Origin: Candidatus Aquidulcis sp. | GTDB taxonomy: Bacteria > Chloroflexota > Anaerolineae > UBA4142 | DNA: 64,000 bases | Direction: 5' to 3' | NCBI GenBank assembly: GCA_020723345.1 | Contig: DYJA01000007.1 | Coordinates: 62,001 to 126,000 of the forward strand | Shown here: in pieces, positions 1 through 64,000 of the stretch | Numbering within the stretch: the first letter of the stretch is position 1 | How the letters are laid out: every line of letters starts with the position of its first letter | Notes under the pieces: model-generated | What the model saw: the letters and a program-made list of their open reading frames with translations, nothing else | Told to the model about the DNA's origin: nothing | The model's database searches: none | Made by a program: the position numbers and the translations under genes

Positions 1-37
1 TCCCGTCGCCGGGCAGCGTGATGATGTGTGCGCGCAT
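1..37 (-). CDS. leuB: 3-isopropylmalate dehydrogenase, first 12 codons only (runs off window)
   Basis: Only the N-terminus is present: an ATG at 37-35 opens a frame reading MRAHIITLPGDG up to the window edge. The ITLPGDG stretch is the nucleotide-binding start of the isocitrate/isopropylmalate dehydrogenase family (usually followed by IGPEV). A clear Shine-Dalgarno GGAG lies six bases or so before the ATG. Position at the end of the leucine genes, just after cimA, supports leuB. LeuB would perform the third leucine step and also act on the citramalate-derived methylmalate in the CimA isoleucine route. The body of the gene is outside the window, so family assignment rests on 12 residues plus context. 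Confidence 0.8.
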   Translation of the reverse strand, partial: MRAHIITLPGDG

Positions 38-49
38 AGTCTCCTTCGC

Positions 50-135
50 AAGTATTCAGTTTCCAGTGTTCAGTATTCAGTTGCATATTCGTGGGACTGA
101 ATACTGAATACTGCATACTGTTCACTGTTCACCGT

Positions 136-160
<25 letters not shown>
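50..160. repeat. microrepeat array (GTATTCAGT / TTCACTGTTCAC words) at the cimA stop codon
   Basis: Short words such as GTATTCAGT and their inverse ACTGAATAC occur several times, followed by a run of TTCACTGTTCAC-like words. The inverted copies (about 79-89 against 106-116) can form a hairpin. The array covers the cimA stop codon (136-138). A related array is present at 11459-11530. Confidence 0.75.
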
Positions 161-1698
<1,538 letters not shown>

Positions 1699-1703
1699 TT
1701 TCT

Positions 1704-1763
1704 ATCTCACGCAACACGCAACCCGCAACACGCATCACGCTACTCGTGTTTCGTGTTGCGGGT
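1704..1763. repeat. inverted repeat of the ACGCAACAC family between leuD and cimA
   Basis: Arms ACCCGCAACACG (1721-1732) and CGTGTTGCGGGT (1752-1763) form a 12-bp stem, flanked by further ACGCAACACGCA words. The leuD stop codon (1735-1737) and its last residues (QHETRVA) lie inside the repeat, so this repeat forms the LeuD C-terminus. Confidence 0.8.
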
Positions 1764-2340
1764 TCCGTTCGTACGTTTCAATCGCGTCATCCCGCGCCAT
1801 CAGATACCCCAACTCGTCCACGCCTTCGAGCAGACACGTTTTCGAAAACGCGTCGAGCGCGAACGGGACGGCGCGTCCATCCGGCAGCGTCAACGTTTGC
1901 GCCGCAACGTCGATTTTCAATTCGACTTGTGGAATTTCCGCGACGAGATCGAACAGATCGCGATGCGTCGCTTTGTCGACGACGATGGGCAGCAAGCCGT
2001 TTTTGAGCGCGTTGTTACGAAAGATGTCGGCAATCGACGTGCTGATGATCGCGCGAAAACCAAAGCCGCCGAGCGCCCAGACGGCGTGCTCGCGCGAACT
2101 GCCGCACGCGAAATTGTCGCCCGCGAGCAGAATCTGCGCGCCGCGCGCGCGCGGCTGGTTCAACACGAAATCAGGTTTCGGCTTGCCTGCCGCGTCGTAC
2201 CGCCAATCGGCAAACAAATGATCGCCCATGCCGGCTTTGTCAATCGCCTTGAGATAGCGCGCGGGAATGATTTGATCGGTGTCGATATTTTCATTGGGCA
2301 GCGCGACGACGCGCGCGGTGAGTGTTTCGAGTTTCTGCAT
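1735..2340 (-). CDS. leuD: 3-isopropylmalate dehydratase small subunit
   Basis: A 201-aa swivel-domain subunit that pairs with LeuC to isomerise 2- to 3-isopropylmalate, and citramalate to methylmalate in the CimA route. Visible signatures are NENIDTDQIIPARYLK near residue 16, FVLNQPRARGAQILLAGDNFGC-type text (here DNFACGSSREHAVWAL) around residue 75 and GFRAIISTSIADIF after it. Length is normal for bacterial LeuD. It lies about 60 bp downstream of leuC in the same direction. The last residues come from an intergenic repeat (1704-1763), so the native C-terminus may originally have been shorter or different. The start has only a weak GGAA ribosome site. Confidence 0.94.
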   Translation of the reverse strand: MQKLETLTARVVALPNENIDTDQIIPARYLKAIDKAGMGDHLFADWRYDAAGKPKPDFVLNQPRARGAQILLAGDNFACGSSREHAVWALGGFGFRAIISTSIADIFRNNALKNGLLPIVVDKATHRDLFDLVAEIPQVELKIDVAAQTLTLPDGRAVPFALDAFSKTCLLEGVDELGYLMARDDAIETYERNPQHETRVA

Positions 2341-2351
2341 AAGTTATTTCC

Positions 2352-2401
2352 GTATTGCGTATTGCGTGTTGCGTGACGTGCGAAATGGAACACGCAACAC
2401 G
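2352..2401. repeat. inverted repeat of the GCGTGTTGCGT family between leuC and leuD
   Basis: Arms CGTGTTGCGT (2365-2374) and ACGCAACACG (2392-2401) form a 10-bp stem with a 17-nt loop. It begins three bases past the leuC stop codon. The same words occur at 1704-1763, 6955-6985 and 9263-9301. Confidence 0.75.
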
Positions 2402-2403
2402 TA

Positions 2404-3816
2404 TCACGTCTCACGCAACATTGTCCTTGGATCCGCCACCGTTCCCGCAATCGCGCTCGCCGCCGCCGTCAGCGGTGACGCGAGAATCGTGCGCCCGCCT
2501 TTGCCTTGGCGTCCTTCAAAGTTGCGGTTGCTCGTGCTGACGCTGTACTGCCCCGGCGCAATCGCGTCGCCGTTCATTGCGATGCACATCGAGCAGCCCG
2601 GCTCGCGCCATTCGCAACCCGCCGCGCGAAAAATCTGGTCGAGTCCTTCCGCTTCGGCTTGGCGTTTCACCGCTTGCGATCCTGGGACGATGAGCGCGCG
2701 CAAGTTGGGCGCGATGTGGCGATCTTTCAACACCGCTGCCGCCGCGCGCAGATCGGCGATGCGTCCGTTCGTGCAACTGCCGATGAAGACGACGTTGATC
2801 GGTTGACCGAGCAGCGGTTGTCCCGGCGTCAAGCCCATGTACGACAATGCTTTCGTCAGCGCGTCTCTTTGACTTGTGTCTGCAAGTGAATTTGGATTTG
2901 GCACGCGACCCGAAATCGGTATGCCCATTCCTGGGTTCGTCCCAAACGTGACCATCGGCTCCAACTTGTTCGCATCAAGCGTGACGGTCTTGTCGTACGT
3001 CGCACCGTCGTCGGTTGGCAGGGATCTCCAGCGCGCGAGCGCGGCATCCCACGCTGCGCCTTTCGGTGCGAACTCGCGACCCGCAAGATATTCGAACGTC
3101 GTGTCGTCCGGCGCGATCATTCCGGCGCGCGCTCCGGCTTCAATCGACATATTGCACACGGTCATGCGCGCTTCCATCGGCAGCGCGCGGATCGCCGCGC
3201 CGGTGTACTCGATGACGTGCCCGGTGCCGCCACCGATGCCAATTTGCGCGATCAGCGCGAGGATGATGTCCTTGCCGGTGACGCCGTGCGGCAGCGCGCT
3301 TTGTACGCGCACTTGCATCGTTGCCGGTTTGCGCTGCAACAAACATTGCGTCGCCAAAACGTGTTCGACTTCGCTCGTGCCGATGCCGAACGCGAGCGCG
3401 CCGAACGCGCCGTGTGTCGCGGTGTGACTGTCGCCGCAAACAATCGTCATGCCCGGCTGCGTCAGTCCGAGTTCGGGACCGATGACGTGGACGACACCCT
3501 GGTTCGGATCGCCGATGCCGAACAGACGCACGCCAAAATCGCGGCAATTGCTTTCCATTTGCGCGACCTGCTTCGCCGCGATTTCGTCGGCAATCGGAAA
3601 CGCGCGCTTGTCGGTTGGGATGCTGTGATCGAGAGTCGCAAAAGTTTTGTCGGGACGGCGGACGCGCAAACCGCGCTCGCGCAAACCCTGGAACGCTTGC
3701 GGCGACGTGACCTCGTGGACGAGGTGCAAATCGACGTACAGAACTGCCGGACTATGCGGTTCTTGCGCGACGACGTGCGTGTCCCAGATTTTGTCGAAGA
3801 GAGTTTTGAGTGGCAT
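2404..3816 (-). CDS. leuC: 3-isopropylmalate dehydratase large subunit
   Basis: A 470-aa aconitase-family [4Fe-4S] subunit. The frame is open further upstream, but [16 protein letters not shown] is the usual LeuC start, so the ATG at 3816 is chosen. Family marks include the [19 protein letters not shown] block, [13 protein letters not shown] (first cluster cysteine) and GCSMCIAMN (the other two cluster cysteines), ending with [11 protein letters not shown]. It works with LeuD in the cytoplasm on isopropylmalate and probably citramalate. The length fits the bacterial class with a full-size large subunit rather than the shorter archaeal/HACN-like class. Its 5' side holds several small hairpins (3830-3909). 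Confidence 0.95.
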
Positions 3817-3829
3817 ATTGTTAGTCCAA

Positions 3830-3909
3830 CCCCGAATGGAATTCGGGGTCTCAGGCAGATGAAAACCCGATATAATCGGGTTCAAATTCAATCGGTTTCC
3901 AACCGATTT
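3830..3909 (-). other. three consecutive small hairpins in the leuC leader
   Basis: Three short inverted repeats lie directly before leuC: ACCCCGAAT/ATTCGGGGT (3830-3850), AACCCGAT/ATCGGGTT (about 3866-3884) and AATCGGTT/AACCGATT (about 3891-3909). Each has a 3-nt loop. They could be mRNA processing or stability elements or another microrepeat family; the second is followed by only a few T residues on the minus strand, so terminator function is doubtful. Confidence 0.5.
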
Positions 3910-3931
3910 TCACCTGTTCAGCCGTTGATTT

Positions 3932-4168
3932 CTAATCGGCGGCTCTGCGATCGGGCCACAACGCGCGCACGTCCCATTGATTCGCGTGATCGCGCGGTCG
4001 TCGTCCGCGATGGTTTGCCGGGTGAGTTTGTTTTTCTTCGGGCGGCTGCGGTTTGTGATCGGGCAACAGCGCGCGCACGTCCCATTGATTCGCGTGGTCG
4101 CGCGGTTCTTCGAATAGATTCACGGGATAATCCGAAAACTGGGTGGGTTTGTTACTTTCCTGCGACAT
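3932..4168 (-). CDS. 78-aa uncharacterised protein with an internal duplication, between leuA and leuC
   Basis: The ATG at 4168 overlaps the last 17 nt of leuA in another frame, an arrangement typical of translational coupling, and AGGAATATGG precedes it. The product is hydrophilic and charged, with no signal peptide or membrane segment. It holds two copies of [13 protein letters not shown] separated by a Pro/Glu/His-rich stretch; the duplication is also visible in the DNA (about 3950-4000 against 4065-4115). I do not recognise the family. It may be a small accessory protein of the leucine genes or a spurious frame over a duplicated sequence; the overlap and the codon pattern make a real gene moderately likely. 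Confidence 0.5.
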
Positions 4169-5789
4169 GGTCCATATTCCTTTCTTCTGCAAAAACTTGT
4201 TTCATGTATAAAGCGGACGCGTCGCGTTTGCCGGCGACGAGTTTGTTCAACGCGGCGAGGTACGCTTTCGCGCTCGCGACGATAATGTCCGTGTCCGCGC
4301 CGTGACCGCCCAGCGTGCGCGGTTCCGCTTCGTGCGACTGCAAACGCACGCTCACTTCGCCGAGCGCGTCGATCCCTTCGGTGACCGCGTGGATGCTGAA
4401 TTCGAGCAGCGTGTTTTCCGCTTGCACGATCGCGTCGATTGCTTTGTACGTCGCGTCGACCGGCCCCGTGCCGACTGCCGCATGGACGATGCTCTGTCCC
4501 TCGGGCCCACGGAGGCGCACCGTCGCGGTTGGCATGCCGTGACGACCGCACGTCACTTGAATATCTTCGAGCGCGAAGATTTCGGGCGGCTGATAAAATT
4601 CGTCGGCGATGAGCGCGGCAAGGTCGGCGTCCGCCACGACTTTTTTCTTGTCGGCTAATTCCTTAAAGCGCTGGAACGCTTGATTCAGATCGGCTTCGTT
4701 CAGCTGATAACCAAGTTCGCCGAGACGAACCTGGAACGCATGTCGTCCCGAATGTTTGCCGAGCACCAAATGCGATTGCGCGACGCCGACGGTTTCGGGG
4801 CGCATGATTTCGTACGTGAGATGATGTTTCAACATGCCGTCTTGATGGATGCCGGCTTCGTGCGCGAACGCATTCGCGCCGACAATCGCTTTGTTCGGCT
4901 GCACCGGAATGCCGGTGTAATTCGAAACGAGGCGACTCGTGCGCGCGATTTGCGTCGTGTCGATGCCGGTCGTCAATCCGAACAAGGCGTGGCGCGTTTG
5001 CAGCGCCATCACAACTTCTTCCAGCGACGTGTTGCCCGCGCGCTCGCCGATGCCGTTGACGGTGACCTCGGCTTGGCGCGCGCCCGCGCGAATCGCGGAC
5101 AGCGTGTTTGCGGTCGCGAGACCCAGGTCGTTGTGACAGTGTACCGAAATGACGACGCGTGCCGCGCCGGGCGTGTGCTTGATGATCCCCGCGACCAGCG
5201 CGCCGAATTCCTCCGGCGTCGTGTAGCCGACGGTATCCGGGATGTTCAGCGTCGTCGCGCCGGATTGAATCGCGACGTCGAGCACGCGATAGAGAAATTC
5301 GGGATCGGAGCGTCCCGCGTCTTCCGGCGAAAACTCGATGTCGTCGCAATAATGTTTCGCGTACGCGACCATTTCGCGAACGCGCTGGACGACTTGGTCG
5401 CGCGTCATTTTCAATTTGTGTTCGAGGTGAATGTCCGAGGTCGCGAGAAAGGTGTGGATGCGCGGATGCGCGGCGTGACGAACGGCTTCCCACGCGGCAT
5501 CAATGTCTTTGACATTCGCGCGCGCCAGACCGGCGATGATCGGAACGCGCTTGCCCCTTCGGCTTTGCTCAGGGCAGGCGTCGCGCGCGTTGCCGACTTC
5601 AATGGCGATGCGGCGCACGGCGTCCATGTCGCCGGGCGACGTGATTGGAAATCCGGCTTCGATCACGTCCACGCCGAGCCGCGCGAGTTGCCGCGCGATT
5701 TCCAATTTCTCAACCGCGTCCAGCGACGCGCCGGGTGATTGCTCGCCGTCGCGTAAAGTCGTGTCAAAAATGCGAACATAGTTGTCCAT
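4152..5789 (-). CDS. leuA: 2-isopropylmalate synthase
   Basis: A 545-aa enzyme condensing 2-oxoisovalerate with acetyl-CoA, the first committed leucine step. The ATG at 5789 is chosen because GGAGAAC sits at ideal spacing and the family start [20 protein letters not shown] follows. [16 protein letters not shown] (metal ligands), [19 protein letters not shown] and [16 protein letters not shown] are clear, and the C-terminal allosteric leucine-binding domain is present ([19 protein letters not shown] region to [14 protein letters not shown]). An unusual insert, ACPEQSRRG near residue 75, matches a dispersed repeat (5554-5579) inserted in frame in the catalytic barrel ahead of the PIIAGLARA strand. 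The 3' end overlaps the 78-aa ORF. Confidence 0.95.
5554..5579. repeat. dispersed CCTGAGC-type repeat inserted in frame in leuA
   Basis: The sequence CTTCGGCTTTGCTCAGGGC lies inside leuA and encodes the extra residues CPEQSRRG. Related copies are at 11021-11060 (intergenic), 12491-12512 (in pucR) and, more diverged, 52926-52957 (GNAT/asnB junction). The shared core is CCTGAGC(A/G)AAG followed within a few bases by (T/C)CGAAGG in one orientation or the other. Confidence 0.7.
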
Positions 5790-5800
5790 GTTGTTCTCCA

Positions 5801-5872
5801 GTGCAATAGTTCGATAGTTCAATAGTGCGATAGTTTTGTCGCGTCAACGATCGCACTATCCAACTATTGCAC
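5801..5872. repeat. nested inverted repeat (GTGCAATAGTT family) between ilvC and leuA
   Basis: Outer arms GTGCAATAGTT (5801-5811) and AACTATTGCAC (5862-5872), inner arms ATAGTGCGAT (5822-5831) and ATCGCACTAT (5850-5859). The element starts exactly at the ilvC stop codon (5872-5874) and fills most of the gap to leuA. It can fold into one long hairpin; no T-tract follows, so it is not a good terminator and read-through into leuA is expected. Confidence 0.75.
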
Positions 5873-6927
5873 TACTTCTTCCAATTTTCAGGACGCAGCG
5901 AGCGCACCGCCGCACCCGCGCGCCACATTTCCGATTCGCGCATCTCGCGCAGCTCGGCGTCGAGTTTGACTTTGTAATCGGACGCGCTGTTCGCTTTAAG
6001 GACGATGCCCGTCTGCTCGCCAGAAGCGACGCTCGCGTACAGTTTGTCGAAGACCGGCTCGACCGCTTTGCGGAATTCGTGCCGCCAATCCAACGCGCCG
6101 CGCTGCGCGGTCGTGCTGCAATTCGCGTACATCCAATCCATTCCGTTTTTGTCGACGAGGCGAATGAGACTTTGCGTCAACTCCTCGACGGTCTCGTTGA
6201 ACGCTTCGCTCGGCGAATGACCGTGCTTGCGGAGCAAGTTGTACTGCGCTTCCATCACGCCCGCGAGCGCGCCCATCAAGACGCCGCGTTCGCCGGTGAG
6301 ATCGCTGTACACTTCGTTCTGAAACGTCGTCGGGAAAAGATAGCCCGCGCCAATCGCGATTCCCAGCGCGATCGTGCGCTCGTACGCGCGGCCGGTCGCG
6401 TCCTGCTGAACTGCGAAACTCGCGTTGATGCCGCTGCCCGCGAGATAATTCGCGCGCACGCTCGTGCCCGATCCTTTGGGCGCGACCAAAATCACATCGA
6501 CAAAATCGGGTGGAATAATGCCGGTCTGATCCTTGTACACAATCGAAAAGCCGTGCGAAAAGTACAGCGCGTCGCCCTTTTTCAAGCACGGCTTGATTTG
6601 GGGCCACGTCATCATTTGCGCGGCATCTGAGACCAGGTACTGAATGACGGTGCCGCGCTTGGCAGCTTCTTCGAGCGAAAACAGAGTCTTGCCCTCCACC
6701 CAGCCGTCCTTGTGCGCCTTGTCCCAGCAATCCTTGTCCTCGCACCGCTGTCCTACGATGACGTTGATGCCGTTGTCGCGCATGTTGAGCGATTGCGCGG
6801 GACCTTGCACGCCGTAACCCAGGACGGCGACGACTTCGTTCTTCAAAACCTGTCGCGCCTTGTCGAGAGAAAACTCGTCGCGCGTGACGACCTCTTCGAC
6901 TACTCCGCCAAAATTGATTTTTGCCAT
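5872..6927 (-). CDS. ilvC: ketol-acid reductoisomerase (NADP-type)
   Basis: A 351-aa enzyme converting acetolactate or acetohydroxybutyrate to the dihydroxy acid for valine/leucine and isoleucine. The ATG at 6927 has a good GGAGATGA site. The nucleotide-binding loop GYGVQGPAQSLNMRDNG is followed by SHGFSIVYKD, VILVAPKGSGTSVR and the knotted C-terminal domain with NEVYSDLTGERGVLMG, SEAFNETVEE and CSTTAQRGALDW. The wording of these motifs (GPAQSLN, SHGFS, APKGSG, EIWK-like end RPENWKK) resembles the fungal/mitochondrial and Bacteroidota-type KARI more than the common AYGSQGHAHA bacterial class I form. It sits between ilvN and leuA. Confidence 0.95.
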   Translation of the reverse strand: MAKINFGGVVEEVVTRDEFSLDKARQVLKNEVVAVLGYGVQGPAQSLNMRDNGINVIVGQRCEDKDCWDKAHKDGWVEGKTLFSLEEAAKRGTVIQYLVSDAAQMMTWPQIKPCLKKGDALYFSHGFSIVYKDQTGIIPPDFVDVILVAPKGSGTSVRANYLAGSGINASFAVQQDATGRAYERTIALGIAIGAGYLFPTTFQNEVYSDLTGERGVLMGALAGVMEAQYNLLRKHGHSPSEAFNETVEELTQSLIRLVDKNGMDWMYANCSTTAQRGALDWRHEFRKAVEPVFDKLYASVASGEQTGIVLKANSASDYKVKLDAELREMRESEMWRAGAAVRSLRPENWKK

Positions 6928-7009
6928 TGTCATCTCCAAGTAGAATAATTATTGATTCGTATTGCGTGCTGCGTGTTGCGTGCTAGATTCGGCTCATTGG
7001 TTCAATGGC

Positions 7010-7549
7010 TCACTGATGATGATTGCCATGACCGTTTCCGTTCCCATTCATTCGTTTATTCGTTCCTGATTCGTTGACGCCGCGTACCATCGCGACCTGT
7101 CCCGTGCGCACCATTTCGATAATACCGCGCGGACGCAGCAAGTCGATCAAGCCGGTGATCTTGTCCTCGTCGCCGGTCACCTCGAGGATGACGGAATCGC
7201 TTGCGACGTCCACGATCTTGGCGCGAAAAATGTCCGCCAGTTGATTGATTTCGGCGAGCGTGCCGGCATCCGCGCGGACTTTGACCAGCGCGAGATCGCG
7301 CATCACTGTCGGCGTCTGCGTGACATCGTGCACGTCGATCACGTTGACCAACTTGGACAAATTTGCTTCGACCAGATGCGGCGCGGTGAGTTCCGTGTCG
7401 ACCAAAATCGTCATGCGCGAAACTTCCGGTTCGTGCGTGCGCCCGACGGTGAGACTTTCGATGTTGAACGCGCGGCGGCGAAAGAGACTCGCGACGCGGT
7501 TTAGCACGCCGGGCTTGTCTTCGACAAGCGCAATCAAGGTATGTTTCAT
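7010..7549 (-). CDS. ilvN: acetolactate synthase small (regulatory) subunit
   Basis: A 179-aa regulatory subunit. Two tandem ACT-type domains are visible: [20 protein letters not shown] at the N-terminus (valine-binding ACT) and a second region from LALVKVRAD with [13 protein letters not shown] near residue 150. It binds IlvB, raises its activity and confers feedback control by valine. The ATG overlaps the ilvB stop codon as ATGA, so the two subunits are translationally coupled. The C-terminus is an Asn/Gly/His-rich tail ([10 protein letters not shown]) that may be a species-specific extension. Confidence 0.94.
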
Positions 7550-9249
7550 TTTGCCATCTCCATTTCCATCGGACGCCGAATCATCTCGCGCAAGTCTGCG
7601 CCGGCTGGTACCATCGGGTACACGCAATCTTCCTGCTGCACGCGAAAATCGATCAGCACCGGACCCGGATTCGCGCGCGCGGAGCGAACTGCCGGGATGA
7701 CTTGTTCGCGCCGCCGTACGCGCAGCGCCGAAATGCCGTGGGCGTCCGCGAGTTTCACGAAATCCGGACTCGAGATCGGCGTGGCGGCGTAGCGGCGCTC
7801 GTAGAACATTTGCTGCCACTGGCGCACCATGCCGAGAAAGCCGTTGTTGATGATCGCGATGTTGATCTTGATTCGTTCCTGCACGATGGTCGCGAGTTCG
7901 GCTTGCGTCATCTGAAAGCCGCCGTCTCCGGCGACGACCCAGACTTCGGCGTCGGGGCGCGCGAATTTCGCGCCAATCGCCGCGGGCAGCCCAAAGCCCA
8001 TCGTGCCCAAACCACCGGACGTGATCAACGTGCGCGGCTCGTCGTGTCGATAGTACTGCGCTTCCCACATTTGATTTTGTCCCACGTCGCTTACGACGAC
8101 GGCTTTGCCTTCCGTCGCTTGCCACAAATCGTGAATCACGTGCGCGGGCGCGAGTCCTTCCGTCTCTTCCTGCCGGAGCACATCGCGCGCTTGTGTTTCG
8201 CTGCGCCATTCGGCGATCTGATCGTGCCATGCTTCACGCGGCTTGGTTTCGACGCGCGGGATCAATTGTTCCAGCACTGCGCGCGCGTCGCCGAGTAGCG
8301 GCAGGTCGACGTGAACGTTCTTGGCAATTTCAGAGCGATCGATTTCGACGTGAATTTTCTTGGCGGTCTTGGCGAACGTCTTGAGATTGCCGGTCACGCG
8401 ATCGTCGAACCGCATGCCGAACGCGATCAACACATCCGCGTTTTGCACCGCGCGATTCGCGTATGCTTCGCCGTGCATGCCCGCCATGCCGAGGCAGAGC
8501 GGATGCTGCCGCGGGAACACGCCCAAGCCGAGCAAAGTCAGCACGACCGGGATTTGCGTCTTTTCCGCGAACTCGCGCAGTTGCTGCGCCGCGCCGCTCA
8601 ACAACACGCCGCGCCCCGCAAGAATCACCGGGCGTTCGGCTTGGTTGAGCATTTCCGCCGCGCGTTCAAGTTCATCGTCGGGCACTTGCGCGGGAATGCG
8701 GCGCCGCGGAAAAGCGATGGGCGCGTCGGGATAAGCAAATTCGCATTTCGCGTTTTGCACGTCTTTGGGAATATCGACCAACACGGGACCCGGACGACCT
8801 TCGCGCGCGACGTGAAACGCTTCGCGCATCGTCGCGGCAAGTTCTTCGACGCGCATGACGAGATAATTGTGTTTGGTGATCGGGAGTGTGACGCCGGTAA
8901 TGTCGACTTCCTGAAACGCGTCGGTGCCGAGAACCGCGGTGCCGACTTGTCCGGTGATGCAAACGATCGGCGATGAATCGAGCATCGCGGTTGCAATGCC
9001 GGTCACCATGTTCGTCGCGCCCGGTCCGCTCGTCGCAATCGCCACGCCGACCTGTCCCGACGCGCGCGCGTAGCCGTCCGCCGCGTGCGTCGCGCCTTGT
9101 TCGTGGCGCGTCAAGACGTGATGGATCGGATAGTCGAGCATCGCGTCGTACGCCGGCAGGATCGTGCCGCCGGGATAACCAAAGACGGTGCTGACGTTTT
9201 CGCGCATCAGACATTCCCAGATAATTTGTGCGCCGGTTCGAATTGCCAT
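7546..9249 (-). CDS. ilvB: acetolactate synthase large (catalytic) subunit
   Basis: A 567-aa ThDP-dependent enzyme joining two pyruvates, or pyruvate and 2-oxobutyrate. The ATG at 9249 follows GGGAGAG. Visible family marks: [14 protein letters not shown] near residue 25, the catalytic Glu in [33 protein letters not shown], and the C-terminal ThDP motif [18 protein letters not shown] followed by [20 protein letters not shown]-domain text lies in the middle, as expected. It is the second gene of the operon after ilvD and overlaps ilvN by four bases. Confidence 0.96.
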
Positions 9250-9262
9250 TCTGCTCTCCCTT

Positions 9263-9301
9263 ACGCAACACGCAATACGAAACACGTGCTTCGTGTTGCG
9301 T
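9263..9301. repeat. inverted repeat ACGCAACACG/CGTGTTGCGT between ilvD and ilvB
   Basis: Arms at 9263-9272 and 9292-9301 form a 10-bp stem with an inner CGAA...TTCG stem. It lies directly before the ilvB ribosome binding site. It belongs to the same word family as 1704-1763 and 2352-2401. A half-copy lies at 6955-6985 between ilvN and ilvC. Confidence 0.7.
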
Positions 9302-9315
9302 GTTCCGTGATTTTG

Positions 9316-10986
9316 TCACAGGTCTCTCAACACCGCGCCGGTACTCGCGCTCGTCACCATGCTCGCGTAGCGCCGCAGCCATTTGCTTTTGATGTCGCGT
9401 TGCTTGGGCGGATTTGCCGCGAGCCGCGCGCGAATTTCGGCGTCGCTCAGTTCAACGTCCAGCCGGTTTTTTGGCAGGTCGATGGAAATCATGTCGCCAT
9501 TTTGCAGCGCGGCAATCGGTCCACCCGCCGCCGCTTCCGGCGAAACGTGACCGATGCACGCGCCGCGCGTGCCGCCGCTGAATCGTCCGTCGGTGATGAG
9601 CGCGACTTGATCGCCGAGTCCCATGCCCATAATCGCCGAAGTCGGCGACAACATTTCTTGCATCCCCGGTCCGCCGCGCGGTCCTTCGTACCGCACGACG
9701 ACGACTTGTCCCGGTTTCACTTCGCCAGCGAGAATGCCGCGCATCGTCTCTTCTTCCGATTCGTAAATGTGCGCGGGTCCGCGGAACGTTTGCATCGCCG
9801 CGCTGACGCCGCCGGTTTTGACGACCGCGCCGTCGGGCGCGAGATTGCCAAACAGAATCGCAAGTCCGCCGGTCGCGCGGTGCGCGTTGTCGCGCGCGCG
9901 GATCACTTCGCGATCTTGCACGCGCGCGGTCGCGAGATTTTCGCGCATCGTTTTGCCGGTGACCGTGACGCGATCCAGGTGCAGCGTGTTGCCATTTGCC
10001 GCGATCTCGGAAAGGATCGCGGGGATGCCGCCCGCGCGATGCACGTCTTCGATGTGCCATTGCCCGGCGGGCGACACTTTGCAAATGTGCGGCACCTTCG
10101 CCGCCAATTCGTTTATTCGTTGTAACGGATAATCAATCCCGCCCTCACGCGCAATCGCCAAGGCGTGAAGTACCGTATTCGTTGACCCGCCCATTGCCAT
10201 GTCGAGCGCGAACGCGTCGTCAATCACGTCGGCGGTAACGATTTGGCGCGGCGTGAGATTCATTTCGATCAGGCGCATGATTTGCGCGGCGGCAGTGCGC
10301 GCGAGCGCAGCGCGCTCTTCGCTTTCGGCGAGCGCGGTGCCGTTGTACGGCAGCGCGAGCCCGAGCGCTTCCATCAAGCAGTTCATCGAGTTCGCGGTGA
10401 ACAAGCCGGAGCACGAGCCGCACGACGGGCACGCGTAATCTTCGAGTTCTTTCAACTGCGCCGCGTCCATTTTGCCGGCTTGGTACGCGCCGACGCCTTC
10501 AAAGACGCTGATCAGATCGACGACTTTGCCTTGCGGCGTGCGTCCTGCCGCCATCGCTCCACCCGAAACAAAAATGGTCGGGATGTCGAGGCGCATCGCC
10601 GCCATCAACATACCCGGACCAATTTTGTCGCAATTCGGAATACATACCATCGCGTCGAAACAATGCGCGGTCACCATCGTTTCGACGCAATCGGCAATCA
10701 GTTCGCGCGACGGCAGCGAGAACTTCATCCCCGCGTGACCCATCGCGATGCCGTCGTCCACGCCAATCGTGTTGAATTCGAACGGCACGCCGCCCGCGTC
10801 GCGTACGGCTTGCTTGACGAGCGCGCCAAATTTTTGCAAGTGCGCGTGTCCGGGCACGATGTCGACGTACGAATTGACAATCGCGACGAACGGCTTGCCG
10901 AAATCGGCATCGGTGACGCCGACGGCTTTGAGCAAACTGCGATGCGGTGCGCGTTCAAAGCCGCGCGTGATTTGATCGGAACGCAT
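9316..10986 (-). CDS. ilvD: dihydroxy-acid dehydratase
   Basis: A 556-aa Fe-S dehydratase that makes the 2-oxo acids for valine/leucine and isoleucine. Cluster and active-site cysteines are visible in [15 protein letters not shown] (about residue 120) and [20 protein letters not shown] (about residue 190), and the swivel domain carries [14 protein letters not shown] and [13 protein letters not shown]. The ATG at 10986 follows GAGGGAAA. It is the first structural gene of the operon and lies downstream of an attenuator-like leader (11131-11406), so its expression is probably tied to branched-chain amino acid supply. Confidence 0.96.
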
Positions 10987-11003
10987 TTTCCCTCGTCATG
11001 TCT

Positions 11004-11119
11004 CGTCATTTCGAGGAGCGCCCTGAGCGAAGCAGCGCCTTTCGCTGCGAAGTCGAAGGGTTGCGACGAGAAATCTCGGTGTGGCAGTACTGAGATTTCT
11101 CGCTCCGCTCGAAATGACG
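11004..11119. mobile_element. MITE-like element between the ilv leader and ilvD
   Basis: Bounded by inverted ends CGTCATTTCGAG (11004-11015) and CTCGAAATGACG (11108-11119). Inside is a CCTGAGC/GTCGAAGGG repeat (11021-11060) and a 10-bp hairpin GAGAAATCTC/GAGATTTCTC around 11069-11102. It carries no gene. It lies in the 5' untranslated part of ilvD, between the attenuator terminator and the start codon, and resembles a second element at 57210-57436. Confidence 0.6.
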
Positions 11120-11130
11120 GACAGAAAATA

Positions 11131-11157
11131 AAAACCGCCTGAGGTTCAGGCGGTTTT
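11131..11157 (-). terminator. intrinsic terminator of the ilv leader (attenuator)
   Basis: A 12-bp stem AAAACCGCCTGA/TCAGGCGGTTTT with a 3-nt loop, followed on the minus strand by T residues. It lies 18 nt past the stop codon of the leader ORF and 145 nt before ilvD. The CGCCTG of its 5' arm (11147-11152) is exactly complementary to CAGGCG in the leader ORF (11219-11224), which would form a competing antiterminator. It could alternatively just end transcripts from upstream, but its place inside the ilvD leader favours attenuation. Confidence 0.8.
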
Positions 11158-11175
11158 TGTCAGTCGTCTTGTGAC

Positions 11176-11286
11176 CTAGTGTCGAGCGCGTGCCTCGACT
11201 TTCGCCCAAACCCAATTACGCCTGTTGCTAAGGATGACAACAAGCGAAATAAGGATGACGATAATCGAGACGCTAATCAGTGACAT
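11176..11286 (-). CDS. ilv operon leader peptide, 36 aa (attenuator control peptide)
   Basis: ATG at 11286, TAG at 11178-11176. Residues 3-19 are LISVSIIVILISLVVIL: 14 of 17 are Ile, Val or Leu and the rest Ser. This mirrors the control peptides of enterobacterial ilv operons, where ribosome stalling at these codons prevents the terminator. The following codons 21-23 contain CAGGCG, complementary to the terminator 5' arm. It lies between a promoter (11378-11406) and the terminator (11131-11157). The ribosome site is weak and the frame is open upstream to a GTG at 11400, so the start is not certain. A small single-pass membrane protein is the alternative reading, but position and codon content favour a leader. 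Confidence 0.72.
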   Translation of the reverse strand: MSLISVSIIVILISLVVILSNRRNWVWAKVEARARH

Positions 11287-11377
11287 GATAGTTGTGCCAG
11301 ATAGAAAAATTCTCCGTCGCGATTCAGCGATGAAGCGCGCGGAGCAGTTAATCGCTTTATTCGATTTTGCAATGGAT

Positions 11378-11406
11378 ATTATAACCGTCCGGCGGGGCAC
11401 CGTCTA
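11378..11406 (-). promoter_or_regulatory. sigma70-type promoter for the ilv-leu operon
   Basis: Minus-strand -10 box TATAAT (11383-11378) and a 4/6 match -35 TAGACG (11406-11401) with 17-nt spacing. The expected start near 11371 leaves about 85 nt before the leader peptide ATG. A better -35 (TTGACC) lies 24 nt from the -10, too far. Reading by eye only. Confidence 0.55.
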
Positions 11407-11458
11407 CGGTCAAGTTGCGAGAACGCGGTGGGGCGGTGGTTGTGCAAGATGTACAAAT

Positions 11459-11530
11459 GCAGTGTTCAGTATTCAGTATTCAGTTGAGAGACGTGACCGA
11501 AAACTGAAAACTGAATACTGGATGCTGATT
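11459..11530. repeat. microrepeat array (GTGTTCAGTATTCAGT words) at the pucR stop codon
   Basis: Repeated CAGTATTCAG words on the left and inverted ACTGAAAACTGAATACTG words on the right can form an imperfect hairpin ending at the pucR stop codon. It is of the same family as the array at 50-160. It may serve as a weak terminator or mRNA 3' structure for pucR. Confidence 0.65.
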
Positions 11531-13163
11531 ACTGCTCGTCGCGCGCGAGCAACAAACGATGCGCGCGGAGCGCGAGTTCGATGCTGAGTCGCGTTTCCGG
11601 ATTGTCGAGATCGAGTCCGCTGATTTCGCGGATGCGCTCCATTCGATAGAGCAGCGTGTTGCGATGCACGAACAGCGCTTCGGCGGTTTGGCTGAGATTG
11701 CCTTTGTGCGCGAAATACGACGTGAGCGTTTCGATCAAATCGGTGCCTTGCGTGCGATCATATTCGACGAGCGTGCCGATAATTTCCTGACGAAACGCGG
11801 CAAGTTCGGGATGATGTTCCAAGAGAAACAGCAGCCGGTACACGTTCAGTTCGCCAAAGTACAGCGGATTGGGATCGGCGAGGCGGCGCGCCATGGATAA
11901 CGCCTGCCGCGCTTCGCGGTACGAATCACGCAAATCGATCAGCGCGTCCGCCGCGCGCCCGATGCCGATGGCGAGCGGATCGTTGGCGTACTCGGCGCTG
12001 GCTTGGCGGCGAATGTTTTCGGCGATCACGCGCGCGCCCTCGATGCCTTGGCGCGGATCCAGCCGCACGAAAACGATCACTTCATCGTCGCGCGTGTGAA
12101 CCAGAATATCCGCGCGCGTCAGTCCGTGAATGATCGTCTCCAGTCGCCGGTACGACGGATGTTCCTTCTTCGCCCAATCGGCGACGACGACTGCGTGTTT
12201 GCCGTCGGGATTGTACTTGTCGCGTTTCGCCCAACGCGTCGCTTCATCCGGCGAAAGACTGCCGGCGAGCAGCCCTTCGACGAAACCGCCGCGCACGCGC
12301 TTTTCCGCTTCGCTCACCGCTTTGGCTTTTGCCATTTCGAGCGCGCACGCCGCCGCGCCTTGTTCCGCCATGCTCCGGTCGAATTGTTCGAGCGCGTCGC
12401 GTTCCGCGATCAGCGAGAGGTAACCGCGCGCCATGCCTTTCGCCACGATAGGGACGATCACGCGCGTGCGGTTTTCTTTCGGCACGCGTACATCCTGAGC
12501 AAAGTCGAAGGATTGTTCCACAATGCGTCGATTTTGCGCGGCGCGTTTCCGGTCGCGCAATTCTTCCGGCACATTGCCGGACGCCGTGACCCATTCTTCG
12601 ACGATTGTTCGCGCGCTGGCATCCTCCGGCGCGAACCACGCGGCGATGATGTTCAATCGCTTGTCCTGAATCAACACCGTCTTGCCGATGGTGCGACCGA
12701 TCACCGCCGCCATCGCTTCCAGTCCGGCATTCTCGGCGGACAACAAGGTGAGGTGCTGATACAATTGCGTCGCGCGCTGTTCTACTGCCGCGTCGCGATC
12801 CAGAACGAACGCGAGCGCGAGTCGTTCGATCTGGCGCAGATTCGCGGACGCCGGCAAGACGACCAGCGGCAATTGCGCTTGCTGCGCGGCTTCGACGAGC
12901 GCGGGGGCTGGCTCGGCGACGAGCGCGATACCGGCGATGCCGGTTTGCGCGAGGCGCGCGAATTGCCGCGCCAGGTCGTTGGGATAAGGCGGGAGGAGAA
13001 ACGCAAAATCGCCGGTGTCGAGTCGCGTCAAATCCTGCGCGGCGGTGGAAACGACCCAGGTGACCGGATGATCCAGCAAACCGTGATCGACCAGCACGCG
13101 CGTCTCGATCGGCAGCGCGCGTTTGACAAGTTCTTGCAGCGTAGGCGTTTGAATGTCGGTCAT
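11529..13163 (-). CDS. PucR-family transcriptional regulator
   Basis: About 544 aa. The N-terminal region (LQELVKRALPIETRVLV ... LDHPVTWVVS) is the PucR N-terminal sensor domain; a GAF-like middle (about 165-300) is followed by the CdaR/PucR-type GGDEF-like region with AIGIGRAADALIDLRDSYREA; the C-terminus (NLSQTAEALFVHRNTLLYRM) is the PucR HTH_30 DNA-binding helix-turn-helix. Relatives control purine catabolism and other nitrogen or amino-acid pathways; the target here is unknown. The ATG at 13163 (MTDIQTPTLQ) is chosen over upstream codons because an intrinsic terminator-like hairpin occupies 13172-13203. SFDFAQDVR around residue 215 comes from a dispersed repeat. It stands alone between the ilv leader and the HARE-HTH gene. 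Confidence 0.85.
   Translation of the reverse strand: MTDIQTPTLQELVKRALPIETRVLVDHGLLDHPVTWVVSTAAQDLTRLDTGDFAFLLPPYPNDLARQFARLAQTGIAGIALVAEPAPALVEAAQQAQLPLVVLPASANLRQIERLALAFVLDRDAAVEQRATQLYQHLTLLSAENAGLEAMAAVIGRTIGKTVLIQDKRLNIIAAWFAPEDASARTIVEEWVTASGNVPEELRDRKRAAQNRRIVEQSFDFAQDVRVPKENRTRVIVPIVAKGMARGYLSLIAERDALEQFDRSMAEQGAAACALEMAKAKAVSEAEKRVRGGFVEGLLAGSLSPDEATRWAKRDKYNPDGKHAVVVADWAKKEHPSYRRLETIIHGLTRADILVHTRDDEVIVFVRLDPRQGIEGARVIAENIRRQASAEYANDPLAIGIGRAADALIDLRDSYREARQALSMARRLADPNPLYFGELNVYRLLFLLEHHPELAAFRQEIIGTLVEYDRTQGTDLIETLTSYFAHKGNLSQTAEALFVHRNTLLYRMERIREISGLDLDNPETRLSIELALRAHRLLLARDEQ
12491..12512. repeat. dispersed CCTGAGCAAAG repeat inserted in frame in pucR
   Basis: CATCCTGAGCAAAGTCGAAG reads on the minus strand as SFDFAQD within PucR, between the sensor and GAF-like parts. 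The same core occurs in leuA (5554-5579) and at 11021-11060. Confidence 0.65.
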
Positions 13164-13171
13164 TGTTTCGA

Positions 13172-13218
13172 CAAAAAAGAAACCCATCGGCATTGCCGAT
13201 GGGCACAGCGGTGTACCC
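13172..13218 (-). promoter_or_regulatory. pucR leader with terminator hairpin and overlapping alternative stem
   Basis: On the minus strand, CCCATCGG/CCGATGGG (13203-13196, 13190-13183) forms an 8-bp stem with a 5-nt loop followed by TTTCTTTTTT (13182-13173), a good intrinsic terminator ending 9 nt before the pucR ATG. Just upstream, GGGTAC (13218-13213) can pair with GTGCCC (13206-13201), using the same CCC as the terminator 5' arm. The two folds exclude each other, as in an attenuator or small riboswitch. I cannot match it to a known riboswitch class. Confidence 0.55.
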
Positions 13219-13245
13219 GGTAGGTGCTCTTTGATTCTATGCTGA

Positions 13246-13273
13246 ATTATACCGCAATCTGCGCTGGATGCAA
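13246..13273 (-). promoter_or_regulatory. promoter of pucR
   Basis: Minus-strand -35 TTGCAT (13273-13268), 16-nt spacer, perfect -10 TATAAT (13251-13246). The expected start near 13239 gives a leader of about 76 nt that contains the hairpins at 13172-13218. Confidence 0.65.
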
Positions 13274-13324
13274 TAGTATGTTTTGCCAAGTTGGAGCAAG
13301 TGTGTGGCCCATCCTGTTGCAGTG

Positions 13325-14248
13325 TTATCGCTTTTTGGCAATTGACTGGATCAATTCATCTTTATCGAGGATTGGATCATACATTTCTTTCCTGATTTCC
13401 CGACTCGCAATGTCAATTTTAATTCGCTTCAGGAAATCGCGAAAGTCGGGGTTGATGGTCGCGAGTTTGTTGACAGTTTCCCAATCAACAGAATCTCTCG
13501 ATCTAGCGGGGAGTATGGTTTCAGTTGAATCTGGGTCTTCAATGTCAATCTGAATAACGCCAATCCCGAAGGATGTGGACAGGCGCTCCAATTCGCTACG
13601 AAAATCTTCGTCCTTGTCAATCTCGGCAGCAGCCAAATAGCCTTCGTTTGCCCATGAGGAATTGGAAACTGCTTGGAAGAACGATTCTCGGAGATTGGTG
13701 ATTGCTAGTTCCCGTTTCAATTCAAAAGAGAATAATTTGATCGCCGAATTCCCCATCACGGAGCTAACTTCGACAACCTCATCTTTCCAGTCGCTGAACG
13801 GAAAGTAGCATCCGACCATATCAGGGTGTACCCACTCACCGAATTCCTTCTTGTCCGATTTGTTGTGACGGATCGTTTTGAGATATGCCCTGAGATAATA
13901 GAATCCATAGTACGCAAGGAAGGGATGCAGATCTTTCTCAAGGTATTCCGATTTTTTCTGCGAGACAATTGGTTGCGTGTCGAGGACTTTTGTGCCCAAG
14001 GTGTCCACCAACGCGCGTAGGAAGAAACGTTTGGGACGGGGACCTGTGGCGACAAAAATACTTTCTGGATTATCTCGGACATCAACATACAGGCGCGCAC
14101 CGAGCGTTGCCCAAGGGGTTTTGCCTTTTGTTTCCAATTCCTTATCGTACCCCTTATCAAGGGCAGTTTCCCATATCTCATTCGCTGTGAGAGGATGTTT
14201 CGCTTCGCGGATGACTTGCTGAGCCAGTTGAAGAAATGATATTCCCAT
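13325..14248 (-). CDS. HARE-HTH domain protein (COG2958/HrgA-like)
   Basis: About 307 aa. A near-perfect ribosome site (GGAGGAGG) fixes the ATG at 14248. The N-terminus, FLQLAQQVIREAKHPLTANE ... IWETALDKGY ... TPWATLGARLYVDVRDN, is the HARE/HB1-ASXL winged-helix fold that links restriction, DNA-binding and chromatin proteins. The remaining 200 residues match the uncharacterised C-terminal part of COG2958/HrgA-like proteins, sometimes found with restriction-modification genes; no such genes are visible nearby. Its codon use and lower GC differ from both flanks, which suggests acquisition from elsewhere. DNA binding is likely; biological role unknown. Confidence 0.7.
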   Translation of the reverse strand: MGISFLQLAQQVIREAKHPLTANEIWETALDKGYDKELETKGKTPWATLGARLYVDVRDNPESIFVATGPRPKRFFLRALVDTLGTKVLDTQPIVSQKKSEYLEKDLHPFLAYYGFYYLRAYLKTIRHNKSDKKEFGEWVHPDMVGCYFPFSDWKDEVVEVSSVMGNSAIKLFSFELKRELAITNLRESFFQAVSNSSWANEGYLAAAEIDKDEDFRSELERLSTSFGIGVIQIDIEDPDSTETILPARSRDSVDWETVNKLATINPDFRDFLKRIKIDIASREIRKEMYDPILDKDELIQSIAKKR

Positions 14249-14367
14249 AGTACCTCCTCCCAATCGGATTTGCCTGTGCAACTTTCACGCAGTCAGAACT
14301 TTGCCGTGCCCCAGTGTTGTGCTTCCGAGAATAACACTAATCAGTGTGGGCGTCAACTATTCGTACG

Positions 14368-14409
14368 ACAAAAAAGACCTTCGAGGTTTCTGCAAACCTC
14401 GAAGGTCTT
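14368..14409 (-). terminator. strong intrinsic terminator after the GT39-type gene
   Basis: A 16-bp perfect stem AAGACCTTCGAGGTTT/AAACCTCGAAGGTCTT (14374-14389, 14394-14409) with a 4-nt loop, followed on the minus strand by a run of six T. It sits 8 nt past the stop codon of the glycosyltransferase at 14418-16499. Confidence 0.9.
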
Positions 14410-14417
14410 ACCCGCGC

Positions 14418-16499
14418 TCACCTTCTCCGCCCGCAATCGTACAACTGCTGTTCCGGTGCGCGCGGCGCGTTCGGCTGCGCTTGCGGGAAAACCGCCGCGC
14501 AATTTTCGGCGACCCAGCGCGTCAGTTCCGCTTGTTGGTTTGGCTGTGCGTTCAGCCAGAAATAGCGCACGGTGTTGTCCGCGACGAGTAGCGCGAGTTC
14601 GTCTGCCGTCAGAATCGGATCGCTGCCGGTAAAGCCGCCGAGCGCCATCACCGGTTCGCCGGTTGCGAGGATGATCGGCGCGGCGGTGTTCGCGTTGATC
14701 GTCGCGACGAGAAACTGCGCGCCGCCGCGATTCGCGACGAGATAGTCGATCAAACGATCGCGCTGCGGCGCGTTCGGACGCGGCGGGCGCGACAACAACT
14801 CGGGTCCCGCAAACGGCAAGCCCGCGTCCGCGCCCAGCACCGGCGTGATCGACCAGATCGTCGGCGCGATGAGGAGGACGAGAATGCCGGTGAGGAGAAT
14901 TGGAGATTGGAGATTAGAGATTGGAGGTTTGAAAAAACGCGCGATGATCAGCGCGAGCGCGATGAGGACGCCGAGGATCGCGATGATCGGAATCAGCCAG
15001 CCGATCCAATTAGTGAAATGAAACAGAATCGCGATTTCGGTCGCCGCGCCGACGAGAATCGCAAGCGGCAAAAGCCAGCCGCGCCAATGCCCGCGCGCGT
15101 AATCGCGCCACAGCGTACCGAGTCCCGCGCCGACGAGCGCGGCAATCGCGGGCGCCATCATTTCGAGATAGTAGCGATGGAACAATCCGGCGAAACTGAA
15201 AAAGACGATTTGCGGAACGAGCCACGCGCCCCACAGCAACAATTGTTGATGTTCGCGCGCGAACGGATATCGGACGCGCGTCGCGAGCGCGGCAGCCATC
15301 GCGCAAAACAGCGCGAGCGGCAACAGCCAACTGATTTGCCCGGCAAGTTGTTGATTGAACAAACGCAAGACGCCGGGCGCGCCGGTTTCGCTGTTGAGTG
15401 GACCCGCGGGCGGTTGCGCGGGTTGATTCGGCAACGGTGGATAACGCGGCAATTGTCCCGGTTGATTCGGCGGCGGCGCGCCGGCTGGCTGCGCGGGTTG
15501 CGCCGGTGCGCGCGTCGCCCGCGGCAATTGTCCCGGCTGATTTGGCGGAACGTAACCCGGCGGCGCGGGTTGATTTGGCGATTGCGGAGAACGCGGCAAT
15601 TGTCCCGGCTGATTCAGACCCGGCTCGCCCGGACGCGCGAGCGGGCGCGGTCCGCCGGGCGCGGGCGCGCCGATCCAACTCGCGATCTGTCCGAGCCGCG
15701 CGAGTCCGTTGTGTCCCACGATCAATTCCGTCACCGTGTTGTTGTGACTGCTGCCGATGTACGGTCGTTCCTCCGGCGGCGTCCAATCTACCACGACGAC
15801 CCACGCGAACGACACGACAAACAGTACGATTGTCGCGAGCGCGAGATGCGCGATGCGCCAGTACCAGCGCGTTCGCGCGGCGATGAGATACGCGAACCAG
15901 AACGCGGGCAACACCATGTACGCTTGCAGCATCTTGATATTGAAACCGATGCCGACCAAGATCGCGCACAGTAACAACCAACGCAACTTGCCTTTTTCGA
16001 TGGCGATGCTGATCGCCCACGCCGCGAGCAGCGACGTGAAAACGAGTTGACTGTCCATCGTGTTGTTGCGATTCGCGGCGATGCTGATCGGCGTGACCGC
16101 GAGCGCGAGCGCGGCGACGAGTCCTGCCGTCGCGCCAAAGACGCGCGCGACGAGATGATACAACAGCGCGACCGACAGTACGCCCGCGAGTGCCTGCGGC
16201 AAAAGCAGACTGACGCCGCTGAAGCCGAAAACAAACGCGCTCGCGGCTTGCGCCCAAAAGCCGAGCGGCGGCTTGTCCACCGTGACGAAGCCGCCCGGAT
16301 CGAACGACGCGAAGAAAAAGTTATGCCAATTCATCAGCATACTTTTGACCGTCGCGGCGTAGTACAGATTCGCAAACCCCTCTTGATCGAGCCGCGCGAA
16401 GTGCAGCGCAATCGCGACGAGCATGATCGCGCCAAGCGCAACGCGATGGTACCAACGCGTTGAAGTGATTGATTTGGGAATATCGTTGCTGGTTTCCAT
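14418..16499 (-). CDS. GT39/ArnT-like membrane glycosyltransferase (PMT_2 domain)
   Basis: About 693 aa, starting at METSNDIP. The first 260 residues carry the GT-C fold: HFARLDQEGFANLYYAATVK, then FDPGGFVTVDKPPLGFWAQA (the acidic and DKPPL motif of lipid-linked sugar or protein mannosyltransferases) and at least six membrane helices, followed by more helices after residue 390. It is expected to use a polyprenyl-linked sugar at the outer face of the membrane. In the external loop around residues 285-390 there is a long Pro/Gln/Asn-rich insert made of repeated NQPGQLPR units, not typical of the family. The C-terminal 180 residues form a soluble domain (LIDYLVANRGGAQFLVAT). It lies downstream of a lipoprotein hydrolase gene, separated by a repeat. 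Confidence 0.85.
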   Translation of the reverse strand: METSNDIPKSITSTRWYHRVALGAIMLVAIALHFARLDQEGFANLYYAATVKSMLMNWHNFFFASFDPGGFVTVDKPPLGFWAQAASAFVFGFSGVSLLLPQALAGVLSVALLYHLVARVFGATAGLVAALALAVTPISIAANRNNTMDSQLVFTSLLAAWAISIAIEKGKLRWLLLCAILVGIGFNIKMLQAYMVLPAFWFAYLIAARTRWYWRIAHLALATIVLFVVSFAWVVVVDWTPPEERPYIGSSHNNTVTELIVGHNGLARLGQIASWIGAPAPGGPRPLARPGEPGLNQPGQLPRSPQSPNQPAPPGYVPPNQPGQLPRATRAPAQPAQPAGAPPPNQPGQLPRYPPLPNQPAQPPAGPLNSETGAPGVLRLFNQQLAGQISWLLPLALFCAMAAALATRVRYPFAREHQQLLLWGAWLVPQIVFFSFAGLFHRYYLEMMAPAIAALVGAGLGTLWRDYARGHWRGWLLPLAILVGAATEIAILFHFTNWIGWLIPIIAILGVLIALALIIARFFKPPISNLQSPILLTGILVLLIAPTIWSITPVLGADAGLPFAGPELLSRPPRPNAPQRDRLIDYLVANRGGAQFLVATINANTAAPIILATGEPVMALGGFTGSDPILTADELALLVADNTVRYFWLNAQPNQQAELTRWVAENCAAVFPQAQPNAPRAPEQQLYDCGRRR
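15400..15665. repeat. degenerate repeats encoding Pro/Gln-rich NQPGQLPR units
   Basis: Within the GT39-type gene the sequence repeatedly encodes (N)QPGQLPR followed by Ser/Ala/Pro/Asn linkers; at least four copies can be seen. Their DNA is similar but not identical, so this is an old expansion of an external loop. Confidence 0.7.
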
Positions 16500-16513
16500 T
16501 GGGGTTCTTGGCT

Positions 16514-16585
16514 GGACACAGATTAACACAGATGACACAGATTAATCCCCATAATTATCTGTGTTAATCTGTGAAAATCAGTGTC
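16514..16585. repeat. inverted microrepeat (CACAGATTAACACAGAT family)
   Basis: GGACACAGATTAACACAGAT on the left faces ATCTGTGTTAATCTGTG...GTGTCC on the right. It fills the gap between the stop codon of the propeller/esterase gene (16586-16588) and the GT39-type gene. A second copy is at 24440-24511. Confidence 0.75.
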
Positions 16586-18619
16586 CTACTTTAGATACCG
16601 ATCAAAGAAATCCGCGATCATCTTCGTCAGTTCCGCGCGCGACGGACTGATCGCGCCGCCGCTTGGTGTGAATCCGTGTCCCGCGTTTTTGACGATGACG
16701 AGCGTCGCGGTCACGCCGCCCGCTTTCAACTTGTCGTACAAAATTTGCGATTGCTCCATCGGCACGACCGCGTCCTTGTCGCCCTGCAAAATTAGGAACG
16801 GCGGATCATCCGGCGTGATGTACGTCACCGGACTCGCTTTGACGAGCACGGGATCATCGCGCGAGGTTGCGCCGAAAACGGTTCGTCCGACGATTTCCGC
16901 GCGTCCAGTCAGCATCGCCGGTAGATCCGCAGGACCGAACAAATCGACGACGGCTTGCACGCGCGACGATTGATCGGCGTACTCGCCGACGTCAAAGCCC
17001 GCGCTCTTGTCCGTCGTGCCGAGCATCGCGACGAGATGACCGCCCGCGCTGCCGCCCCACACGCCGATCTTGTTCGGATCGAGTTTGTACGGCGCCGCGT
17101 TCGCGCGCAGATGGCGAATCGCGCATTTCACGTCGGTGATTTGCGAGGGCCACTTGTATTGCGGCGCGAGCCGGTAATCGAGTGACGCGACGATGTAGCC
17201 GCGCTCGAGTAATCCTTGCATATCCGCCGATCCCGCGCCGCTGCCTTTGTCGCCCGCCGTCCAGCCGCCGCCGTGAATGTACACCGCGATCGGCGTCGGT
17301 TTGTCGCTCAACTGCTTTGGGTAAAACAAATTCATCTTTTGCGCGATGCCGTCGGGCGCGCAGTACGTCACGTCTTTGTACGACGCGCCCGCTTTCGCTT
17401 CGATCTTTTGCGGCGTCATCGTCGCGCGCGCGACCGGCGCGGTTTGCGATTCGAGTTCGATCAGCACAATGGATTCGACGCGCCCGCGCTGAATTTTCGC
17501 GACGAGCGATTTGCTGTCGGGTCCCCACGACAGATCGCCGACGATGACGCCGCCGCTCGCGTCGCGTCCTTCCGGTGAATTTGGATCGTTGAATCGCGTC
17601 AGCCGCCGCTTGTTCGATCCATCGGCGTTCATCACCCACACGTCGGTCTTGGGTGGATTCCGCGTCATTCCTTCCGCCGAAGCGGTTTTGATTTGCGGAA
17701 TGTTCGTACTGCTCATCCACGCGATCCATTTGCCATCCGGCGAATAGCGCGCGTGTTCGTCCCACTCGTTATTTTCGGTGAGGCGCGTGAGTTGCTGCGT
17801 CGTCAGATCGTACGCGTAGATTTCCATATCGTAATAGTACTTGCCCGGCGGCACGACCGAGAAAATAATTTTGCGATTATCCGGCGAAAAGCCGTGCGTC
17901 TCGTACAATTCGAAATTGCCCGGCGTGAGCGCTTGAATATTCGTCACACGCGGCTCGCCGTTGACGACAGAAAAGTCGCCGAGTTTAATCGCCCACTGTC
18001 CGCCGAGTTCGCCGCCGGGATTGCCGATTTCGCTCCACAAAATCTTTTTGCCGTCCGGCGAAAACTGCGGATGCAGCGTGCCGCCGCGATTTTGGACGCG
18101 TGTGATTTGCCAGAATTTCGATCCGTCCGCGTTCGTCACCCAGATATTGTTGTTGATGCCGATGCCCGGACTCGCCATGAAATTTCCGACCTGCCCCGGC
18201 GGTAATTTCAAATCCGGGTCTTGCGCTTGGAAAACGATCCATTCGCCGGAGGGATGCCATTCGGGATTGCCGTTTTGTGCTTGCGGCACATTTTCTTTGT
18301 CGCACGTGAGACACCGCTTGTCCGATCCGTCGAGGCGCGCGGTGTACACGTCCGACTTGCCCTCTTTGCCGCCGACATCGAACGCGAGCAAATTTTTCGC
18401 GTGCGACCAACTAACGCGTCCGCCTTGCTCTTGCAGCATCGTGACGCGAATGTTCGCGCTTGCGGGCGCAGGTTTTGTCGCGGCAGCGACCGGCGTTTGC
18501 GCGGCAAGCGTCGCGGTTGGCTCCGGCGCGCGCGCGGGTTGTCCGCGCTGACACGCGGCGAGCGCGCATGCCCCGATAAGCACGCATACAATCGGGAAGA
18601 TTTTTTTCCTGGCAATCAT
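16586..18619 (-). CDS. lipoprotein: TolB-like beta-propeller fused to alpha/beta hydrolase (esterase)
   Basis: About 677 aa; the ATG at 18619 follows GGAG. Signal peptide with lipobox (ALAACQRG near residue 24), then an Ala/Pro/Thr linker. Residues about 75-390 hold PD40/TolB-type blades, recognisable as WHPSGEWIVF, FSPDGKKILW, FSPDNRKIIF, YSPDGKWIAW and WGPDSKSLVA. The C-terminal hydrolase has YIHGGGWTAGD (oxyanion), GVWGGSAGGHLVAM (nucleophile Ser), LQGDKDAVVPME (Asp) and NAGHGFTP (His). The layout resembles propeller-plus-hydrolase enzymes, but the hydrolase is of the BD-FAE/acetyl-esterase type. It probably acts on esters outside the membrane. The first 40 residues are almost identical to those of the next lipoprotein upstream. 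Confidence 0.88.
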   Translation of the reverse strand: MIARKKIFPIVCVLIGACALAACQRGQPARAPEPTATLAAQTPVAAATKPAPASANIRVTMLQEQGGRVSWSHAKNLLAFDVGGKEGKSDVYTARLDGSDKRCLTCDKENVPQAQNGNPEWHPSGEWIVFQAQDPDLKLPPGQVGNFMASPGIGINNNIWVTNADGSKFWQITRVQNRGGTLHPQFSPDGKKILWSEIGNPGGELGGQWAIKLGDFSVVNGEPRVTNIQALTPGNFELYETHGFSPDNRKIIFSVVPPGKYYYDMEIYAYDLTTQQLTRLTENNEWDEHARYSPDGKWIAWMSSTNIPQIKTASAEGMTRNPPKTDVWVMNADGSNKRRLTRFNDPNSPEGRDASGGVIVGDLSWGPDSKSLVAKIQRGRVESIVLIELESQTAPVARATMTPQKIEAKAGASYKDVTYCAPDGIAQKMNLFYPKQLSDKPTPIAVYIHGGGWTAGDKGSGAGSADMQGLLERGYIVASLDYRLAPQYKWPSQITDVKCAIRHLRANAAPYKLDPNKIGVWGGSAGGHLVAMLGTTDKSAGFDVGEYADQSSRVQAVVDLFGPADLPAMLTGRAEIVGRTVFGATSRDDPVLVKASPVTYITPDDPPFLILQGDKDAVVPMEQSQILYDKLKAGGVTATLVIVKNAGHGFTPSGGAISPSRAELTKMIADFFDRYLK

Positions 18620-18632
18620 CTTGCGGTCTCCA

Positions 18633-19982
18633 TCACGGCTGGCGCGATTTAGCGTTGTTGATTTCATAAACATAGATCTCCGCATTCCCTTGTCCCAAAC
18701 CCTGCCCGCCGCTTTGTCCAGAGAAAATTCTATTTCCTCCGACTTCAAGCGACGGTCGCAAACTGCCTCCGCCAGGTCCCCACCCAGTGCTCTTGATTTG
18801 CTCTTGCAAAACCAAGTTGAAATCCTTATCGAAAATCTTGATCCAGGCAATGTGCTGTCCTGCGGGCGGACTACCGGCGGACTGTTTGTACGTCACATAG
18901 AGATAGTTGCCAGCGGTTTTCAAGCCAGCCACATAATTCTCTCGATCGTTCGATTCCGCTGAAATAATCTTGACGTCCTTTCGTGCGTCGAACGTCCAGT
19001 CTCGGTTCATTCTTACCACAATCACATCGGATGGCGCGCCATCGTCAGCGGTTTCAATTATCCCTTGGTCTGCAACCGTGGTTGGCAACGCCATGATGAT
19101 CTTGTCGTTCCAGAATTGCAAACTGGCTACGCGCGCCCGTCCATCCGCCGCCGCGGACAAATCCAAGTCGAACTCGGACAACTTTTTCAAATCCTCCTTG
19201 CGGAACTCTCTCACCCGGTAAATCGTCTTGCCCGACTTGGCTAGTGTGTGTTTCAGACGCGTAACGACGAACACAGTATCGGTCCCGATCAACGGCGCAG
19301 GATCATCGAGTAATTCTCCACCATCTTGCAGTTCTGCCAAAGATTTGCTGCTCGTAATCGGCGTGGCAGTATAGGCGACGCGATCAAAGCGGTCGTCTAG
19401 AGTATATTTGGCGCCCCACAGATAGGTTGCGCCGGTGGTCGGCGAAGTCGGTTTGTGCGTTTCGTAGAACGCGTACAGAAACCGATCATCGGACGCCACC
19501 CGGAGATCGGTGGGACCGCCATACTGCGTCGTCGTCGAAACCAAAGTTTTGGACGCAATTACTTGTTCCATATTTGTGTCGTAGATTTTCAGGTTGAACC
19601 TTCTGCCGTCCCGGACCGAGATATTGCCAAGATAGACGACAAACACCCTGGTTGCCATCGCGACAATTTCCGGTCTGGCTGAACCATGTTCCGCCTCCGT
19701 GGTGATGGCGATTTTTTTAATCAGCCGCAGCGAGGTGGGCATTGCAGAGACAGTAGCAACACGTTCGGGGGTGTTGGGAAGGCGCGTCGCTGGAGCAGTC
19801 GCCACAGATGTTGCTGGGGCAACCGGCGGTGGCGCGGGAGCGATCCTGACAACGCTTGGCGCGATTGTCGGCGCGGCAATCGTCGCGGTTGGCTCCGGCG
19901 CGCGCGCGAGTTGTCCGCGCTGACACGCGCTTGATGCCAACCCGAATATGAACAAGCATGTGAGGATTACAATTTTCTTCAT
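18633..19982 (-). CDS. uncharacterised lipoprotein, probable beta-propeller
   Basis: About 449 aa beginning MKKIVILTCLF with lipobox SSACQRG and a long Ala/Pro/Thr linker. After residue 90 there are repeated strand-turn segments of WD/sialidase-like character (VFVVYLGNISVRDGRRFNLK, DDRFLYAFYETH, NYLYVTYKQS, HIAWIKIFDKDFNLV), suggesting a propeller that recites a set of measured blades. No catalytic motif is evident. It sits 13 nt before the propeller/esterase lipoprotein and shares with it the segment ACQRGQ-ARAPEPTAT, both in protein and DNA. Exposed on the outer membrane face; role unknown. Confidence 0.7.
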   Translation of the reverse strand: MKKIVILTCLFIFGLASSACQRGQLARAPEPTATIAAPTIAPSVVRIAPAPPPVAPATSVATAPATRLPNTPERVATVSAMPTSLRLIKKIAITTEAEHGSARPEIVAMATRVFVVYLGNISVRDGRRFNLKIYDTNMEQVIASKTLVSTTTQYGGPTDLRVASDDRFLYAFYETHKPTSPTTGATYLWGAKYTLDDRFDRVAYTATPITSSKSLAELQDGGELLDDPAPLIGTDTVFVVTRLKHTLAKSGKTIYRVREFRKEDLKKLSEFDLDLSAAADGRARVASLQFWNDKIIMALPTTVADQGIIETADDGAPSDVIVVRMNRDWTFDARKDVKIISAESNDRENYVAGLKTAGNYLYVTYKQSAGSPPAGQHIAWIKIFDKDFNLVLQEQIKSTGWGPGGGSLRPSLEVGGNRIFSGQSGGQGLGQGNAEIYVYEINNAKSRQP

Positions 19983-19999
19983 CCTTCCGCCTTCATTCT

Positions 20000-20941
20000 T
20001 TATTTCGCGTGTTGTTTGAAAAATTCCCACATCAATTCAGTCGCCGAAATTTCGCGCGTCGGCGCGTCGAGCAGAGCGGTGAGACGATCTCCACCGGGCC
20101 AGGCGTGCCCGCCGCCTTTGATCGCGTACAACTCGACGCCGGTTCTGTTTGCGCAATTCGCGTACGTGTCGTGAACGATGTTGCCGCGTTCGGCGCGCGT
20201 CGGGGTTCCCGCGCAGCGATTGTGCTGCGACCAAAACGCCATCGCGTACGCGACCGATTTGTCTTCGCGCGGATGCGGATCGGCTTGCTGTTTGGGTACG
20301 CCGCCGTCGTACAGCACGTTGCGATCTGCCGTGCCGTGAAACGCGATGACGGACACCGGCTGCGTCGGTTTGCACTCGACGTTGAGCGCGCCCGCGACCG
20401 GCGCAATCGCCGCGAGTTGGTCGGAGAGTTCACACGCAAGCCGGTACGCCATCATCCCGCCGTTCGAGATGCCGGTCGCGTAAACGCGCCGCGCGTCAAT
20501 TGGATAATCGCGCGCCAGTTGTTCGATCAGCGCGCGGATGAAACCCACATCGTCAATTTTGTGATCGAGCGCGTAGCCGCAGCAGTTGCCGGAATTCCAC
20601 GTCAGCAGTTTGTCGTCGAGTCGACCGGTGCCGTCGGGATAAACGGCGATGAAATTTTCCTTGTCGGTGAGCGCGCTCATGCCGGTCATGCGCGCCGCGC
20701 TTGCCGCGTTGCCGCCGCCGCCGTGCAAAACGATCACGAGTGGGAGCGGTGCGTTGCCGATGACGGGCGGCAAATGGACGAGGTACGCGCGTTCGCGTCC
20801 GGCGAAAGCGAGCGATTGAGTGTAATCGCCCGGTTTCAAATTCGGAATCGGCGTTGGCGTTGTTCGCGCAGTCGGGGCGATCCGCGTACAACCAGCCGCG
20901 CTGAGCGCGAGCAGCAGAAAGAAAATCGCGCAACGGCTCAT
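20000..20941 (-). CDS. lipoprotein PHB-depolymerase-family esterase (LpqC-like)
   Basis: About 313 aa; GAGGAG precedes the ATG at 20941. Lipobox LSAAGC, short Thr/Pro linker, then an esterase of the polyhydroxybutyrate depolymerase/feruloyl-esterase (CE1-like) group: LVIVLHGGGGNAASAARMTG (oxyanion hole), FIAVYPDGTGR, ATGISNGGMMAYRLACE (nucleophile Ser in G-x-S-x-G), VIAFHGTADRNVLYDGG (Asp) and KGGGHAWPGGD (His). These enzymes cleave esters of PHB oligomers, acetylxylan or hydroxycinnamates; the substrate cannot be read from sequence. It is an upstream neighbour of other secreted hydrolases in the same direction. Confidence 0.88.
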   Translation of the reverse strand: MSRCAIFFLLLALSAAGCTRIAPTARTTPTPIPNLKPGDYTQSLAFAGRERAYLVHLPPVIGNAPLPLVIVLHGGGGNAASAARMTGMSALTDKENFIAVYPDGTGRLDDKLLTWNSGNCCGYALDHKIDDVGFIRALIEQLARDYPIDARRVYATGISNGGMMAYRLACELSDQLAAIAPVAGALNVECKPTQPVSVIAFHGTADRNVLYDGGVPKQQADPHPREDKSVAYAMAFWSQHNRCAGTPTRAERGNIVHDTYANCANRTGVELYAIKGGGHAWPGGDRLTALLDAPTREISATELMWEFFKQHAK

Positions 20942-20952
20942 CGTTTTGCTCC

Positions 20953-21462
20953 TCACTCTCGTCGCCGCGCTTGCCAAATCCCGAGCAACCGCAAAGGTTG
21001 ACTGATCGCGATCCACAGCGTGCCCAAGCCCGTGACGAGTCCAAAGCCGCCGAAGAGCAATCGCCCGATCAATTCGTCGCCTTTGCCGCTCGTCGTGAAC
21101 GGTCCGAACGAAGTACTGCTTTCGAACTCGCGCGCGCCGGGACCGAAACCAACCCACAGAAAGATCGCCGAAAACGCGCCCATCCCGCCGACGATCAAAA
21201 AATATTGCAGCCATTGATAAAGCGCCGATTGGTGTTCTGCCGGAGGAATGATGGTGTGGATGATGGTGAACAACCCAAAGCAAAAGAACATCAACCCGGC
21301 AACCGGGATCATCCAGCGCGGGATATCCGGACTGGATAGGTTGATCGGGATATTGCTCACGCCTAGCATCAGCATACCCAACCCGACCAAACCGAGAACC
21401 GCGCCCATCAGGATCGGCAGGCAACTCGCGATGCCTTGCGCGAATGGATTGTTTTCGTTCAT
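20953..21462 (-). CDS. small integral membrane protein, unknown function
   Basis: About 169 aa, MNENNPFAQG start. Four probable membrane helices: LPILMGAVLGLVGLGMLML, WMIPVAGLMFFCFGLFTIIH, WLQYFLIVGGMGAFSAIFLWV and LLFGGFGLVTGLGTLWIAIS, with an external loop of about 30 residues. No motif recognised. It lies 11 nt from the PHB-depolymerase-like lipoprotein and 10 nt from the hydrolase lipoprotein upstream, so it is probably co-transcribed with them. Confidence 0.7.
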   Translation of the reverse strand: MNENNPFAQGIASCLPILMGAVLGLVGLGMLMLGVSNIPINLSSPDIPRWMIPVAGLMFFCFGLFTIIHTIIPPAEHQSALYQWLQYFLIVGGMGAFSAIFLWVGFGPGAREFESSTSFGPFTTSGKGDELIGRLLFGGFGLVTGLGTLWIAISQPLRLLGIWQARRRE

Positions 21463-21472
21463 CACGCGCGCC

Positions 21473-22549
21473 TCACTTGCCGAACAACTCTTGCGCGTAC
21501 TTGACCGTGCGCTGTTCGAGTTGGCGGTCTTGTTGCTCCGGCGACATTTGCGGCGGCGACTTGGCATCGTACGTTTGATTCGGCGGATAATCGTTCAAGC
21601 GCGTCCACGGCACGCCGCCCTTGATCGCCGCGTTGATCATGTCGACCGCGTGCGCGTTATTTGGTTGGACATGATCTTTTTCCGATTGAACGCGCTGATA
21701 CGGCACGCGCACTTTGCCGATGAAATTCACCGCTTCGCGCTCCGACCAAAACGCGTTGTCGGTGCAGGGCTGCCAATGAATTCTCTCTTTCCCTGCGGCG
21801 AGATTGCAGCCCGTCGTCGTGTAGTTGCGATCGGCGGGACCTTCCCAGTCAATCAAAAATTTCACCGGCAGATCCGGATAGCGCGCGAGGACGCCGCTCC
21901 CCATCGTGATCCCGTACGAGTACGTCACGATGCCGATTTTCGACGTGTCCACGTTGGGCAAGGTCGCGGTAAAGCGAACGACGGCGGCAAGTCCGTCTTG
22001 ATGAATGAATCCGTCGAAATCTTCTTTGCCCGCGCTTTTGCCGCGTCCATCCGGATCGAACACGACGATGACGAATCCGGCGTCCGCGAGCATTTGCGCG
22101 CGATTCGGCGGATCGAGAAAGTTGCCGCCCCAGCCGATGCCGCCCGGCACGAGGACGAGCGCGGGAAGTTTACCCGAGGCGTTCTTCGGCAAAACGACCT
22201 GGGTGTACAACCGCGCGCCGCTCGTCGGATTCGTCACCCAGTACGTATTCGCCGCGCCCGCCGATTGCGGCGACGCGACGACTTTGGGCGCGGGCGCAGT
22301 TGTGGCGCTTGGCGCGGCGCGCATTTCAGTTGGGCGCGCGGCGGGTGGTTGTGGCTCGCTTGGTTTCGCGGGCAACGATGGGCGCGGGGGCAGCGTTCCT
22401 TGCAGCGGCGGTTTGAGTTGCTCGCGCGGCGGCAAGCCGGGCGAAGGCGTCGGGGTCGTCGGACCGCAACATGGCAGATCGCCGATTGAAACGCCGCAGC
22501 CAGTTGTGAAGAAAATCAAAACGGCAAGAGCGATGAGTAAGCGCGTCAT
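21473..22549 (-). CDS. lipoprotein alpha/beta hydrolase
   Basis: About 358 aa; a perfect AAAGGAGG site fixes the ATG at 22549. Lipobox FFTTGC, long Pro/Thr/Ala linker (to about residue 90), then an alpha/beta-hydrolase: LVLVPGGIGWGGNF, MLADAGFVIVVFDPDGRGKS, IGIVTYSYGITMGSGV (nucleophile Ser; the usual first Gly of G-x-S-x-G is Thr-Tyr here) and QSEKDHVQPNNAHAV (Asp/His region). It resembles dienelactone-hydrolase or BAAT-like peptidase folds. It acts outside the cytoplasmic membrane; substrate unknown. Confidence 0.78.
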   Translation of the reverse strand: MTRLLIALAVLIFFTTGCGVSIGDLPCCGPTTPTPSPGLPPREQLKPPLQGTLPPRPSLPAKPSEPQPPAARPTEMRAAPSATTAPAPKVVASPQSAGAANTYWVTNPTSGARLYTQVVLPKNASGKLPALVLVPGGIGWGGNFLDPPNRAQMLADAGFVIVVFDPDGRGKSAGKEDFDGFIHQDGLAAVVRFTATLPNVDTSKIGIVTYSYGITMGSGVLARYPDLPVKFLIDWEGPADRNYTTTGCNLAAGKERIHWQPCTDNAFWSEREAVNFIGKVRVPYQRVQSEKDHVQPNNAHAVDMINAAIKGGVPWTRLNDYPPNQTYDAKSPPQMSPEQQDRQLEQRTVKYAQELFGK

Positions 22550-22669
22550 CGTGCCTCCTTTCGCGATCCATTTTCGCGCGCGCAGGTAAAACGCAAATGA
22601 GTTTGATGTAATCGCCGTGTAAAATTTCGCTGGATTGAGATTATCACAGAACGCGAGGATTGAAAAGAG

Positions 22670-22706
22670 GTAAAAAATCCCCCACCGCGCGAGGGGAGTT
22701 GCGGGT
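22670..22706 (-). terminator. possible terminator after higBA
   Basis: On the minus strand CCCCTCGCGCGGTGGGG is followed by ATTTTTTA. The stem is short and imperfect and the sequence also resembles a dispersed CCCCTCACCC-type repeat, so this is a weak call. Confidence 0.4.
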
Positions 22707-22741
22707 GAGGGGTTGTTGCGCATTGGCAGTCGAATCGCGCG

Positions 22742-23044
22742 TCACGCGGCAAAGGCATACGTCGTCACTTCACGTTCCAGGCGCGCGCCCAATTCATCCG
22801 CTGCCACATCCAGATCGTAATCCGTTTGCAACCCCAGCCAAAACTTGGCGGAGGTGCCGAAGAAACGCGCCAGGCGCAGCGCGGTGTCCGCAGTGATCCG
22901 TCGTTTGCCCAGGACAATCTCGTTGATGCGGCGCGCGGGCACACCAATTTTCTGCGCCAGGAAATTCTGGCTGATGCCCATTGGATTCAAGAACTCTTCT
23001 TGCAGTACTTCGCCCGGATGAATTGGAGCCAGTTTCTTGCTCAT
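22742..23044 (-). CDS. higA: HigA-family antitoxin (XRE-type)
   Basis: A 100-aa protein typical of HigA. PIHPGEVLQEEFLNPMGISQ leads into the helix-turn-helix (NFLAQKIGVPARRINEIVLG KRRIT region) and TADTALRLARFFGTSAKFWLG follows, the standard HigA ending. It binds and neutralises HigB and represses the pair through an operator in the promoter; an inverted repeat at 23347-23377 is a good candidate. AGGTGAG precedes the start, 9 nt past the toxin stop codon. Confidence 0.93.
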   Translation of the reverse strand: MSKKLAPIHPGEVLQEEFLNPMGISQNFLAQKIGVPARRINEIVLGKRRITADTALRLARFFGTSAKFWLGLQTDYDLDVAADELGARLEREVTTYAFAA

Positions 23045-23053
23045 ATTCTCACC

Positions 23054-23335
23054 TCAGTGATAATCCGTGATCTCGACGTTGTAGGCATCGTTCGCGCGCC
23101 AATCAAAACAGACACGCCATTGATCGTTGATGCGGATGCTGTACTGACCAGCCCGATTGCCGCCAAGTTTCTCCAGCCGATTGGCGGGGGGAACGCGTAA
23201 ATCGCTCAACATCGCGGCGTTGTTCAGCATCCGCAATTTACGCAGTGCGACTGCTTGGATGGACGTCGGCAGTTTGCGCGAAAATTCGCGACGAAAAATC
23301 CGCTCGGTTTCGCTATCCCTGAACGTTCTGATCAC
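23054..23335 (-). CDS. higB: HigB-type toxin (RelE/ParE superfamily mRNA interferase)
   Basis: About 93 aa when started at the GTG at 23335 (IRTFRDSETERIF), the usual HigB start; the ATG at 23356 is rejected because the promoter -10 box lies between it and the GTG. KLPTSIQAVALRKLRML, LRVPPANRLEKLGGNRAGQY and SIRINDQWRVCFDW are the standard HigB blocks; the Arg and aromatic residues of the C-terminal strand are the RNA-cleavage residues in relatives. Expected to cut mRNA at the ribosome. Toxin precedes antitoxin, the normal higBA order. Confidence 0.9.
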   Translation of the reverse strand: MIRTFRDSETERIFRREFSRKLPTSIQAVALRKLRMLNNAAMLSDLRVPPANRLEKLGGNRAGQYSIRINDQWRVCFDWRANDAYNVEITDYH

Positions 23336-23341
23336 ATTGCG

Positions 23342-23377
23342 ATTATATAACGCCATGCGTTAAACGTCAAGCGTTAT
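23342..23377 (-). promoter_or_regulatory. higBA promoter inside an inverted repeat operator
   Basis: Minus-strand -35 TTGACG (23370-23365), 17-nt spacer, -10 TATAAT (23347-23342). Arms ATAACGC (23347-23353) and GCGTTAT (23371-23377) flank the spacer and touch both boxes, so a HigA dimer bound there would block polymerase. The predicted start lies within a few bases of the GTG of higB, suggesting a leaderless toxin mRNA. Confidence 0.75.
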
Positions 23378-23427
23378 CACGCGCAGTGCTACAAAAGAGT
23401 GTGCTGTGGTCGGCGGACACGCGCGGG

Positions 23428-24423
23428 TTATGCCGCCGCGCGCTGCAACCGCACGACCACGCGATTCAAGTACCGTTCCGCTTTTTCGCGATCCTGCGGA
23501 TTGCCGCGCAGCCACACGCGCGCGTACGCCAGATGTCGCTGCAAGTTGTGTTTTTCGAGCCAGCGCAAAATACTGCGCGGACGCGTCTGCCCCAATTGCT
23601 TTTCAACATCGGTCACGCGACGATGCAGCAAAACAAACTCAAAACCAATCGTCGCGAGGACGGCGAGGAAAAACATCCAGGGTGTGATCCAGGTGAGCGG
23701 CGCGGTGAAGAAAACAATGTGCCCGCGGTCGAGCAAATCCTGTCCGTTGTACAGCGCGTGCGTCCAGATCATCCACACCCACACGCCGAGCGCGGGCAAG
23801 TACCGGACCAATTTCGGCAAATAGCGCGACCAGCCGAGCGCGAGCGCGACGAACGCGGTGCTCGCCGCGTGCCCGATGAAAACGATGTCGGGTCTGCCGC
23901 GCGTCACTTGCAGTTCCGTCCCGGGCACGAGAATATTCGTGATAATGCCGGGCGTTTGGATTTTCGCGTTCGGAAGGAACATATCCTCGAACACGTTCAA
24001 CCCGATGCCGATGGCAAGCCCAACGAGCATCAGATCGGTTGCGCCGAACGCGATGCGCGCGCCGGTCAATTTCCAAAGCAGTAAAACGAGCGCGACCGAA
24101 AATAGTTTCGCGGTCTCCTCGGTGATCGGCGCGAGGAGCGCGAGATGCACGAACCTGCCATCGTTACTCCACATCGGCGGCAGGACGATGCCGATGATGA
24201 GTTGGCTCACCAACGTCGCGTGACTGATGATCAGCAAGCCGACGAAGAAAAAGACCGCGAACGCCAAGACGCGCAGCGAACGCACCGGCAAGGTGATCAA
24301 CAGGTAGAACGCGGCGAACCAGAGCGCGTTCGCGAGCGCGGGCAAAACGCCCAGCAGCGCGTAACTGATCAGCACGACGACGAACCAAATTCCAAAATAG
24401 ATCGCCCGAATGATGTTTGACAT
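23428..24423 (-). CDS. PrsW-family intramembrane metalloprotease
   Basis: About 331 aa, ATG at 24423 with CCGGAGA. Eight or more membrane helices. The PrsW signature is visible: APITEETAKLFSVAL (EE-xx-K), IGIGLNVFEDMF (N-x-F-E), GHAASTAFVALALG (His) and IWTHALYNGQD (second His), a metal-dependent abortive-infection/CAAX-like protease fold. A soluble Arg-rich tail follows (about residues 275-331). Relatives cleave anti-sigma factors; no anti-sigma gene is visible nearby. It is transcribed toward higBA. Confidence 0.82.
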   Translation of the reverse strand: MSNIIRAIYFGIWFVVVLISYALLGVLPALANALWFAAFYLLITLPVRSLRVLAFAVFFFVGLLIISHATLVSQLIIGIVLPPMWSNDGRFVHLALLAPITEETAKLFSVALVLLLWKLTGARIAFGATDLMLVGLAIGIGLNVFEDMFLPNAKIQTPGIITNILVPGTELQVTRGRPDIVFIGHAASTAFVALALGWSRYLPKLVRYLPALGVWVWMIWTHALYNGQDLLDRGHIVFFTAPLTWITPWMFFLAVLATIGFEFVLLHRRVTDVEKQLGQTRPRSILRWLEKHNLQRHLAYARVWLRGNPQDREKAERYLNRVVVRLQRAAA

Positions 24424-24439
24424 TTTGTCTCCGGAAAAT

Positions 24440-24511
24440 GGGACGCTGATTAACACGGATGAACACTGATTTATTTCTTATCTGTGTTCATCTGTGTTCA
24501 TCTGTGTCCAA
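24440..24511. repeat. inverted microrepeat (TCTGTGTTCATCTGTG family)
   Basis: GGACGCTGATTAACACGGAT on the left faces TCTGTGTTCATCTGTG and CTGTGTCC on the right, forming a long imperfect hairpin between the unknown 146-aa gene and prsW-like gene. Same family as 16514-16585. Confidence 0.75.
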
Positions 24512-24559
24512 TTCTTTTTTCTTCAATTGCTGGCGCGCTGATGGCAATGAATAGCCCTC

Positions 24560-25000
24560 TCAATTTCCTGACTGATTCTTCGCTGCCTCGACCACATCCG
24601 CCAGCGTCGTCTTGCCGCCCATGTCAGACGGGAGCAAATCGGAAAGTGGCGGTTGCGTGTAACTCGATTCGGGCGTCGCGCTCGACGAACTCGATGGCGC
24701 GGCGCTTCCACCATCGCCTCCGAACGCGCTTTCAAAAATCTGCCGCGTGAACGATCCGACCGTGTCGCGCACCGCGTCGCCGCCGGATTGTGGCTGTTGC
24801 GTCGGCACTTCCCAACCGATCAGATTGAAGAACGCGTCGCGCGTCGCCGCCCAGCCCGCGCCTGCGCCGGTGATCAGGTTGCCGATGTCGCGCCAAAATG
24901 CCGACAGCGCGTTCTTCTCGAAACTGCTGACCGCGCTTGCGACGGCGAGCCCATTGCTCTGCCACCACGCGAGCCAATTTTGAAGCAGATAATGATCCAT
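24560..25000 (-). CDS. uncharacterised 146-aa protein
   Basis: ATG at 25000 with a good GGAGGAA site. The first 80 residues are amphipathic or weakly hydrophobic helices rich in Trp (YLLQNWLAWWQSNGLAVASA, FWRDIGNLITGAGAGWAATR); the middle is a Ser/Gly/Pro-rich low-complexity stretch; the end is a short charged helix (TLADVVEAAKNQ). No signal peptide, no catalytic motif, no family recognised. It may associate with the membrane. It lies between the propeller lipoprotein and the PrsW-like gene. Confidence 0.55.
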   Translation of the reverse strand: MDHYLLQNWLAWWQSNGLAVASAVSSFEKNALSAFWRDIGNLITGAGAGWAATRDAFFNLIGWEVPTQQPQSGGDAVRDTVGSFTRQIFESAFGGDGGSAAPSSSSSATPESSYTQPPLSDLLPSDMGGKTTLADVVEAAKNQSGN

Positions 25001-25021
25001 GGATTCCTCCGTGAAGGTGTG

Positions 25022-25043
25022 GGACAAATTTGCAAATTTGTCC
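25022..25043. repeat. perfect palindrome GGACAAATTTGC.. (family of four)
   Basis: A 22-bp perfect palindrome whose right end reads CCTA, giving TAG on the minus strand; here it lies 7 nt after the stop codon of the gene at 25050. Copies at 60305-60326, 62677-62698 and 62746-62767. Confidence 0.8.
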
Positions 25044-25049
25044 TACGCG

Positions 25050-27278
25050 CTACTTGGTCACGTACACTTCCAACTCCGCCAGCGTCATCTTGCCGACGTA
25101 GAGCCGATGCCGCGCGAGATCGAGCGCGAATGTTTCGCCGACGCCGCTGACCGCGCTCAAGGTCTTCGCCGCGCGCGTCGCGAGCGATTCGCGATCCAGC
25201 GTGACGACGACGTTCGTCGCTTTGCCGCCGATGTTTTCGACGCCGATTGCCCAGTACGTGTTCGCCGCCGCGTCGAGCGCGAGGATTTGCTGACCGCGCG
25301 CGAGTTTGCGTCCGGTCGGCTTGCCGGTTTTCGCGTCGAGTTCGAACGCGCTAACAAAGAGCCGATTTTTCGCCGCGTCCACGAAAAGACTGTCCGCGTC
25401 CGGCGCGTCGCGCAGCGATTTCCAATCGAGCGAACCCAGGTCTTGCGTCGCGATAAGATTAACGTTCGCGTCGTAGATTGTCAAGCGATGTTCGTGTTTC
25501 CAGAACGCGTACAGCAAATTCGCGCTTTCGTTCACCGCGACGGCGAGTTGCGCGGGTCCGCCGCCGGTGTCGCCGGTCTTGAACCCGGTCACGTCAATCG
25601 TTTTGACGATCTTGCGCGCCGCCCAATCCACGACGACGATCTTGCCAAACTCGGGGTACGCGACGTACGCGCGCTGATGCGCGGTGTCAATCGCGAGATC
25701 GGGCAGGCGATCCGTCGAACCGCGTGGGATGCCAAGCGGAATCGTCGCGACGAGCGCACGCGCGCCTTTCACATCGTAAATCGAGAGCGTGCTGTCCCAC
25801 GCGTTCACGACGAACAATTTTTCGCCGGTCGTATCGGTTCGCATCGGAATGGGCCACGTGCCGCTTGTGAACGCTTCCCACTGATTCGTCTCGACGTTGT
25901 AACTGAAAATGTAATTGCCGCCGAGCCGACTGTTCATGAAAATTTGTTTGCCGCCGTTCGTCAAGATGATTTGCTCGAGCGAATCGCCCAAACGAATTGG
26001 CGCGGCTTGCGCGTACGTGTTCGTGTCGATGCTCCACAGAATCGACGCGTCGCCGTTCGGAATGTAGAATTTTCCGTTCGCCGAATTGAGTGTGAGCCGA
26101 TGCGGTTTTCTGCCGAACGAAAACTCGTTCGTGACTTTGCCGGTGTTCACATCGTACACCTGAACGTGACCACCGATCCCGGCGACTTGTCCTTCGCTTG
26201 GACGCTCAAGCGAGAGCAAGACGAGGCGTGCGTGCGCAGCGTCGTACGCGATGCTTTGCGTTTCGCGCTCGCGCGCGAGCGGAAAGGCGCGTACTTCTTT
26301 GCCGCTCGCGTCCAGCACCTGCATCATCCGATCGCTGCCGACGAGAAAACGCGCGCGCGCCGCGTCGTACTCCAGAAAGCGCGCCCGCTGACCGGGCGGT
26401 GAGTTGTACGCAATCGTTCCCGCGACCTTGCCGGTTTTCGGATCGACGCGGAAAATTTCGCCGCCGGTTTTGGGCGTCATATTCAACACGTACAGCGCGT
26501 CCGCTTTTGCGTCGAATGCGATTGCGCCCGCGCCCGGACCCATTTCGGAAATCGTGTAAACGGTTTGCAGCGTCTTGCCGTCGAACGCGCGGAAGGTGGG
26601 CGCGTCGGGTGTCGTGAAATAAAGCCGCGCGCGCGTCGAATCCACGGTGACCGCGCCGACGCGTTCCGGCAGCGCGACGGGACCGACGACCGCGTGCGTG
26701 TTCAAATCGATCCGGCGGAGTTGATGGTGCGATTCGTCCACGATGTACAGAAAATTCGCGACGGGATCGAGATAGACGTAGCGATGCGCGTACCCTTCGA
26801 TGCCGGAATCGAGCGCGCCGATCCATTTTTCGGTCGCGCCATCGAGGATCGCGATATAGCGCGTCAGAATCCCGGCGACATAGACGCGGTTGCGCGTCGG
26901 ATCGGCGGCGGCGGAAAAAAGTTTGAGGACATTTTTGTCCGGCGTGTGTCCTTGCGCTTGCGCGAGGTTGATCGTCGCGTACGCGCACGCGATTTCGTTG
27001 CACGCGGGCGGCGCGCCCTGCGCGAGAGTCGAAGGGGCGGGCGCAGTGCCGGAACCGATGCGATCCGGTGCGATCTGGGTGGGACTGGCGAGCGCGGTCG
27101 GCGCGCCAGGCGGTATGGCTGACGATTGCGGCGCGGGCGGAGTCGGTCGCGGTGGCAACACTTGAGGCGGTGGAAGAGTTGGCGTTGGCGCGGTGGTTGG
27201 CATCGGCGCGGCTTGCAAGTTGCACGCGGCGAGCAGCAGGGTGAGAAAAGTCAATGCGATCAAGTGATGCTTGTTCAT
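25050..27278 (-). CDS. YVTN-type beta-propeller lipoprotein
   Basis: 742 aa; GGAGACACT precedes the ATG. Signal peptide with lipobox LLLAACN, then a Pro/Thr/Ala linker to about residue 80. The rest is a string of short blades of the YVTN/NHL kind: DPTRNRVYVAGILTRYIAIL, DPVANFLYIVDESHHQLRRI, DAKADALYVLNM, NSANGKFYIPNGDASILWSI, EKLFVVNAWDSTLSIYD, TAHQRAYVAYPEFGKIVVVD. At least two seven-bladed propellers could be formed. No enzyme motif. Such proteins often bind surface polymers or partner proteins; role unknown. It follows a two-domain propeller lipoprotein upstream. Confidence 0.75.
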   Translation of the reverse strand: MNKHHLIALTFLTLLLAACNLQAAPMPTTAPTPTLPPPQVLPPRPTPPAPQSSAIPPGAPTALASPTQIAPDRIGSGTAPAPSTLAQGAPPACNEIACAYATINLAQAQGHTPDKNVLKLFSAAADPTRNRVYVAGILTRYIAILDGATEKWIGALDSGIEGYAHRYVYLDPVANFLYIVDESHHQLRRIDLNTHAVVGPVALPERVGAVTVDSTRARLYFTTPDAPTFRAFDGKTLQTVYTISEMGPGAGAIAFDAKADALYVLNMTPKTGGEIFRVDPKTGKVAGTIAYNSPPGQRARFLEYDAARARFLVGSDRMMQVLDASGKEVRAFPLARERETQSIAYDAAHARLVLLSLERPSEGQVAGIGGHVQVYDVNTGKVTNEFSFGRKPHRLTLNSANGKFYIPNGDASILWSIDTNTYAQAAPIRLGDSLEQIILTNGGKQIFMNSRLGGNYIFSYNVETNQWEAFTSGTWPIPMRTDTTGEKLFVVNAWDSTLSIYDVKGARALVATIPLGIPRGSTDRLPDLAIDTAHQRAYVAYPEFGKIVVVDWAARKIVKTIDVTGFKTGDTGGGPAQLAVAVNESANLLYAFWKHEHRLTIYDANVNLIATQDLGSLDWKSLRDAPDADSLFVDAAKNRLFVSAFELDAKTGKPTGRKLARGQQILALDAAANTYWAIGVENIGGKATNVVVTLDRESLATRAAKTLSAVSGVGETFALDLARHRLYVGKMTLAELEVYVTK

Positions 27279-27290
27279 AGTGTCTCCGTT

Positions 27291-29204
27291 TTACTTGGGT
27301 TGGATTTTGTACACCATCCAATAACCGCCCTTGCCGTCGGAGAGAATGGATGGATCGCACACGATTTTCCAGGCGGGGTTCAGCGCGAGGCGCGCGCCGG
27401 ATTCTTCTTTCCACGCGGTTTTGCCATCGGAAGTCGCGCTCATAATTCCGGCACGTCCGCAAAAATAGTGGCGAATCGTTCCATTCGGAAAGACGAAACT
27501 ACCGGAGACCGCGCCAGTTTCGTTGACCTTGCCGATCGATTTGAAATTCAAACCGTCGGACGATTGCGCCGCCCACGCGATTGCGCCGGTCGAAATGTAC
27601 ATCAACCAATCGTTGCCGACGCGGATGACGTCGGGATCGGTGTACTGAATTCCTTCGAGACGCGCGCCATCCTCGATGGTAAAGTTTTTGCCGTCCGACG
27701 AAATCGCGCTCTTGACGCGATTGGGTTGATTCGATTGCGCCGAACCGGGCGGTGGTGGGTTCGGTCCGAACGGAAACTCGACGAAGTACAGCCGCAGTTT
27801 GCCGTCCGGCAATATCACTACATCCGGGTCTGCGCCGGGCACGTTGATCTTGCCGCACGTCCAGGTCTTGCCATTGTCTTTCGATTCTGCGTAGACGAGC
27901 CCGAGTCCGGACAGCGTGCCATCTACCGCGTAGATCATCCAACGTCCGTCGGATAATCGCACGCCCTCCGGCACCGATGCCTGATCGATGATCACGCGGT
28001 TGTCGGATTGCCAGATCAAACCGTCGGAAGATTTCGCGATGAGAACTTGGTGGAACGCAGGCCCATTCGGATCGGCGATGCCGATGGATTTTTTCTCCGG
28101 CAAGCACGCGCGTTCGCCGGGGGTGAAAGTGGGTCGCGCACCGGGTGTGAGCGGCGGAGGCGGCGAACCGCGCGGCGCGCCGGGTGTGCCAGGCGGTTGC
28201 GGCGCGCTGCGTGGGGTATCGCGGCGCTCGATTTTGAAAAACATTTTCCACGTGCCATCGTTCAAACGCACGACGAACGGATCGGTGATACTTTCGCCTT
28301 GCCGCGCGATCAAACGCGTGCCTGGTTCCTGCGTCCATTGCCGCGCGTCGGTCGAAACGAAACTCGCGACAGAGCGCTCGCCGGATTGACTGAAGGCGTA
28401 CAAACGAAAGCGTCCGTCATCCAATTTGATTGGCGCGACCGTGCCCCAATTTTGCAGATGCAGCAAGCCAACGTACTCGAAACTCAAGCCGTCGCGACTG
28501 CGCGCGATGATCGTGCGGTTTTCGTTCGAACTGAAAACGTACATCAACCATTCTGTGCCGGTCCAAAAGACATCCGGGTCAACGAGTCCATCGCGCTCGA
28601 ATACTTTTTGCTCATTGGTGAATTGAATGCCGTCGTTGGAAATCGCGCTGTAGATCGAATGTGCGCCCGGCGCGCCGGGATTCGCCGCGGACGCGTAATA
28701 GTACAGCCGATAGCGTCCATCGGGCAGGCGCACGATGCTGGGGTCAACCGCTTTCTCGCCCGCGCGATTCGCAATCGTGCAGTTCAAGACCTTGAACGAT
28801 TTGCCGCCGTCGGACGATTCCGCGCAATTGGTCGTCTCCGGCGTTTGGCTCGCGTCCACATAGTAGATGCGAATTTTGTTGTCGGGCGTGACGATCACGG
28901 CGGGAACGGACGCGTGATCGATCAGCATCTGGTTGTCGTGCGTCCAGATTAATCCATCTTTGCTCGTCGCGCTGTAGACTTGATGAAAATATGGTCCCTG
29001 CCCACCGGAGGGCGCGGGGAATGGCTTGGTCGCGAGGTCGAGCGGACGCGTGGGTAGAGTCGGCGTCGGAGGAACGGGAGCGTTCGGCGAAACGCTCCGT
29101 TCAAGCGCGGGAGAGGGAATTGAAGTCGGCAGACTGGTTGGCGCAAAAGTGCACGCGGCGATCAACACCCCGACCAAACCTAGACCGATTAGCGCGCGCA
29201 GCAT
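27291..29204 (-). CDS. lipoprotein with two homologous five-bladed (GH43/sialidase-like) propeller halves
   Basis: About 637 aa; AGGAGGGC precedes the ATG at 29204. Lipobox LIAACT and Pro-rich linker. Two related halves each begin with FHQV: YSATSKDGLIWTHDNQMLID and LIAKSSDGLIWQSDNRVIID, followed by ASVP and by TPDNKIRIYYVD or LSDGRWMIYAVD, and later VRLPDGRYRLYYY and ILPDGKLRLYFVE with DPDVFWTGTEWLMYVFS and DPDVIRVGNDWLMYIST. Conserved Asp pairs (DPDV) hint at a GH32/43-type glycosidase fold, but the catalytic set cannot be confirmed by eye. The internal duplication is clear. The linker (about 29060-29130) contains a dispersed repeat. Confidence 0.72.
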   Translation of the reverse strand: MLRALIGLGLVGVLIAACTFAPTSLPTSIPSPALERSVSPNAPVPPTPTLPTRPLDLATKPFPAPSGGQGPYFHQVYSATSKDGLIWTHDNQMLIDHASVPAVIVTPDNKIRIYYVDASQTPETTNCAESSDGGKSFKVLNCTIANRAGEKAVDPSIVRLPDGRYRLYYYASAANPGAPGAHSIYSAISNDGIQFTNEQKVFERDGLVDPDVFWTGTEWLMYVFSSNENRTIIARSRDGLSFEYVGLLHLQNWGTVAPIKLDDGRFRLYAFSQSGERSVASFVSTDARQWTQEPGTRLIARQGESITDPFVVRLNDGTWKMFFKIERRDTPRSAPQPPGTPGAPRGSPPPPLTPGARPTFTPGERACLPEKKSIGIADPNGPAFHQVLIAKSSDGLIWQSDNRVIIDQASVPEGVRLSDGRWMIYAVDGTLSGLGLVYAESKDNGKTWTCGKINVPGADPDVVILPDGKLRLYFVEFPFGPNPPPPGSAQSNQPNRVKSAISSDGKNFTIEDGARLEGIQYTDPDVIRVGNDWLMYISTGAIAWAAQSSDGLNFKSIGKVNETGAVSGSFVFPNGTIRHYFCGRAGIMSATSDGKTAWKEESGARLALNPAWKIVCDPSILSDGKGGYWMVYKIQPK

Positions 29205-29239
29205 TGTGCCCTCCTGGGTTGACGAGAATACTCTGGTCA

Positions 29240-30958
29240 TCATTTTACCGCGAATGGTTTGTTCTCGGCAATCCGACATTTGTCCCCCGTGCAATTTTCG
29301 AGTTCGTGCAAACGCGCGGCGAGTTCTTTCAACAGCGCGGGGTCGGCTTTTGCCGCGAGGTTGTTGAGTTGATACGGATCGGCGCGCAGATCGTACAACT
29401 CTTTTTCGCCGGTCGCGTATTCGACGTAGACATAGTGCAGCAGGTGAATGCCCTGGAACGCGGGCACGGCAAGCGCGCGCTGAAATTCCAATCCCGCGAT
29501 TTCTTCCGGCAAACCATCCGGCGGTTCGAGGAGTCCTTGCATTTCCGGCGGACGCGCGTAGGCATTCTCGTCTTCGTCCGGCGCGACGTCTTTGCCGGGC
29601 TCGCCGCGCTGCAACAAGTAGCACTGCCGCCACCCCCTCCCATCCTCCCCCGTCGCCGACAGGGGCGGGGTAAGCGGAGGCGGATTTGATTTTAGCAACG
29701 AAACGAGCGAACGACCGTCCACGAAATCCGGCGGCTTGATTCCGGCGAGTTCTGCCCAAGTCGGCGCGAAATCGTTGTTGCCGGTGATGTGATCGAGTTT
29801 GACGTTTGCCGGTACGCCGGGCCCGCGCACGACGAGCGGGACGTGGACATCTTCTTCGTACGGGGTCCACTTGCCGGTCGCCAAACGATGATTGCCGAGA
29901 TGAAAGCCGTTGTCCGACGTGAAAAAGATGTACGTGTTGTCGAGTTGCCCCGACGCTTTTAGCGTGTTGATCAAAGTCTCGATCATGTCGTCGATGGCTT
30001 GCAGCGATTGCAGACGCAAGCGGTATTGGTTTTCGATTTCCCTGATCTGCCGGTCGGTCAACGGCGGACGATTCTTGATGTACGCCGGTTTGTCGCTGGC
30101 ATCTTCCTCGTTGAAATTCGGCGGGCGCGGCAATTTCGCGTCGGCGAACATTTGCGCGTGGCGCGGCGCGGGCGTGGACGGTCCGTGCGGCGCATACGGC
30201 GCGACGAATGCGAAGAACGGCTTGCCTTCTTTGGCGGAACGCTGGACAAATTCAATCGTCTTGCGCGTGTAAACATCGGTACCGTAATCTTCCGGCTTTT
30301 TGCCGTACGCGACGAGTTTGCCATTTTCGTTCAGCGTGTAATTGTATTCGCCGTACGCGTTGCCTTTAGCCGCGCTGTACCATTCCGTCCAACCCGGCGG
30401 AACGAAGGTTTCCGCGACGGTGTTCGGGTAACCGTTCAGATATTTTCCCGCGAGCATCGTGCGATAGCCCGCGTTTTGCAGCCACACCGCAATCGTGGAT
30501 TCTTCGTCGTGGTTCGCGTGGAATTTTTCATAGCCGCCGTCCGGCGGTTGGTTGCCGAAAATCTGCGTCCCTTGCGAATACTGCCCGCGCAAAATCGTCG
30601 AACGCGAAGGACAACAGAGCGAGACGTTCACAAAGTTGTTGTTGAACAGGACGCCTTGCTTGACGAGCAACTCTTGGAGTTTCGGCATGAACGCGATTTC
30701 CGCGACATCCAAATCGTCGGCGAGGATGAAAATGATATTCGGTCGCCTGGTCGAAGAGTCGGATGGTCGCGCAGCCGGTTGCGTGGTTGCCGCGACGGAC
30801 GGCTTTGCCGCGACCGGCGTGTTCGTCGCGACGACAGACGCGCTGGTCGGCATTCTCCCTTCCCTTGTAGGGGCGGGGGCAAGGGGAGAGGTCGGCGCGC
30901 ACGCGGCAAGCCAACCGAGCGCGAGTAGAAACAAAATGGAGAGAGATGATTTTTTCAC
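29240..30958 (-). CDS. lipoprotein sulfatase (N-acetylglucosamine-6-sulfatase-like)
   Basis: About 572 aa from the GTG at 30958, chosen because AAGGAG lies eight bases before it; the ATG at 30991 lacks a ribosome site and falls in the upstream gene. Lipobox GWLAACA. RRPNIIFILADDLD opens the alkaline-phosphatase-like fold with metal Asp pair; LCCPSRSTILRG is the Cys-type formylglycine site (C-x-P-S-R), needing a maturation enzyme; MLAGKYLNGY and HGPSTPAPRH supply further active-site Lys/His; FFTSDNGFHLGNHR gives the second Asp/Asn metal pair. The FGly and AGKYLN wording resembles GNS-type glycan sulfatases. Two dispersed repeats are inserted in frame, in the linker and near residue 430. Confidence 0.88.
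   Translation of the reverse strand: MKKSSLSILFLLALGWLAACAPTSPLAPAPTREGRMPTSASVVATNTPVAAKPSVAATTQPAARPSDSSTRRPNIIFILADDLDVAEIAFMPKLQELLVKQGVLFNNNFVNVSLCCPSRSTILRGQYSQGTQIFGNQPPDGGYEKFHANHDEESTIAVWLQNAGYRTMLAGKYLNGYPNTVAETFVPPGWTEWYSAAKGNAYGEYNYTLNENGKLVAYGKKPEDYGTDVYTRKTIEFVQRSAKEGKPFFAFVAPYAPHGPSTPAPRHAQMFADAKLPRPPNFNEEDASDKPAYIKNRPPLTDRQIREIENQYRLRLQSLQAIDDMIETLINTLKASGQLDNTYIFFTSDNGFHLGNHRLATGKWTPYEEDVHVPLVVRGPGVPANVKLDHITGNNDFAPTWAELAGIKPPDFVDGRSLVSLLKSNPPPLTPPLSATGEDGRGWRQCYLLQRGEPGKDVAPDEDENAYARPPEMQGLLEPPDGLPEEIAGLEFQRALAVPAFQGIHLLHYVYVEYATGEKELYDLRADPYQLNNLAAKADPALLKELAARLHELENCTGDKCRIAENKPFAVK
29632..29672. repeat. dispersed C/G-rich repeat in frame in the sulfatase
   Basis: CCCCCTCCCATCCTCCCCCG ... 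GACAGGGGCGGGGTAAGC encodes PPPLTPPLSATGEDGRG in the sulfatase. Such PPLTPPLS-type texts come from a widespread dispersed repeat rather than from the enzyme fold. A related copy lies at 30853-30889 in the N-terminal linker. Confidence 0.6.
30853..30889. repeat. dispersed repeat in the sulfatase N-terminal linker
   Basis: CTCCCTTCCCTTGTAGGGGC followed by GGGGGCAAGGGGAGAGG, an imperfect inverted repeat that encodes SPLAPAPTREGRM just after the lipobox. Confidence 0.55.
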
Positions 30959-30980
30959 TGTGGGTGCTCCTTGTGCGCGC

Positions 30981-32243
30981 TTATCGCGCATCCGCGATCA
31001 ATCGTTTGTAAAACTCGCCGGTCGAAGAGAGTTTGCCCGCCACCACATTCGGCGCGGCGATGGTGTTCAAGCGCGTCGTCACATCGTTGTACGGCATCGT
31101 TTCGAATTTCGGATCGTAATCCAGATACGCGTACAGGTATTGCGCCCAAAAGATCGAGACGTACTCGATGTTTTTCGCGCGCGCGAGTTTGGCGATCAGC
31201 GCGAGGAATTTTTGATCGAGCGGCGCCCAGAAACTGTACGCGTCGCGGCGAAAAATGTCCGCGTTCCCGGCGATGCTCACCGGTGGTTCCTTCGCGCTCA
31301 TTTTGTACAGCCACGCTTCGTCCAGAATTACGCGCTTGTTGTGCTGGCGCGCGAGATCGACGGCGGCGACGGCGGTTTGCAGCGCGTCGCCGGTCACCGG
31401 ATAAATGTGAAGCGCGACGAAATCGAGCGAGGTGTTCGTCACATAACTCTTGACGAAATCGAGATTGCCCCACGTGCCGATGCCCGCGCCGATTTTCGTG
31501 TTGCCGCGATTCAAATCTTTCAGCGTGTAGTTGATCAAGTCGGTGTAAACTTGCGGCGTGTTGAGTTCGCGCCAGCCGGTGATGCGCGCTTCGGTGTCCG
31601 GCTCCGCGCCGAGATTGAGATAATCGGGTTTGATTTCGTTTACAATCGTCGCGACCATTTGCTTGTTTGCGGCTTTGAATTGATCGAGCGACATTGCTTT
31701 GTAGTTCACGTCGAGCGTGCTGAACGGCGGCGGAAAGATCACGCCGACTTCGACATCCATCTTCATCCCGCGCTGGCGGACTTGGCTCGCGACGGTCTTG
31801 AAGAATTCGAGGTACTTTGCTGAGTCGGGAAAATCGGGCGTGAGGATCGGATATTTGATCGCGACGGTGACGCCCTGGACACCGATTTGCTGCAAACGGT
31901 CGAGCCAGAGGCGCGTGCCTTGCAGATTTGTCGGCTTGAATAGATCGGCGCCGCGATTGCCGTTCGCGGGCAAGAGTTCGGCGGCGAAGGTGACGGGAAA
32001 ATTTCCGCCGGACGCGTCGAACGATTTGTCGAACGCGGCGAGCGCGGCGTCGAGTTCGTCGTACAGCGCGCGAAATTCGGACGGCACCGGCGCAGGTGCG
32101 GGCAGCGCGCGCGTCGCGGCTGGCGTCACGGCAAGTGGTGTCACAGTCGGCGCGGTTGGCGTTGGCGGGGCTTGGCGCGCGCGACACGCCGCGAGCAATC
32201 CAAGCGCCATGAATAGCAAAAGAAATTGTCCGAGTCGCTTCAT
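30981..32243 (-). CDS. lipoprotein with TIM-barrel glycoside-hydrolase-like fold
   Basis: About 420 aa; GGAGAATCCC before the ATG at 32243. Lipobox LLAACR, Pro/Thr linker. Residues 110-400 read as a (beta/alpha)8 barrel of the clan GH-A kind: WLDRLQQIGVQGVTVAIKYP (strand 2), RGMKMDVEVGVIF, IKPDYLNLGAEPDTEARI with a Glu at the end of strand 4 (possible acid/base), FVALHIYPVTGD, RVILDEAWLYKMS with a Glu at strand 7 (possible nucleophile) and IEYVSIFWAQYLYAY. GH53 or related galactanase/glucanase families are candidates but I cannot pick one. It is upstream of the sulfatase, 22 nt apart, suggesting joint degradation of a sulfated glycan. Confidence 0.68.
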   Translation of the reverse strand: MKRLGQFLLLFMALGLLAACRARQAPPTPTAPTVTPLAVTPAATRALPAPAPVPSEFRALYDELDAALAAFDKSFDASGGNFPVTFAAELLPANGNRGADLFKPTNLQGTRLWLDRLQQIGVQGVTVAIKYPILTPDFPDSAKYLEFFKTVASQVRQRGMKMDVEVGVIFPPPFSTLDVNYKAMSLDQFKAANKQMVATIVNEIKPDYLNLGAEPDTEARITGWRELNTPQVYTDLINYTLKDLNRGNTKIGAGIGTWGNLDFVKSYVTNTSLDFVALHIYPVTGDALQTAVAAVDLARQHNKRVILDEAWLYKMSAKEPPVSIAGNADIFRRDAYSFWAPLDQKFLALIAKLARAKNIEYVSIFWAQYLYAYLDYDPKFETMPYNDVTTRLNTIAAPNVVAGKLSSTGEFYKRLIADAR

Positions 32244-32328
32244 GGGATTCTCCACTTGTTTGAGCGAATTATTCCAAACGCGGATAAAGGATAAATGAGA
32301 ATGTTGCAAAATCATTGTAAACTGACGA

Positions 32329-32397
32329 GGCGAGGTCGTCGGCATTATCGGGCGGAATGGCGCGGGGAAAAACACGCCGCTCAAAGTGGTCTCGCGG
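32329..32397 (+). pseudogene. remnant of a Wzt-type ABC transporter ATPase (Walker A region)
   Basis: A plus-strand reading frame of 23 codons encodes GEVVGIIGRNGAGKN and then TPLKVVSR, matching the Wzt/TagH P-loop region with Ser-to-Asn and Leu-to-Pro changes. Similarity fades on both sides and no full gene is possible. It lies at the low-coordinate edge of the glycan locus, in the 258-bp gap between the GT2 gene and the TIM-barrel lipoprotein. Confidence 0.5.
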
Positions 32398-32501
32398 GGT
32401 GTTGCGTTCGACGCGCGGACGCGTGCCGGTGTGGGGGCACGGGACTCGCCGCGTGGATATGGCAACACGCCATCGTGCGGTGGGTTGAAGCCGCGCCAGG
32501 A

Positions 32502-33521
32502 TTAGCGGAGTCTGGCATTGTTTCGCCGGTCTCCGAACGGCCACCAATGCCTGATTTTTTCGCGCAACACACGCGGAAGCCAATCCTGGTGTAGCTGCGC
32601 TTGCAGAACTGACAGTGAAACTGCGCGGCTTGCCTGAATCGCGCGGCGTTTGGCTAACAGAGAAGAAAGCGCGCCAAGCGCGTCCCGCTTGGCTCTGAGA
32701 AAAGCGAGCCCTTGGCCGCGGGAAGCGAAAAAGACAAACGCCATAAAACCGTAAACCAAATGGGCTGCGAATGCTCTCACCAGCAAAGTGGTGGGCATAT
32801 CTTTCAAAAACAAGTATTCGACGTTGCGCTGACCATAGTAAACATACGCTGCGCTAAAACGTCCCAGAGTACTCCCGCCACGATGCCGCACGCGCGCGAC
32901 TGGAACGTACACACATTTGAGTCCGGCGAGTTGAGCGCGCACGCTCCAATCAGCATCTTCATACACACAAAAAAAATCTTCATCGAACAACCCAATTTGG
33001 TCGAATGCGGAACGACGATAAAATGCGGCGCACGCTTGCGCGCCAAATACATATTCTTCCTGGGCATAGTTCACAGGTCGTCTGCGGTGTCCGCGTCGGA
33101 ACACCGTGCCCGCTGTCGAAATGCCATCGCCCGCGCTGTCGAGCAAGCCCGGTTCATAGAACAATTCCACTTGCGACGCGAAGAAACTGGCGTCGGGATG
33201 TCGTTGGGCGGCAGCCACCAATTCATTCAGCCAATCGGGCTCCGGCACGGCATCGCTGTTTAGCAGCGCGATAAATTCGCCGCGCGCGCACGAAATTGCC
33301 ACATTATTGCCGCCCGCAAAACCGGTGTTCCGGTCTAGCGCGATGAGTCGGGCGTGAGGAAATTCCCGAGCGATAAACTCGGCTGACCCATCAGAGGAGC
33401 CATTGTCCACGATGATGATTTCAAAATCGCGGAACGATTGATGGCGCAATCCCTCCAGGGCTTCGCCAAGCAATAATCTTCCATTGAAATTGACGATGAT
33501 TACACTAATGCGTGGAGTCAT
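32502..33521 (-). CDS. GT2 family glycosyltransferase (rhamnosyltransferase WbbL-like)
   Basis: About 339 aa, from MTPRISVIIVNFNGR. VDNGSSDGSAEFI, NTGFAGGNNVAI, ALLNSDAVPEPDWL (the D-x-D equivalent) and FFCVYEDADWSVRAQLAG (ED-x-W helix) are standard for WbbL/AglI-like inverting GT2 enzymes using a nucleotide sugar. The C-terminal 110 residues include a hydrophobic pair of helices around YGFMAFVFFASR that may anchor it to the membrane. The start codon is one base past the stop of the upstream GT-B gene, so the two are coupled. It is the last gene of the glycan locus. Confidence 0.88.
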   Translation of the reverse strand: MTPRISVIIVNFNGRLLLGEALEGLRHQSFRDFEIIIVDNGSSDGSAEFIAREFPHARLIALDRNTGFAGGNNVAISCARGEFIALLNSDAVPEPDWLNELVAAAQRHPDASFFASQVELFYEPGLLDSAGDGISTAGTVFRRGHRRRPVNYAQEEYVFGAQACAAFYRRSAFDQIGLFDEDFFCVYEDADWSVRAQLAGLKCVYVPVARVRHRGGSTLGRFSAAYVYYGQRNVEYLFLKDMPTTLLVRAFAAHLVYGFMAFVFFASRGQGLAFLRAKRDALGALSSLLAKRRAIQASRAVSLSVLQAQLHQDWLPRVLREKIRHWWPFGDRRNNARLR

Positions 33522-33522
33522 T

Positions 33523-34758
33523 TTACCACTTCGATTTGATGTTCCAAGCCCACAAAGACAAGTCGTGCAGAGACCAACGCGCCATATCCCACGCGGCGCG
33601 CAATCCGAGTGTGCGTGCGCGTCGCGTAAAGCGCAATCCCAATTGTCCCAATCGAAGCAGCACACGCATCAAATTGTGATTTTGAATCGGCGCAGCCCGG
33701 TCCGGAAGCACAATAGAATATTGCTTAGGTACCTGTCGCGCGGCGCATGCGGTTTGGAGCTGCTCCAACCACACAGCACAGGTTTTTTCTAGATCGTAAT
33801 GGGCGCGCGCGTACTGACGCGCCTGATTTTGCATCGCCCGGCGGCGCGCGCCGTCCTGAATCAGCGTCGTTAGTCCGGCGTGCCATGCTTCAGTGTCATT
33901 ATCGACCAAGACGCCGGTGATGTCAGGTTGCACACACTCGGAATAGACACTCACATTCGAATAAATCCCGGCGATGCCGGCAGCGCCGTACTCGCGGAAT
34001 TTGTTATTGCTTTTTGAACGATGAAACACATCGTTCAGCAGCGGCGCGAGTCCAAGATCGAAACCACTTGCAGTAAACCGGCGAAAAAATCGCGCATAGT
34101 CTGGAATGTAGTTCAAGAATCGCACATTCGGATACCGCGCAAAACGCGCGGAAGGATAACCCCAAAAAAACATACGCACCTGGTCGCGGTGTTCGGACAG
34201 GATGCGTTCGAGCGCGTCGGCGAATATTCCGGCGAGCGCATCGGAGATGCGGCTGGTCGCATAGACGATCCACACCTCGCGGGCTGACTCGGGCGCGCGG
34301 TGGACGGGTGTCACCAAATTCCAATCCACCGGACCCTCCACCCGGGTCACGTCCGAGTTGATCGCCGCGACGCGATCGCGCAGGGTTTGAGAGTACACCC
34401 GCACGAGCGTCGCCGACGCGATGTACTCGGTGAGTTGCGCCAGACGGGCTGGATCGCGGTGATACTCTGCCAGCGGCGCGTCCGGAGGGAAATCGAAAAA
34501 GTTGTCGTCGAGTTCATAGAGGATGGGCTTGCCCAGCGCGCGCGCGGCGTGTAACGCGCCCGCATAACGCGGCTCCATGTTGCGACAGAAGACAAGAACA
34601 TCGGCTTGGGCGATCTCGCGCGGTGAGACCCAGTATTCGAATGCAAAGCGCGCCGTGATTTGCCGTCGCGCGTGAAGCATTTGCAACGGCTGGATCACGC
34701 CGATGGTGGCGGACGGAATAGCATGTGGCAAGATGGCGAGCACGCGCAAGTCACTCAT
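33523..34758 (-). CDS. GT-B fold glycosyltransferase (stand-alone version of the giants' middle domain)
   Basis: 411 aa. Rossmann-like halves with PILYELDDNFFDFPPDAP (matching the LDDD-LTFHEYG motif in the middle domain of the two giants), MFFWGYPSARFARYPNVRFL, LAPLLNDVFHRSKSNNKFRE (E of the GT4 E-x7-E region is replaced by other residues) and AGIAGIYSNVSVYSECVQPD. The last 70 residues are helical and basic (LRLGQLGLRFTRRARTLGLR), likely membrane-associated. It lies between the 1209-aa giant and the GT2 gene, and is probably the ancestor or derivative of their central module. Sugar specificity unknown. Confidence 0.8.
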   Translation of the reverse strand: MSDLRVLAILPHAIPSATIGVIQPLQMLHARRQITARFAFEYWVSPREIAQADVLVFCRNMEPRYAGALHAARALGKPILYELDDNFFDFPPDAPLAEYHRDPARLAQLTEYIASATLVRVYSQTLRDRVAAINSDVTRVEGPVDWNLVTPVHRAPESAREVWIVYATSRISDALAGIFADALERILSEHRDQVRMFFWGYPSARFARYPNVRFLNYIPDYARFFRRFTASGFDLGLAPLLNDVFHRSKSNNKFREYGAAGIAGIYSNVSVYSECVQPDITGVLVDNDTEAWHAGLTTLIQDGARRRAMQNQARQYARAHYDLEKTCAVWLEQLQTACAARQVPKQYSIVLPDRAAPIQNHNLMRVLLRLGQLGLRFTRRARTLGLRAAWDMARWSLHDLSLWAWNIKSKW

Positions 34759-34802
34759 GCGAAAATGAATCCACTTTCATTTCGAATAACCGGACGGACC
34801 AC

Positions 34803-37800
34803 TCACCCGGCATACCACATCCGGCAATACAACGAATTGCGCGGCGCAGCCGCGCCCACGCGGCGAACTAGTCGCGAGACCACACGATTGAACCGATTCT
34901 CCGTCGGCGCGGTATCGTACAGACTGACCAGCGTGCGCGGACCCGCGTGCGCCAGGGTAAATTGGATAAGGACTGGCTCCCCGTCATTCTCCGCGAGCGG
35001 TTCAAAGCGAAACCTCAGCCACGCATTATCGCGCGCCCGCGCGAGGTCAACCGATGTCTCGCGCAATAACTGTCCGGATTGATTGAATACGTGCAACCGT
35101 ACGAGTCCGCACGCTCGCCGCTGATGTGTTCCGATAAGAACGTCGACGCCGCTCCAAGCCGTGCGCTGCGGCACAACACGATAGGTCAGCGCGTGATCAA
35201 GCGGTAACGCGCTTGCTGGTGGTCGTTGGGGTTCCAGTGTGCGACCGCGTTTTTGCGCCGACACTGGTGCCGCCTCCGCGTGCGGCGCGGTTGTCTTCGC
35301 CGCGCGGGTCAAATCGATCGCACGATTGTACATCAACATCAGATCGCTGGCGGCGCGTTGGGGATGAAACTCAGAGCGTGCGACGCGGCGCGCCTGCTCG
35401 ATCATGCGCTCGCGCTGGTCGGGCGTCAACTGGAGCGCGCGGCGAATGCCGCCCGTGATCGCGTCAACCGATGTATCCGCACAAAGAATACCCGTTATCC
35501 CGTCCACGATCAGTTCAGGGATGCCGCCGACCGGCGTCGCGACGACGAGAACGCCCGCCGCCATCGCCTCTTTGATTGCGCTGGGAAAACTTTCGTGCGT
35601 CGAAAGACTGAGCACGATGTCTGCCGAAGCAAGAATCGAGATCACATCGTCGCTAAATTCGTGAAAGTCGACGCGGTCTGAAATGTTCAGAGCGCGGACT
35701 TGACGCTTGCATTGCTCGACGTACTCTGGGAAAAAGTGCGAATAACCATAGAGGGACAAGTCGCAATCCCAGCCCTCACGAACCAGTTGTGCCACTGCCG
35801 CAATCGTTTCGAGTTGCCGCTTGCGTGGTTGCAGTGTCCCAGTCGCGACCAATCGCGTCCGGGAATTGGCTGGCGGCGCGGCAGGGTACTTTTCAAGATG
35901 TCGCTGCGCGCCGAACGCGAACACCTGCTCTGGTACGACCTCGCGCGAGCAAAACTTGACAGTTTCGAGCAAGTCGCCCCAGCGCGTCGCGTAACGAATC
36001 GAATCGGACTGGACGACGGCGCAGTGCTTGAAATCGAGCCAGGCATTTTCCCAACGCCAGTCATCCTCGATCGCGTATAGCGACGCGACATGCGGGATTT
36101 TCAATTCGGCGCAGATTTGTCCAAAAGTCGGAATAAAAGTCACCGTGTGCACCAGCGCGGGCGCGCAGCGTTGGATCACAGCGCGGACATCTTCACGCTC
36201 GGCGGGGTTGGAGAATTCGCGCGGCGAACGCGGCTCGGTAAAGCATGTGTAATTGACAAATTCGCCAGCGATTTGTTCGCGCCGCAATGACTCTGCGACG
36301 CGCTGTCCCGGCTCTGTGTTTTGCAGAACGCGAGGCAAGACGACGATTGGCTCGATGCCGTAATCGCGCGCGAGTCTCAAACGCCGCCATAACTGGATTT
36401 CGCCGCCGCCAAAATTTGCCGAGTGCAAAACGTACATCACGCGCGGACGACCGTCGCGCTGACGCTGGGCGCGCGTTTTCGCGTGGAACTCGGTGGCGCG
36501 CCACGCCGCCTCGTGCAGGTGAATTTGGGCAGCCGGAGTGAACTCTTGGCGCACGTGCTCTACCAGGCGGGCGCGCATCAAGTCGAATTGCTCCGGCGGC
36601 AAGGTGATGGCTTGGCGCAGGACGCGGCACCAATCCTCAACCGTGTTATCTGCCTTGAGACAGGTCAGTCCTTCCGGCAAATTTGCATACTGCGGTACGC
36701 GTGAAAAGATGCCCAACGCGCCGGCAACGGCGGTTTGATAATACTTGCTCGGCGCTTTGCCGAGGCGCGGGCGTGGATAGTCGAGCAGCGGCGTTAGCAA
36801 AATATCGAACGCGGCGGTCCGCAAAGCGCGCAGATAAGCCCAATAACTAAAAGTGAATGGACGGTGGATCACCGGCGATTTCAGCGGCGGCAGTTGGCGA
36901 ATGTCCAAGCCCCAAAATTCAAAAATCAGACGCTCGCCCAATTCGGCGCTCAGGCGCTGTAACGCTTGCCACAAGAAATTCTGAAATTCGTCCAAGCGAT
37001 AGTTGGTGCCGACGTAGCCAATTCGTATCGGTTGATTGGGATCGCGGGGCTTGAGGCGCGTGGGCAACCACTCCGACGGGACGCAGCCATTGTGAGGAAT
37101 GACGCGCGAGTTGTGCGGCAGAACCGAATCGCGGATAAAGCGGCTGGTGACCCAGACAGCATCTGCGGAGCGAATCAGATCGACCAAATCGGAATAGGCG
37201 GGCTTGTCCGGGGCGAGGTAGTCAAACGATGTGCCGTATTCGTGAAAGGTTAGAATGTCATCGTCAAGGTAATAGCCGAGCGGAATTTCATCGCGCAGGG
37301 CTTGGTCCCGCAACGTCAAGGCATGGTCTTCGATAGTGCGGATCAGCAAAAGCCCATCGGCATCGCGGCGCCACTCCGGCGTCACTTGATCGAGCGGCTG
37401 AAAGTACGTTTTGTAATTGCCGCGTTGATGCGCGACCGCGTCGTACGGGTTCAGCCCCACATCGTCGGAAACATCGTACGCGCCGCGAGTGTGCAACACG
37501 GTCTTGCGCGGCTCGGGGAGTGTCGCGCTGAACCCTTCCAGCACGGGAAAATAATGGCGCGCCGTCAGATAATACGGAACGATGTGCTCTTCGTACAACC
37601 GCCGCCGCATATCTCTTTCCAGCGATACTGCGCCCGCGCCGAGCGCATCCACCGGATAGGCGCGCCACGCGGCAGGTGTAAGCAGATGGTTGCGCGGGAT
37701 GGCGTTCCAGAAACGAAAGAGCGCCAAATCCCAGGGAACGGTTCGCCCAATTGCGCCGGGATTACCGGATGCCACTTGACCGATGACGCGGTCAATCACG

Positions 37801-38432
37801 ACGAAGGGAATGTGTTGGATGTACCGCAGCCACAAATCCCAATCGCACAGGCGGCGCATGCCGATGTGGCAATCGTACATGCCGTACTTGTTCACCAGAT
37901 CGCGCGGCATCAGCACGGAATTGTTGGCGAAAAGGTTCTGCTCGTACAATTTGACTAGATTCACCTCGACGGCAGGGAGCGTCGCTTGCTTGCCCTCGTG
38001 TGTTTGCAGATTGATCTTGCCAATGACGACGGATTCCGGATGGCGCGATGCTTCAGTCACGAGGTCCTGCAAGGCGTTGGGAAACCAGCAGTCATCGTCG
38101 AATTGGAACGCGAGGTACTTGCCGCGCGCGAGTTCGATGCCTTCGTTGACGCGCAAGGCGGGCAACCCGCAGTTGTGTTCGTGCCGCACATGCGCCACGC
38201 GCGGATCGCGCGCGCGGAATTCCTCGATCAACTCGAACGAGCCATCCGTCGAACCGTCGTCCATCACGATGAGTTCAAGGTCGGTGAATGTCTGCGTGAG
38301 GACGCTGGCGATGGCGCGTTGCAAAGTGGCGCGGCGGCAAAACGTCGGCAGAATAACCGAGACCCGCGGCGCGGCGGTCGCGGTGGCGCGTAGAATCTTT
38401 TGGTCGGACAGAAAATCTCCGGCAAGGATCAT
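34803..38432 (-). CDS. giant multidomain glycosyltransferase: GT2 + GT-B + GT4 + C-terminal beta domain
   Basis: About 1209 aa from the ATG at 38432. Residues about 23-245: GT2 with VILPTFCRRATLQRAI, VMDDGSTDGSFELI and AFQFDDDCW (D-x-D). Residues 335-640: GT-B module with LGYYLDDDILTFHEYG and DILLTPLLDYPRPRLGKAPS. Residues 660-1045: GT4 with NFGGGEIQLWRRLRLA, GTLQPRKRQLETI and STHESFPSAIKEAMAAG (E-x7-E). Residues 1080-1209: beta-rich module with LLRETSVDLAR and WLRFRFEPL, ending YCRMWYAG. Three transferases in one chain suggest one enzyme adds several sugars in order. It is a paralogue of the 1168-aa protein at 45225. A promoter with almost no 5' leader lies at 38444-38472. Confidence 0.85.
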   Translation of the reverse strand: MILAGDFLSDQKILRATATAAPRVSVILPTFCRRATLQRAIASVLTQTFTDLELIVMDDGSTDGSFELIEEFRARDPRVAHVRHEHNCGLPALRVNEGIELARGKYLAFQFDDDCWFPNALQDLVTEASRHPESVVIGKINLQTHEGKQATLPAVEVNLVKLYEQNLFANNSVLMPRDLVNKYGMYDCHIGMRRLCDWDLWLRYIQHIPFVVIDRVIGQVASGNPGAIGRTVPWDLALFRFWNAIPRNHLLTPAAWRAYPVDALGAGAVSLERDMRRRLYEEHIVPYYLTARHYFPVLEGFSATLPEPRKTVLHTRGAYDVSDDVGLNPYDAVAHQRGNYKTYFQPLDQVTPEWRRDADGLLLIRTIEDHALTLRDQALRDEIPLGYYLDDDILTFHEYGTSFDYLAPDKPAYSDLVDLIRSADAVWVTSRFIRDSVLPHNSRVIPHNGCVPSEWLPTRLKPRDPNQPIRIGYVGTNYRLDEFQNFLWQALQRLSAELGERLIFEFWGLDIRQLPPLKSPVIHRPFTFSYWAYLRALRTAAFDILLTPLLDYPRPRLGKAPSKYYQTAVAGALGIFSRVPQYANLPEGLTCLKADNTVEDWCRVLRQAITLPPEQFDLMRARLVEHVRQEFTPAAQIHLHEAAWRATEFHAKTRAQRQRDGRPRVMYVLHSANFGGGEIQLWRRLRLARDYGIEPIVVLPRVLQNTEPGQRVAESLRREQIAGEFVNYTCFTEPRSPREFSNPAEREDVRAVIQRCAPALVHTVTFIPTFGQICAELKIPHVASLYAIEDDWRWENAWLDFKHCAVVQSDSIRYATRWGDLLETVKFCSREVVPEQVFAFGAQRHLEKYPAAPPANSRTRLVATGTLQPRKRQLETIAAVAQLVREGWDCDLSLYGYSHFFPEYVEQCKRQVRALNISDRVDFHEFSDDVISILASADIVLSLSTHESFPSAIKEAMAAGVLVVATPVGGIPELIVDGITGILCADTSVDAITGGIRRALQLTPDQRERMIEQARRVARSEFHPQRAASDLMLMYNRAIDLTRAAKTTAPHAEAAPVSAQKRGRTLEPQRPPASALPLDHALTYRVVPQRTAWSGVDVLIGTHQRRACGLVRLHVFNQSGQLLRETSVDLARARDNAWLRFRFEPLAENDGEPVLIQFTLAHAGPRTLVSLYDTAPTENRFNRVVSRLVRRVGAAAPRNSLYCRMWYAG

Positions 38433-38443
38433 AATTGGATGCA

Positions 38444-38472
38444 ATTCTATGCCAGAACGAGTGACAAGTCAA
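38444..38472 (-). promoter_or_regulatory. promoter of the 1209-aa glycosyltransferase (near-leaderless)
   Basis: Minus-strand -35 TTGACT (38472-38467), 17-nt spacer, -10 TAGAAT (38449-38444). The expected transcription start (38436-38439) is only about 5 nt from the ATG at 38432, and no Shine-Dalgarno is present. It abuts the terminator of the upstream gene, so transcription is restarted here. Confidence 0.7.
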
Positions 38473-38506
38473 AAAACGAGAGACCGCGGTGTGACGGTCT
38501 CTCGTT
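38471..38506 (-). terminator. intrinsic terminator after the beta-helix gene
   Basis: A 12-bp perfect stem AACGAGAGACCG/CGGTCTCTCGTT (38475-38486, 38495-38506) with an 8-nt loop and a run of T on the minus strand (38476-38471). It lies 26 nt past the stop codon of the gene at 38532 and its T-run merges into the -35 box of the next promoter. Confidence 0.88.
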
Positions 38507-38531
38507 CTTGGGGAAAGTCCCGGGAAGATGT

Positions 38532-40436
38532 TTAGTTACGGCGGATGAAAGGCAAGAACAACTCGTGATCGAAGATTAGAAATATCTTGGTGTTCGATGT
38601 GCCGCCGTTCGGTCCTGGGTCGAGGACGGTCACCGGCACACCGGCGGCGGTCGCGACGTCGGACGCGTTGATAGACGTCGTAAGTTGCGTGCTGCTGACG
38701 AAATTCGTCGTGCGGTTCGCGCCGTTCCACTGAATAATAAAACCACTCTGAAAGTTCGTGCCATTCACGGTCAGCGTAAAACCCGGACTGCCGGCGCGCT
38801 TGAGCGCGGGGTCAAGACTGGTGATGGAGTGCGCGGTCGTCTCGTATGCTCCCATATCGCAGCGCAGACCGCGCGGGCGCGTAATCCCGCGCTGGTCGGT
38901 GGATGGCGGCGGACAACCGCTCATCACGGCATCAATCGCCGGACTGCCTGCCGAGAGCGCGTGGGTATTCGTCGAGCCGCCGTTGTTTTGCAGAGGACCG
39001 AGCAAGGGGTTGGTATTCAGCAAATCGCCGGTACTCGAGACAAAAGTACAGCCGCTCGTGTTGCCGATCAGATTATACCCGCCGGATGTGAGCGTGCCAG
39101 CGCAATCCACCGGATAGCCCGATGTGCTGGTGTTGCCCGCCAAAATCGTATTCCGCAGCGTAACGGTCGCAAGATTCTGGATGCCGCCGCTCTGCGCCGC
39201 GTTGTTTTGCGTAATCGTCGCGTTCGTGAGATTGAGATTCCCATAGGTCGTATTCCAAATGCCGCCGCCGCCTGCCGAGGGGCTCGAGTGCGTGTTGCCG
39301 CTGATCGTGACGTTGGTCAGTGTCATGGCGTTACTTGCCGACGCGCCGTTGTAGATGCCGGCGCCGTACTGCGCGCCGTTACCGCTGAGCGTGACGTTCG
39401 TCAAAGTCATGCGTTGAATGTTGACAATCCCGCCGCCGTAGCCGCCAGTCGAAGTTGCTGTGTTTCCACTAAGAGTCACGTTCGTCAAAGTCATTGCGCC
39501 ATCGTTATTGACGATCCCACCCCCACCGGAGGCAATCCCACCGACGTCACAACAGTTCGACACATTGCTGCTGAGCGTGCCGGTGATCAGATTGACTGAC
39601 TGATCGATTTCATTGCTGATGCCGCCGCCCATCTTTGCCGTGTTGCTGCTGATGGTAAAGTTGCTGAGGTTCACCGCATAGTACGAGTTGATGTAAATTC
39701 CACCGCCCTGATAACCCGCCGTGTTATTGGTTATGGTCACCCCATTCGTCGTCAACAGACTGCCGTTGAACAAGCCGCCGCCGCCTTGACCTTGAGTCGT
39801 GCTGGTGGCTGTATTACTGCCCAAGGTGACCGAATTCAGCGTCAACGCCGGCGGAGTTGGATCTGAAGGTCCGCTTGCATAGGCGTTGAAGACGCCACCA
39901 CCTTGTGTGGCGCGATTGTTGGACAATGTCACGTTGCTCAAAGTGAGCGTCGCTTCGTTATAAATGCCGCCACCGCCATTCAAGTATGGATAGGGTCCGG
40001 CATACGTATAATACGCATTCCGAATTGTCAAATTCGACAGATTGTGGGTACCACTATCATTCTGAAAATTGAACACGCGCGTCGCGTTGTTGCCGTCAAT
40101 GATCGTCGTGCTTTGGTCGCCGCCGTTGATGGTCACGCTCTTGGTGACGAGCAATTCAGTGTTGGTTGTGAGGACAATCGTGTAACCGGCGGGAATCGAA
40201 ATCGTATTGCTCCCCGCTCCCGCGTTGTTCTCCTGAATCGCCGCGCGCAAAGTGCAAACGCCGCCGGAGGTCGCGCACACGCCGTTGCCCGGACTGGCGT
40301 CTCCGGCATCGCCGGTGTTATTGACGGTGAACGTAGCCGCGAGGACGCTGGGCGTGGACAGCGGCATGAGCGACACAATCGCCAGCAGGATGGCAGCGCC
40401 AATAATCAAACGAATACGTTGGGAGGACTGGAACAT
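38532..40436 (-). CDS. secreted CSLREA-type right-handed beta-helix protein
   Basis: 634 aa with a signal peptide (cleavage after PSVLA, about residue 33). FTVNNTGDAGDASPGNGVC and CTLRAAIQENNA form the CSLREA-like opening. Residues 90-490 are beta-helix coils of the choice-of-anchor-Q kind with recurring LTNVTLSGN, GGGIYN and SNNTAT steps. LQNNGGSTNTHALSAGSPAID and GCPPPSTDQRGITRPRG mark its end, followed by an IPT/TIG-like domain (SLDPALKRAGSPGFTLTVNG). It ends LFLPFIRRN, a tail like that of the FG-GAP protein in this locus. Such proteins are exposed or shed; substrate or partner unknown. Codons are Asn/Thr/Ser-rich. Confidence 0.85.
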   Translation of the reverse strand: MFQSSQRIRLIIGAAILLAIVSLMPLSTPSVLAATFTVNNTGDAGDASPGNGVCATSGGVCTLRAAIQENNAGAGSNTISIPAGYTIVLTTNTELLVTKSVTINGGDQSTTIIDGNNATRVFNFQNDSGTHNLSNLTIRNAYYTYAGPYPYLNGGGGIYNEATLTLSNVTLSNNRATQGGGVFNAYASGPSDPTPPALTLNSVTLGSNTATSTTQGQGGGGLFNGSLLTTNGVTITNNTAGYQGGGIYINSYYAVNLSNFTISSNTAKMGGGISNEIDQSVNLITGTLSSNVSNCCDVGGIASGGGGIVNNDGAMTLTNVTLSGNTATSTGGYGGGIVNIQRMTLTNVTLSGNGAQYGAGIYNGASASNAMTLTNVTISGNTHSSPSAGGGGIWNTTYGNLNLTNATITQNNAAQSGGIQNLATVTLRNTILAGNTSTSGYPVDCAGTLTSGGYNLIGNTSGCTFVSSTGDLLNTNPLLGPLQNNGGSTNTHALSAGSPAIDAVMSGCPPPSTDQRGITRPRGLRCDMGAYETTAHSITSLDPALKRAGSPGFTLTVNGTNFQSGFIIQWNGANRTTNFVSSTQLTTSINASDVATAAGVPVTVLDPGPNGGTSNTKIFLIFDHELFLPFIRRN

Positions 40437-40522
40437 CTTTCTACTCTCACTTATTCACACGCGCCCGCATCTATGAACCGATAGTTTAGACACACATAAC
40501 ATCGCGCCGGACGCGTGAATTG

Positions 40523-43500
40523 TCAAGAGGGAAGAAAGACAAACCCACAGAATGCTTGGGTCCGCATCTTGATTCCACACAGACGATATTTGCGCCACTC
40601 GAAAACGCGCACCGGCACGTCCGCCTCGCGCACGAACACGCGCAGCCAAAAGCGCCCGCGATCCGAATCGCGAATCGCCGGAAAGGTCACGCGCGCCGGC
40701 GCGACGTCGTTCACTTGGCTGAGCGGGATGACGGCTTGCGCCACAATCGCGTTTTCAGGTGACACGATTTCAACGCCGAGTGTTCCGGTCGCCGATGGAA
40801 AATCAAGAATCGGCGCAAGGAGAACGCCGGCGAGGTTCGCGCGCCCAAGTTCGAGCGGATAGTACAGGAACGGGACGTGTTGTAGATTCTCGCTCGGCTG
40901 CAAGAGATAGCCGGTGAGATCGGGACCGAACAAGAGCGTGTCGTCTTTGAGTTGTTGAAACGGCTCGCCGACGGCGTTCCACACATTCACGCGATTCCGC
41001 AGGCGTTCGATGATGCGCGCGATGCGGCGCTCGCGAAACGCGCCTAGTTCGCGCGCGGCGGTTTTGCCTTTCACAACCGCGCGCGCCAATTCCGACTCGT
41101 GCGCCTGGATTACGTGCTGCGCCTGCTCCAGTTTTTGCTCGTGGGCAAACGCGGCAGCGCGGCTTTGTTGGAGTTGACCGTCGCGGTGCGCCAACGACTG
41201 GCGCGTCGTGACGAGTTCCGCTTCACGCGCGGTGAGCGCGGCTTGCGTTTGCGCGAGTTCTGCTTCGCGCGCGGTCAGCGCGGACTGCATCCGCGCGAGT
41301 TCCGCTTCGCGCGCGGTGAGCGCGGACTGCGTCTGCGCGAGTTCTGTCTCACGTGCGGTGAGCGCGGACTGCGTTTGCGCGAGTTCTGCTTCGCGTGCGC
41401 TGAGCGCGGTTTGTGTTTGCGCGAGTTCTGCTTCGCGTGCGCTGAGCGCGGTTTGTGTTTGCGCGAGTTCCGCTTCGCGCGCGGTGAGCGCGGTTTGTGT
41501 TTGCGCGAGTTCTGCTTCGCGCGCGGTGAGCGCGGACTGCGTTTGCGCGAGTTCTGCTTCGCGCGCGGTCAGCGTGGCTTGCGTTTGTGCGAGTTCCGCT
41601 TCGCGTGCGGTCAGCGCGGCTTGGGCTTGTGCGAGTTCCGCTTCGCGCGCGGCGAGCGCGGTTCGCGCTTGCGCTTCCGCTTGGACGAGTTGTTCTTCTA
41701 ACCGCCGAATTTTCACGTACGGCGGATCATAGTATTCGATCCGTTGCGCCAGTTCTTTCATTTCCGCCTCGCTTATCGGTTCTTTGACGACAATCAAATG
41801 GTATACAATGACATCGCAGACATCCAGGTATTTTTTGCGCGCCGCGCGCTGTTCCTCGGGCGGCAAGTAGCGGTATTCTGGAAAGTAGAAAAACTCCATC
41901 CGCAAACAGCGCAAATCCATTCCGGGATCGCTATTGTCACTCGCGCCCAGCGCCCACCTGTCGGCGTGGGGGTGCCAATACTCGCGCGGGTCAATCAATG
42001 TTTGATCGCTTGTCGTCCAGAAACGCGGCGTGTGCTCGTTGAACGCTTGGATATGGTACGGATTCGCCGCGTTGATCGCCTGTGCGGAATACGGCGCGAC
42101 GATGCACACCTGCGCGCCGTGCCGGCAGACGCGGTAGATTTCTCGCATTGTCGCGGTCAAATCATTCACGTGTTCGAGCGCGTGGCTGGCAAAAACAAGG
42201 GCGAACGAATTGTCTGGGAAAGGTAGCCCTCCATTCAGATCTGCGATGATGTCCACGCCGGAGAGTGCGAAACGATCAAGCCCAATAAAGCCGGGTGACT
42301 TGAGCGCGCCACAGCCAAGATCGAGCGCGGCGATGTTTGGAATTTTTTTGAGTAAATCAATGGAATGTTCTGACTCCGGAGATTTTGGGGGAAAACCTGA
42401 TGGAACGACGAAGAATTCGCCGGCTGGGTCGATCTTCTTCCACAATGCGCTTGTGGCTTCGGCAATCTGCTCTGCTTCAGATTGGGTTAGAAGCGTTTTC
42501 CAACGTCCAACGCTCTCCCGACGAATCCGGATCGTGGTGCGAATCTGGGGATCTTCAAAACTTGTTTGATGATTAGTCTGATTGAATTCCAGTTGCGCTG
42601 GCTCAAAGGATTCACCTAGCCAATACATCAAACGGCGCAAGGCTGCCTCGGGCTGATTAACCAATTCTTCGTAGATAACCTGGTAGTAACGATTGGGATG
42701 CTTGGAAGCGAATTCAAGCGCAGATCGTAAATTGCGCTGATACAAGGTGATTTGTCCGGAAAGATCGTCCGGAATGGCATGATTAAATTTCGCATCTTTG
42801 ATCGAAGCAATGGTATCAAGTGGATTACGGACAACATGCACAAACACCCAATCATCACCAAGCAGCCGCTGCCACGCTCTCCAGAATAGCGAATTATCTG
42901 GGTTCTTGTCCGCCCAGCGCGGCTTGTTCGCATGTTGGGCAGCACGTTCATGGATCGGGATAAACGTTTGCTCCAAGAGGTCGAGTAATTCGCCTTCGTC
43001 CTGCACCGAGCGCGCCGAAGCCATAAAGCGCGCAAAGTCGATTGGATCGTTAAGAAAGATGCTATAAAAATCGGCGAAGAATTCCACTTCGGGTCCGCGA
43101 AAGATTCGAGAATTAGCACTCAGAATTCGTTGCACAAGTGATGTCCCAGACCGATGACATCCACCAACGATGATTGGTGCGTTTTGGCGTCTTTGCAATA
43201 TGCCGTTCGCTTCCTCGACGATTTTGGCGTAATACTCATACGGCTGAGGATTCGATGCGTCGAGTCGATCATCGGACATGTACAGACGCATCTCTTTCTC
43301 GCTTGGCAAGCGGATTAAATCAGGAGTGATTTGAGCACGCCAGCTGTGCATTCCGCCTGCCAATTCCTGCACGTCGAACGCCTTGCGGACATATTTGGAA
43401 ATCGCATGTGGCACACTCAAGAACTGATAGTGCCGCATTGGAAACCTGTGGGGATAGATTCTCGCGTTCGGAAATTGCACTTGATGCCCAGCAGTGGATG

Positions 43501-45181
43501 TCAAATCCACACGCACCGGCTGCCGTTTCCATGCGCGCACGAGATGCCCTTCGAATGGCACAGTCGAAAAATACCAACGCATCGTTTTTTGAAAGTCCGG
43601 ATGGTCGTGATCGGGTGATTCTTGCGTTGGCAGAAAAGTGAATTCCAGAAAGTTGACTGCGTTATAGCCCTGTGCTTCCACTTCTGCAAACGCTTGAGCA
43701 AGGGTGATACCAGAGCGTGGTGGAAGATGAATCTCATCCGCATCTATTCGCAAAAACCAATCCGCCTCAAGTGCAAGAGCCAATTCTTCCATTCGCCGAA
43801 GAAGTGCTTTCCACTGGTACACTCCCCCGCGTGGAAACGTTTCGATTCCGATCAGACCTTCGCCCTCATACTGCTTGGCAATACTGACTGTTCGGTCCGT
43901 GGACTCGTTATCAATGAGATAAAGTTCGATGCCTTGCCGGGTTAGGTGTTCCAAACACTGAGCAATGTAACGCTCTTCGTTGTACACTGCCAGCAGAGCG
44001 ATAACGCGGATACCGCCAGATGCTATTTCCACCGCAGGACTCGGACGCGGTTGCTCCCTTAGTGCTTGTTCGACCAGGTTCCAGCCCTGCCTGCTCATTG
44101 TTCGACCATATTCCACGATCTGTCGTTGCTGATCCAAGACCGGCAAGGGATCGCGTTCGATTGACAGTATGGCATCCAGCACTTGATGGACACCTTCAGC
44201 ATTGACGAGCCCCGGCACAACGCGCAATGCCGGTTGACCAGGCGCAGATATCCCTTCCAATTTCCAAGTCCGCAGATCCGTCTGACAACAAACTACCGGA
44301 CGTTCTGCCATCATACTAAATAGGACGCCATGATAACTATCGGAGACATTTGTTGTGCACTGCCCAATTACGTGCAGGTAATCGGGGTATGGAATGATAT
44401 CCCGCTGACAATCACACGGCAAAGTTGCAAGGCGCGCCACAACTTCGTCCGTCAGGTAGAAAGCCGTGCTGTAAACCAATATGCGCGCTCGAGGGCGCTG
44501 CGCGTGATACTCGGTAATGAACTGCGCGAGCGCATCCAGAGACAGATGACCATTCCAGCCATAACGAATATTAATGCCTAGATCATAGATCGGCGAGTTG
44601 GGAGCAGGATATGTTTCACCCAACACGATGTCGCGCGTGCGAATGGCGCGATCAGCGGGCACACCCAGCTCGCGGACAAATTCCAAACTCTGGTCATCGC
44701 GTATCAAGGCCAAGCGACACTGTGAGAAAATCTCGCGGATTAATGCACGGTGATTGGGATTGTCAACAGGTCCAACACTTTGGTGCAAAACGATCACAGG
44801 CTTGCCAAGCGACTGCGCAAGCGCCGCCGGCAATAACTCGCGCGCATTCTGATAACCATCGACAAACCGTCCACCCGGCCCGATGAACAGCATGTCGTGG
44901 TCGGCAATATGCTCGCGCATATCATTGAACTGCATCGGCAATCGTTCTCTAAATGCATTCACCAGACCGCTTGCCGTGCTGATTCCGTCAAAGGGATCGT
45001 CAATCCGCACGAATACATGGCGCATATGATCGACGCCAAAACGTTGAAAGAATGGTTTGGACTCCCAACGCTCGAAGAGCGTGACCTGTGCACCCATCGT
45101 GGCAAGGCGATTCGCCGCCGCAATCATCATTGCGACATCACCGGAAGATGGATTGGCAAAATCCGAAATTAGTACCCTCAT
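40523..45181 (-). CDS. 1552-aa multidomain glycan-modifying protein: pyruvyltransferase + GT2 + sulfotransferase + methyltransferase + coiled coil
   Basis: Residues 1-345: polysaccharide pyruvyl transferase (SSGDVAMMIAAANRL, FIGPGGRFVDGYQ, VLHQSVGPVDNP, NVSDSYHGVLFSMMAERPVV). Residues 390-600: GT2 of the WaaE/KdtX kind (LLAVYNEERYIAQCLEHL, LIDNESTDRTVSIA, RIDADE). Residues 668-915: sulfotransferase with the PAPS loop GGCHRSGTSLVQR and VVRNPLDTIAS. Residues 950-1095: class I methyltransferase (AALDLGCGALKSPGFIGLD, FASHALEHVND). Residues 1165-1370: coiled coil of 14-residue repeats (AREAELAQTQxALT). Residues 1410-1540: beta-rich tail. Sulfation, pyruvylation, methylation and sugar addition on one chain point to a decorated acidic surface polymer. 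Start is the only ATG giving the full pyruvyltransferase; the ribosome site is weak. Confidence 0.88.
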   Translation of the reverse strand: MRVLISDFANPSSGDVAMMIAAANRLATMGAQVTLFERWESKPFFQRFGVDHMRHVFVRIDDPFDGISTASGLVNAFRERLPMQFNDMREHIADHDMLFIGPGGRFVDGYQNARELLPAALAQSLGKPVIVLHQSVGPVDNPNHRALIREIFSQCRLALIRDDQSLEFVRELGVPADRAIRTRDIVLGETYPAPNSPIYDLGINIRYGWNGHLSLDALAQFITEYHAQRPRARILVYSTAFYLTDEVVARLATLPCDCQRDIIPYPDYLHVIGQCTTNVSDSYHGVLFSMMAERPVVCCQTDLRTWKLEGISAPGQPALRVVPGLVNAEGVHQVLDAILSIERDPLPVLDQQRQIVEYGRTMSRQGWNLVEQALREQPRPSPAVEIASGGIRVIALLAVYNEERYIAQCLEHLTRQGIELYLIDNESTDRTVSIAKQYEGEGLIGIETFPRGGVYQWKALLRRMEELALALEADWFLRIDADEIHLPPRSGITLAQAFAEVEAQGYNAVNFLEFTFLPTQESPDHDHPDFQKTMRWYFSTVPFEGHLVRAWKRQPVRVDLTSTAGHQVQFPNARIYPHRFPMRHYQFLSVPHAISKYVRKAFDVQELAGGMHSWRAQITPDLIRLPSEKEMRLYMSDDRLDASNPQPYEYYAKIVEEANGILQRRQNAPIIVGGCHRSGTSLVQRILSANSRIFRGPEVEFFADFYSIFLNDPIDFARFMASARSVQDEGELLDLLEQTFIPIHERAAQHANKPRWADKNPDNSLFWRAWQRLLGDDWVFVHVVRNPLDTIASIKDAKFNHAIPDDLSGQITLYQRNLRSALEFASKHPNRYYQVIYEELVNQPEAALRRLMYWLGESFEPAQLEFNQTNHQTSFEDPQIRTTIRIRRESVGRWKTLLTQSEAEQIAEATSALWKKIDPAGEFFVVPSGFPPKSPESEHSIDLLKKIPNIAALDLGCGALKSPGFIGLDRFALSGVDIIADLNGGLPFPDNSFALVFASHALEHVNDLTATMREIYRVCRHGAQVCIVAPYSAQAINAANPYHIQAFNEHTPRFWTTSDQTLIDPREYWHPHADRWALGASDNSDPGMDLRCLRMEFFYFPEYRYLPPEEQRAARKKYLDVCDVIVYHLIVVKEPISEAEMKELAQRIEYYDPPYVKIRRLEEQLVQAEAQARTALAAREAELAQAQAALTAREAELAQTQATLTAREAELAQTQSALTAREAELAQTQTALTAREAELAQTQTALSAREAELAQTQTALSAREAELAQTQSALTARETELAQTQSALTAREAELARMQSALTAREAELAQTQAALTAREAELVTTRQSLAHRDGQLQQSRAAAFAHEQKLEQAQHVIQAHESELARAVVKGKTAARELGAFRERRIARIIERLRNRVNVWNAVGEPFQQLKDDTLLFGPDLTGYLLQPSENLQHVPFLYYPLELGRANLAGVLLAPILDFPSATGTLGVEIVSPENAIVAQAVIPLSQVNDVAPARVTFPAIRDSDRGRFWLRVFVREADVPVRVFEWRKYRLCGIKMRTQAFCGFVFLPS
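41190..41650. repeat. 42-bp tandem repeats (about 11 copies) encoding the coiled coil
   Basis: Units of 42 bp, each encoding AREAELAQTQ(S/T/A)ALT, run from about residue 1178 to 1331 of the 1552-aa protein. Copies are nearly identical, with the words GCGCGAGTTC(C/T)GCTTCGCG repeated, so copy number can change by slippage or recombination without breaking the frame. Confidence 0.9.
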
Positions 45182-45224
45182 TGGAAAAGCACCCTTCGAT
45201 CCATTCCGCGATTCTGTGCCTCAA

Positions 45225-48200
45225 TCATCCAGCATATCTCATCTGATAGCAAAACGCGTTCGCCAAGATTCCGCCTAGCGAGTTTTCGTACACTTTCAGA
45301 CCAGTATGCGATGCATCATTCTGCGGTGTGAATGTCAACACAAAACGCATCCCTGCTGAGTTCGCAATTGGATGGAAACGAAACTCAAGCCAGCGTGGGC
45401 TAGAAACACTAGCCAAATCCACTGCCGCCTCGCGCAGGACACGACCATCCGGCAGCGCCACGCGCAACATCACTACTCCCTGAGCATTGTCCGGCTGTTC
45501 AACCCGCACATCCAGCCCAATCCAATCGCGATGTGCTGGAGTGACCTGATATTGCAATCCAGATCCCAGAGCAACCCGCGTGTAATCGCGCTCCTCTGGC
45601 GCGACGGCTGGTGGCACAACAGGCGGCGCCAGGGGCTTGGGTCGCGCCAAGGCGATGCACTGATTGTAGCACAATGCCAAATCGTGCAGCGTACGCCGGG
45701 GATGAAATTCCTCGACGGCGAGCGCATAGGCATTGCGCCGGATTTGCAGCGCGCGCTCCGCATCAGTCGAAATAGCGCGCGTGATAGCGGTGGCAATGGC
45801 TTGGGGGGTCACATCATCGATGAGAAAACAATTGACGTCATCGACCATCATCTCGGCGATGCCGCCTGCCTGGCTTGCAATCACCAAACAACCCCCCGCG
45901 GTAGATTCCTTGATCGTGCTGGGGAAACTCTCCAGCGTCGAGACGCTCAACACAATGTCTGATTGGCGGTATACTTGTGCGATGTCTGTTACATGTCCAT
46001 GAAATTCCACCTGCGCGCCCAATGCCTCAACTTTTCGGCGCGCTTCTCGACATGCCTTACCGTATTCAGGATGGACATCCACGCCGCCGTACAAGTGCAA
46101 TTCGATGCGCCTCAAAATCTCTTTGGACAGACAAGCCAACGACTGAATCGTCTCAAGATGCGACTTGCGCGGCATGAATGTTCCGATCAGACTCACATGA
46201 ATCCGCTCACCCAGCGCGGTCGGATTGACATAGAGTTTCTCAAAACCTACGTCGTAGATTTCCGCCGGAACATTCTCACGCGCGCACACCCACTCACACT
46301 TGAGCATCTTTGCCCATTTCTTGGCATAGCGCAGACTGTCGGATTGAATCAGATCGCAGTACTTGAATGGGAGCGCGCCGTTCGGAAACTCATAAGCATC
46401 GTCAATGCCATAGATGGAGGCAAGATGCGGGATGCCAAACTCGGCGCAGGTCTGTCCAACGGCTGGCACAAACGCGAGCGAATGAGCAAGCGCGATTTGA
46501 CCGCCGCGCCGCGTCCAGAAATCGCGCATCGCGTCGAGTTCGGGTTTTGATGGCATGATGTCGAGGTCGTACGGCGTCGTGAAGAAAGCGTTGTACGGAA
46601 CGAATTCGTACTCGATTCCGCGCGCGTCCAGAAACTGACTCACGCGTTCCGCGTCCTGCTGGCTCGCCCACAAACTCGAAATGACCACCAACACCCGCAA
46701 GCCCAATTGGCGCGCCAGTTCGAGTCGCCGCCAGAGTTGAATTTCTCCCCCGCCGGTACCCGCGATGGATGGAAAGAAATATGCGACAAGCGGACGTCCG
46801 TCGTCAAGACGTTTGGCGCGCGTCTGTTGGTGCAGTTGCGCGGCGATGAGCCCGGTTTCCGTCGTCGCGGCGAGTGCAGGCGTCGAAAAAAACGTTCGCA
46901 CATAGGCAAGCGCGTTGCTGCGAATTTGCGCGCGTTGCTCCGCCGGCATCTCGATGAGCATCTTCATCGCTTGATACCACGCTTCGGTATTCTCGGCGAC
47001 CTTAAAGCCGGTGACGGCGTGCTGGACGACTTGGTATGATGGCACATCGCTAAAAAGCCCGACGGCATTGGCAATCGCCGTTTCCATGAACTTGTTGGGA
47101 TTCTTGGCTTTTTTGGGAGACGGTTCCAACATCAATGGAACAAGCATCGCGTCGAAATTGGCTTGGCTGAGACGTTCAAGATATTCCAGATAGTGCGCGC
47201 TGAAGGGCACATATTCGACATTGCCTTTGATGTTGAGCGTGCTCGCGTCCATTCCCCAAAAGGAGAATCTTAGCGCATCGCCATATTCAGCAGAAATCCG
47301 CTCAATCGCCGGGCGGAGCATCTCGAACTCTGCGGTACGATAACCACTCCCGGCATAACCAAACCGAAAGACCTGGTTTGCTGTCTTGCGCGCCGACGAT
47401 GGTAGACATTCGAGCGGGACTGAATCTTCGCAATGAATATACCGCTTGTTCAGCGGGGCAACTGAACGTTCAATTTGATCGCTAAAGCCAATGACCACGT
47501 CGGCTGAACGAATTGCTTCGACCATTGCCTCGTAGTACGCGCTGCCCGGCTTGAAATCGGCAAAGTTGCCACCGTACTCGTGAAAGGTCAGCAAGTCGTC
47601 GTCAAGCATATATGCTGTTGCGCAATCGCGCTGATTGGCTTGCGCGATCAATTCAGTGTTAAAGTCATCGGCAGTGCGTGTCGAGACAAGCACATCCACT
47701 TTGCCAAGTTGCCCCAGGTTGAAAGGCACGTTGGAACGAAGCAGTTCGCTCTGCAAATAGGAATAGGACACGCGGCGCGCGCCGCTAAAGCGGCGTTCGT
47801 AATTCCAGAAGGTCAATTCGTTCGAAGTCTCGTACTGCACTTTGGTAAACAGCGCAGTAAGCCGCGCGCGCGGCTGCGACTGTGGGGAGATGAAGAGACC
47901 TGGCGGAAAGAGATGGCGCTGCTGATAATAGTACGGCAAAATTCTGTCGAGGTACAGTCGCCATGCAACGGCGGAGCCGTGCTTTCGTTCGACGCCACTC
48001 AAATCATCCATCGCGTACTCGGGCAATGTAACAAATGATGGCGTTTGGGTGCAGCTATCCGTGTACAGAACCACATCGCGAGCGCGCTCCGGCGCGTAAA
48101 CGGCTGGCGTTCCGTCTCGCGTGGGCAATTCGGCGATCCGCAAGTGACGCGCTGTCCTCAAGAGCATTTCGTACACGAACGCGTCGCGGATTGCCAAATG

Positions 48201-48731
48201 TGGATCGAAACAACCCCAGCGATCAAATATATCTGCGCGCCATATAAGACTGTCGGGAGATGGACACAAGCCATTGCAAATCTCGTTAATTGTGATGTGG
48301 CCCTCGCGCGTTGGGTCGCCGGGCGGCTGCAACCAAACGAGGTGGCTGGATGAATTAGTATTATCCAGAACATCCATCGTTTCTAGAATATCCGATGTCG
48401 AAAAAATCGTTTCAGGTTCCCAAGCCCAAATCCAGTTTCCGCTTGCCGCAATCAGTCCTAAGTTAAAAGACAATGCCGGAATTTCAAGGTTGTTACCGCA
48501 GAAAACAGTGCGTATATCAGAACTAAGATTCGGCAAATCTGCGCATCCTGCGGAATTTTGATAAACAAGGATATGTTCGATCCAATTCTGCTTCGGTGGG
48601 AAATGCTCGATCTTATCCAGTGTTTTCTTCAACGTCGAGTCAGCACACAAATGCAAAATGGATATTGTCGCTTCGCGTTTCTTCTGCAGCGAATACTCCG
48701 GTAATACGCACAAATCAACGGAGAAAATCAT
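45225..48731 (-). CDS. giant multidomain glycosyltransferase, degenerate GT2 + GT-B + GT4 + C-terminal beta domain
   Basis: About 1168 aa; GGAG precedes a GTG-ATG pair, and the ATG at 48731 overlaps the stop of the methyltransferase gene (TGATG). Same layout as the protein at 34803. Residues 20-215 look GT2-like but the D-x-D position reads WAWEPETIF, so this part is probably inactive. Residues 340-620: GT-B module with AYMLDDDLLTFHEYGG and FDAMLVPLMLEPSPKKAKNP. Residues 648-1010: GT4 with GTGGGEIQLWRRLELA, GTFMPRKSHLETI and STLESFPSTIKESTAGG (E-x7-E). Residues 1055-1168: beta module with VLREAAVDLAS and WLEFRFHPI, ending FCYQMRYAG. The N-terminal part is lower in GC than the rest. Confidence 0.85.
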   Translation of the reverse strand: MIFSVDLCVLPEYSLQKKREATISILHLCADSTLKKTLDKIEHFPPKQNWIEHILVYQNSAGCADLPNLSSDIRTVFCGNNLEIPALSFNLGLIAASGNWIWAWEPETIFSTSDILETMDVLDNTNSSSHLVWLQPPGDPTREGHITINEICNGLCPSPDSLIWRADIFDRWGCFDPHLAIRDAFVYEMLLRTARHLRIAELPTRDGTPAVYAPERARDVVLYTDSCTQTPSFVTLPEYAMDDLSGVERKHGSAVAWRLYLDRILPYYYQQRHLFPPGLFISPQSQPRARLTALFTKVQYETSNELTFWNYERRFSGARRVSYSYLQSELLRSNVPFNLGQLGKVDVLVSTRTADDFNTELIAQANQRDCATAYMLDDDLLTFHEYGGNFADFKPGSAYYEAMVEAIRSADVVIGFSDQIERSVAPLNKRYIHCEDSVPLECLPSSARKTANQVFRFGYAGSGYRTAEFEMLRPAIERISAEYGDALRFSFWGMDASTLNIKGNVEYVPFSAHYLEYLERLSQANFDAMLVPLMLEPSPKKAKNPNKFMETAIANAVGLFSDVPSYQVVQHAVTGFKVAENTEAWYQAMKMLIEMPAEQRAQIRSNALAYVRTFFSTPALAATTETGLIAAQLHQQTRAKRLDDGRPLVAYFFPSIAGTGGGEIQLWRRLELARQLGLRVLVVISSLWASQQDAERVSQFLDARGIEYEFVPYNAFFTTPYDLDIMPSKPELDAMRDFWTRRGGQIALAHSLAFVPAVGQTCAEFGIPHLASIYGIDDAYEFPNGALPFKYCDLIQSDSLRYAKKWAKMLKCEWVCARENVPAEIYDVGFEKLYVNPTALGERIHVSLIGTFMPRKSHLETIQSLACLSKEILRRIELHLYGGVDVHPEYGKACREARRKVEALGAQVEFHGHVTDIAQVYRQSDIVLSVSTLESFPSTIKESTAGGCLVIASQAGGIAEMMVDDVNCFLIDDVTPQAIATAITRAISTDAERALQIRRNAYALAVEEFHPRRTLHDLALCYNQCIALARPKPLAPPVVPPAVAPEERDYTRVALGSGLQYQVTPAHRDWIGLDVRVEQPDNAQGVVMLRVALPDGRVLREAAVDLASVSSPRWLEFRFHPIANSAGMRFVLTFTPQNDASHTGLKVYENSLGGILANAFCYQMRYAG

Positions 48732-49276
48732 CACCGAATCTCCTGCTTTTTCGGCTTACACAAGATGTGCATCTGCCGGCACACATTGAACATGAACACG
48801 CGCGCTACATCGAAGGGGATTTTGAGATGCCGTTGAAGGACACCGGAGTTCCATTCATCCGTTGGATCAAAGCGATACTCGATCTGTTCGTAAAGTTCCT
48901 GGAAGAGGGTGTTGTTATTGAAATACTTCTCGGTTAGGAAATTACTGTGACCTGGGTACATGCCTTCTGCACTGTTAGCGTAGGGCACAACGATATGGAT
49001 TTCTGCGCTGGGCTTGGCAACCCGAAACATCTCGCGCAGCATGAAATCCAGGTTGACGTGCTCGAGAAAATGACTGGTATAGATCGCATCCACCGACGAA
49101 TCCTCAAATGGGATGCCCTTTGCCAAGTCCCAATTGATGTCAATGCTCGCCTCGAAATTCTTCCACTGGGGTTCTGAGCTATAGTTGTCTATCCCGATGT
49201 ATCCTTCGCGTTTGAACGCGCCGCATCCCAGGTCTATGCGGATTGGAGAAGGGAATTTGGCGTTGAAATTTTCCAC
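48731..49276 (-). CDS. class I SAM-dependent methyltransferase
   Basis: 181 aa from a GTG at 49276 with AAAGGAAAT upstream. IRIDLGCGAFKREGYIGID is motif I; GIPFEDSSVDAIYTSHFLEH and MLREMFRVAKPSAEIHIVVP are the following Methyltransf_11-type blocks. The sequence is close to the methyltransferase domain in the 1552-aa giant (LDLGCGALKSPGFIGLD; SHALEHV; MREIYRVCRHG), so the two probably derive from one gene. It may methylate a sugar of the exported glycan, perhaps as chain terminator. Lower GC than neighbours. Coupled to the downstream giant by a one-base overlap. Confidence 0.85.
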   Translation of the reverse strand: MENFNAKFPSPIRIDLGCGAFKREGYIGIDNYSSEPQWKNFEASIDINWDLAKGIPFEDSSVDAIYTSHFLEHVNLDFMLREMFRVAKPSAEIHIVVPYANSAEGMYPGHSNFLTEKYFNNNTLFQELYEQIEYRFDPTDEWNSGVLQRHLKIPFDVARVFMFNVCRQMHILCKPKKQEIR

Positions 49277-49400
49277 CCGGATTTCCTTTCGAGCGATTGA
49301 GTCAACGGTATTCAGAGTTTCACCCTGCTCAATCTGCCCAATGAGCGGCTTGTTTCAAAGATCGAGAAAATGGTCGGTGCGACTGAGAGCGAGGCACAAG

Positions 49401-49429
49401 TCAATAATCACCCAAGTCGGTTGTGTCAA
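49401..49429 (-). promoter_or_regulatory. possible promoter before the methyltransferase gene
   Basis: Minus-strand perfect -35 TTGACA (49429-49424), 17-nt spacer, weak -10 TATTGA (49406-49401). It is in the 182-bp gap after the FG-GAP gene and could restart transcription of the methyltransferase and giant genes. Confidence 0.35.
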
Positions 49430-49458
49430 GTGGAGTGCGTGCGTCGTCATGCCTGCCC

Positions 49459-51141
49459 CTAGTTGCCCTTGCCTATGTACGGGAGTGCGTACTGATATCC
49501 ACTGTATGGTTGTTTGGCATAAGAATTTCGACTTACGAGAATACGCAATGCTTTTTCTGAGGCAGGATCATAAGGAACTGTGACAATCTGCCTTTCTTCC
49601 CCTGCTTTTTTCACAAACGCCACGCTGATTTCGCACGTGCAACCGGATGCCACTGCAAAGTGCGCGGCGTATTCCCCTTGGCTCAAATAGACATGGTTTG
49701 CCCCAGCCACTCGTGTCTGGATCTGATTATTGCAATTGTTGCTCAAGCGAATGGTTGCGCCATACTCACTCTGTCTCCCTTGATCGTCCACAGGCACTAC
49801 CGCCAACGCGGTTGCCCCGTCGAGTAGGGGAACCTTATTTTCGCCTACCATATCAAGCCCATAGATCTCACTTTGGGCAAATACATCCATGGCACCGTCA
49901 CGGTTGAAATCAGCCGTCGCCGATAGATGCATAAAACGGTGACCAGTGTACCCCAACTTGAATGTTCCATCACCTTGGTTCAGAAAGACGTGGTACTGTG
50001 GATCTGTCGGATAGTCTGAAATGTATAGCAAATCCAAGTAACCATCGTTGTTAAAATCCGCCCAACTATCTCCCCAGAAATATCCAAGGTTTTGCGTTAA
50101 ACACGCTAATCCACTGGTCACTGTCGCGTTGACAAAGCTAGGACCAGTGTTTCGGAAAAGCTGTTGGTCGGCATACCCGGAACGCAGGTACAAATCCAGC
50201 AGCCCATCGTTGTCGTAGTCAATAAATGCGACTCCTTCGTCCGCTGTCAAGTACGGAAGACCGTAGGCTTCTCTAGCGTCCGTAAAGTTGCCATTGCCAT
50301 CGTTGATGAATAGAAAGTGTGATACGTAGAGGTCGAGATCGCCATCGTCGTCAATATCAACTATCTGCGTGCCTTCGGGGCGTTCCGAGATTGGCAAATT
50401 GGGTATCCCAATTCCTCTTGCTATAGCTTCTTCTACAAATCCGTTTCCAGTGTTGCGAAGGAATGCCGCTTGATGTGGTTCAGCAGCATGACCTAGCGGG
50501 ATGTAAATGTCGTTTCTTCCGTCGCCAGTCAAATCACCGAGACTGATTGTCTCACTGTACCATGTGCTTTCGGGAGTCCATCCGAGCAAGGTTCTCAAGT
50601 AATCCCCAAAGACTGACTGAAAGTGCCAATTCCCGAGATTGTGAAACATCATGATGGGTATTCCCTGATCATAATATGGTGCTAGGATGAGACCGGGTAA
50701 AATATCGCCGGTGAAGTTGAAGGTCGCTACACCATGGAAATTGTAGTACGTACCTGAAAGAATTCGTTGTTGGATGGTTTTATATACCTCCAGTCGGCGT
50801 CGTGCATTCCTTGCCAGCAATGATCCGTATGTGCCTGTTACTAAATCATCAATCGCGCTAACATACCGGAAGTCGAACCTGCCGAGGTTTTCCGCATATT
50901 GCAGATCAAGATCACCATCTCCATCCCAGTCAGCAATAACCCCAGGCATAAAGTACACCGAAGACGGAATGGAGTGAAATACAAACGGCTCAGTCGTCAG
51001 AATTGGCACTGTCGGATCTGGAAACCCCGTGCAATTATCACGTGGAGCAGTTGCTTTTGAATTTGCGCTAACCGATCTAGTCGCTCCTCCCACAACAACC
51101 AATATCATCAAGAGGCAAATGGTCGCAAATCTGGATGGCAT
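49459..51141 (-). CDS. secreted FG-GAP/VCBS repeat protein
   Basis: About 560 aa from the ATG at 51141 (MPSRFATICL), with GAGG upstream; a TTG five codons earlier is in frame but less likely. Signal peptide, cleavage after about SVSA. FG-GAP blades with calcium-type loops: DWDGDGDLDL, DLTGDGRNDIYI, DIDDDGDLDLYV, DYDNDGLLDLYL, DFNNDGYLDLLY, DFNRDGAMDVFA, making an integrin-alpha-like seven-blade propeller. After residue 440 comes an ASPIC/UnbV-like region (GATIRLSNNCNNQIQTRVAG). It ends YALPYIGKGN, similar to the tail of the beta-helix protein. Probably a surface or secreted binding protein made with the glycan. Confidence 0.85.
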   Translation of the reverse strand: MPSRFATICLLMILVVVGGATRSVSANSKATAPRDNCTGFPDPTVPILTTEPFVFHSIPSSVYFMPGVIADWDGDGDLDLQYAENLGRFDFRYVSAIDDLVTGTYGSLLARNARRRLEVYKTIQQRILSGTYYNFHGVATFNFTGDILPGLILAPYYDQGIPIMMFHNLGNWHFQSVFGDYLRTLLGWTPESTWYSETISLGDLTGDGRNDIYIPLGHAAEPHQAAFLRNTGNGFVEEAIARGIGIPNLPISERPEGTQIVDIDDDGDLDLYVSHFLFINDGNGNFTDAREAYGLPYLTADEGVAFIDYDNDGLLDLYLRSGYADQQLFRNTGPSFVNATVTSGLACLTQNLGYFWGDSWADFNNDGYLDLLYISDYPTDPQYHVFLNQGDGTFKLGYTGHRFMHLSATADFNRDGAMDVFAQSEIYGLDMVGENKVPLLDGATALAVVPVDDQGRQSEYGATIRLSNNCNNQIQTRVAGANHVYLSQGEYAAHFAVASGCTCEISVAFVKKAGEERQIVTVPYDPASEKALRILVSRNSYAKQPYSGYQYALPYIGKGN

Positions 51142-51192
51142 TAAAAATGTCCTCAATTCTCTAGAATTCTCCTTCTCATCTAATCCGATGCG

Positions 51193-52923
51193 TCAAGCGC
51201 TGTCGATAAATCGCCGGTACCACAACTCCAGACTAATCAACGCGTGCAAGCGCCGATCGTACGTGTTTTCTTCCGGCGGCAGGATCGGCAAGTCGAGTTG
51301 GCGCGCGTTCAGCGATGTCACCAATCCATCCGCCCAGTCCTTGAGTTCGCGCTGCAACCAAATTCCAATCGGGCTGACCATGCCCATCTTGTCTTTGCGC
51401 TCGACGATCTCCAGCGGCACAAACTCGCGCGCGACCTCGCGCAAAATCCATTTGGTCGCGCCGCCGGGACGAATCTTGAAACGCCCCGGTAGGCGAAACG
51501 CAAATTCCACAATGCGGTGATCGAGAAACGGCGACCGACTTTCCAAGCCGACGTGCGCGCAACCGCGGTCGTCCATCACGATCAAATCCTGCAACGTAGT
51601 CATGGCGTCAGTGTACCCCATTTGCGAGATAATGTCCAGATGGTACGAGAACAACTTGCGCAGGGTATCAGCGGGCAAGGACGTACGCGGCGGGACGCGC
51701 TGGTTGAGTTCGAGATAGCGCAGCGCGGGATCGCCAAAAATGTTCGGGTTCCAGAAACGCCGCGCCATCGGCGTGTACTGGGCAAAGAAAGGAATCTTGC
51801 CCAGTTCGACTTCGTGGTGCAAGAGGACGTAGCGACCGTACCCGCCGAAAATCTCGTCCGCCCCCTGCCCATTCAACACGACTTTGAAAAACTCGCGCGC
51901 GTGCCGCGCCAGATTGAAACTCGAAATGGTGGAGGAACTGGAAATCGGCTGGTCGAGGTGATAGATAATATCTCCGAATAATGCCGGCACGTCGCCGGGC
52001 TTGAGTGTGACGACGACTTGCTCGGTCCGGATGTGCCGCGCGATGATCCGCGCCGGTTCGCGTTCGTCGAATTTGCCCGGCGCGTCGTAGAAACTCGTGA
52101 AGACGCAATCGGGCTTGGCGATGCACGCGATAATCGAAGAGTCGAGTCCACCGGAGAGGTACATGCCCACCGGCACTTCGGACTGCAGACGAATCGTCAC
52201 CGCGTCGAAAACGAGTTCGCGCAGTTGGCGGATTGCTTCTACTTCGGTGAATTCTTCGTCCACTTGATTCGGAATAGACCAATACCGCCGCAACTCGACT
52301 TGTTTGTTTTCATCCACCAGCAAATAGTGGGCGGGCGGCAAAAGTTTGATTCCTTTGAATAACGTGTCGTCCGTCAACGTGTTTTCAAAGACGAACCAGT
52401 CCGGCGGAATGTTCGGTTCCGGACGAATGTGCTGCAGCAAACTTTTGATTTCGGACGCCCAGTAGAACGCGTGATCCTGGATCGCATAGTACAGCGGCTT
52501 TTCGCCCATGCGGTCGCGTGCGAGGAACAACTGCTTGCCATCCCAAAGCGCAAACGCAAACTGCCCGTTCAGCCGCTCGAGCATCTTGACGCCCCACTCT
52601 TCGAATCCGTGAACGAGCACTTCGGTATCGCACTGCGTCGCAAAACGATGCCCCGCGCGCGTGAGTGTTTCCATCAGCGGCTTGTAGTTATAGACCATGC
52701 CGTTGAAAACGACCCACACCGTCCCGTCTTCATTCGACATCGGCTGTTTGCCGTGCGCCACGTCTATAATCGAAAGCCGTCGATGACCCAGCCCCAGCGC
52801 GCCGGCAAGGTGGACTCCATCGTCGTCAGGACCGCGATGCGCCAACACATCGTTCATTCTACTGATCGCATCGGGCGCCACTGATGTATGATCAAATTTG
52901 TAGATACCGCAAATGCCGCACAT
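51193..52923 (-). CDS. asnB: asparagine synthase-type amidotransferase (glutamine-hydrolysing)
   Basis: About 576 aa. Start at MCGICGIY so that Cys2 is the glutaminase nucleophile; the ATG overlaps the GNAT stop by one base (TGATG). N-terminal class II glutaminase: HRGPDDDG, GHRRLSIID, VVFNGMVYNY. C-terminal synthetase: MYLSGGLDSSIIA (ATP pyrophosphatase loop), NGQGADEIFGGYGRY, GLESRSPFLDHRIVEFAF. Full-length and apparently intact. In glycan and O-antigen loci such enzymes often amidate a uronic acid or another carboxyl group; with DegT and GNAT next to it, that is more likely here than asparagine supply, but this is inference. Confidence 0.88.
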   Translation of the reverse strand: MCGICGIYKFDHTSVAPDAISRMNDVLAHRGPDDDGVHLAGALGLGHRRLSIIDVAHGKQPMSNEDGTVWVVFNGMVYNYKPLMETLTRAGHRFATQCDTEVLVHGFEEWGVKMLERLNGQFAFALWDGKQLFLARDRMGEKPLYYAIQDHAFYWASEIKSLLQHIRPEPNIPPDWFVFENTLTDDTLFKGIKLLPPAHYLLVDENKQVELRRYWSIPNQVDEEFTEVEAIRQLRELVFDAVTIRLQSEVPVGMYLSGGLDSSIIACIAKPDCVFTSFYDAPGKFDEREPARIIARHIRTEQVVVTLKPGDVPALFGDIIYHLDQPISSSSTISSFNLARHAREFFKVVLNGQGADEIFGGYGRYVLLHHEVELGKIPFFAQYTPMARRFWNPNIFGDPALRYLELNQRVPPRTSLPADTLRKLFSYHLDIISQMGYTDAMTTLQDLIVMDDRGCAHVGLESRSPFLDHRIVEFAFRLPGRFKIRPGGATKWILREVAREFVPLEIVERKDKMGMVSPIGIWLQRELKDWADGLVTSLNARQLDLPILPPEENTYDRRLHALISLELWYRRFIDSA

Positions 52924-53435
52924 CAGTTCGCTCCGTCTGTCCTGAGCATCGTCAAAACATTGTCGCGTTGCGCGGTGATTTGGAATCCGCATGAATCGTA
53001 GATTGCCCGCGCCCGCACGTTGTCGGCGAATACTTCAAGATACACTTGTCGCAAACCCAATCGCGCGAACGTGATCTGCAGAGTGAGTTCTGTCGCCGCG
53101 CGCGCCAACCCTTTGCCAGCCGCATCCGGTTCGCCGATCATCAGTCGTCCGAATTCAGCGCGTGATGTGTTCCAATCCAAGTGATACAACGCGACCTGTC
53201 CCACGGGACGGCGCGCCGGCAGTTCTTCGATCACGAAAACGAAATCGTCGTCGCGTTCGCGGTACTGTTCAAACCAGCGGCGATGTTGTTCGGGCGTGAT
53301 CGGATCGGGATGAAAAAACCACCGCCGAATGTGATCTTGATTGCGCCACCGCAAGGTCAATGCCAGGTCCGTTTCTATTAGCAGGCGCAACCGCACGCGC
53401 GCATTTTCGATGGCGCCAATCTCGCGTTTGGACAT
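52923..53435 (-). CDS. GNAT N-acetyltransferase (RimJ/RimL type), probably acting on an amino sugar
   Basis: About 170 aa from the ATG at 53435 (MSKREIGAIENARVRLRLL). TLRWRNQDHIRRWFFHPDPI, EFGRLMIGEPDAAGKGLARA (acetyl-CoA loop, Q/R-x-x-G-x-A form) and VYLEVFADNVRARAIYDSCGF are GNAT motifs. It follows a DegT aminotransferase by 4 nt and overlaps asnB. The pair is typical of synthesis of an N-acetylated amino sugar (as in FdtC/WbqF-type enzymes). The final residues (NVLTMLRTDGAN) come from a repeat-like sequence at 52926-52957. Confidence 0.85.
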   Translation of the reverse strand: MSKREIGAIENARVRLRLLIETDLALTLRWRNQDHIRRWFFHPDPITPEQHRRWFEQYRERDDDFVFVIEELPARRPVGQVALYHLDWNTSRAEFGRLMIGEPDAAGKGLARAATELTLQITFARLGLRQVYLEVFADNVRARAIYDSCGFQITAQRDNVLTMLRTDGAN

Positions 53436-53439
53436 AGGG

Positions 53440-54579
53440 CTAGCCCATGCGCGCGACGATTTGTTTGAGCGTCGTGGCAACGCGTTCGACATCGCGCCGC
53501 GCGAGCCGCAAGTGGATCGGCAGAGAAATCAAGCGTTCGCTAGCAGATGTCGAGCGCGGACACGTGCCTTGCGCGTAGGCGTACATTTTGTAAAGGGTGT
53601 TATCGCGATAGTGAACGCCCGGATAGATTTGGGCTTCGTTCAGCGCAAGCATCACTTCGTCGCGGCGATTCACCATGATTTGATACAGATGACGCGAGGG
53701 CAGACAGCCCGGCGCGACCGGAACGCGCTCGATCCGTTCTTCCTCCGCCAGCCACCCGTCGTACCACGCCGCAATCTGACGCCGGTAGGCATTGTCCTGC
53801 TCGACGTACTTGAGCGACACGAGACCGAGTGCTGCCATGATGGAATTGCCGTGATACTTGAATCCCTCGTGCTCGACATCATAATACCACTTGTACGCGC
53901 CTTGCGCCACTGTGCGCGTGTACGTGTCTTTGTTGATTCCCAACCAGGTCCATTTGCGTACTTCTTCATCAAGCGCCTGATCGGAGAAGCAGATCATGCC
54001 GGAATCCGCCGTCGGCAAATTCTTGACTGCTTGAAAACTGAACACCGCGACATCCGCTTCTGCGCCGGCATGTTTGCCATGATACCAAGTCCCGGTCAAA
54101 TGCGACGCGTCGAGAATCAATTTCAAATTGCGCGCGCGGCACAAATCCGCGATCGCGTCGAGACGCCCGGTGTTCCCGCCGATGCCCACGTACATCACGG
54201 CGCGCGTGCGCGGCGTGATGCGCTCCGCGACGGATTGGGGAGCGAGGCAGAGGTACTCGTCCACGTCAGCAAAAACCGGTCGCAGGTCTTCGTACAAAAT
54301 CGCGTGGTTCGTCGAGACGAACGTCAACGGCGTAGTGATGATTTCGTCCCCGGCTTGCCAGTCGCCTTGCTCTTTCAGCAGACGAACGGCAAGATGCAAG
54401 CCCGCCGTGGCTGAGTTGAGAAAGTGCGCGTGGGGCAATCCGGTGTACTGTTTCCACGCATCTTCAAATTGCGCCGTCTTGAACCCCAAGCCGGTCCAGC
54501 CCTTGTCCAAGCACTCTCGAATTTCTTCCAGACATTCTTCGATGCGAAAAGTCGGCACGAAAAGTTGGATGGCGTCCAT
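53440..54579 (-). CDS. DegT/DnrJ/EryC1 aminotransferase (sugar nucleotide 3- or 4-aminotransferase)
   Basis: About 379 aa; AGGGGAAT before the ATG at 54579. PLP-dependent fold with the start WTGLGFKTAQFEDAWKQYTG, ATAGLHLAVRLL, DEIITTPLTFVSTNHAILYE, LKLILDASHLTGTWY and FSFQAVKNLPTADSGM, where Lys is the Schiff-base residue; the usual G-E-G-G after it is A-D-S-G. Converts a keto-sugar nucleotide to an amino sugar. Next to a GNAT gene, consistent with an acetamido sugar. No dehydratase or other nucleotide-sugar maker is in this window. Confidence 0.9.
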   Translation of the reverse strand: MDAIQLFVPTFRIEECLEEIRECLDKGWTGLGFKTAQFEDAWKQYTGLPHAHFLNSATAGLHLAVRLLKEQGDWQAGDEIITTPLTFVSTNHAILYEDLRPVFADVDEYLCLAPQSVAERITPRTRAVMYVGIGGNTGRLDAIADLCRARNLKLILDASHLTGTWYHGKHAGAEADVAVFSFQAVKNLPTADSGMICFSDQALDEEVRKWTWLGINKDTYTRTVAQGAYKWYYDVEHEGFKYHGNSIMAALGLVSLKYVEQDNAYRRQIAAWYDGWLAEEERIERVPVAPGCLPSRHLYQIMVNRRDEVMLALNEAQIYPGVHYRDNTLYKMYAYAQGTCPRSTSASERLISLPIHLRLARRDVERVATTLKQIVARMG

Positions 54580-54596
54580 GGCAGAATTCCCCTGAA

Positions 54597-55346
54597 TCAA
54601 GCGTGCTGATCAGCGGTGGCGACGAGCGACATGTATTGCCGGACAATCTCGCGGGTGGGACCATCGGCAAGAATGTGTCCCTTGTCCAGCAAAATCGTTC
54701 GTTCGCAAAAATCGGGCAAGGTGTTCAAACTATGCGTCGCAAAGACGACGATGTTGGCGCGCTGCATGAGTTCATTCATGCGTTTGCGCGCGCTGCCGAT
54801 AAACGCCGCGTCACCCGCTGCCATCACTTCGTCCAGCAACAAAATTTGTGGATTCACCGCCGTGGAGGTGGAAAAAGCAAGGCGCAGCAACATGCCGGAG
54901 GAGTAACACCGCACCGGCATCTCCAAGAAATCGCCCAAGCCGGAAAACCGTCCAATCTCCTCAATCTTGGCGTCAATCTCCCCCGCCGACATGCCGAGCA
55001 ACAGCGCGCGCGTACGGATATTGTCCCAGCCCGTCGCTTCCATTTCAAAACCGGTCGCAAATTCAAACAGTGGACAGATATGTCCAGCCACCTGCGTTTT
55101 GCCTTTGCGCGGCGGATAAATCCCGGCGATCGTTTTGAGCAAGGTGGACTTGCCGGCGCCATTGGGACCGATCAGCCCCACGCGCTCGCCCGCCTGAATC
55201 GTCAGACTGATGGACTGGAGCGCCTTGATCGAACGAACGACGGTGCGACGCCGCTGGAGTAAACCCGCCAATTTGCCCTGCAAACTGCGCTGCTCCGCGT
55301 CCACCGTGAATTCCACATCCACGTCCCGCAATGTAATCATTGCCAT
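54597..55346 (-). CDS. wzt: ABC transporter ATPase for polysaccharide export, lacking the C-terminal glycan-binding domain
   Basis: 249 aa. Walker A GPNGAGKSTLLKTIAGIY, Q-loop region FEFATGFEMEATGWDNIRT (Wzt style), signature CYSSGMLLRLAFS, Walker B ILLLDEVMAAGDAAF and H-loop VVFATHSLNTL. The N-terminal extension (VDAEQRSLQGKLAGLLQRRR) is typical of Wzt/TagH. Many Wzt proteins have a further 150-200 residues that recognise the glycan end; here the chain stops soon after the nucleotide-binding domain. It is 10 nt past wzm, so the two make one exporter for a lipid-linked polymer. Confidence 0.92.
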   Translation of the reverse strand: MAMITLRDVDVEFTVDAEQRSLQGKLAGLLQRRRTVVRSIKALQSISLTIQAGERVGLIGPNGAGKSTLLKTIAGIYPPRKGKTQVAGHICPLFEFATGFEMEATGWDNIRTRALLLGMSAGEIDAKIEEIGRFSGLGDFLEMPVRCYSSGMLLRLAFSTSTAVNPQILLLDEVMAAGDAAFIGSARKRMNELMQRANIVVFATHSLNTLPDFCERTILLDKGHILADGPTREIVRQYMSLVATADQHA

Positions 55347-55356
55347 AACGGATGGC

Positions 55357-56148
55357 TCACAAGTAATATACGATCCGTCGCCGATAGCGGCGAATCACCA
55401 GAACTACGCCGAGAATGAGGATCACGATAGACAGGATCACCACCTGATAGTTCGTCGGCGTCGCTGGCTCGCCGGATAACAAGGGGTGACGGATCGTCTC
55501 GAGCAGATGGGACAGCGGATTGAGATCGATCACGATCCCAACGCCGCGCTGGCGCAAGAGTTCGGGCGGATACAGAACAGGGCTAAGATAAAATAGGACT
55601 TGCATCGCGACGGTGGCGAGATGCGCCACGTCGCGAAACCGGGTGTTGAGAAACGCAAAGATGAAAATCAACAACAGCGAGACGCTCATCAATAGAAATG
55701 CGCCCGGCACAACCCATAACGTGCCGGCATGGATGGGCACGCTGTAGAGCGCCACGACGACGCCGAATGCCGTGAAACTAATCAGGGTTGTCAGACTAAT
55801 GCTCACGAAATAGCGGAACGCGTACACATAGATCGGCAAACTGATCTGCTTGATGTATCCTTCGGAACTGATAAACGCGCTGCTCCCTTCGACGATGGAG
55901 CTAGTAATATAACCCCACGTGATGATGCCCACCGTTAGGAATGGAATGAATTCGCGCAAGTCTTGCCCTAGCAAGTTGCTGTACACGAATCCAATCGCCA
56001 GGATCATCGCGGCGAGGTTCAGAAAGATCCACCACAATCCGATGGCTGAACGCCGGAAGCGCAGACGAACATCTTGAACGCCTAGACGAACCCAGATGCG
56101 CCAAAGAGAAATAGAGTTAAGAAATTCAGTAAAGTCAAGCTTGATCAT
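55357..56148 (-). CDS. wzm: ABC-2 type polysaccharide exporter permease
   Basis: About 263 aa; the ATG at 56148 is preferred over a GTG three codons earlier because AGGTGA fits it. Six membrane helices in two groups, with the ABC-2 pattern LRFRRSAIGLWWIFLNL at the first helix and RFRDVAHLATVAMQVLFYLSPVLYPPELL in pieces near residue 175; the end (IRRYRRRIVYYL) is cytosolic. Partner of the adjacent Wzt. First gene of the locus after the promoter at 56281-56309. Confidence 0.92.
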   Translation of the reverse strand: MIKLDFTEFLNSISLWRIWVRLGVQDVRLRFRRSAIGLWWIFLNLAAMILAIGFVYSNLLGQDLREFIPFLTVGIITWGYITSSIVEGSSAFISSEGYIKQISLPIYVYAFRYFVSISLTTLISFTAFGVVVALYSVPIHAGTLWVVPGAFLLMSVSLLLIFIFAFLNTRFRDVAHLATVAMQVLFYLSPVLYPPELLRQRGVGIVIDLNPLSHLLETIRHPLLSGEPATPTNYQVVILSIVILILGVVLVIRRYRRRIVYYL

Positions 56149-56280
56149 GAAGGTCACCTGCCCAAATTGTTCCGCTCATCTGTTGTAAAAACCAACAATA
56201 CAATCGCAAACTCGACTCGGAAGAAATCCATTGCAAGTATGATCGTTTCGCGTTCGGCAAGAGAATGTATTTAGTGCAGA

Positions 56281-56309
56281 TAATACAACACTTTTTGAGA
56301 AACTTCAAA
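56281..56309 (-). promoter_or_regulatory. promoter of the glycan export operon
   Basis: Minus-strand -35 TTGAAG (56309-56304), 17-nt spacer, -10 TATTAT (56286-56281) in an AT-rich gap of 200 bp. The 5' leader to wzm would be about 125 nt. It would read wzm, wzt, DegT, GNAT, asnB and beyond, which are packed or overlapping. Confidence 0.6.
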
Positions 56310-56348
56310 TTCGCAAACTCGGGCAATTCCGGGCGCGCCTTTTCCTTC

Positions 56349-57191
56349 TCACACTAACCGAATCCGTGCCCCGCACGCAAACTCCGGCGCGATCAAAAAT
56401 CCGCCCGCGTCACTCACCATTTCGATGCCGCGCTGTTTCAATTCGCGCCGGTCGCGTCCGACACCTTCGATTTGCAGCGTCAGCGCGTACAAGCCTTCAC
56501 CGCGCCGCGCGACTTGATCCGCGAGCGCGTTGCCGCGCCGCGGCGAATGTGCCAGCACGATGCTGCCCCAACTGAGCGCGACGCGATACCCTTGCGCATC
56601 CCCCGCGACATTTTTCACGCGCGTCGGCTCCACGCCCAACAGCGCGCGATACGCGTCGCGCGCGGCGTCCGCGTCCTTCACCGCGACGACGATTTCTTTC
56701 ACGCGCGCGCGGCTGCCCAATCCTTCTTGCGCCGGTTCGATCCGTAACGCGCGCGGCGTGTCGTCCTGAATCAAAAACGGGAGTACGCCGACGGTCGAAT
56801 TGTCGAAGAGCGCGATGTGCCACGCGACGCGCTGACCGTCGGGACGCACGCGCGAACCCGCCGACGGCTCGCCGATGTTGAGCGCGCGCTGCCTCAGTTG
56901 CGCCGCGTCGTTTGCAAGATCGTTCGACGCGAGCACGTACCCGCCGAATCCTTCACCTGCGCGTAATTTCGTCACGCCCGCGCCCCAAAATGTTTTCGCC
57001 GCGAGCGCGGCATCTTGGAACGCGACGAGTTCGAGGTACGTGCCGTCCGCGAGCGCGATGAGCGCGTTGTGACTGCCGAATGCCGGATGCTGCCCGCCCG
57101 CGCGCGCGTCAAAACCCAGTTTTCGGTACGTTTCGATTGCCGCGGCGAGGTCGTTGACCAAGACGATGAAATGATCGAAACCGGTGATCAC
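56349..57191 (-). CDS. glyoxalase-like (VOC) family protein
   Basis: 280 aa from a GTG at 57191 with GAGGGAA upstream. The start (ITGFDHFIVLVNDLAAAIET YRKLGF-like text) and the paired half starting around KEIVVAVKDADAARDAYRALLG are two VOC beta-alpha-beta-beta-beta modules, as in Glyoxalase_3-like proteins. GGYVLASNDLAN and GSIVLAHSPRRG fall where metal ligands can lie, but only some His/Glu are present. Function unknown; relatives include lyases and dioxygenases. Not clearly linked to the glycan genes next door. Confidence 0.75.
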   Translation of the reverse strand: MITGFDHFIVLVNDLAAAIETYRKLGFDARAGGQHPAFGSHNALIALADGTYLELVAFQDAALAAKTFWGAGVTKLRAGEGFGGYVLASNDLANDAAQLRQRALNIGEPSAGSRVRPDGQRVAWHIALFDNSTVGVLPFLIQDDTPRALRIEPAQEGLGSRARVKEIVVAVKDADAARDAYRALLGVEPTRVKNVAGDAQGYRVALSWGSIVLAHSPRRGNALADQVARRGEGLYALTLQIEGVGRDRRELKQRGIEMVSDAGGFLIAPEFACGARIRLV

Positions 57192-57209
57192 TTTATTCCC
57201 TCGTTAACC

Positions 57210-57436
57210 TGTCATTCTGAGAGTACATACCGCCGCGCGGTATGTTCGCCGGCAGAAACGCAAGCAGTTTGTAGTGCGCGACGGAGCGAAGTTTGCGGAG
57301 TCGCGCCGTAGCGGCGCGGACGGCACTCCGCGGAGTGCGCTACGTGCCTGACTACAAACGAATACCCAGGTTTCTGGGTGGCGGAGCGAAGAATCCCCGA
57401 CCACGTGGGAGATTCTTCACTGCGTTCAGAATGACA
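57210..57436. mobile_element. MITE-like element, 227 bp, with nested palindromes
   Basis: Ends TGTCATTCTGA (57210-57220) and TCAGAATGACA (57426-57436) are exact inverted copies. Inside are ACATACCGC/GCGGTATGT, GTTTGTAGT/ACTACAAAC, GCGCCGTAGCGGCGC and GGCACTCCGCGGAGTGC palindromes and a GGATTCTTC/GAAGAATCC-type stem. No gene. It fills the gap between the VOC gene and the first LCP gene, ending one base before the LCP stop codon. A shorter relative lies at 11004-11119. Confidence 0.7.
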
Positions 57437-57437
57437 A

Positions 57438-58844
57438 TCATTCCGTATCCTCCCGCGGCGGCGCGTTCAGCGGGACGCCCCGCAAATTCAGCAGCGATTC
57501 TTTCACGAGCGCGCGCACCGAAGTCCAATAACCCGTCACGAGATCGCCGTACGGATTCGCGTTGAGCGGCACTTCCATCGCGAGCGTCGGATACACTCCG
57601 GCGTCGATATCCTTTTGCGTGATCGGATTGACCGCCGCGTTCGCGTTGACCCATTGCACGCCGCCGTCGCCGTGCGCGGGATCCACGATGTAGATCGACC
57701 GTTCGATTTTCGGCAGGCGCGGCGCGGACGCTTTTTCGCTGGCGAGAAATTTCGGCGCGTCCGCCATCACGCCGCCGATGTTGTTGACGATCAGCGCGAG
57801 CGGATCGAAATCGCAGACGACCGCGCCGCCGAGCATTTCGTTCGCGACGAACGTTGCGCCCTTCAGCCAAAACGCGCGGTCGGTATATTTTTCGTCCAGC
57901 GCGCGCAAGAGCGCGTCGAACACGAGCGACTTGCGCGAATTGTGCTCGAGCACGCGGTCGTACGATCCTTCCGCGACCGGCACCGTTTTGATAAATTGAA
58001 TCGCCTGCCGCCCGTTCAATTTCTGCGGACCTTGCGGAAAATGTCCGCCGGGATATTTCACGCCGTCGAGATAAAACGGATGCACGTCGAACGCCATCGG
58101 CGCGGTGACCTGCACGCCGTCGAACACATTGTCGATCAATCGCTGCATCGCCGCGTCGCGAAACGTGATCTGATAATCGATGGCGAGTCCGGTCGCGTTT
58201 TCGATCATTTTGCGCTGCAAGCGAAACCCGCCGACGGTGTACGCGCTGTCGATTCGCAGCGCGGTCGGCTTGCCGCCGCGCTTGCTCATTTCGCGCTCGA
58301 TCTCCGGCGCGCGAATGTCGTGCGTGAATGAGACGAGGTCGGCGCGGCGCGTCCGCCGATCGTACGAAATGATCGTGTGCGAACCGATCAGCGCGTTCTC
58401 GGTGAAAGGCGGTTCGTGCGTCTCGCCGTAACCAAAGAGCAAAAAATTGACGCGCCCTTCGTTCAGCGCGCCGTCAATGCGTTTCGAAAATTCGGGGTCG
58501 CTGCGCGCCATGTCCGCGCGGCGGCGTTGTGCCTCGGTTGCGAGCGGCGCGATCAGCGCGTCGAACAGCGAATCGGCGCGCACGGGTTGGCGCGCGGTCA
58601 GCGCGGCGGCCGGTGCGCGCGTCGACGGCGCGCGCGTCGGCGCGGCGGGCGCAATCGCGAACGATTCGGGCGTGAGCAAAACGATTGGCGGATTCGACGC
58701 GTTCGCCCACGCGCGATGGTCGGCGGCAAAATCTGGTTGCAGCCCAAAGATCGCGCTCGTCAAAAACAGCGCGCTGAAAATCGCGACCCAGCGCGCGCGT
58801 GGGGGTATTCGGATCGATTTGATTCTGATTCGCCACGTCGGCAT
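57438..58844 (-). CDS. LCP (LytR-CpsA-Psr)-like membrane protein, copy 1
   Basis: About 468 aa from the ATG at 58844 (MPTWRIRIKS). One N-terminal membrane helix (WVAIFSALFLTSAIFGL), Ala/Pro linker, then an LCP-type domain: VNFLLFGYGETHEPP, GSHTIISYDRRTRRADLVSFTHDIRA, IDNVFDGVQVTAPMAF, LNGRQAIQFIKTVP, and DRVLEHNSRKSLVFDALLRAL. In ordinary LCP proteins the second block reads R-x-D-T ... P-R-D, which bind the pyrophosphate of the lipid-linked polymer; here those positions are S-H-T and T-H-D. It may still attach or process a surface polymer, close to the exporter genes. No ribosome site is seen before the chosen start. Confidence 0.72.
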   Translation of the reverse strand: MPTWRIRIKSIRIPPRARWVAIFSALFLTSAIFGLQPDFAADHRAWANASNPPIVLLTPESFAIAPAAPTRAPSTRAPAAALTARQPVRADSLFDALIAPLATEAQRRRADMARSDPEFSKRIDGALNEGRVNFLLFGYGETHEPPFTENALIGSHTIISYDRRTRRADLVSFTHDIRAPEIEREMSKRGGKPTALRIDSAYTVGGFRLQRKMIENATGLAIDYQITFRDAAMQRLIDNVFDGVQVTAPMAFDVHPFYLDGVKYPGGHFPQGPQKLNGRQAIQFIKTVPVAEGSYDRVLEHNSRKSLVFDALLRALDEKYTDRAFWLKGATFVANEMLGGAVVCDFDPLALIVNNIGGVMADAPKFLASEKASAPRLPKIERSIYIVDPAHGDGGVQWVNANAAVNPITQKDIDAGVYPTLAMEVPLNANPYGDLVTGYWTSVRALVKESLLNLRGVPLNAPPREDTE

Positions 58845-58915
58845 GGCGAAGTGAATTATTTTTTGCAACTTGTCTTTATGTGCTTGGCGGTTCAAGCTGA
58901 TCCGCGAAAGGGCGA

Positions 58916-60274
58916 TTATTCGATCTTTGGATCAGTCGCTTGATAGCACGGCAGCGGCGGATACTCGATCAGCGCGGTCTGGACGAGCGAGCGCGTCGAA
59001 CACCAATATTCCTTTGCCAGATCGGCGGAGTACGGATTGCCGTTGTACGGCACTTCCATATCGTAATTGGCATACACGCCATTTTTGACATCGGCGCGAA
59101 TAAACGGATCATCCACGTTCGGGCTGACCCAGCGCACGCCGCCATCGCCCTGGGTTTTGTCGACGATGTATTTTCGTTTGTTGAAGCGCGGGAACAACGC
59201 GCCCGATTTCTGCGATTTATCGGTCGCCGCGTATTTGCCCAAATTGACGACGATTTCGCCGATTTGATTCTTGACGAGCGCCGTGTGATCGAAATCGTAT
59301 GCCAATGTTCCGGACTTGATTTCTCCGGCGGCAAATTTGCTCGCGTTGAACCAGAAAAGTGGATCCGTGCTCCTGGCTTTGAGCGATTCGAGCAGCGCAT
59401 CAAAGATGATGTACTTGCGCGAGTTGTGCTCCAGAGAAACGTCGTACGCGCGCTCGGCAATCGGGACCGTTTTGATGAACTGGAGCACCTGTGTGCCGTT
59501 CAATTTCTGACGCCCCTGCGGAAATTTACCGGCGGGATATTTTTTGCCGTTCAGATAAAAGGGATGCACTTCGAACGTTTGTGGGACGTGGACTTCGACG
59601 CCGCCGTACACGCCGTCCACAAACTCTTTGATGACGACGTCGTCGAATGCGATCTGGAAATCAATGCACAAGCCGGTCGCGTTTTCGAACGTTTGGCGTT
59701 GCAATGCGAATCCGCCGAAAATGAACGCCTGATCGATCCGCGTCGCGCTTTTGGGCTTACCCAGAATACCGAGGTGCCGCTCGACTTCGGGCGCGCGCGT
59801 ATCGTGCGTGATCGAAATAATGTCGGCGACGCGCTGGCGCGTGTCAAACGAGATGATCGTGTGCGAACCGATGATCGCGCGCTCGGTCACCGGCGGTTCG
59901 TGCGTTTCGCCGTAGCCGAACAAGAGAATGTTGATGCGATTCGCGTTCAGCGGTTTGCTCACGCGCCGCGCGAACTCCGGATCGCTTTTGGCTCTTTGCT
60001 CGCGGCGTTTTTGCGCCTCGTTCACCAAGGGTTGAAAAAGCACGTCGAACATTGACGCTTCGGCTTTTGGGGTCGGCGTGAAGGTGGCGGTCGCGGTGGC
60101 AGTCACGGTGGGCGACAGGGTTGGCTCGATGGTCGGCGTTGTAGTCGGCGTAGTTGTAGGCATTGTTAAAGTGGGTGGCGGGGTGATCCCCGGATTCGCG
60201 CAAGCGATTAAAGATCCAATGATTGCTCCCAAAACAAGCGTGCGGAGAATCAGTGGGTTGGCGCGATGAAACAT
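58916..60274 (-). CDS. LCP (LytR-CpsA-Psr)-like lipoprotein, copy 2
   Basis: About 452 aa from the ATG at 60274 with AAGGAG upstream. Lipobox SLIACA followed by a Thr/Pro-rich linker, then the same LCP-type domain as copy 1: INILLFGYGETHEPP, GSHTIISFDTRQRVADIISI, THDTRAPEVERH, YGGVEVHVPQTF, LNGTQVLQFIKTVP, and SLEHNSRKYIIFDALL. It shows the same Ser-His-Thr and Thr-His-Asp replacements. Roughly half the positions match copy 1 by eye, so they are tandem paralogues: one anchored by a helix, one by lipid. Substrate unknown. Confidence 0.72.
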   Translation of the reverse strand: MFHRANPLILRTLVLGAIIGSLIACANPGITPPPTLTMPTTTPTTTPTIEPTLSPTVTATATATFTPTPKAEASMFDVLFQPLVNEAQKRREQRAKSDPEFARRVSKPLNANRINILLFGYGETHEPPVTERAIIGSHTIISFDTRQRVADIISITHDTRAPEVERHLGILGKPKSATRIDQAFIFGGFALQRQTFENATGLCIDFQIAFDDVVIKEFVDGVYGGVEVHVPQTFEVHPFYLNGKKYPAGKFPQGRQKLNGTQVLQFIKTVPIAERAYDVSLEHNSRKYIIFDALLESLKARSTDPLFWFNASKFAAGEIKSGTLAYDFDHTALVKNQIGEIVVNLGKYAATDKSQKSGALFPRFNKRKYIVDKTQGDGGVRWVSPNVDDPFIRADVKNGVYANYDMEVPYNGNPYSADLAKEYWCSTRSLVQTALIEYPPLPCYQATDPKIE

Positions 60275-60304
60275 AGTGCACTGCTCCTTGAAAAATAGTG
60301 TGTT

Positions 60305-60326
60305 GGACAAATTTGCAAATTTATCC
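60305..60326. repeat. GGACAAATTTGC palindrome at the GH36 stop codon
   Basis: Near-perfect 22-bp palindrome; its last base is the first base of the TAG stop (60326-60328, minus strand). Same family as 25022-25043. Confidence 0.8.
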
Positions 60327-62641
60327 TACGGTTTGCGCGTCGGCGTCCGCGTTGGTATACGCGTTGGCGTCGGCGTCGCCGGTGGACCCGGTTTGATAAA
60401 CAAGAGCGCGGACGGACGCGCGGCTTCGTACTGAAACTGGACGCTTTGCGACATCAATTGCCGACCGGTTTGCGTCACCGCGATCGTGCCATCCGCCGAG
60501 GTGACTTGATATCGCAAGTTTGGATCCAATCCCTTGAGCAAGACGCGCCGGTCGCTCCACGGCACTCCGCCGCGAAAGAGAAAGACGACGCCGTAGTTCG
60601 TGAGCGGATCGAAAAACTCTGCCGCGTCCGGTTCATTCGGCGGTTCCAGGTCAACTTGCAGATCCGATTGGGGCAGCAAGTGATACTGTCTGCCCTGCGC
60701 GATGATTTGGCGATAACTCTTGTAGCGTTGAATTTCGGCGGCGACGTTGGCGCGCACGTCCGCGCTCCAATCCGCCATGCTGAACGAAATGCCGAACGCA
60801 CCCATCATGCGGCTGCGTAACCACGTGCGTAAGATCAGCACGTCTTTCTCTGCGTCGTCGAGATGTTCAAAGTACGACGGCACGAACCACGAGTTGAGAT
60901 ACTCTGAAGGAAACGGATAACTCGCGCCGGTGACGTGATACCGGACGCGATAACTCGGATCGGTTTCGTCGCTCAGCCAAGCGATGTCGGTGCGGCGCAG
61001 CAAACCGTAATCCATGCGATTGCCGCCGCTCGCGCAATTTTCGACGATCACGTGTGGAAATTCGACGCGCAGGTAATCGAAAATTTCGTACAAGCCGCGC
61101 ACGTGCGCGAGCTCGCCGTCGCCGGGTTGTCCCGGCGGATTGCACGACGCCCAGCCGTTGCTGTCCCACTTGAGCCAGTCCACGTTGTATTCGCGGATGA
61201 GACGCGCGAGCCAGGTTTTGACCCACTCGCGCGCGGCGCGAGTGCCAAAGCAGATTTGCGCGGTGCGCGCCGCGCCTTCGCGCAGCGGTTCGTTCGGATC
61301 GTAATAGGCGAGCCAATCGAGTGGGATCTCGGTTTCCGCGCCGACGTACTGCACGTCGACGCGTTCGGGCTCGACCCACAAGCCGAATTTCATCCCTTTG
61401 CTGTGAACATAGTCGGAGAACGCGGCAAGCCCGCTCGGAAATTTTTCGCGATTCTCGCGCCAGGCGCCCAAGCCAAAACTGAAATCGGCGATCTCTGGCG
61501 ATCCTTCGTACCACCCGGCGTCCACGGTGAAGACTTCCAGCCCCAATTCCGCGGCGATGTCCGCTTCGCGGCGCAATGTGTCTTCGTCGATGTCGGTGTA
61601 AAACGCGAACCAGGTGTTGAACTGCGTCCAGGGAAAATCGGCGGGGCGCGGCCGCATCAAGTACGCGCGCGCGAACGCGTGCGAGGCGTTTGCCGCGTCG
61701 TCGAGATCGCCGCGATAGAAACCGAAAAAGCGGCGCGGCGATTCAAAGATTTCGCCGGGCGCGATCGGGACGCGGATGTTGGACAACCCGGCGCGCAAGC
61801 GCGTCCCGTCGCCTTCGCGATTGGCGCGCAATTGCCAATCGCCCGACCACTCGATCCCTTTGAACGCGCCTTCGCGCAGCGCCGGCGCGGCGAGGACGAA
61901 CCACCCCATCGCTTGTTCGGACGAACGTCCAACCGAACCGATCACTTTTTCGGCGACTTGATCGATGCGCGCGGAGACGAGCCGCAGCGTCGGTACGGGA
62001 TCATTTCTGGTTTCGCGCGCGATGCCCGGTGTCAAGCCCTGCACCCAATACAACGTCAGCGGCTCGGGCGAAGGACGCAGCGCGACGGAAAATGCTTCCC
62101 AATTCGTCAACGCGGGGAGCGGCGCCGCGCCGGTGTTTTCGATTTCCGCCCATTGCTCGATAACGCTGACGCCGGGAAAAACGACATAGTGCAAATGCAC
62201 GTCCATTTGTCCATGCGCCAGCGTTACGATCAATTCGAGCGATCGGTTCGTGCGCGGAATGACGTGATAATCTTTGTAGACGAAATCTTTGGCGGAGCCG
62301 GAGATTTCCTGCCCGCCGAGCGTCATTCGCAGTTCGGCGGTCGCGCCGCTGCCAGGCGCGAGCCATTCGCGTCCGGTCAATTTGTTCGTCAGACGCGTCA
62401 GACGAAAACCTTCCGTCGCGCGATAGTCCATTCGGCGGCGGATGCCGTTGCTGGCGATTTCCCAGGTTTTCGTCGCGGCGTCGTAGGCGATGTACGCGTC
62501 GCCGGACTGCGCGACGATTTTGCCGGGCACCGGCGTTTGCGCGGACGCAGTGGACACACTTGCGCTCAGTCCGATGAGCAGAAGCAGTACAGTTCGGATG
62601 AATCGCGCGCGTAGGCGCGCGTGATGATTCTGCATTTCCAT
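60326..62641 (-). CDS. secreted GH36-family alpha-galactosidase
   Basis: 771 aa with a signal peptide (about residues 1-35, ending STASA). N-terminal super-sandwich domain to about residue 330, then the GH36 barrel: FNTWFAFYTDIDEDTL, LEVFTVDAGWYEG, GMKFGLWVEPERVD, DWLKWDSNGWASCNPPGQ (nucleophile Asp), VIVENCASGGNRMDYG and IAWLSDETDPSYR (acid/base Asp), then the C-terminal beta domain and a Pro/Thr tail (PPATPTPTRIPTRTPTR) that may span the wall. Removes alpha-galactose from oligo- or polysaccharides outside the cell. Length is at the upper end for GH36. Confidence 0.92.
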   Translation of the reverse strand: MEMQNHHARLRARFIRTVLLLLIGLSASVSTASAQTPVPGKIVAQSGDAYIAYDAATKTWEIASNGIRRRMDYRATEGFRLTRLTNKLTGREWLAPGSGATAELRMTLGGQEISGSAKDFVYKDYHVIPRTNRSLELIVTLAHGQMDVHLHYVVFPGVSVIEQWAEIENTGAAPLPALTNWEAFSVALRPSPEPLTLYWVQGLTPGIARETRNDPVPTLRLVSARIDQVAEKVIGSVGRSSEQAMGWFVLAAPALREGAFKGIEWSGDWQLRANREGDGTRLRAGLSNIRVPIAPGEIFESPRRFFGFYRGDLDDAANASHAFARAYLMRPRPADFPWTQFNTWFAFYTDIDEDTLRREADIAAELGLEVFTVDAGWYEGSPEIADFSFGLGAWRENREKFPSGLAAFSDYVHSKGMKFGLWVEPERVDVQYVGAETEIPLDWLAYYDPNEPLREGAARTAQICFGTRAAREWVKTWLARLIREYNVDWLKWDSNGWASCNPPGQPGDGELAHVRGLYEIFDYLRVEFPHVIVENCASGGNRMDYGLLRRTDIAWLSDETDPSYRVRYHVTGASYPFPSEYLNSWFVPSYFEHLDDAEKDVLILRTWLRSRMMGAFGISFSMADWSADVRANVAAEIQRYKSYRQIIAQGRQYHLLPQSDLQVDLEPPNEPDAAEFFDPLTNYGVVFLFRGGVPWSDRRVLLKGLDPNLRYQVTSADGTIAVTQTGRQLMSQSVQFQYEAARPSALLFIKPGPPATPTPTRIPTRTPTRKP

Positions 62642-62676
62642 TGGGCTATCCCTATTTTAGCGTGTTTGAGGCAGTT

Positions 62677-62698
62677 GGACAAATTTGCAAAATGGTCC
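62677..62698. repeat. GGACAAATTTGC palindrome (diverged copy)
   Basis: Imperfect 22-bp palindrome between the HybB-like gene and the GH36 gene; the second arm has changed to AAATGGTCC. Pairs with the copy at 62746-62767 around a terminator hairpin. Confidence 0.65.
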
Positions 62699-62740
62699 AA
62701 AAAATGCAACGCCCTCCGTTCGCAGCGCGAACGGAGGGCG
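62697..62740 (-). terminator. intrinsic terminator after the HybB-like gene
   Basis: A 13-bp perfect stem CGCCCTCCGTTCG/CGAACGGAGGGCG (62710-62722, 62728-62740) with a 5-nt loop, then TTGCATTTTTTGG on the minus strand. It separates the HybB-like gene from GH36. Confidence 0.85.
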
Positions 62741-62745
62741 GGGTT

Positions 62746-62767
62746 GGACAAGTTTGCAAACTTGTCC
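62746..62767. repeat. GGACAAGTTTGC palindrome at the HybB-like stop codon
   Basis: Perfect 22-bp palindrome; its last base is the first base of the TAG stop codon (62767-62769, minus strand), as at 60305-60326. Confidence 0.8.
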
Positions 62768-63999
62768 TACGCGGGCGCGTGTTTTTCTTCCGGGAAGAGC
62801 GGCAGGTATTTCGCCGCAAGCCCGAACACGACGACGCCGAGACTGATCAGCGTCACGGTGATGATGATTTCATTCATCGTCGGGATGTAGACCGCGCCGC
62901 CTTTGGCGTACTGCCACCAGCCCAGCAGCGACGTATTCAGTCGATTGAACACGACGCCGAAAACGATCAAGCCGCCGCTGAGAAAGACGAGACCGGGGCG
63001 CGCGCGAAAGCGTTTGAACGCCATCAGCGCCATCGGCGCGACAAAGCCGATCAGAATCTCGATCCAAAAGATCGTCGCATGGAAGCCGGGTTGGAACGCG
63101 TAGCCGATTGCGCCGCGCGCGATCAATTCGACAAACCGCGCGAGCAGGTAAAGCGCGAGGATGACCGCCGCGGCGCGTCCGAGTCCGGCGAGCAGATCAC
63201 TTTCCAATGCGCGACCGAGCGCGCGCGAACTGAAATTCGATTCGAGGATCGTCATGCCAAGTCCGACGCCAATCGCGCTCAGGAAGAAAAAGACCGGCAT
63301 CCACGCCGAGTACCACAGCGGATTGATCTTCTCCGGCGCGATCAGGAAGAGCGAACCCAGCGACGACTGGTGCAGCGTCGAGAGGCACATACCCAGGATG
63401 ACGAGCGGGATCGTGATCACGCGCATGATTTTCAGCGCCCACTCGATCTTGAATTTTTCCAAAACGACCGGCGAGAATTCGAGAATCAGCACGACGCTGT
63501 AGAGCATCACGCACCACGCGACTTCGAGCATCGGCGAGTGGACGTTCCACATGAAGATCGGATGCCAGACGTTGTACCAGCGTCCCAGGTCGAACAGCAA
63601 GCCGACGATGACGAGCAAGTAGCCGAGGAGCGCGGTCAGAATCGCGGGACGCACGATTGGGTGATAGCGTTTGAGGTTGAAGACGTGAACCGTTCCGGCG
63701 ACGACGAAACCGCCGGCCGCGAGCGCGACGCCGCTCACCACGTCAAAGCCGATCCACAAACCCCACGGAAATTCGTCGGTCAGGTTCGTCACGTACGACA
63801 AGCCGAAAAGAAAGCGCGAGATCGCAATGCCAATCGCAGAGAGCCACAGAATCGTCAGGAAAAGCGCGACGAGCGTGCCGCGCGGCGTGAGCGCGGGCAG
63901 GCGCTTCAACATCGGCACGCGTTCCGCGATGGGGCGACGCGCGCGCGCGGCATCGGGATTCAGTTTGCGTTCGAGCCAACTGCCGACGAAATAAAGTAC
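62767..63999 (-). CDS. HybB/NrfD-family integral membrane subunit (5' end beyond window)
   Basis: At least 410 residues, about ten membrane helices. FPWGLWIGFDVVSGVALAAG, FNLKRYHPIVRPAILTALLG, FDLGRWYNVWHPIF and TLHQSSLGSLFLIAPEKINP LWY-type text follow E. coli HybB closely. These proteins sit in the membrane and pass electrons between quinone and a ferredoxin-like/molybdo- or hydrogenase partner. A GTG or ATG near 63912-63918 gives the usual HybB start, but the frame stays open with sensible coding (VLYFVGSWLERKLNPDAARA) to the edge, so the real start, or a fusion, is outside. Partner genes would lie beyond the window. Confidence 0.82.
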   Translation of the reverse strand, partial: VLYFVGSWLERKLNPDAARARRPIAERVPMLKRLPALTPRGTLVALFLTILWLSAIGIAISRFLFGLSYVTNLTDEFPWGLWIGFDVVSGVALAAGGFVVAGTVHVFNLKRYHPIVRPAILTALLGYLLVIVGLLFDLGRWYNVWHPIFMWNVHSPMLEVAWCVMLYSVVLILEFSPVVLEKFKIEWALKIMRVITIPLVILGMCLSTLHQSSLGSLFLIAPEKINPLWYSAWMPVFFFLSAIGVGLGMTILESNFSSRALGRALESDLLAGLGRAAAVILALYLLARFVELIARGAIGYAFQPGFHATIFWIEILIGFVAPMALMAFKRFRARPGLVFLSGGLIVFGVVFNRLNTSLLGWWQYAKGGAVYIPTMNEIIITVTLISLGVVVFGLAAKYLPLFPEEKHAPA

Positions 64000-64000
64000 C

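Follow-up and report, generated by a model that had tools for sequence, protein, structure and literature searches.

On the minus strand of the window, the 64,000-nucleotide stretch of DNA analyzed, which belongs to a genome of 6.3 Mb, five genes of branched-chain amino acid synthesis follow each other in the order ilvD-ilvB-ilvN-ilvC-leuA. The first gene of the operon, ilvD, spans positions 10986-9316, and its closest relatives reside in metagenome-assembled genomes of Anaerolineae/Anaerolineales. It is followed by ilvB (acetolactate synthase large subunit, 9285-7546), ilvN (about 7546-7010, between ilvB and ilvC), ilvC (6939-5872) and a leuA-like gene of the 2-isopropylmalate synthase family (5822-4152; PF00682 match at window positions 4926-5777, G000:C125:66926-67777), ilvB and ilvC having been read from the sequence. 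All features described below lie upstream of ilvD on the same strand, unless stated otherwise.

A promoter-like site, TAGACG-N17-TATAAT (11406-11378), matches the consensus at 10 out of 12 positions, includes the TATAAT already marked as a promoter in the initial annotation, and is the only such site in the 10900-11600 interval; a TAGACR-N17-TATAMT-like element is kept in the related loci L003-L006. Further upstream, at about 11453-11433, is a palindrome of the type TTGTGCA-n3-TGCACAA, a possible operator, found at the same place in L003-L006. The gene just upstream of the leader (13289-11529) encodes a PucR-type regulator with PucR, GGDEF_2 and HTH_30 domains and a weak, below-cut-off match to the CodY GAF-like domain; its product could regulate the ilv promoter.

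Downstream of the promoter, a short ORF of 36 codons plus TAG (ATG 11286 to TAG 11176), coding for MSLISVSIIVILISLVVILSNRRNWVWAKVEARARH, is rich in codons for the end products of the pathway. Codons 3-19 (11280-11230) specify 14 Ile, Val or Leu and 3 Ser residues, precisely as noted earlier. A clear Shine-Dalgarno sequence is missing ahead of the ATG in the window, and is present in L004 and L006. Between the leader ORF and ilvD lies an intrinsic terminator (11158-11130); the initial annotation had recognized it with a stem of 12 bp, which is in fact a stem of 13 bp, followed by ATTTTCT. The RNA fold of the leader is far more stable than expected by chance (z = -5.5 vs. shuffled sequences). 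It includes a hairpin inside the codon run (P1, 11246-11219), in which CGCTTGTTG (11246-11238) pairs with CAACAGGCG (11227-11219), and, in the family of the window only, a GTCGAG...CTCGAC hairpin ahead of the leader stop (11199-11181).

Additional elements surround the leader, two of which, a hairpin in the 5'-UTR and a multi-copy repeat, had escaped the initial annotation. The hairpin (11344-11304) is terminator-like, being made up by CTCCGCGCG...CGCGACGGAG followed by AATTTTTC; similar ones are found in L003/L112, L005/L116 and L113, and are absent in L004, L006 and L115. The repeat, about 120 nt long with inverted ends, sits between the terminator and ilvD (11117-10998), and has 43 matches in the genome. 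In relatives a small ORF takes its place: L003, L004, L005, L006, L113 and L115, perhaps also L010, carry directly before ilvD an ORF that is about 47-75 codons long and closes with a conserved motif such as LTxCYND; the two examples searched had no match in Pfam. Elsewhere in the window, 42-nt direct repeats form an array of about 12-16 units (41086-41758).

The initial annotation had named the regions upstream of related ilvD genes, and frameshifts in homologous leaders, as places where its reading could be checked or refuted. Among 80 ilvD loci from public genomes, 78 have a short ORF followed by a terminator, the ORF holding 9 or more Ile, Val or Leu in 12 residues; the terminators of L025, L029 and L076, missed by the scan, were identified by eye, and that of L079 passed the detector. 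The two loci lacking leader and terminator are L081, labelled Acidobacteria, and L082, from Sphaerobacter. Nearly all of the Anaerolineae genomes analyzed share the attenuator. Outside this class, leaders of the same kind precede ilvD in families f26 (L093, L094, L096-L099) and f16 (L095, L100, L101). In the window's own family the leader is present at all 8 distinct loci with an orthologous ilvD, and missing in L119, L120 and L124, L119 and L120 each having an IlvD at only 66% identity. In the family alignment all gaps within the ORF are multiples of three, as expected for a translated ORF, and those behind the stop are not.

The combination of a short ORF rich in branched-chain residues and a terminator is also specific. 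The detector returned 106 matches in 1915 strand-kb, all of them before ilvD and none elsewhere. Scans of the surroundings of trpE-type (PF00425) and leuA-type (PF00682) genes, which covered the genomes in part, revealed no Trp-, His- or branched-chain leader followed by a terminator, the sole match being one trivial FFF. One leader type was also searched as an exact pattern in 301 genomes, which proved too strict to gauge the distribution.

The best duplex between the leader and the 5' arm of the terminator is formed by GGTTTGGGCG (11212-11203, region 2), located 7 nt downstream of CAGGCG, and CGCCTGAACC (11152-11143, region 3). Region 2 is the true switch strand, and pairs with the terminator 5' arm plus the loop. 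Duplexes of this type are more stable than those of shuffled sequences (mean z -3.25), with z < -2 in 79 of 96 distinct attenuators. When partners were swapped among 69 distinct units, own duplexes averaged -20.5 kcal/mol and swapped ones -15.0 +/- 0.34 kcal/mol, and none of 2000 permutations was as low as the observed mean. Across 71 distinct duplexes the helix covaries, loop bases unconstrained by the terminator stem included, and pair types vary with pairing preserved at nearly every position. At the first loop base T-A (50), G-C (10), A-T (8) and C-G (3) pairs were counted, and in L006 a G-C pair of the helix is swapped to C-G. The covariation table is built from predicted pairs, which makes the swap test the one with less bias. 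In tree-disjoint pairs, the own combination was better in 18 cases, tied in 13 and worse in 7 (p = 0.043, sign test). When only differences above 1 kcal/mol are counted, a cut-off set once the data were known, it was better in 14 and worse in none. The antiterminator helix and the terminator are mutually exclusive, and the former is conserved by compensatory change.

In 96 leaders, Ile/Val/Leu account for a fraction of 0.69-0.97 over codons -15 to -6, counted from region 2, and of 0.14 at codon -4. Region 2 starts at a median of 17 nt (quartiles 15-19) behind the last control codon, a distance which fits the front edge of a ribosome, and between the leader stop and the terminator the median distance is 23 nt. 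CTT makes up 45% of the Leu codons in the leaders vs. 9% in the operon genes; this excess would sharpen stalling if the cognate tRNA is scarce. Tails rich in Arg/Lys, such as VRVK, are frequent at the end of the leader peptides, and perhaps correspond to a purine-rich, unstructured spacer in the RNA.

The effect of a ribosome was modelled by imposing its footprint on the fold of RNA made through region 3. With folding at equilibrium, a fixed footprint and kinetics ignored, the pairing probability of regions 2 and 3 in the window is 0.85-0.90 with A-site codons 4-18, 0.00 with the ribosome at codons 24-34, 0.22 at the stop, and 0.00 with no ribosome, region 2 being paired upstream (0.65) in the latter state. 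A ribosome stalled at the control codons does not occlude the antiterminator strand in the model. Over the 96 attenuators, the mean predicted pairing is 0.68 in the stalled state, 0.27 with no ribosome and 0.26 near the stop, and stalling brings a gain of 0.37 in real leaders vs. 0.03 in shuffled leaders (p = 2e-10). The model behaves likewise on E. coli leuL, and reproduces ilvL only in part, and is consequently to be taken as a guide, not as a proof. At several loci (e.g. the second copy of L045, and L093-L098) antitermination is predicted also with no ribosome, so that the default state may differ there. The leader stop lies about 18 nt past region 2, and a ribosome resting on it would therefore mask region 2 incompletely. 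GTCGAG, located before the stop, has two alternative partners, CTCGAC beside it and CTCGAT upstream (11269-11264); a ribosome at the stop may favour the upstream pairing, and thereby hide region 2.

The initial annotation had assigned the role of antiterminator strand to CAGGCG (11224-11219), which is present as described, is complementary over exactly six bases to CGCCTG in the terminator 5' arm, and is kept in 6 of 8 family members. The hexamer by necessity also occurs in the 3' arm of the terminator itself, and when the leader is folded it is engaged elsewhere, as the 3' arm of P1, where its partner is CGCTTGTTG. It reads CAAGCG in L004/L114 and CACGCG in L113, although the terminator keeps CGCCTG in these loci; the change in L004 preserves P1, as a U-G pair becomes U-A. 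The predicted pairing of the hexamer with the terminator is 0.00 in all the ribosome states analyzed, and no equivalent of it turned up in the wider set, whose region 2 is GGTTNGG-like. A switch operated by CAGGCG is accordingly rejected as very improbable. The hydrophobic run, followed at many loci by Arg/Lys-rich residues, would also suit a functional small membrane protein with a hydrophobic helix and a basic tail, the terminator merely ending its short transcript. However, the best 12 residues of the leaders, selected for at least 9 Ile, Leu or Val, hold 10.3 of them on average, vs. 6.6 in the membrane-like stretches of the long ORFs of the window, the residues downstream of the run vary in keeping with the pairing of the RNA to the terminator, the position is always before ilvD, and the leader peptide has no match in Pfam. 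A small membrane protein is hence rejected as very unlikely.

Control of the terminator by a T-box or a riboswitch, in place of a translated leader, deserves consideration because some Chloroflexota do carry a T-box before ilvD (L102 and L105; the L108 match is just under the gathering score). Yet no Rfam family, leader RNAs and T-box included, reached the gathering threshold in the window or in six attenuator-bearing loci (L011, L012, L045, L093, L095, L099), there is little room for a T-box, and the frame of the ORF and its Ile/Val/Leu codons are conserved; this is the least probable of the alternatives.

The preferred reading is that the ilvD-ilvB-ilvN-ilvC-leuA operon is controlled by its leader, acting as a ribosome-mediated transcription attenuator; this is highly probable on the grounds of sequence comparison and folding models. 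Attenuation through Ile/Val/Leu codons, as put forward in the initial annotation, is strongly supported by the comparative evidence. The computed support comes from the ORF, the terminator, the covariation of regions 2 and 3, the spacing and the footprint-dependent fold; we infer that the ORF is translated, that termination and read-through take place in the cell, that they depend on tRNA, and that RNA polymerase pauses at P1. Transcription would start near 11371, and the leader ORF would be translated while being made. When charged Ile-, Val- and Leu-tRNAs are ample, the ribosome would pass the codon run and cover region 2 while regions 3 and 4 are made, the terminator (regions 3:4) would form, and the operon would be off. 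When any of the three is short, the ribosome would stall on the run with its front edge just before region 2, breaking the upstream fold in which this strand is otherwise hidden (region 1:2); the freed region 2 would pair with the terminator 5' arm and loop, and transcription would continue into the operon. If the leader is not translated, region 1:2 would hide region 2, making termination the default.

Two variants of this arrangement were observed. Two attenuators in series, both passing the detector, precede ilvD in L024, L044, L045, L051, L077 and L078, and serial attenuators were partly detected in L012, L016, L050, L054 and L074. In the IlvD tree they occupy three distinct positions, and the window itself lacks a second unit. 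Both ORFs are rich in Ile/Val/Leu and differ in their Ile/Val/Leu make-up, and the second hairpins of some pairs have a poor U-tract. Tentatively, and with the balance tipping slightly against it, a serial pair may work as a two-input switch, the operon being read only when both leader peptides stall. The other variant is the replacement of the leader peptide by the T-box, used instead in some deep-branching Chloroflexota; in this phylum, either type of control can be found before ilvD in place of the other.

The mechanism is known, and apparently undescribed in Chloroflexota. In line with the initial annotation, no published case of leader-peptide attenuation in this phylum was found in a literature search not covering Lopatovskaya et al. 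2010. According to a 2010 survey, leader-peptide systems were known from Proteobacteria and Actinobacteria only, and Firmicutes were added there (PMC2965389); a 2013 survey which included Chloroflexi suggested gamma-proteobacteria as a possible origin of the attenuators that control amino acid operons (PMC3766115). Dehalococcoides is known to have T-boxes (PMC2494555). The attenuator family is missing from Rfam. Leader-peptide attenuation requires a ribosome closely following RNA polymerase, and from its conservation across Anaerolineae and further families, coupling of transcription to translation is predicted in Chloroflexota. Bellilinea caldifistulae, Leptolinea tardivitalis, Ornatilinea apprima and Flexilinea flocculi are among the cultured carriers in which this prediction is testable.

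Several known systems resemble the one described here. The T-box leader (RF00230) takes over this role upstream of ilvD at the three Chloroflexota loci mentioned above, but senses uncharged tRNA directly, with no translation. Tandem attenuators of Salmonella mgtCBR (PMC3641672) similarly combine two short ORFs, one after the other, in a single leader; they respond to other signals, whereas both ORFs are Ile/Val/Leu-rich in Anaerolineae, where the arrangement is found in some relatives only. Leader peptides serve branched-chain synthesis also in Firmicutes, as the leucine-rich attenuator peptide of Staphylococcus aureus (PMC5794164) and the Listeria ilv attenuator (PMC5864092), systems which differ in phylum and in working beside CodY. 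Leader-peptide control of branched-chain genes outside Proteobacteria is likewise exerted by the uORF attenuator of Corynebacterium ilvBNC (PMC10272879, PMC11857589) and by other attenuators in Actinobacteria (PMC1262725); these belong to another phylum and to operons of different order. The E. coli ilvGMEDA (ilvL) and leu (leuL) leaders share with the Chloroflexota leaders a short ORF rich in Ile/Val/Leu or in Leu codons, a terminator about 20 nt behind the leader stop, and a strand behind the codon run that pairs alternatively with the terminator 5' arm. No sequence relation to them was seen, and, unlike in E. coli, the Chloroflexota operon starts with ilvD, and the antiterminator reaches into the terminator loop, its strand being located inside the leader ORF.
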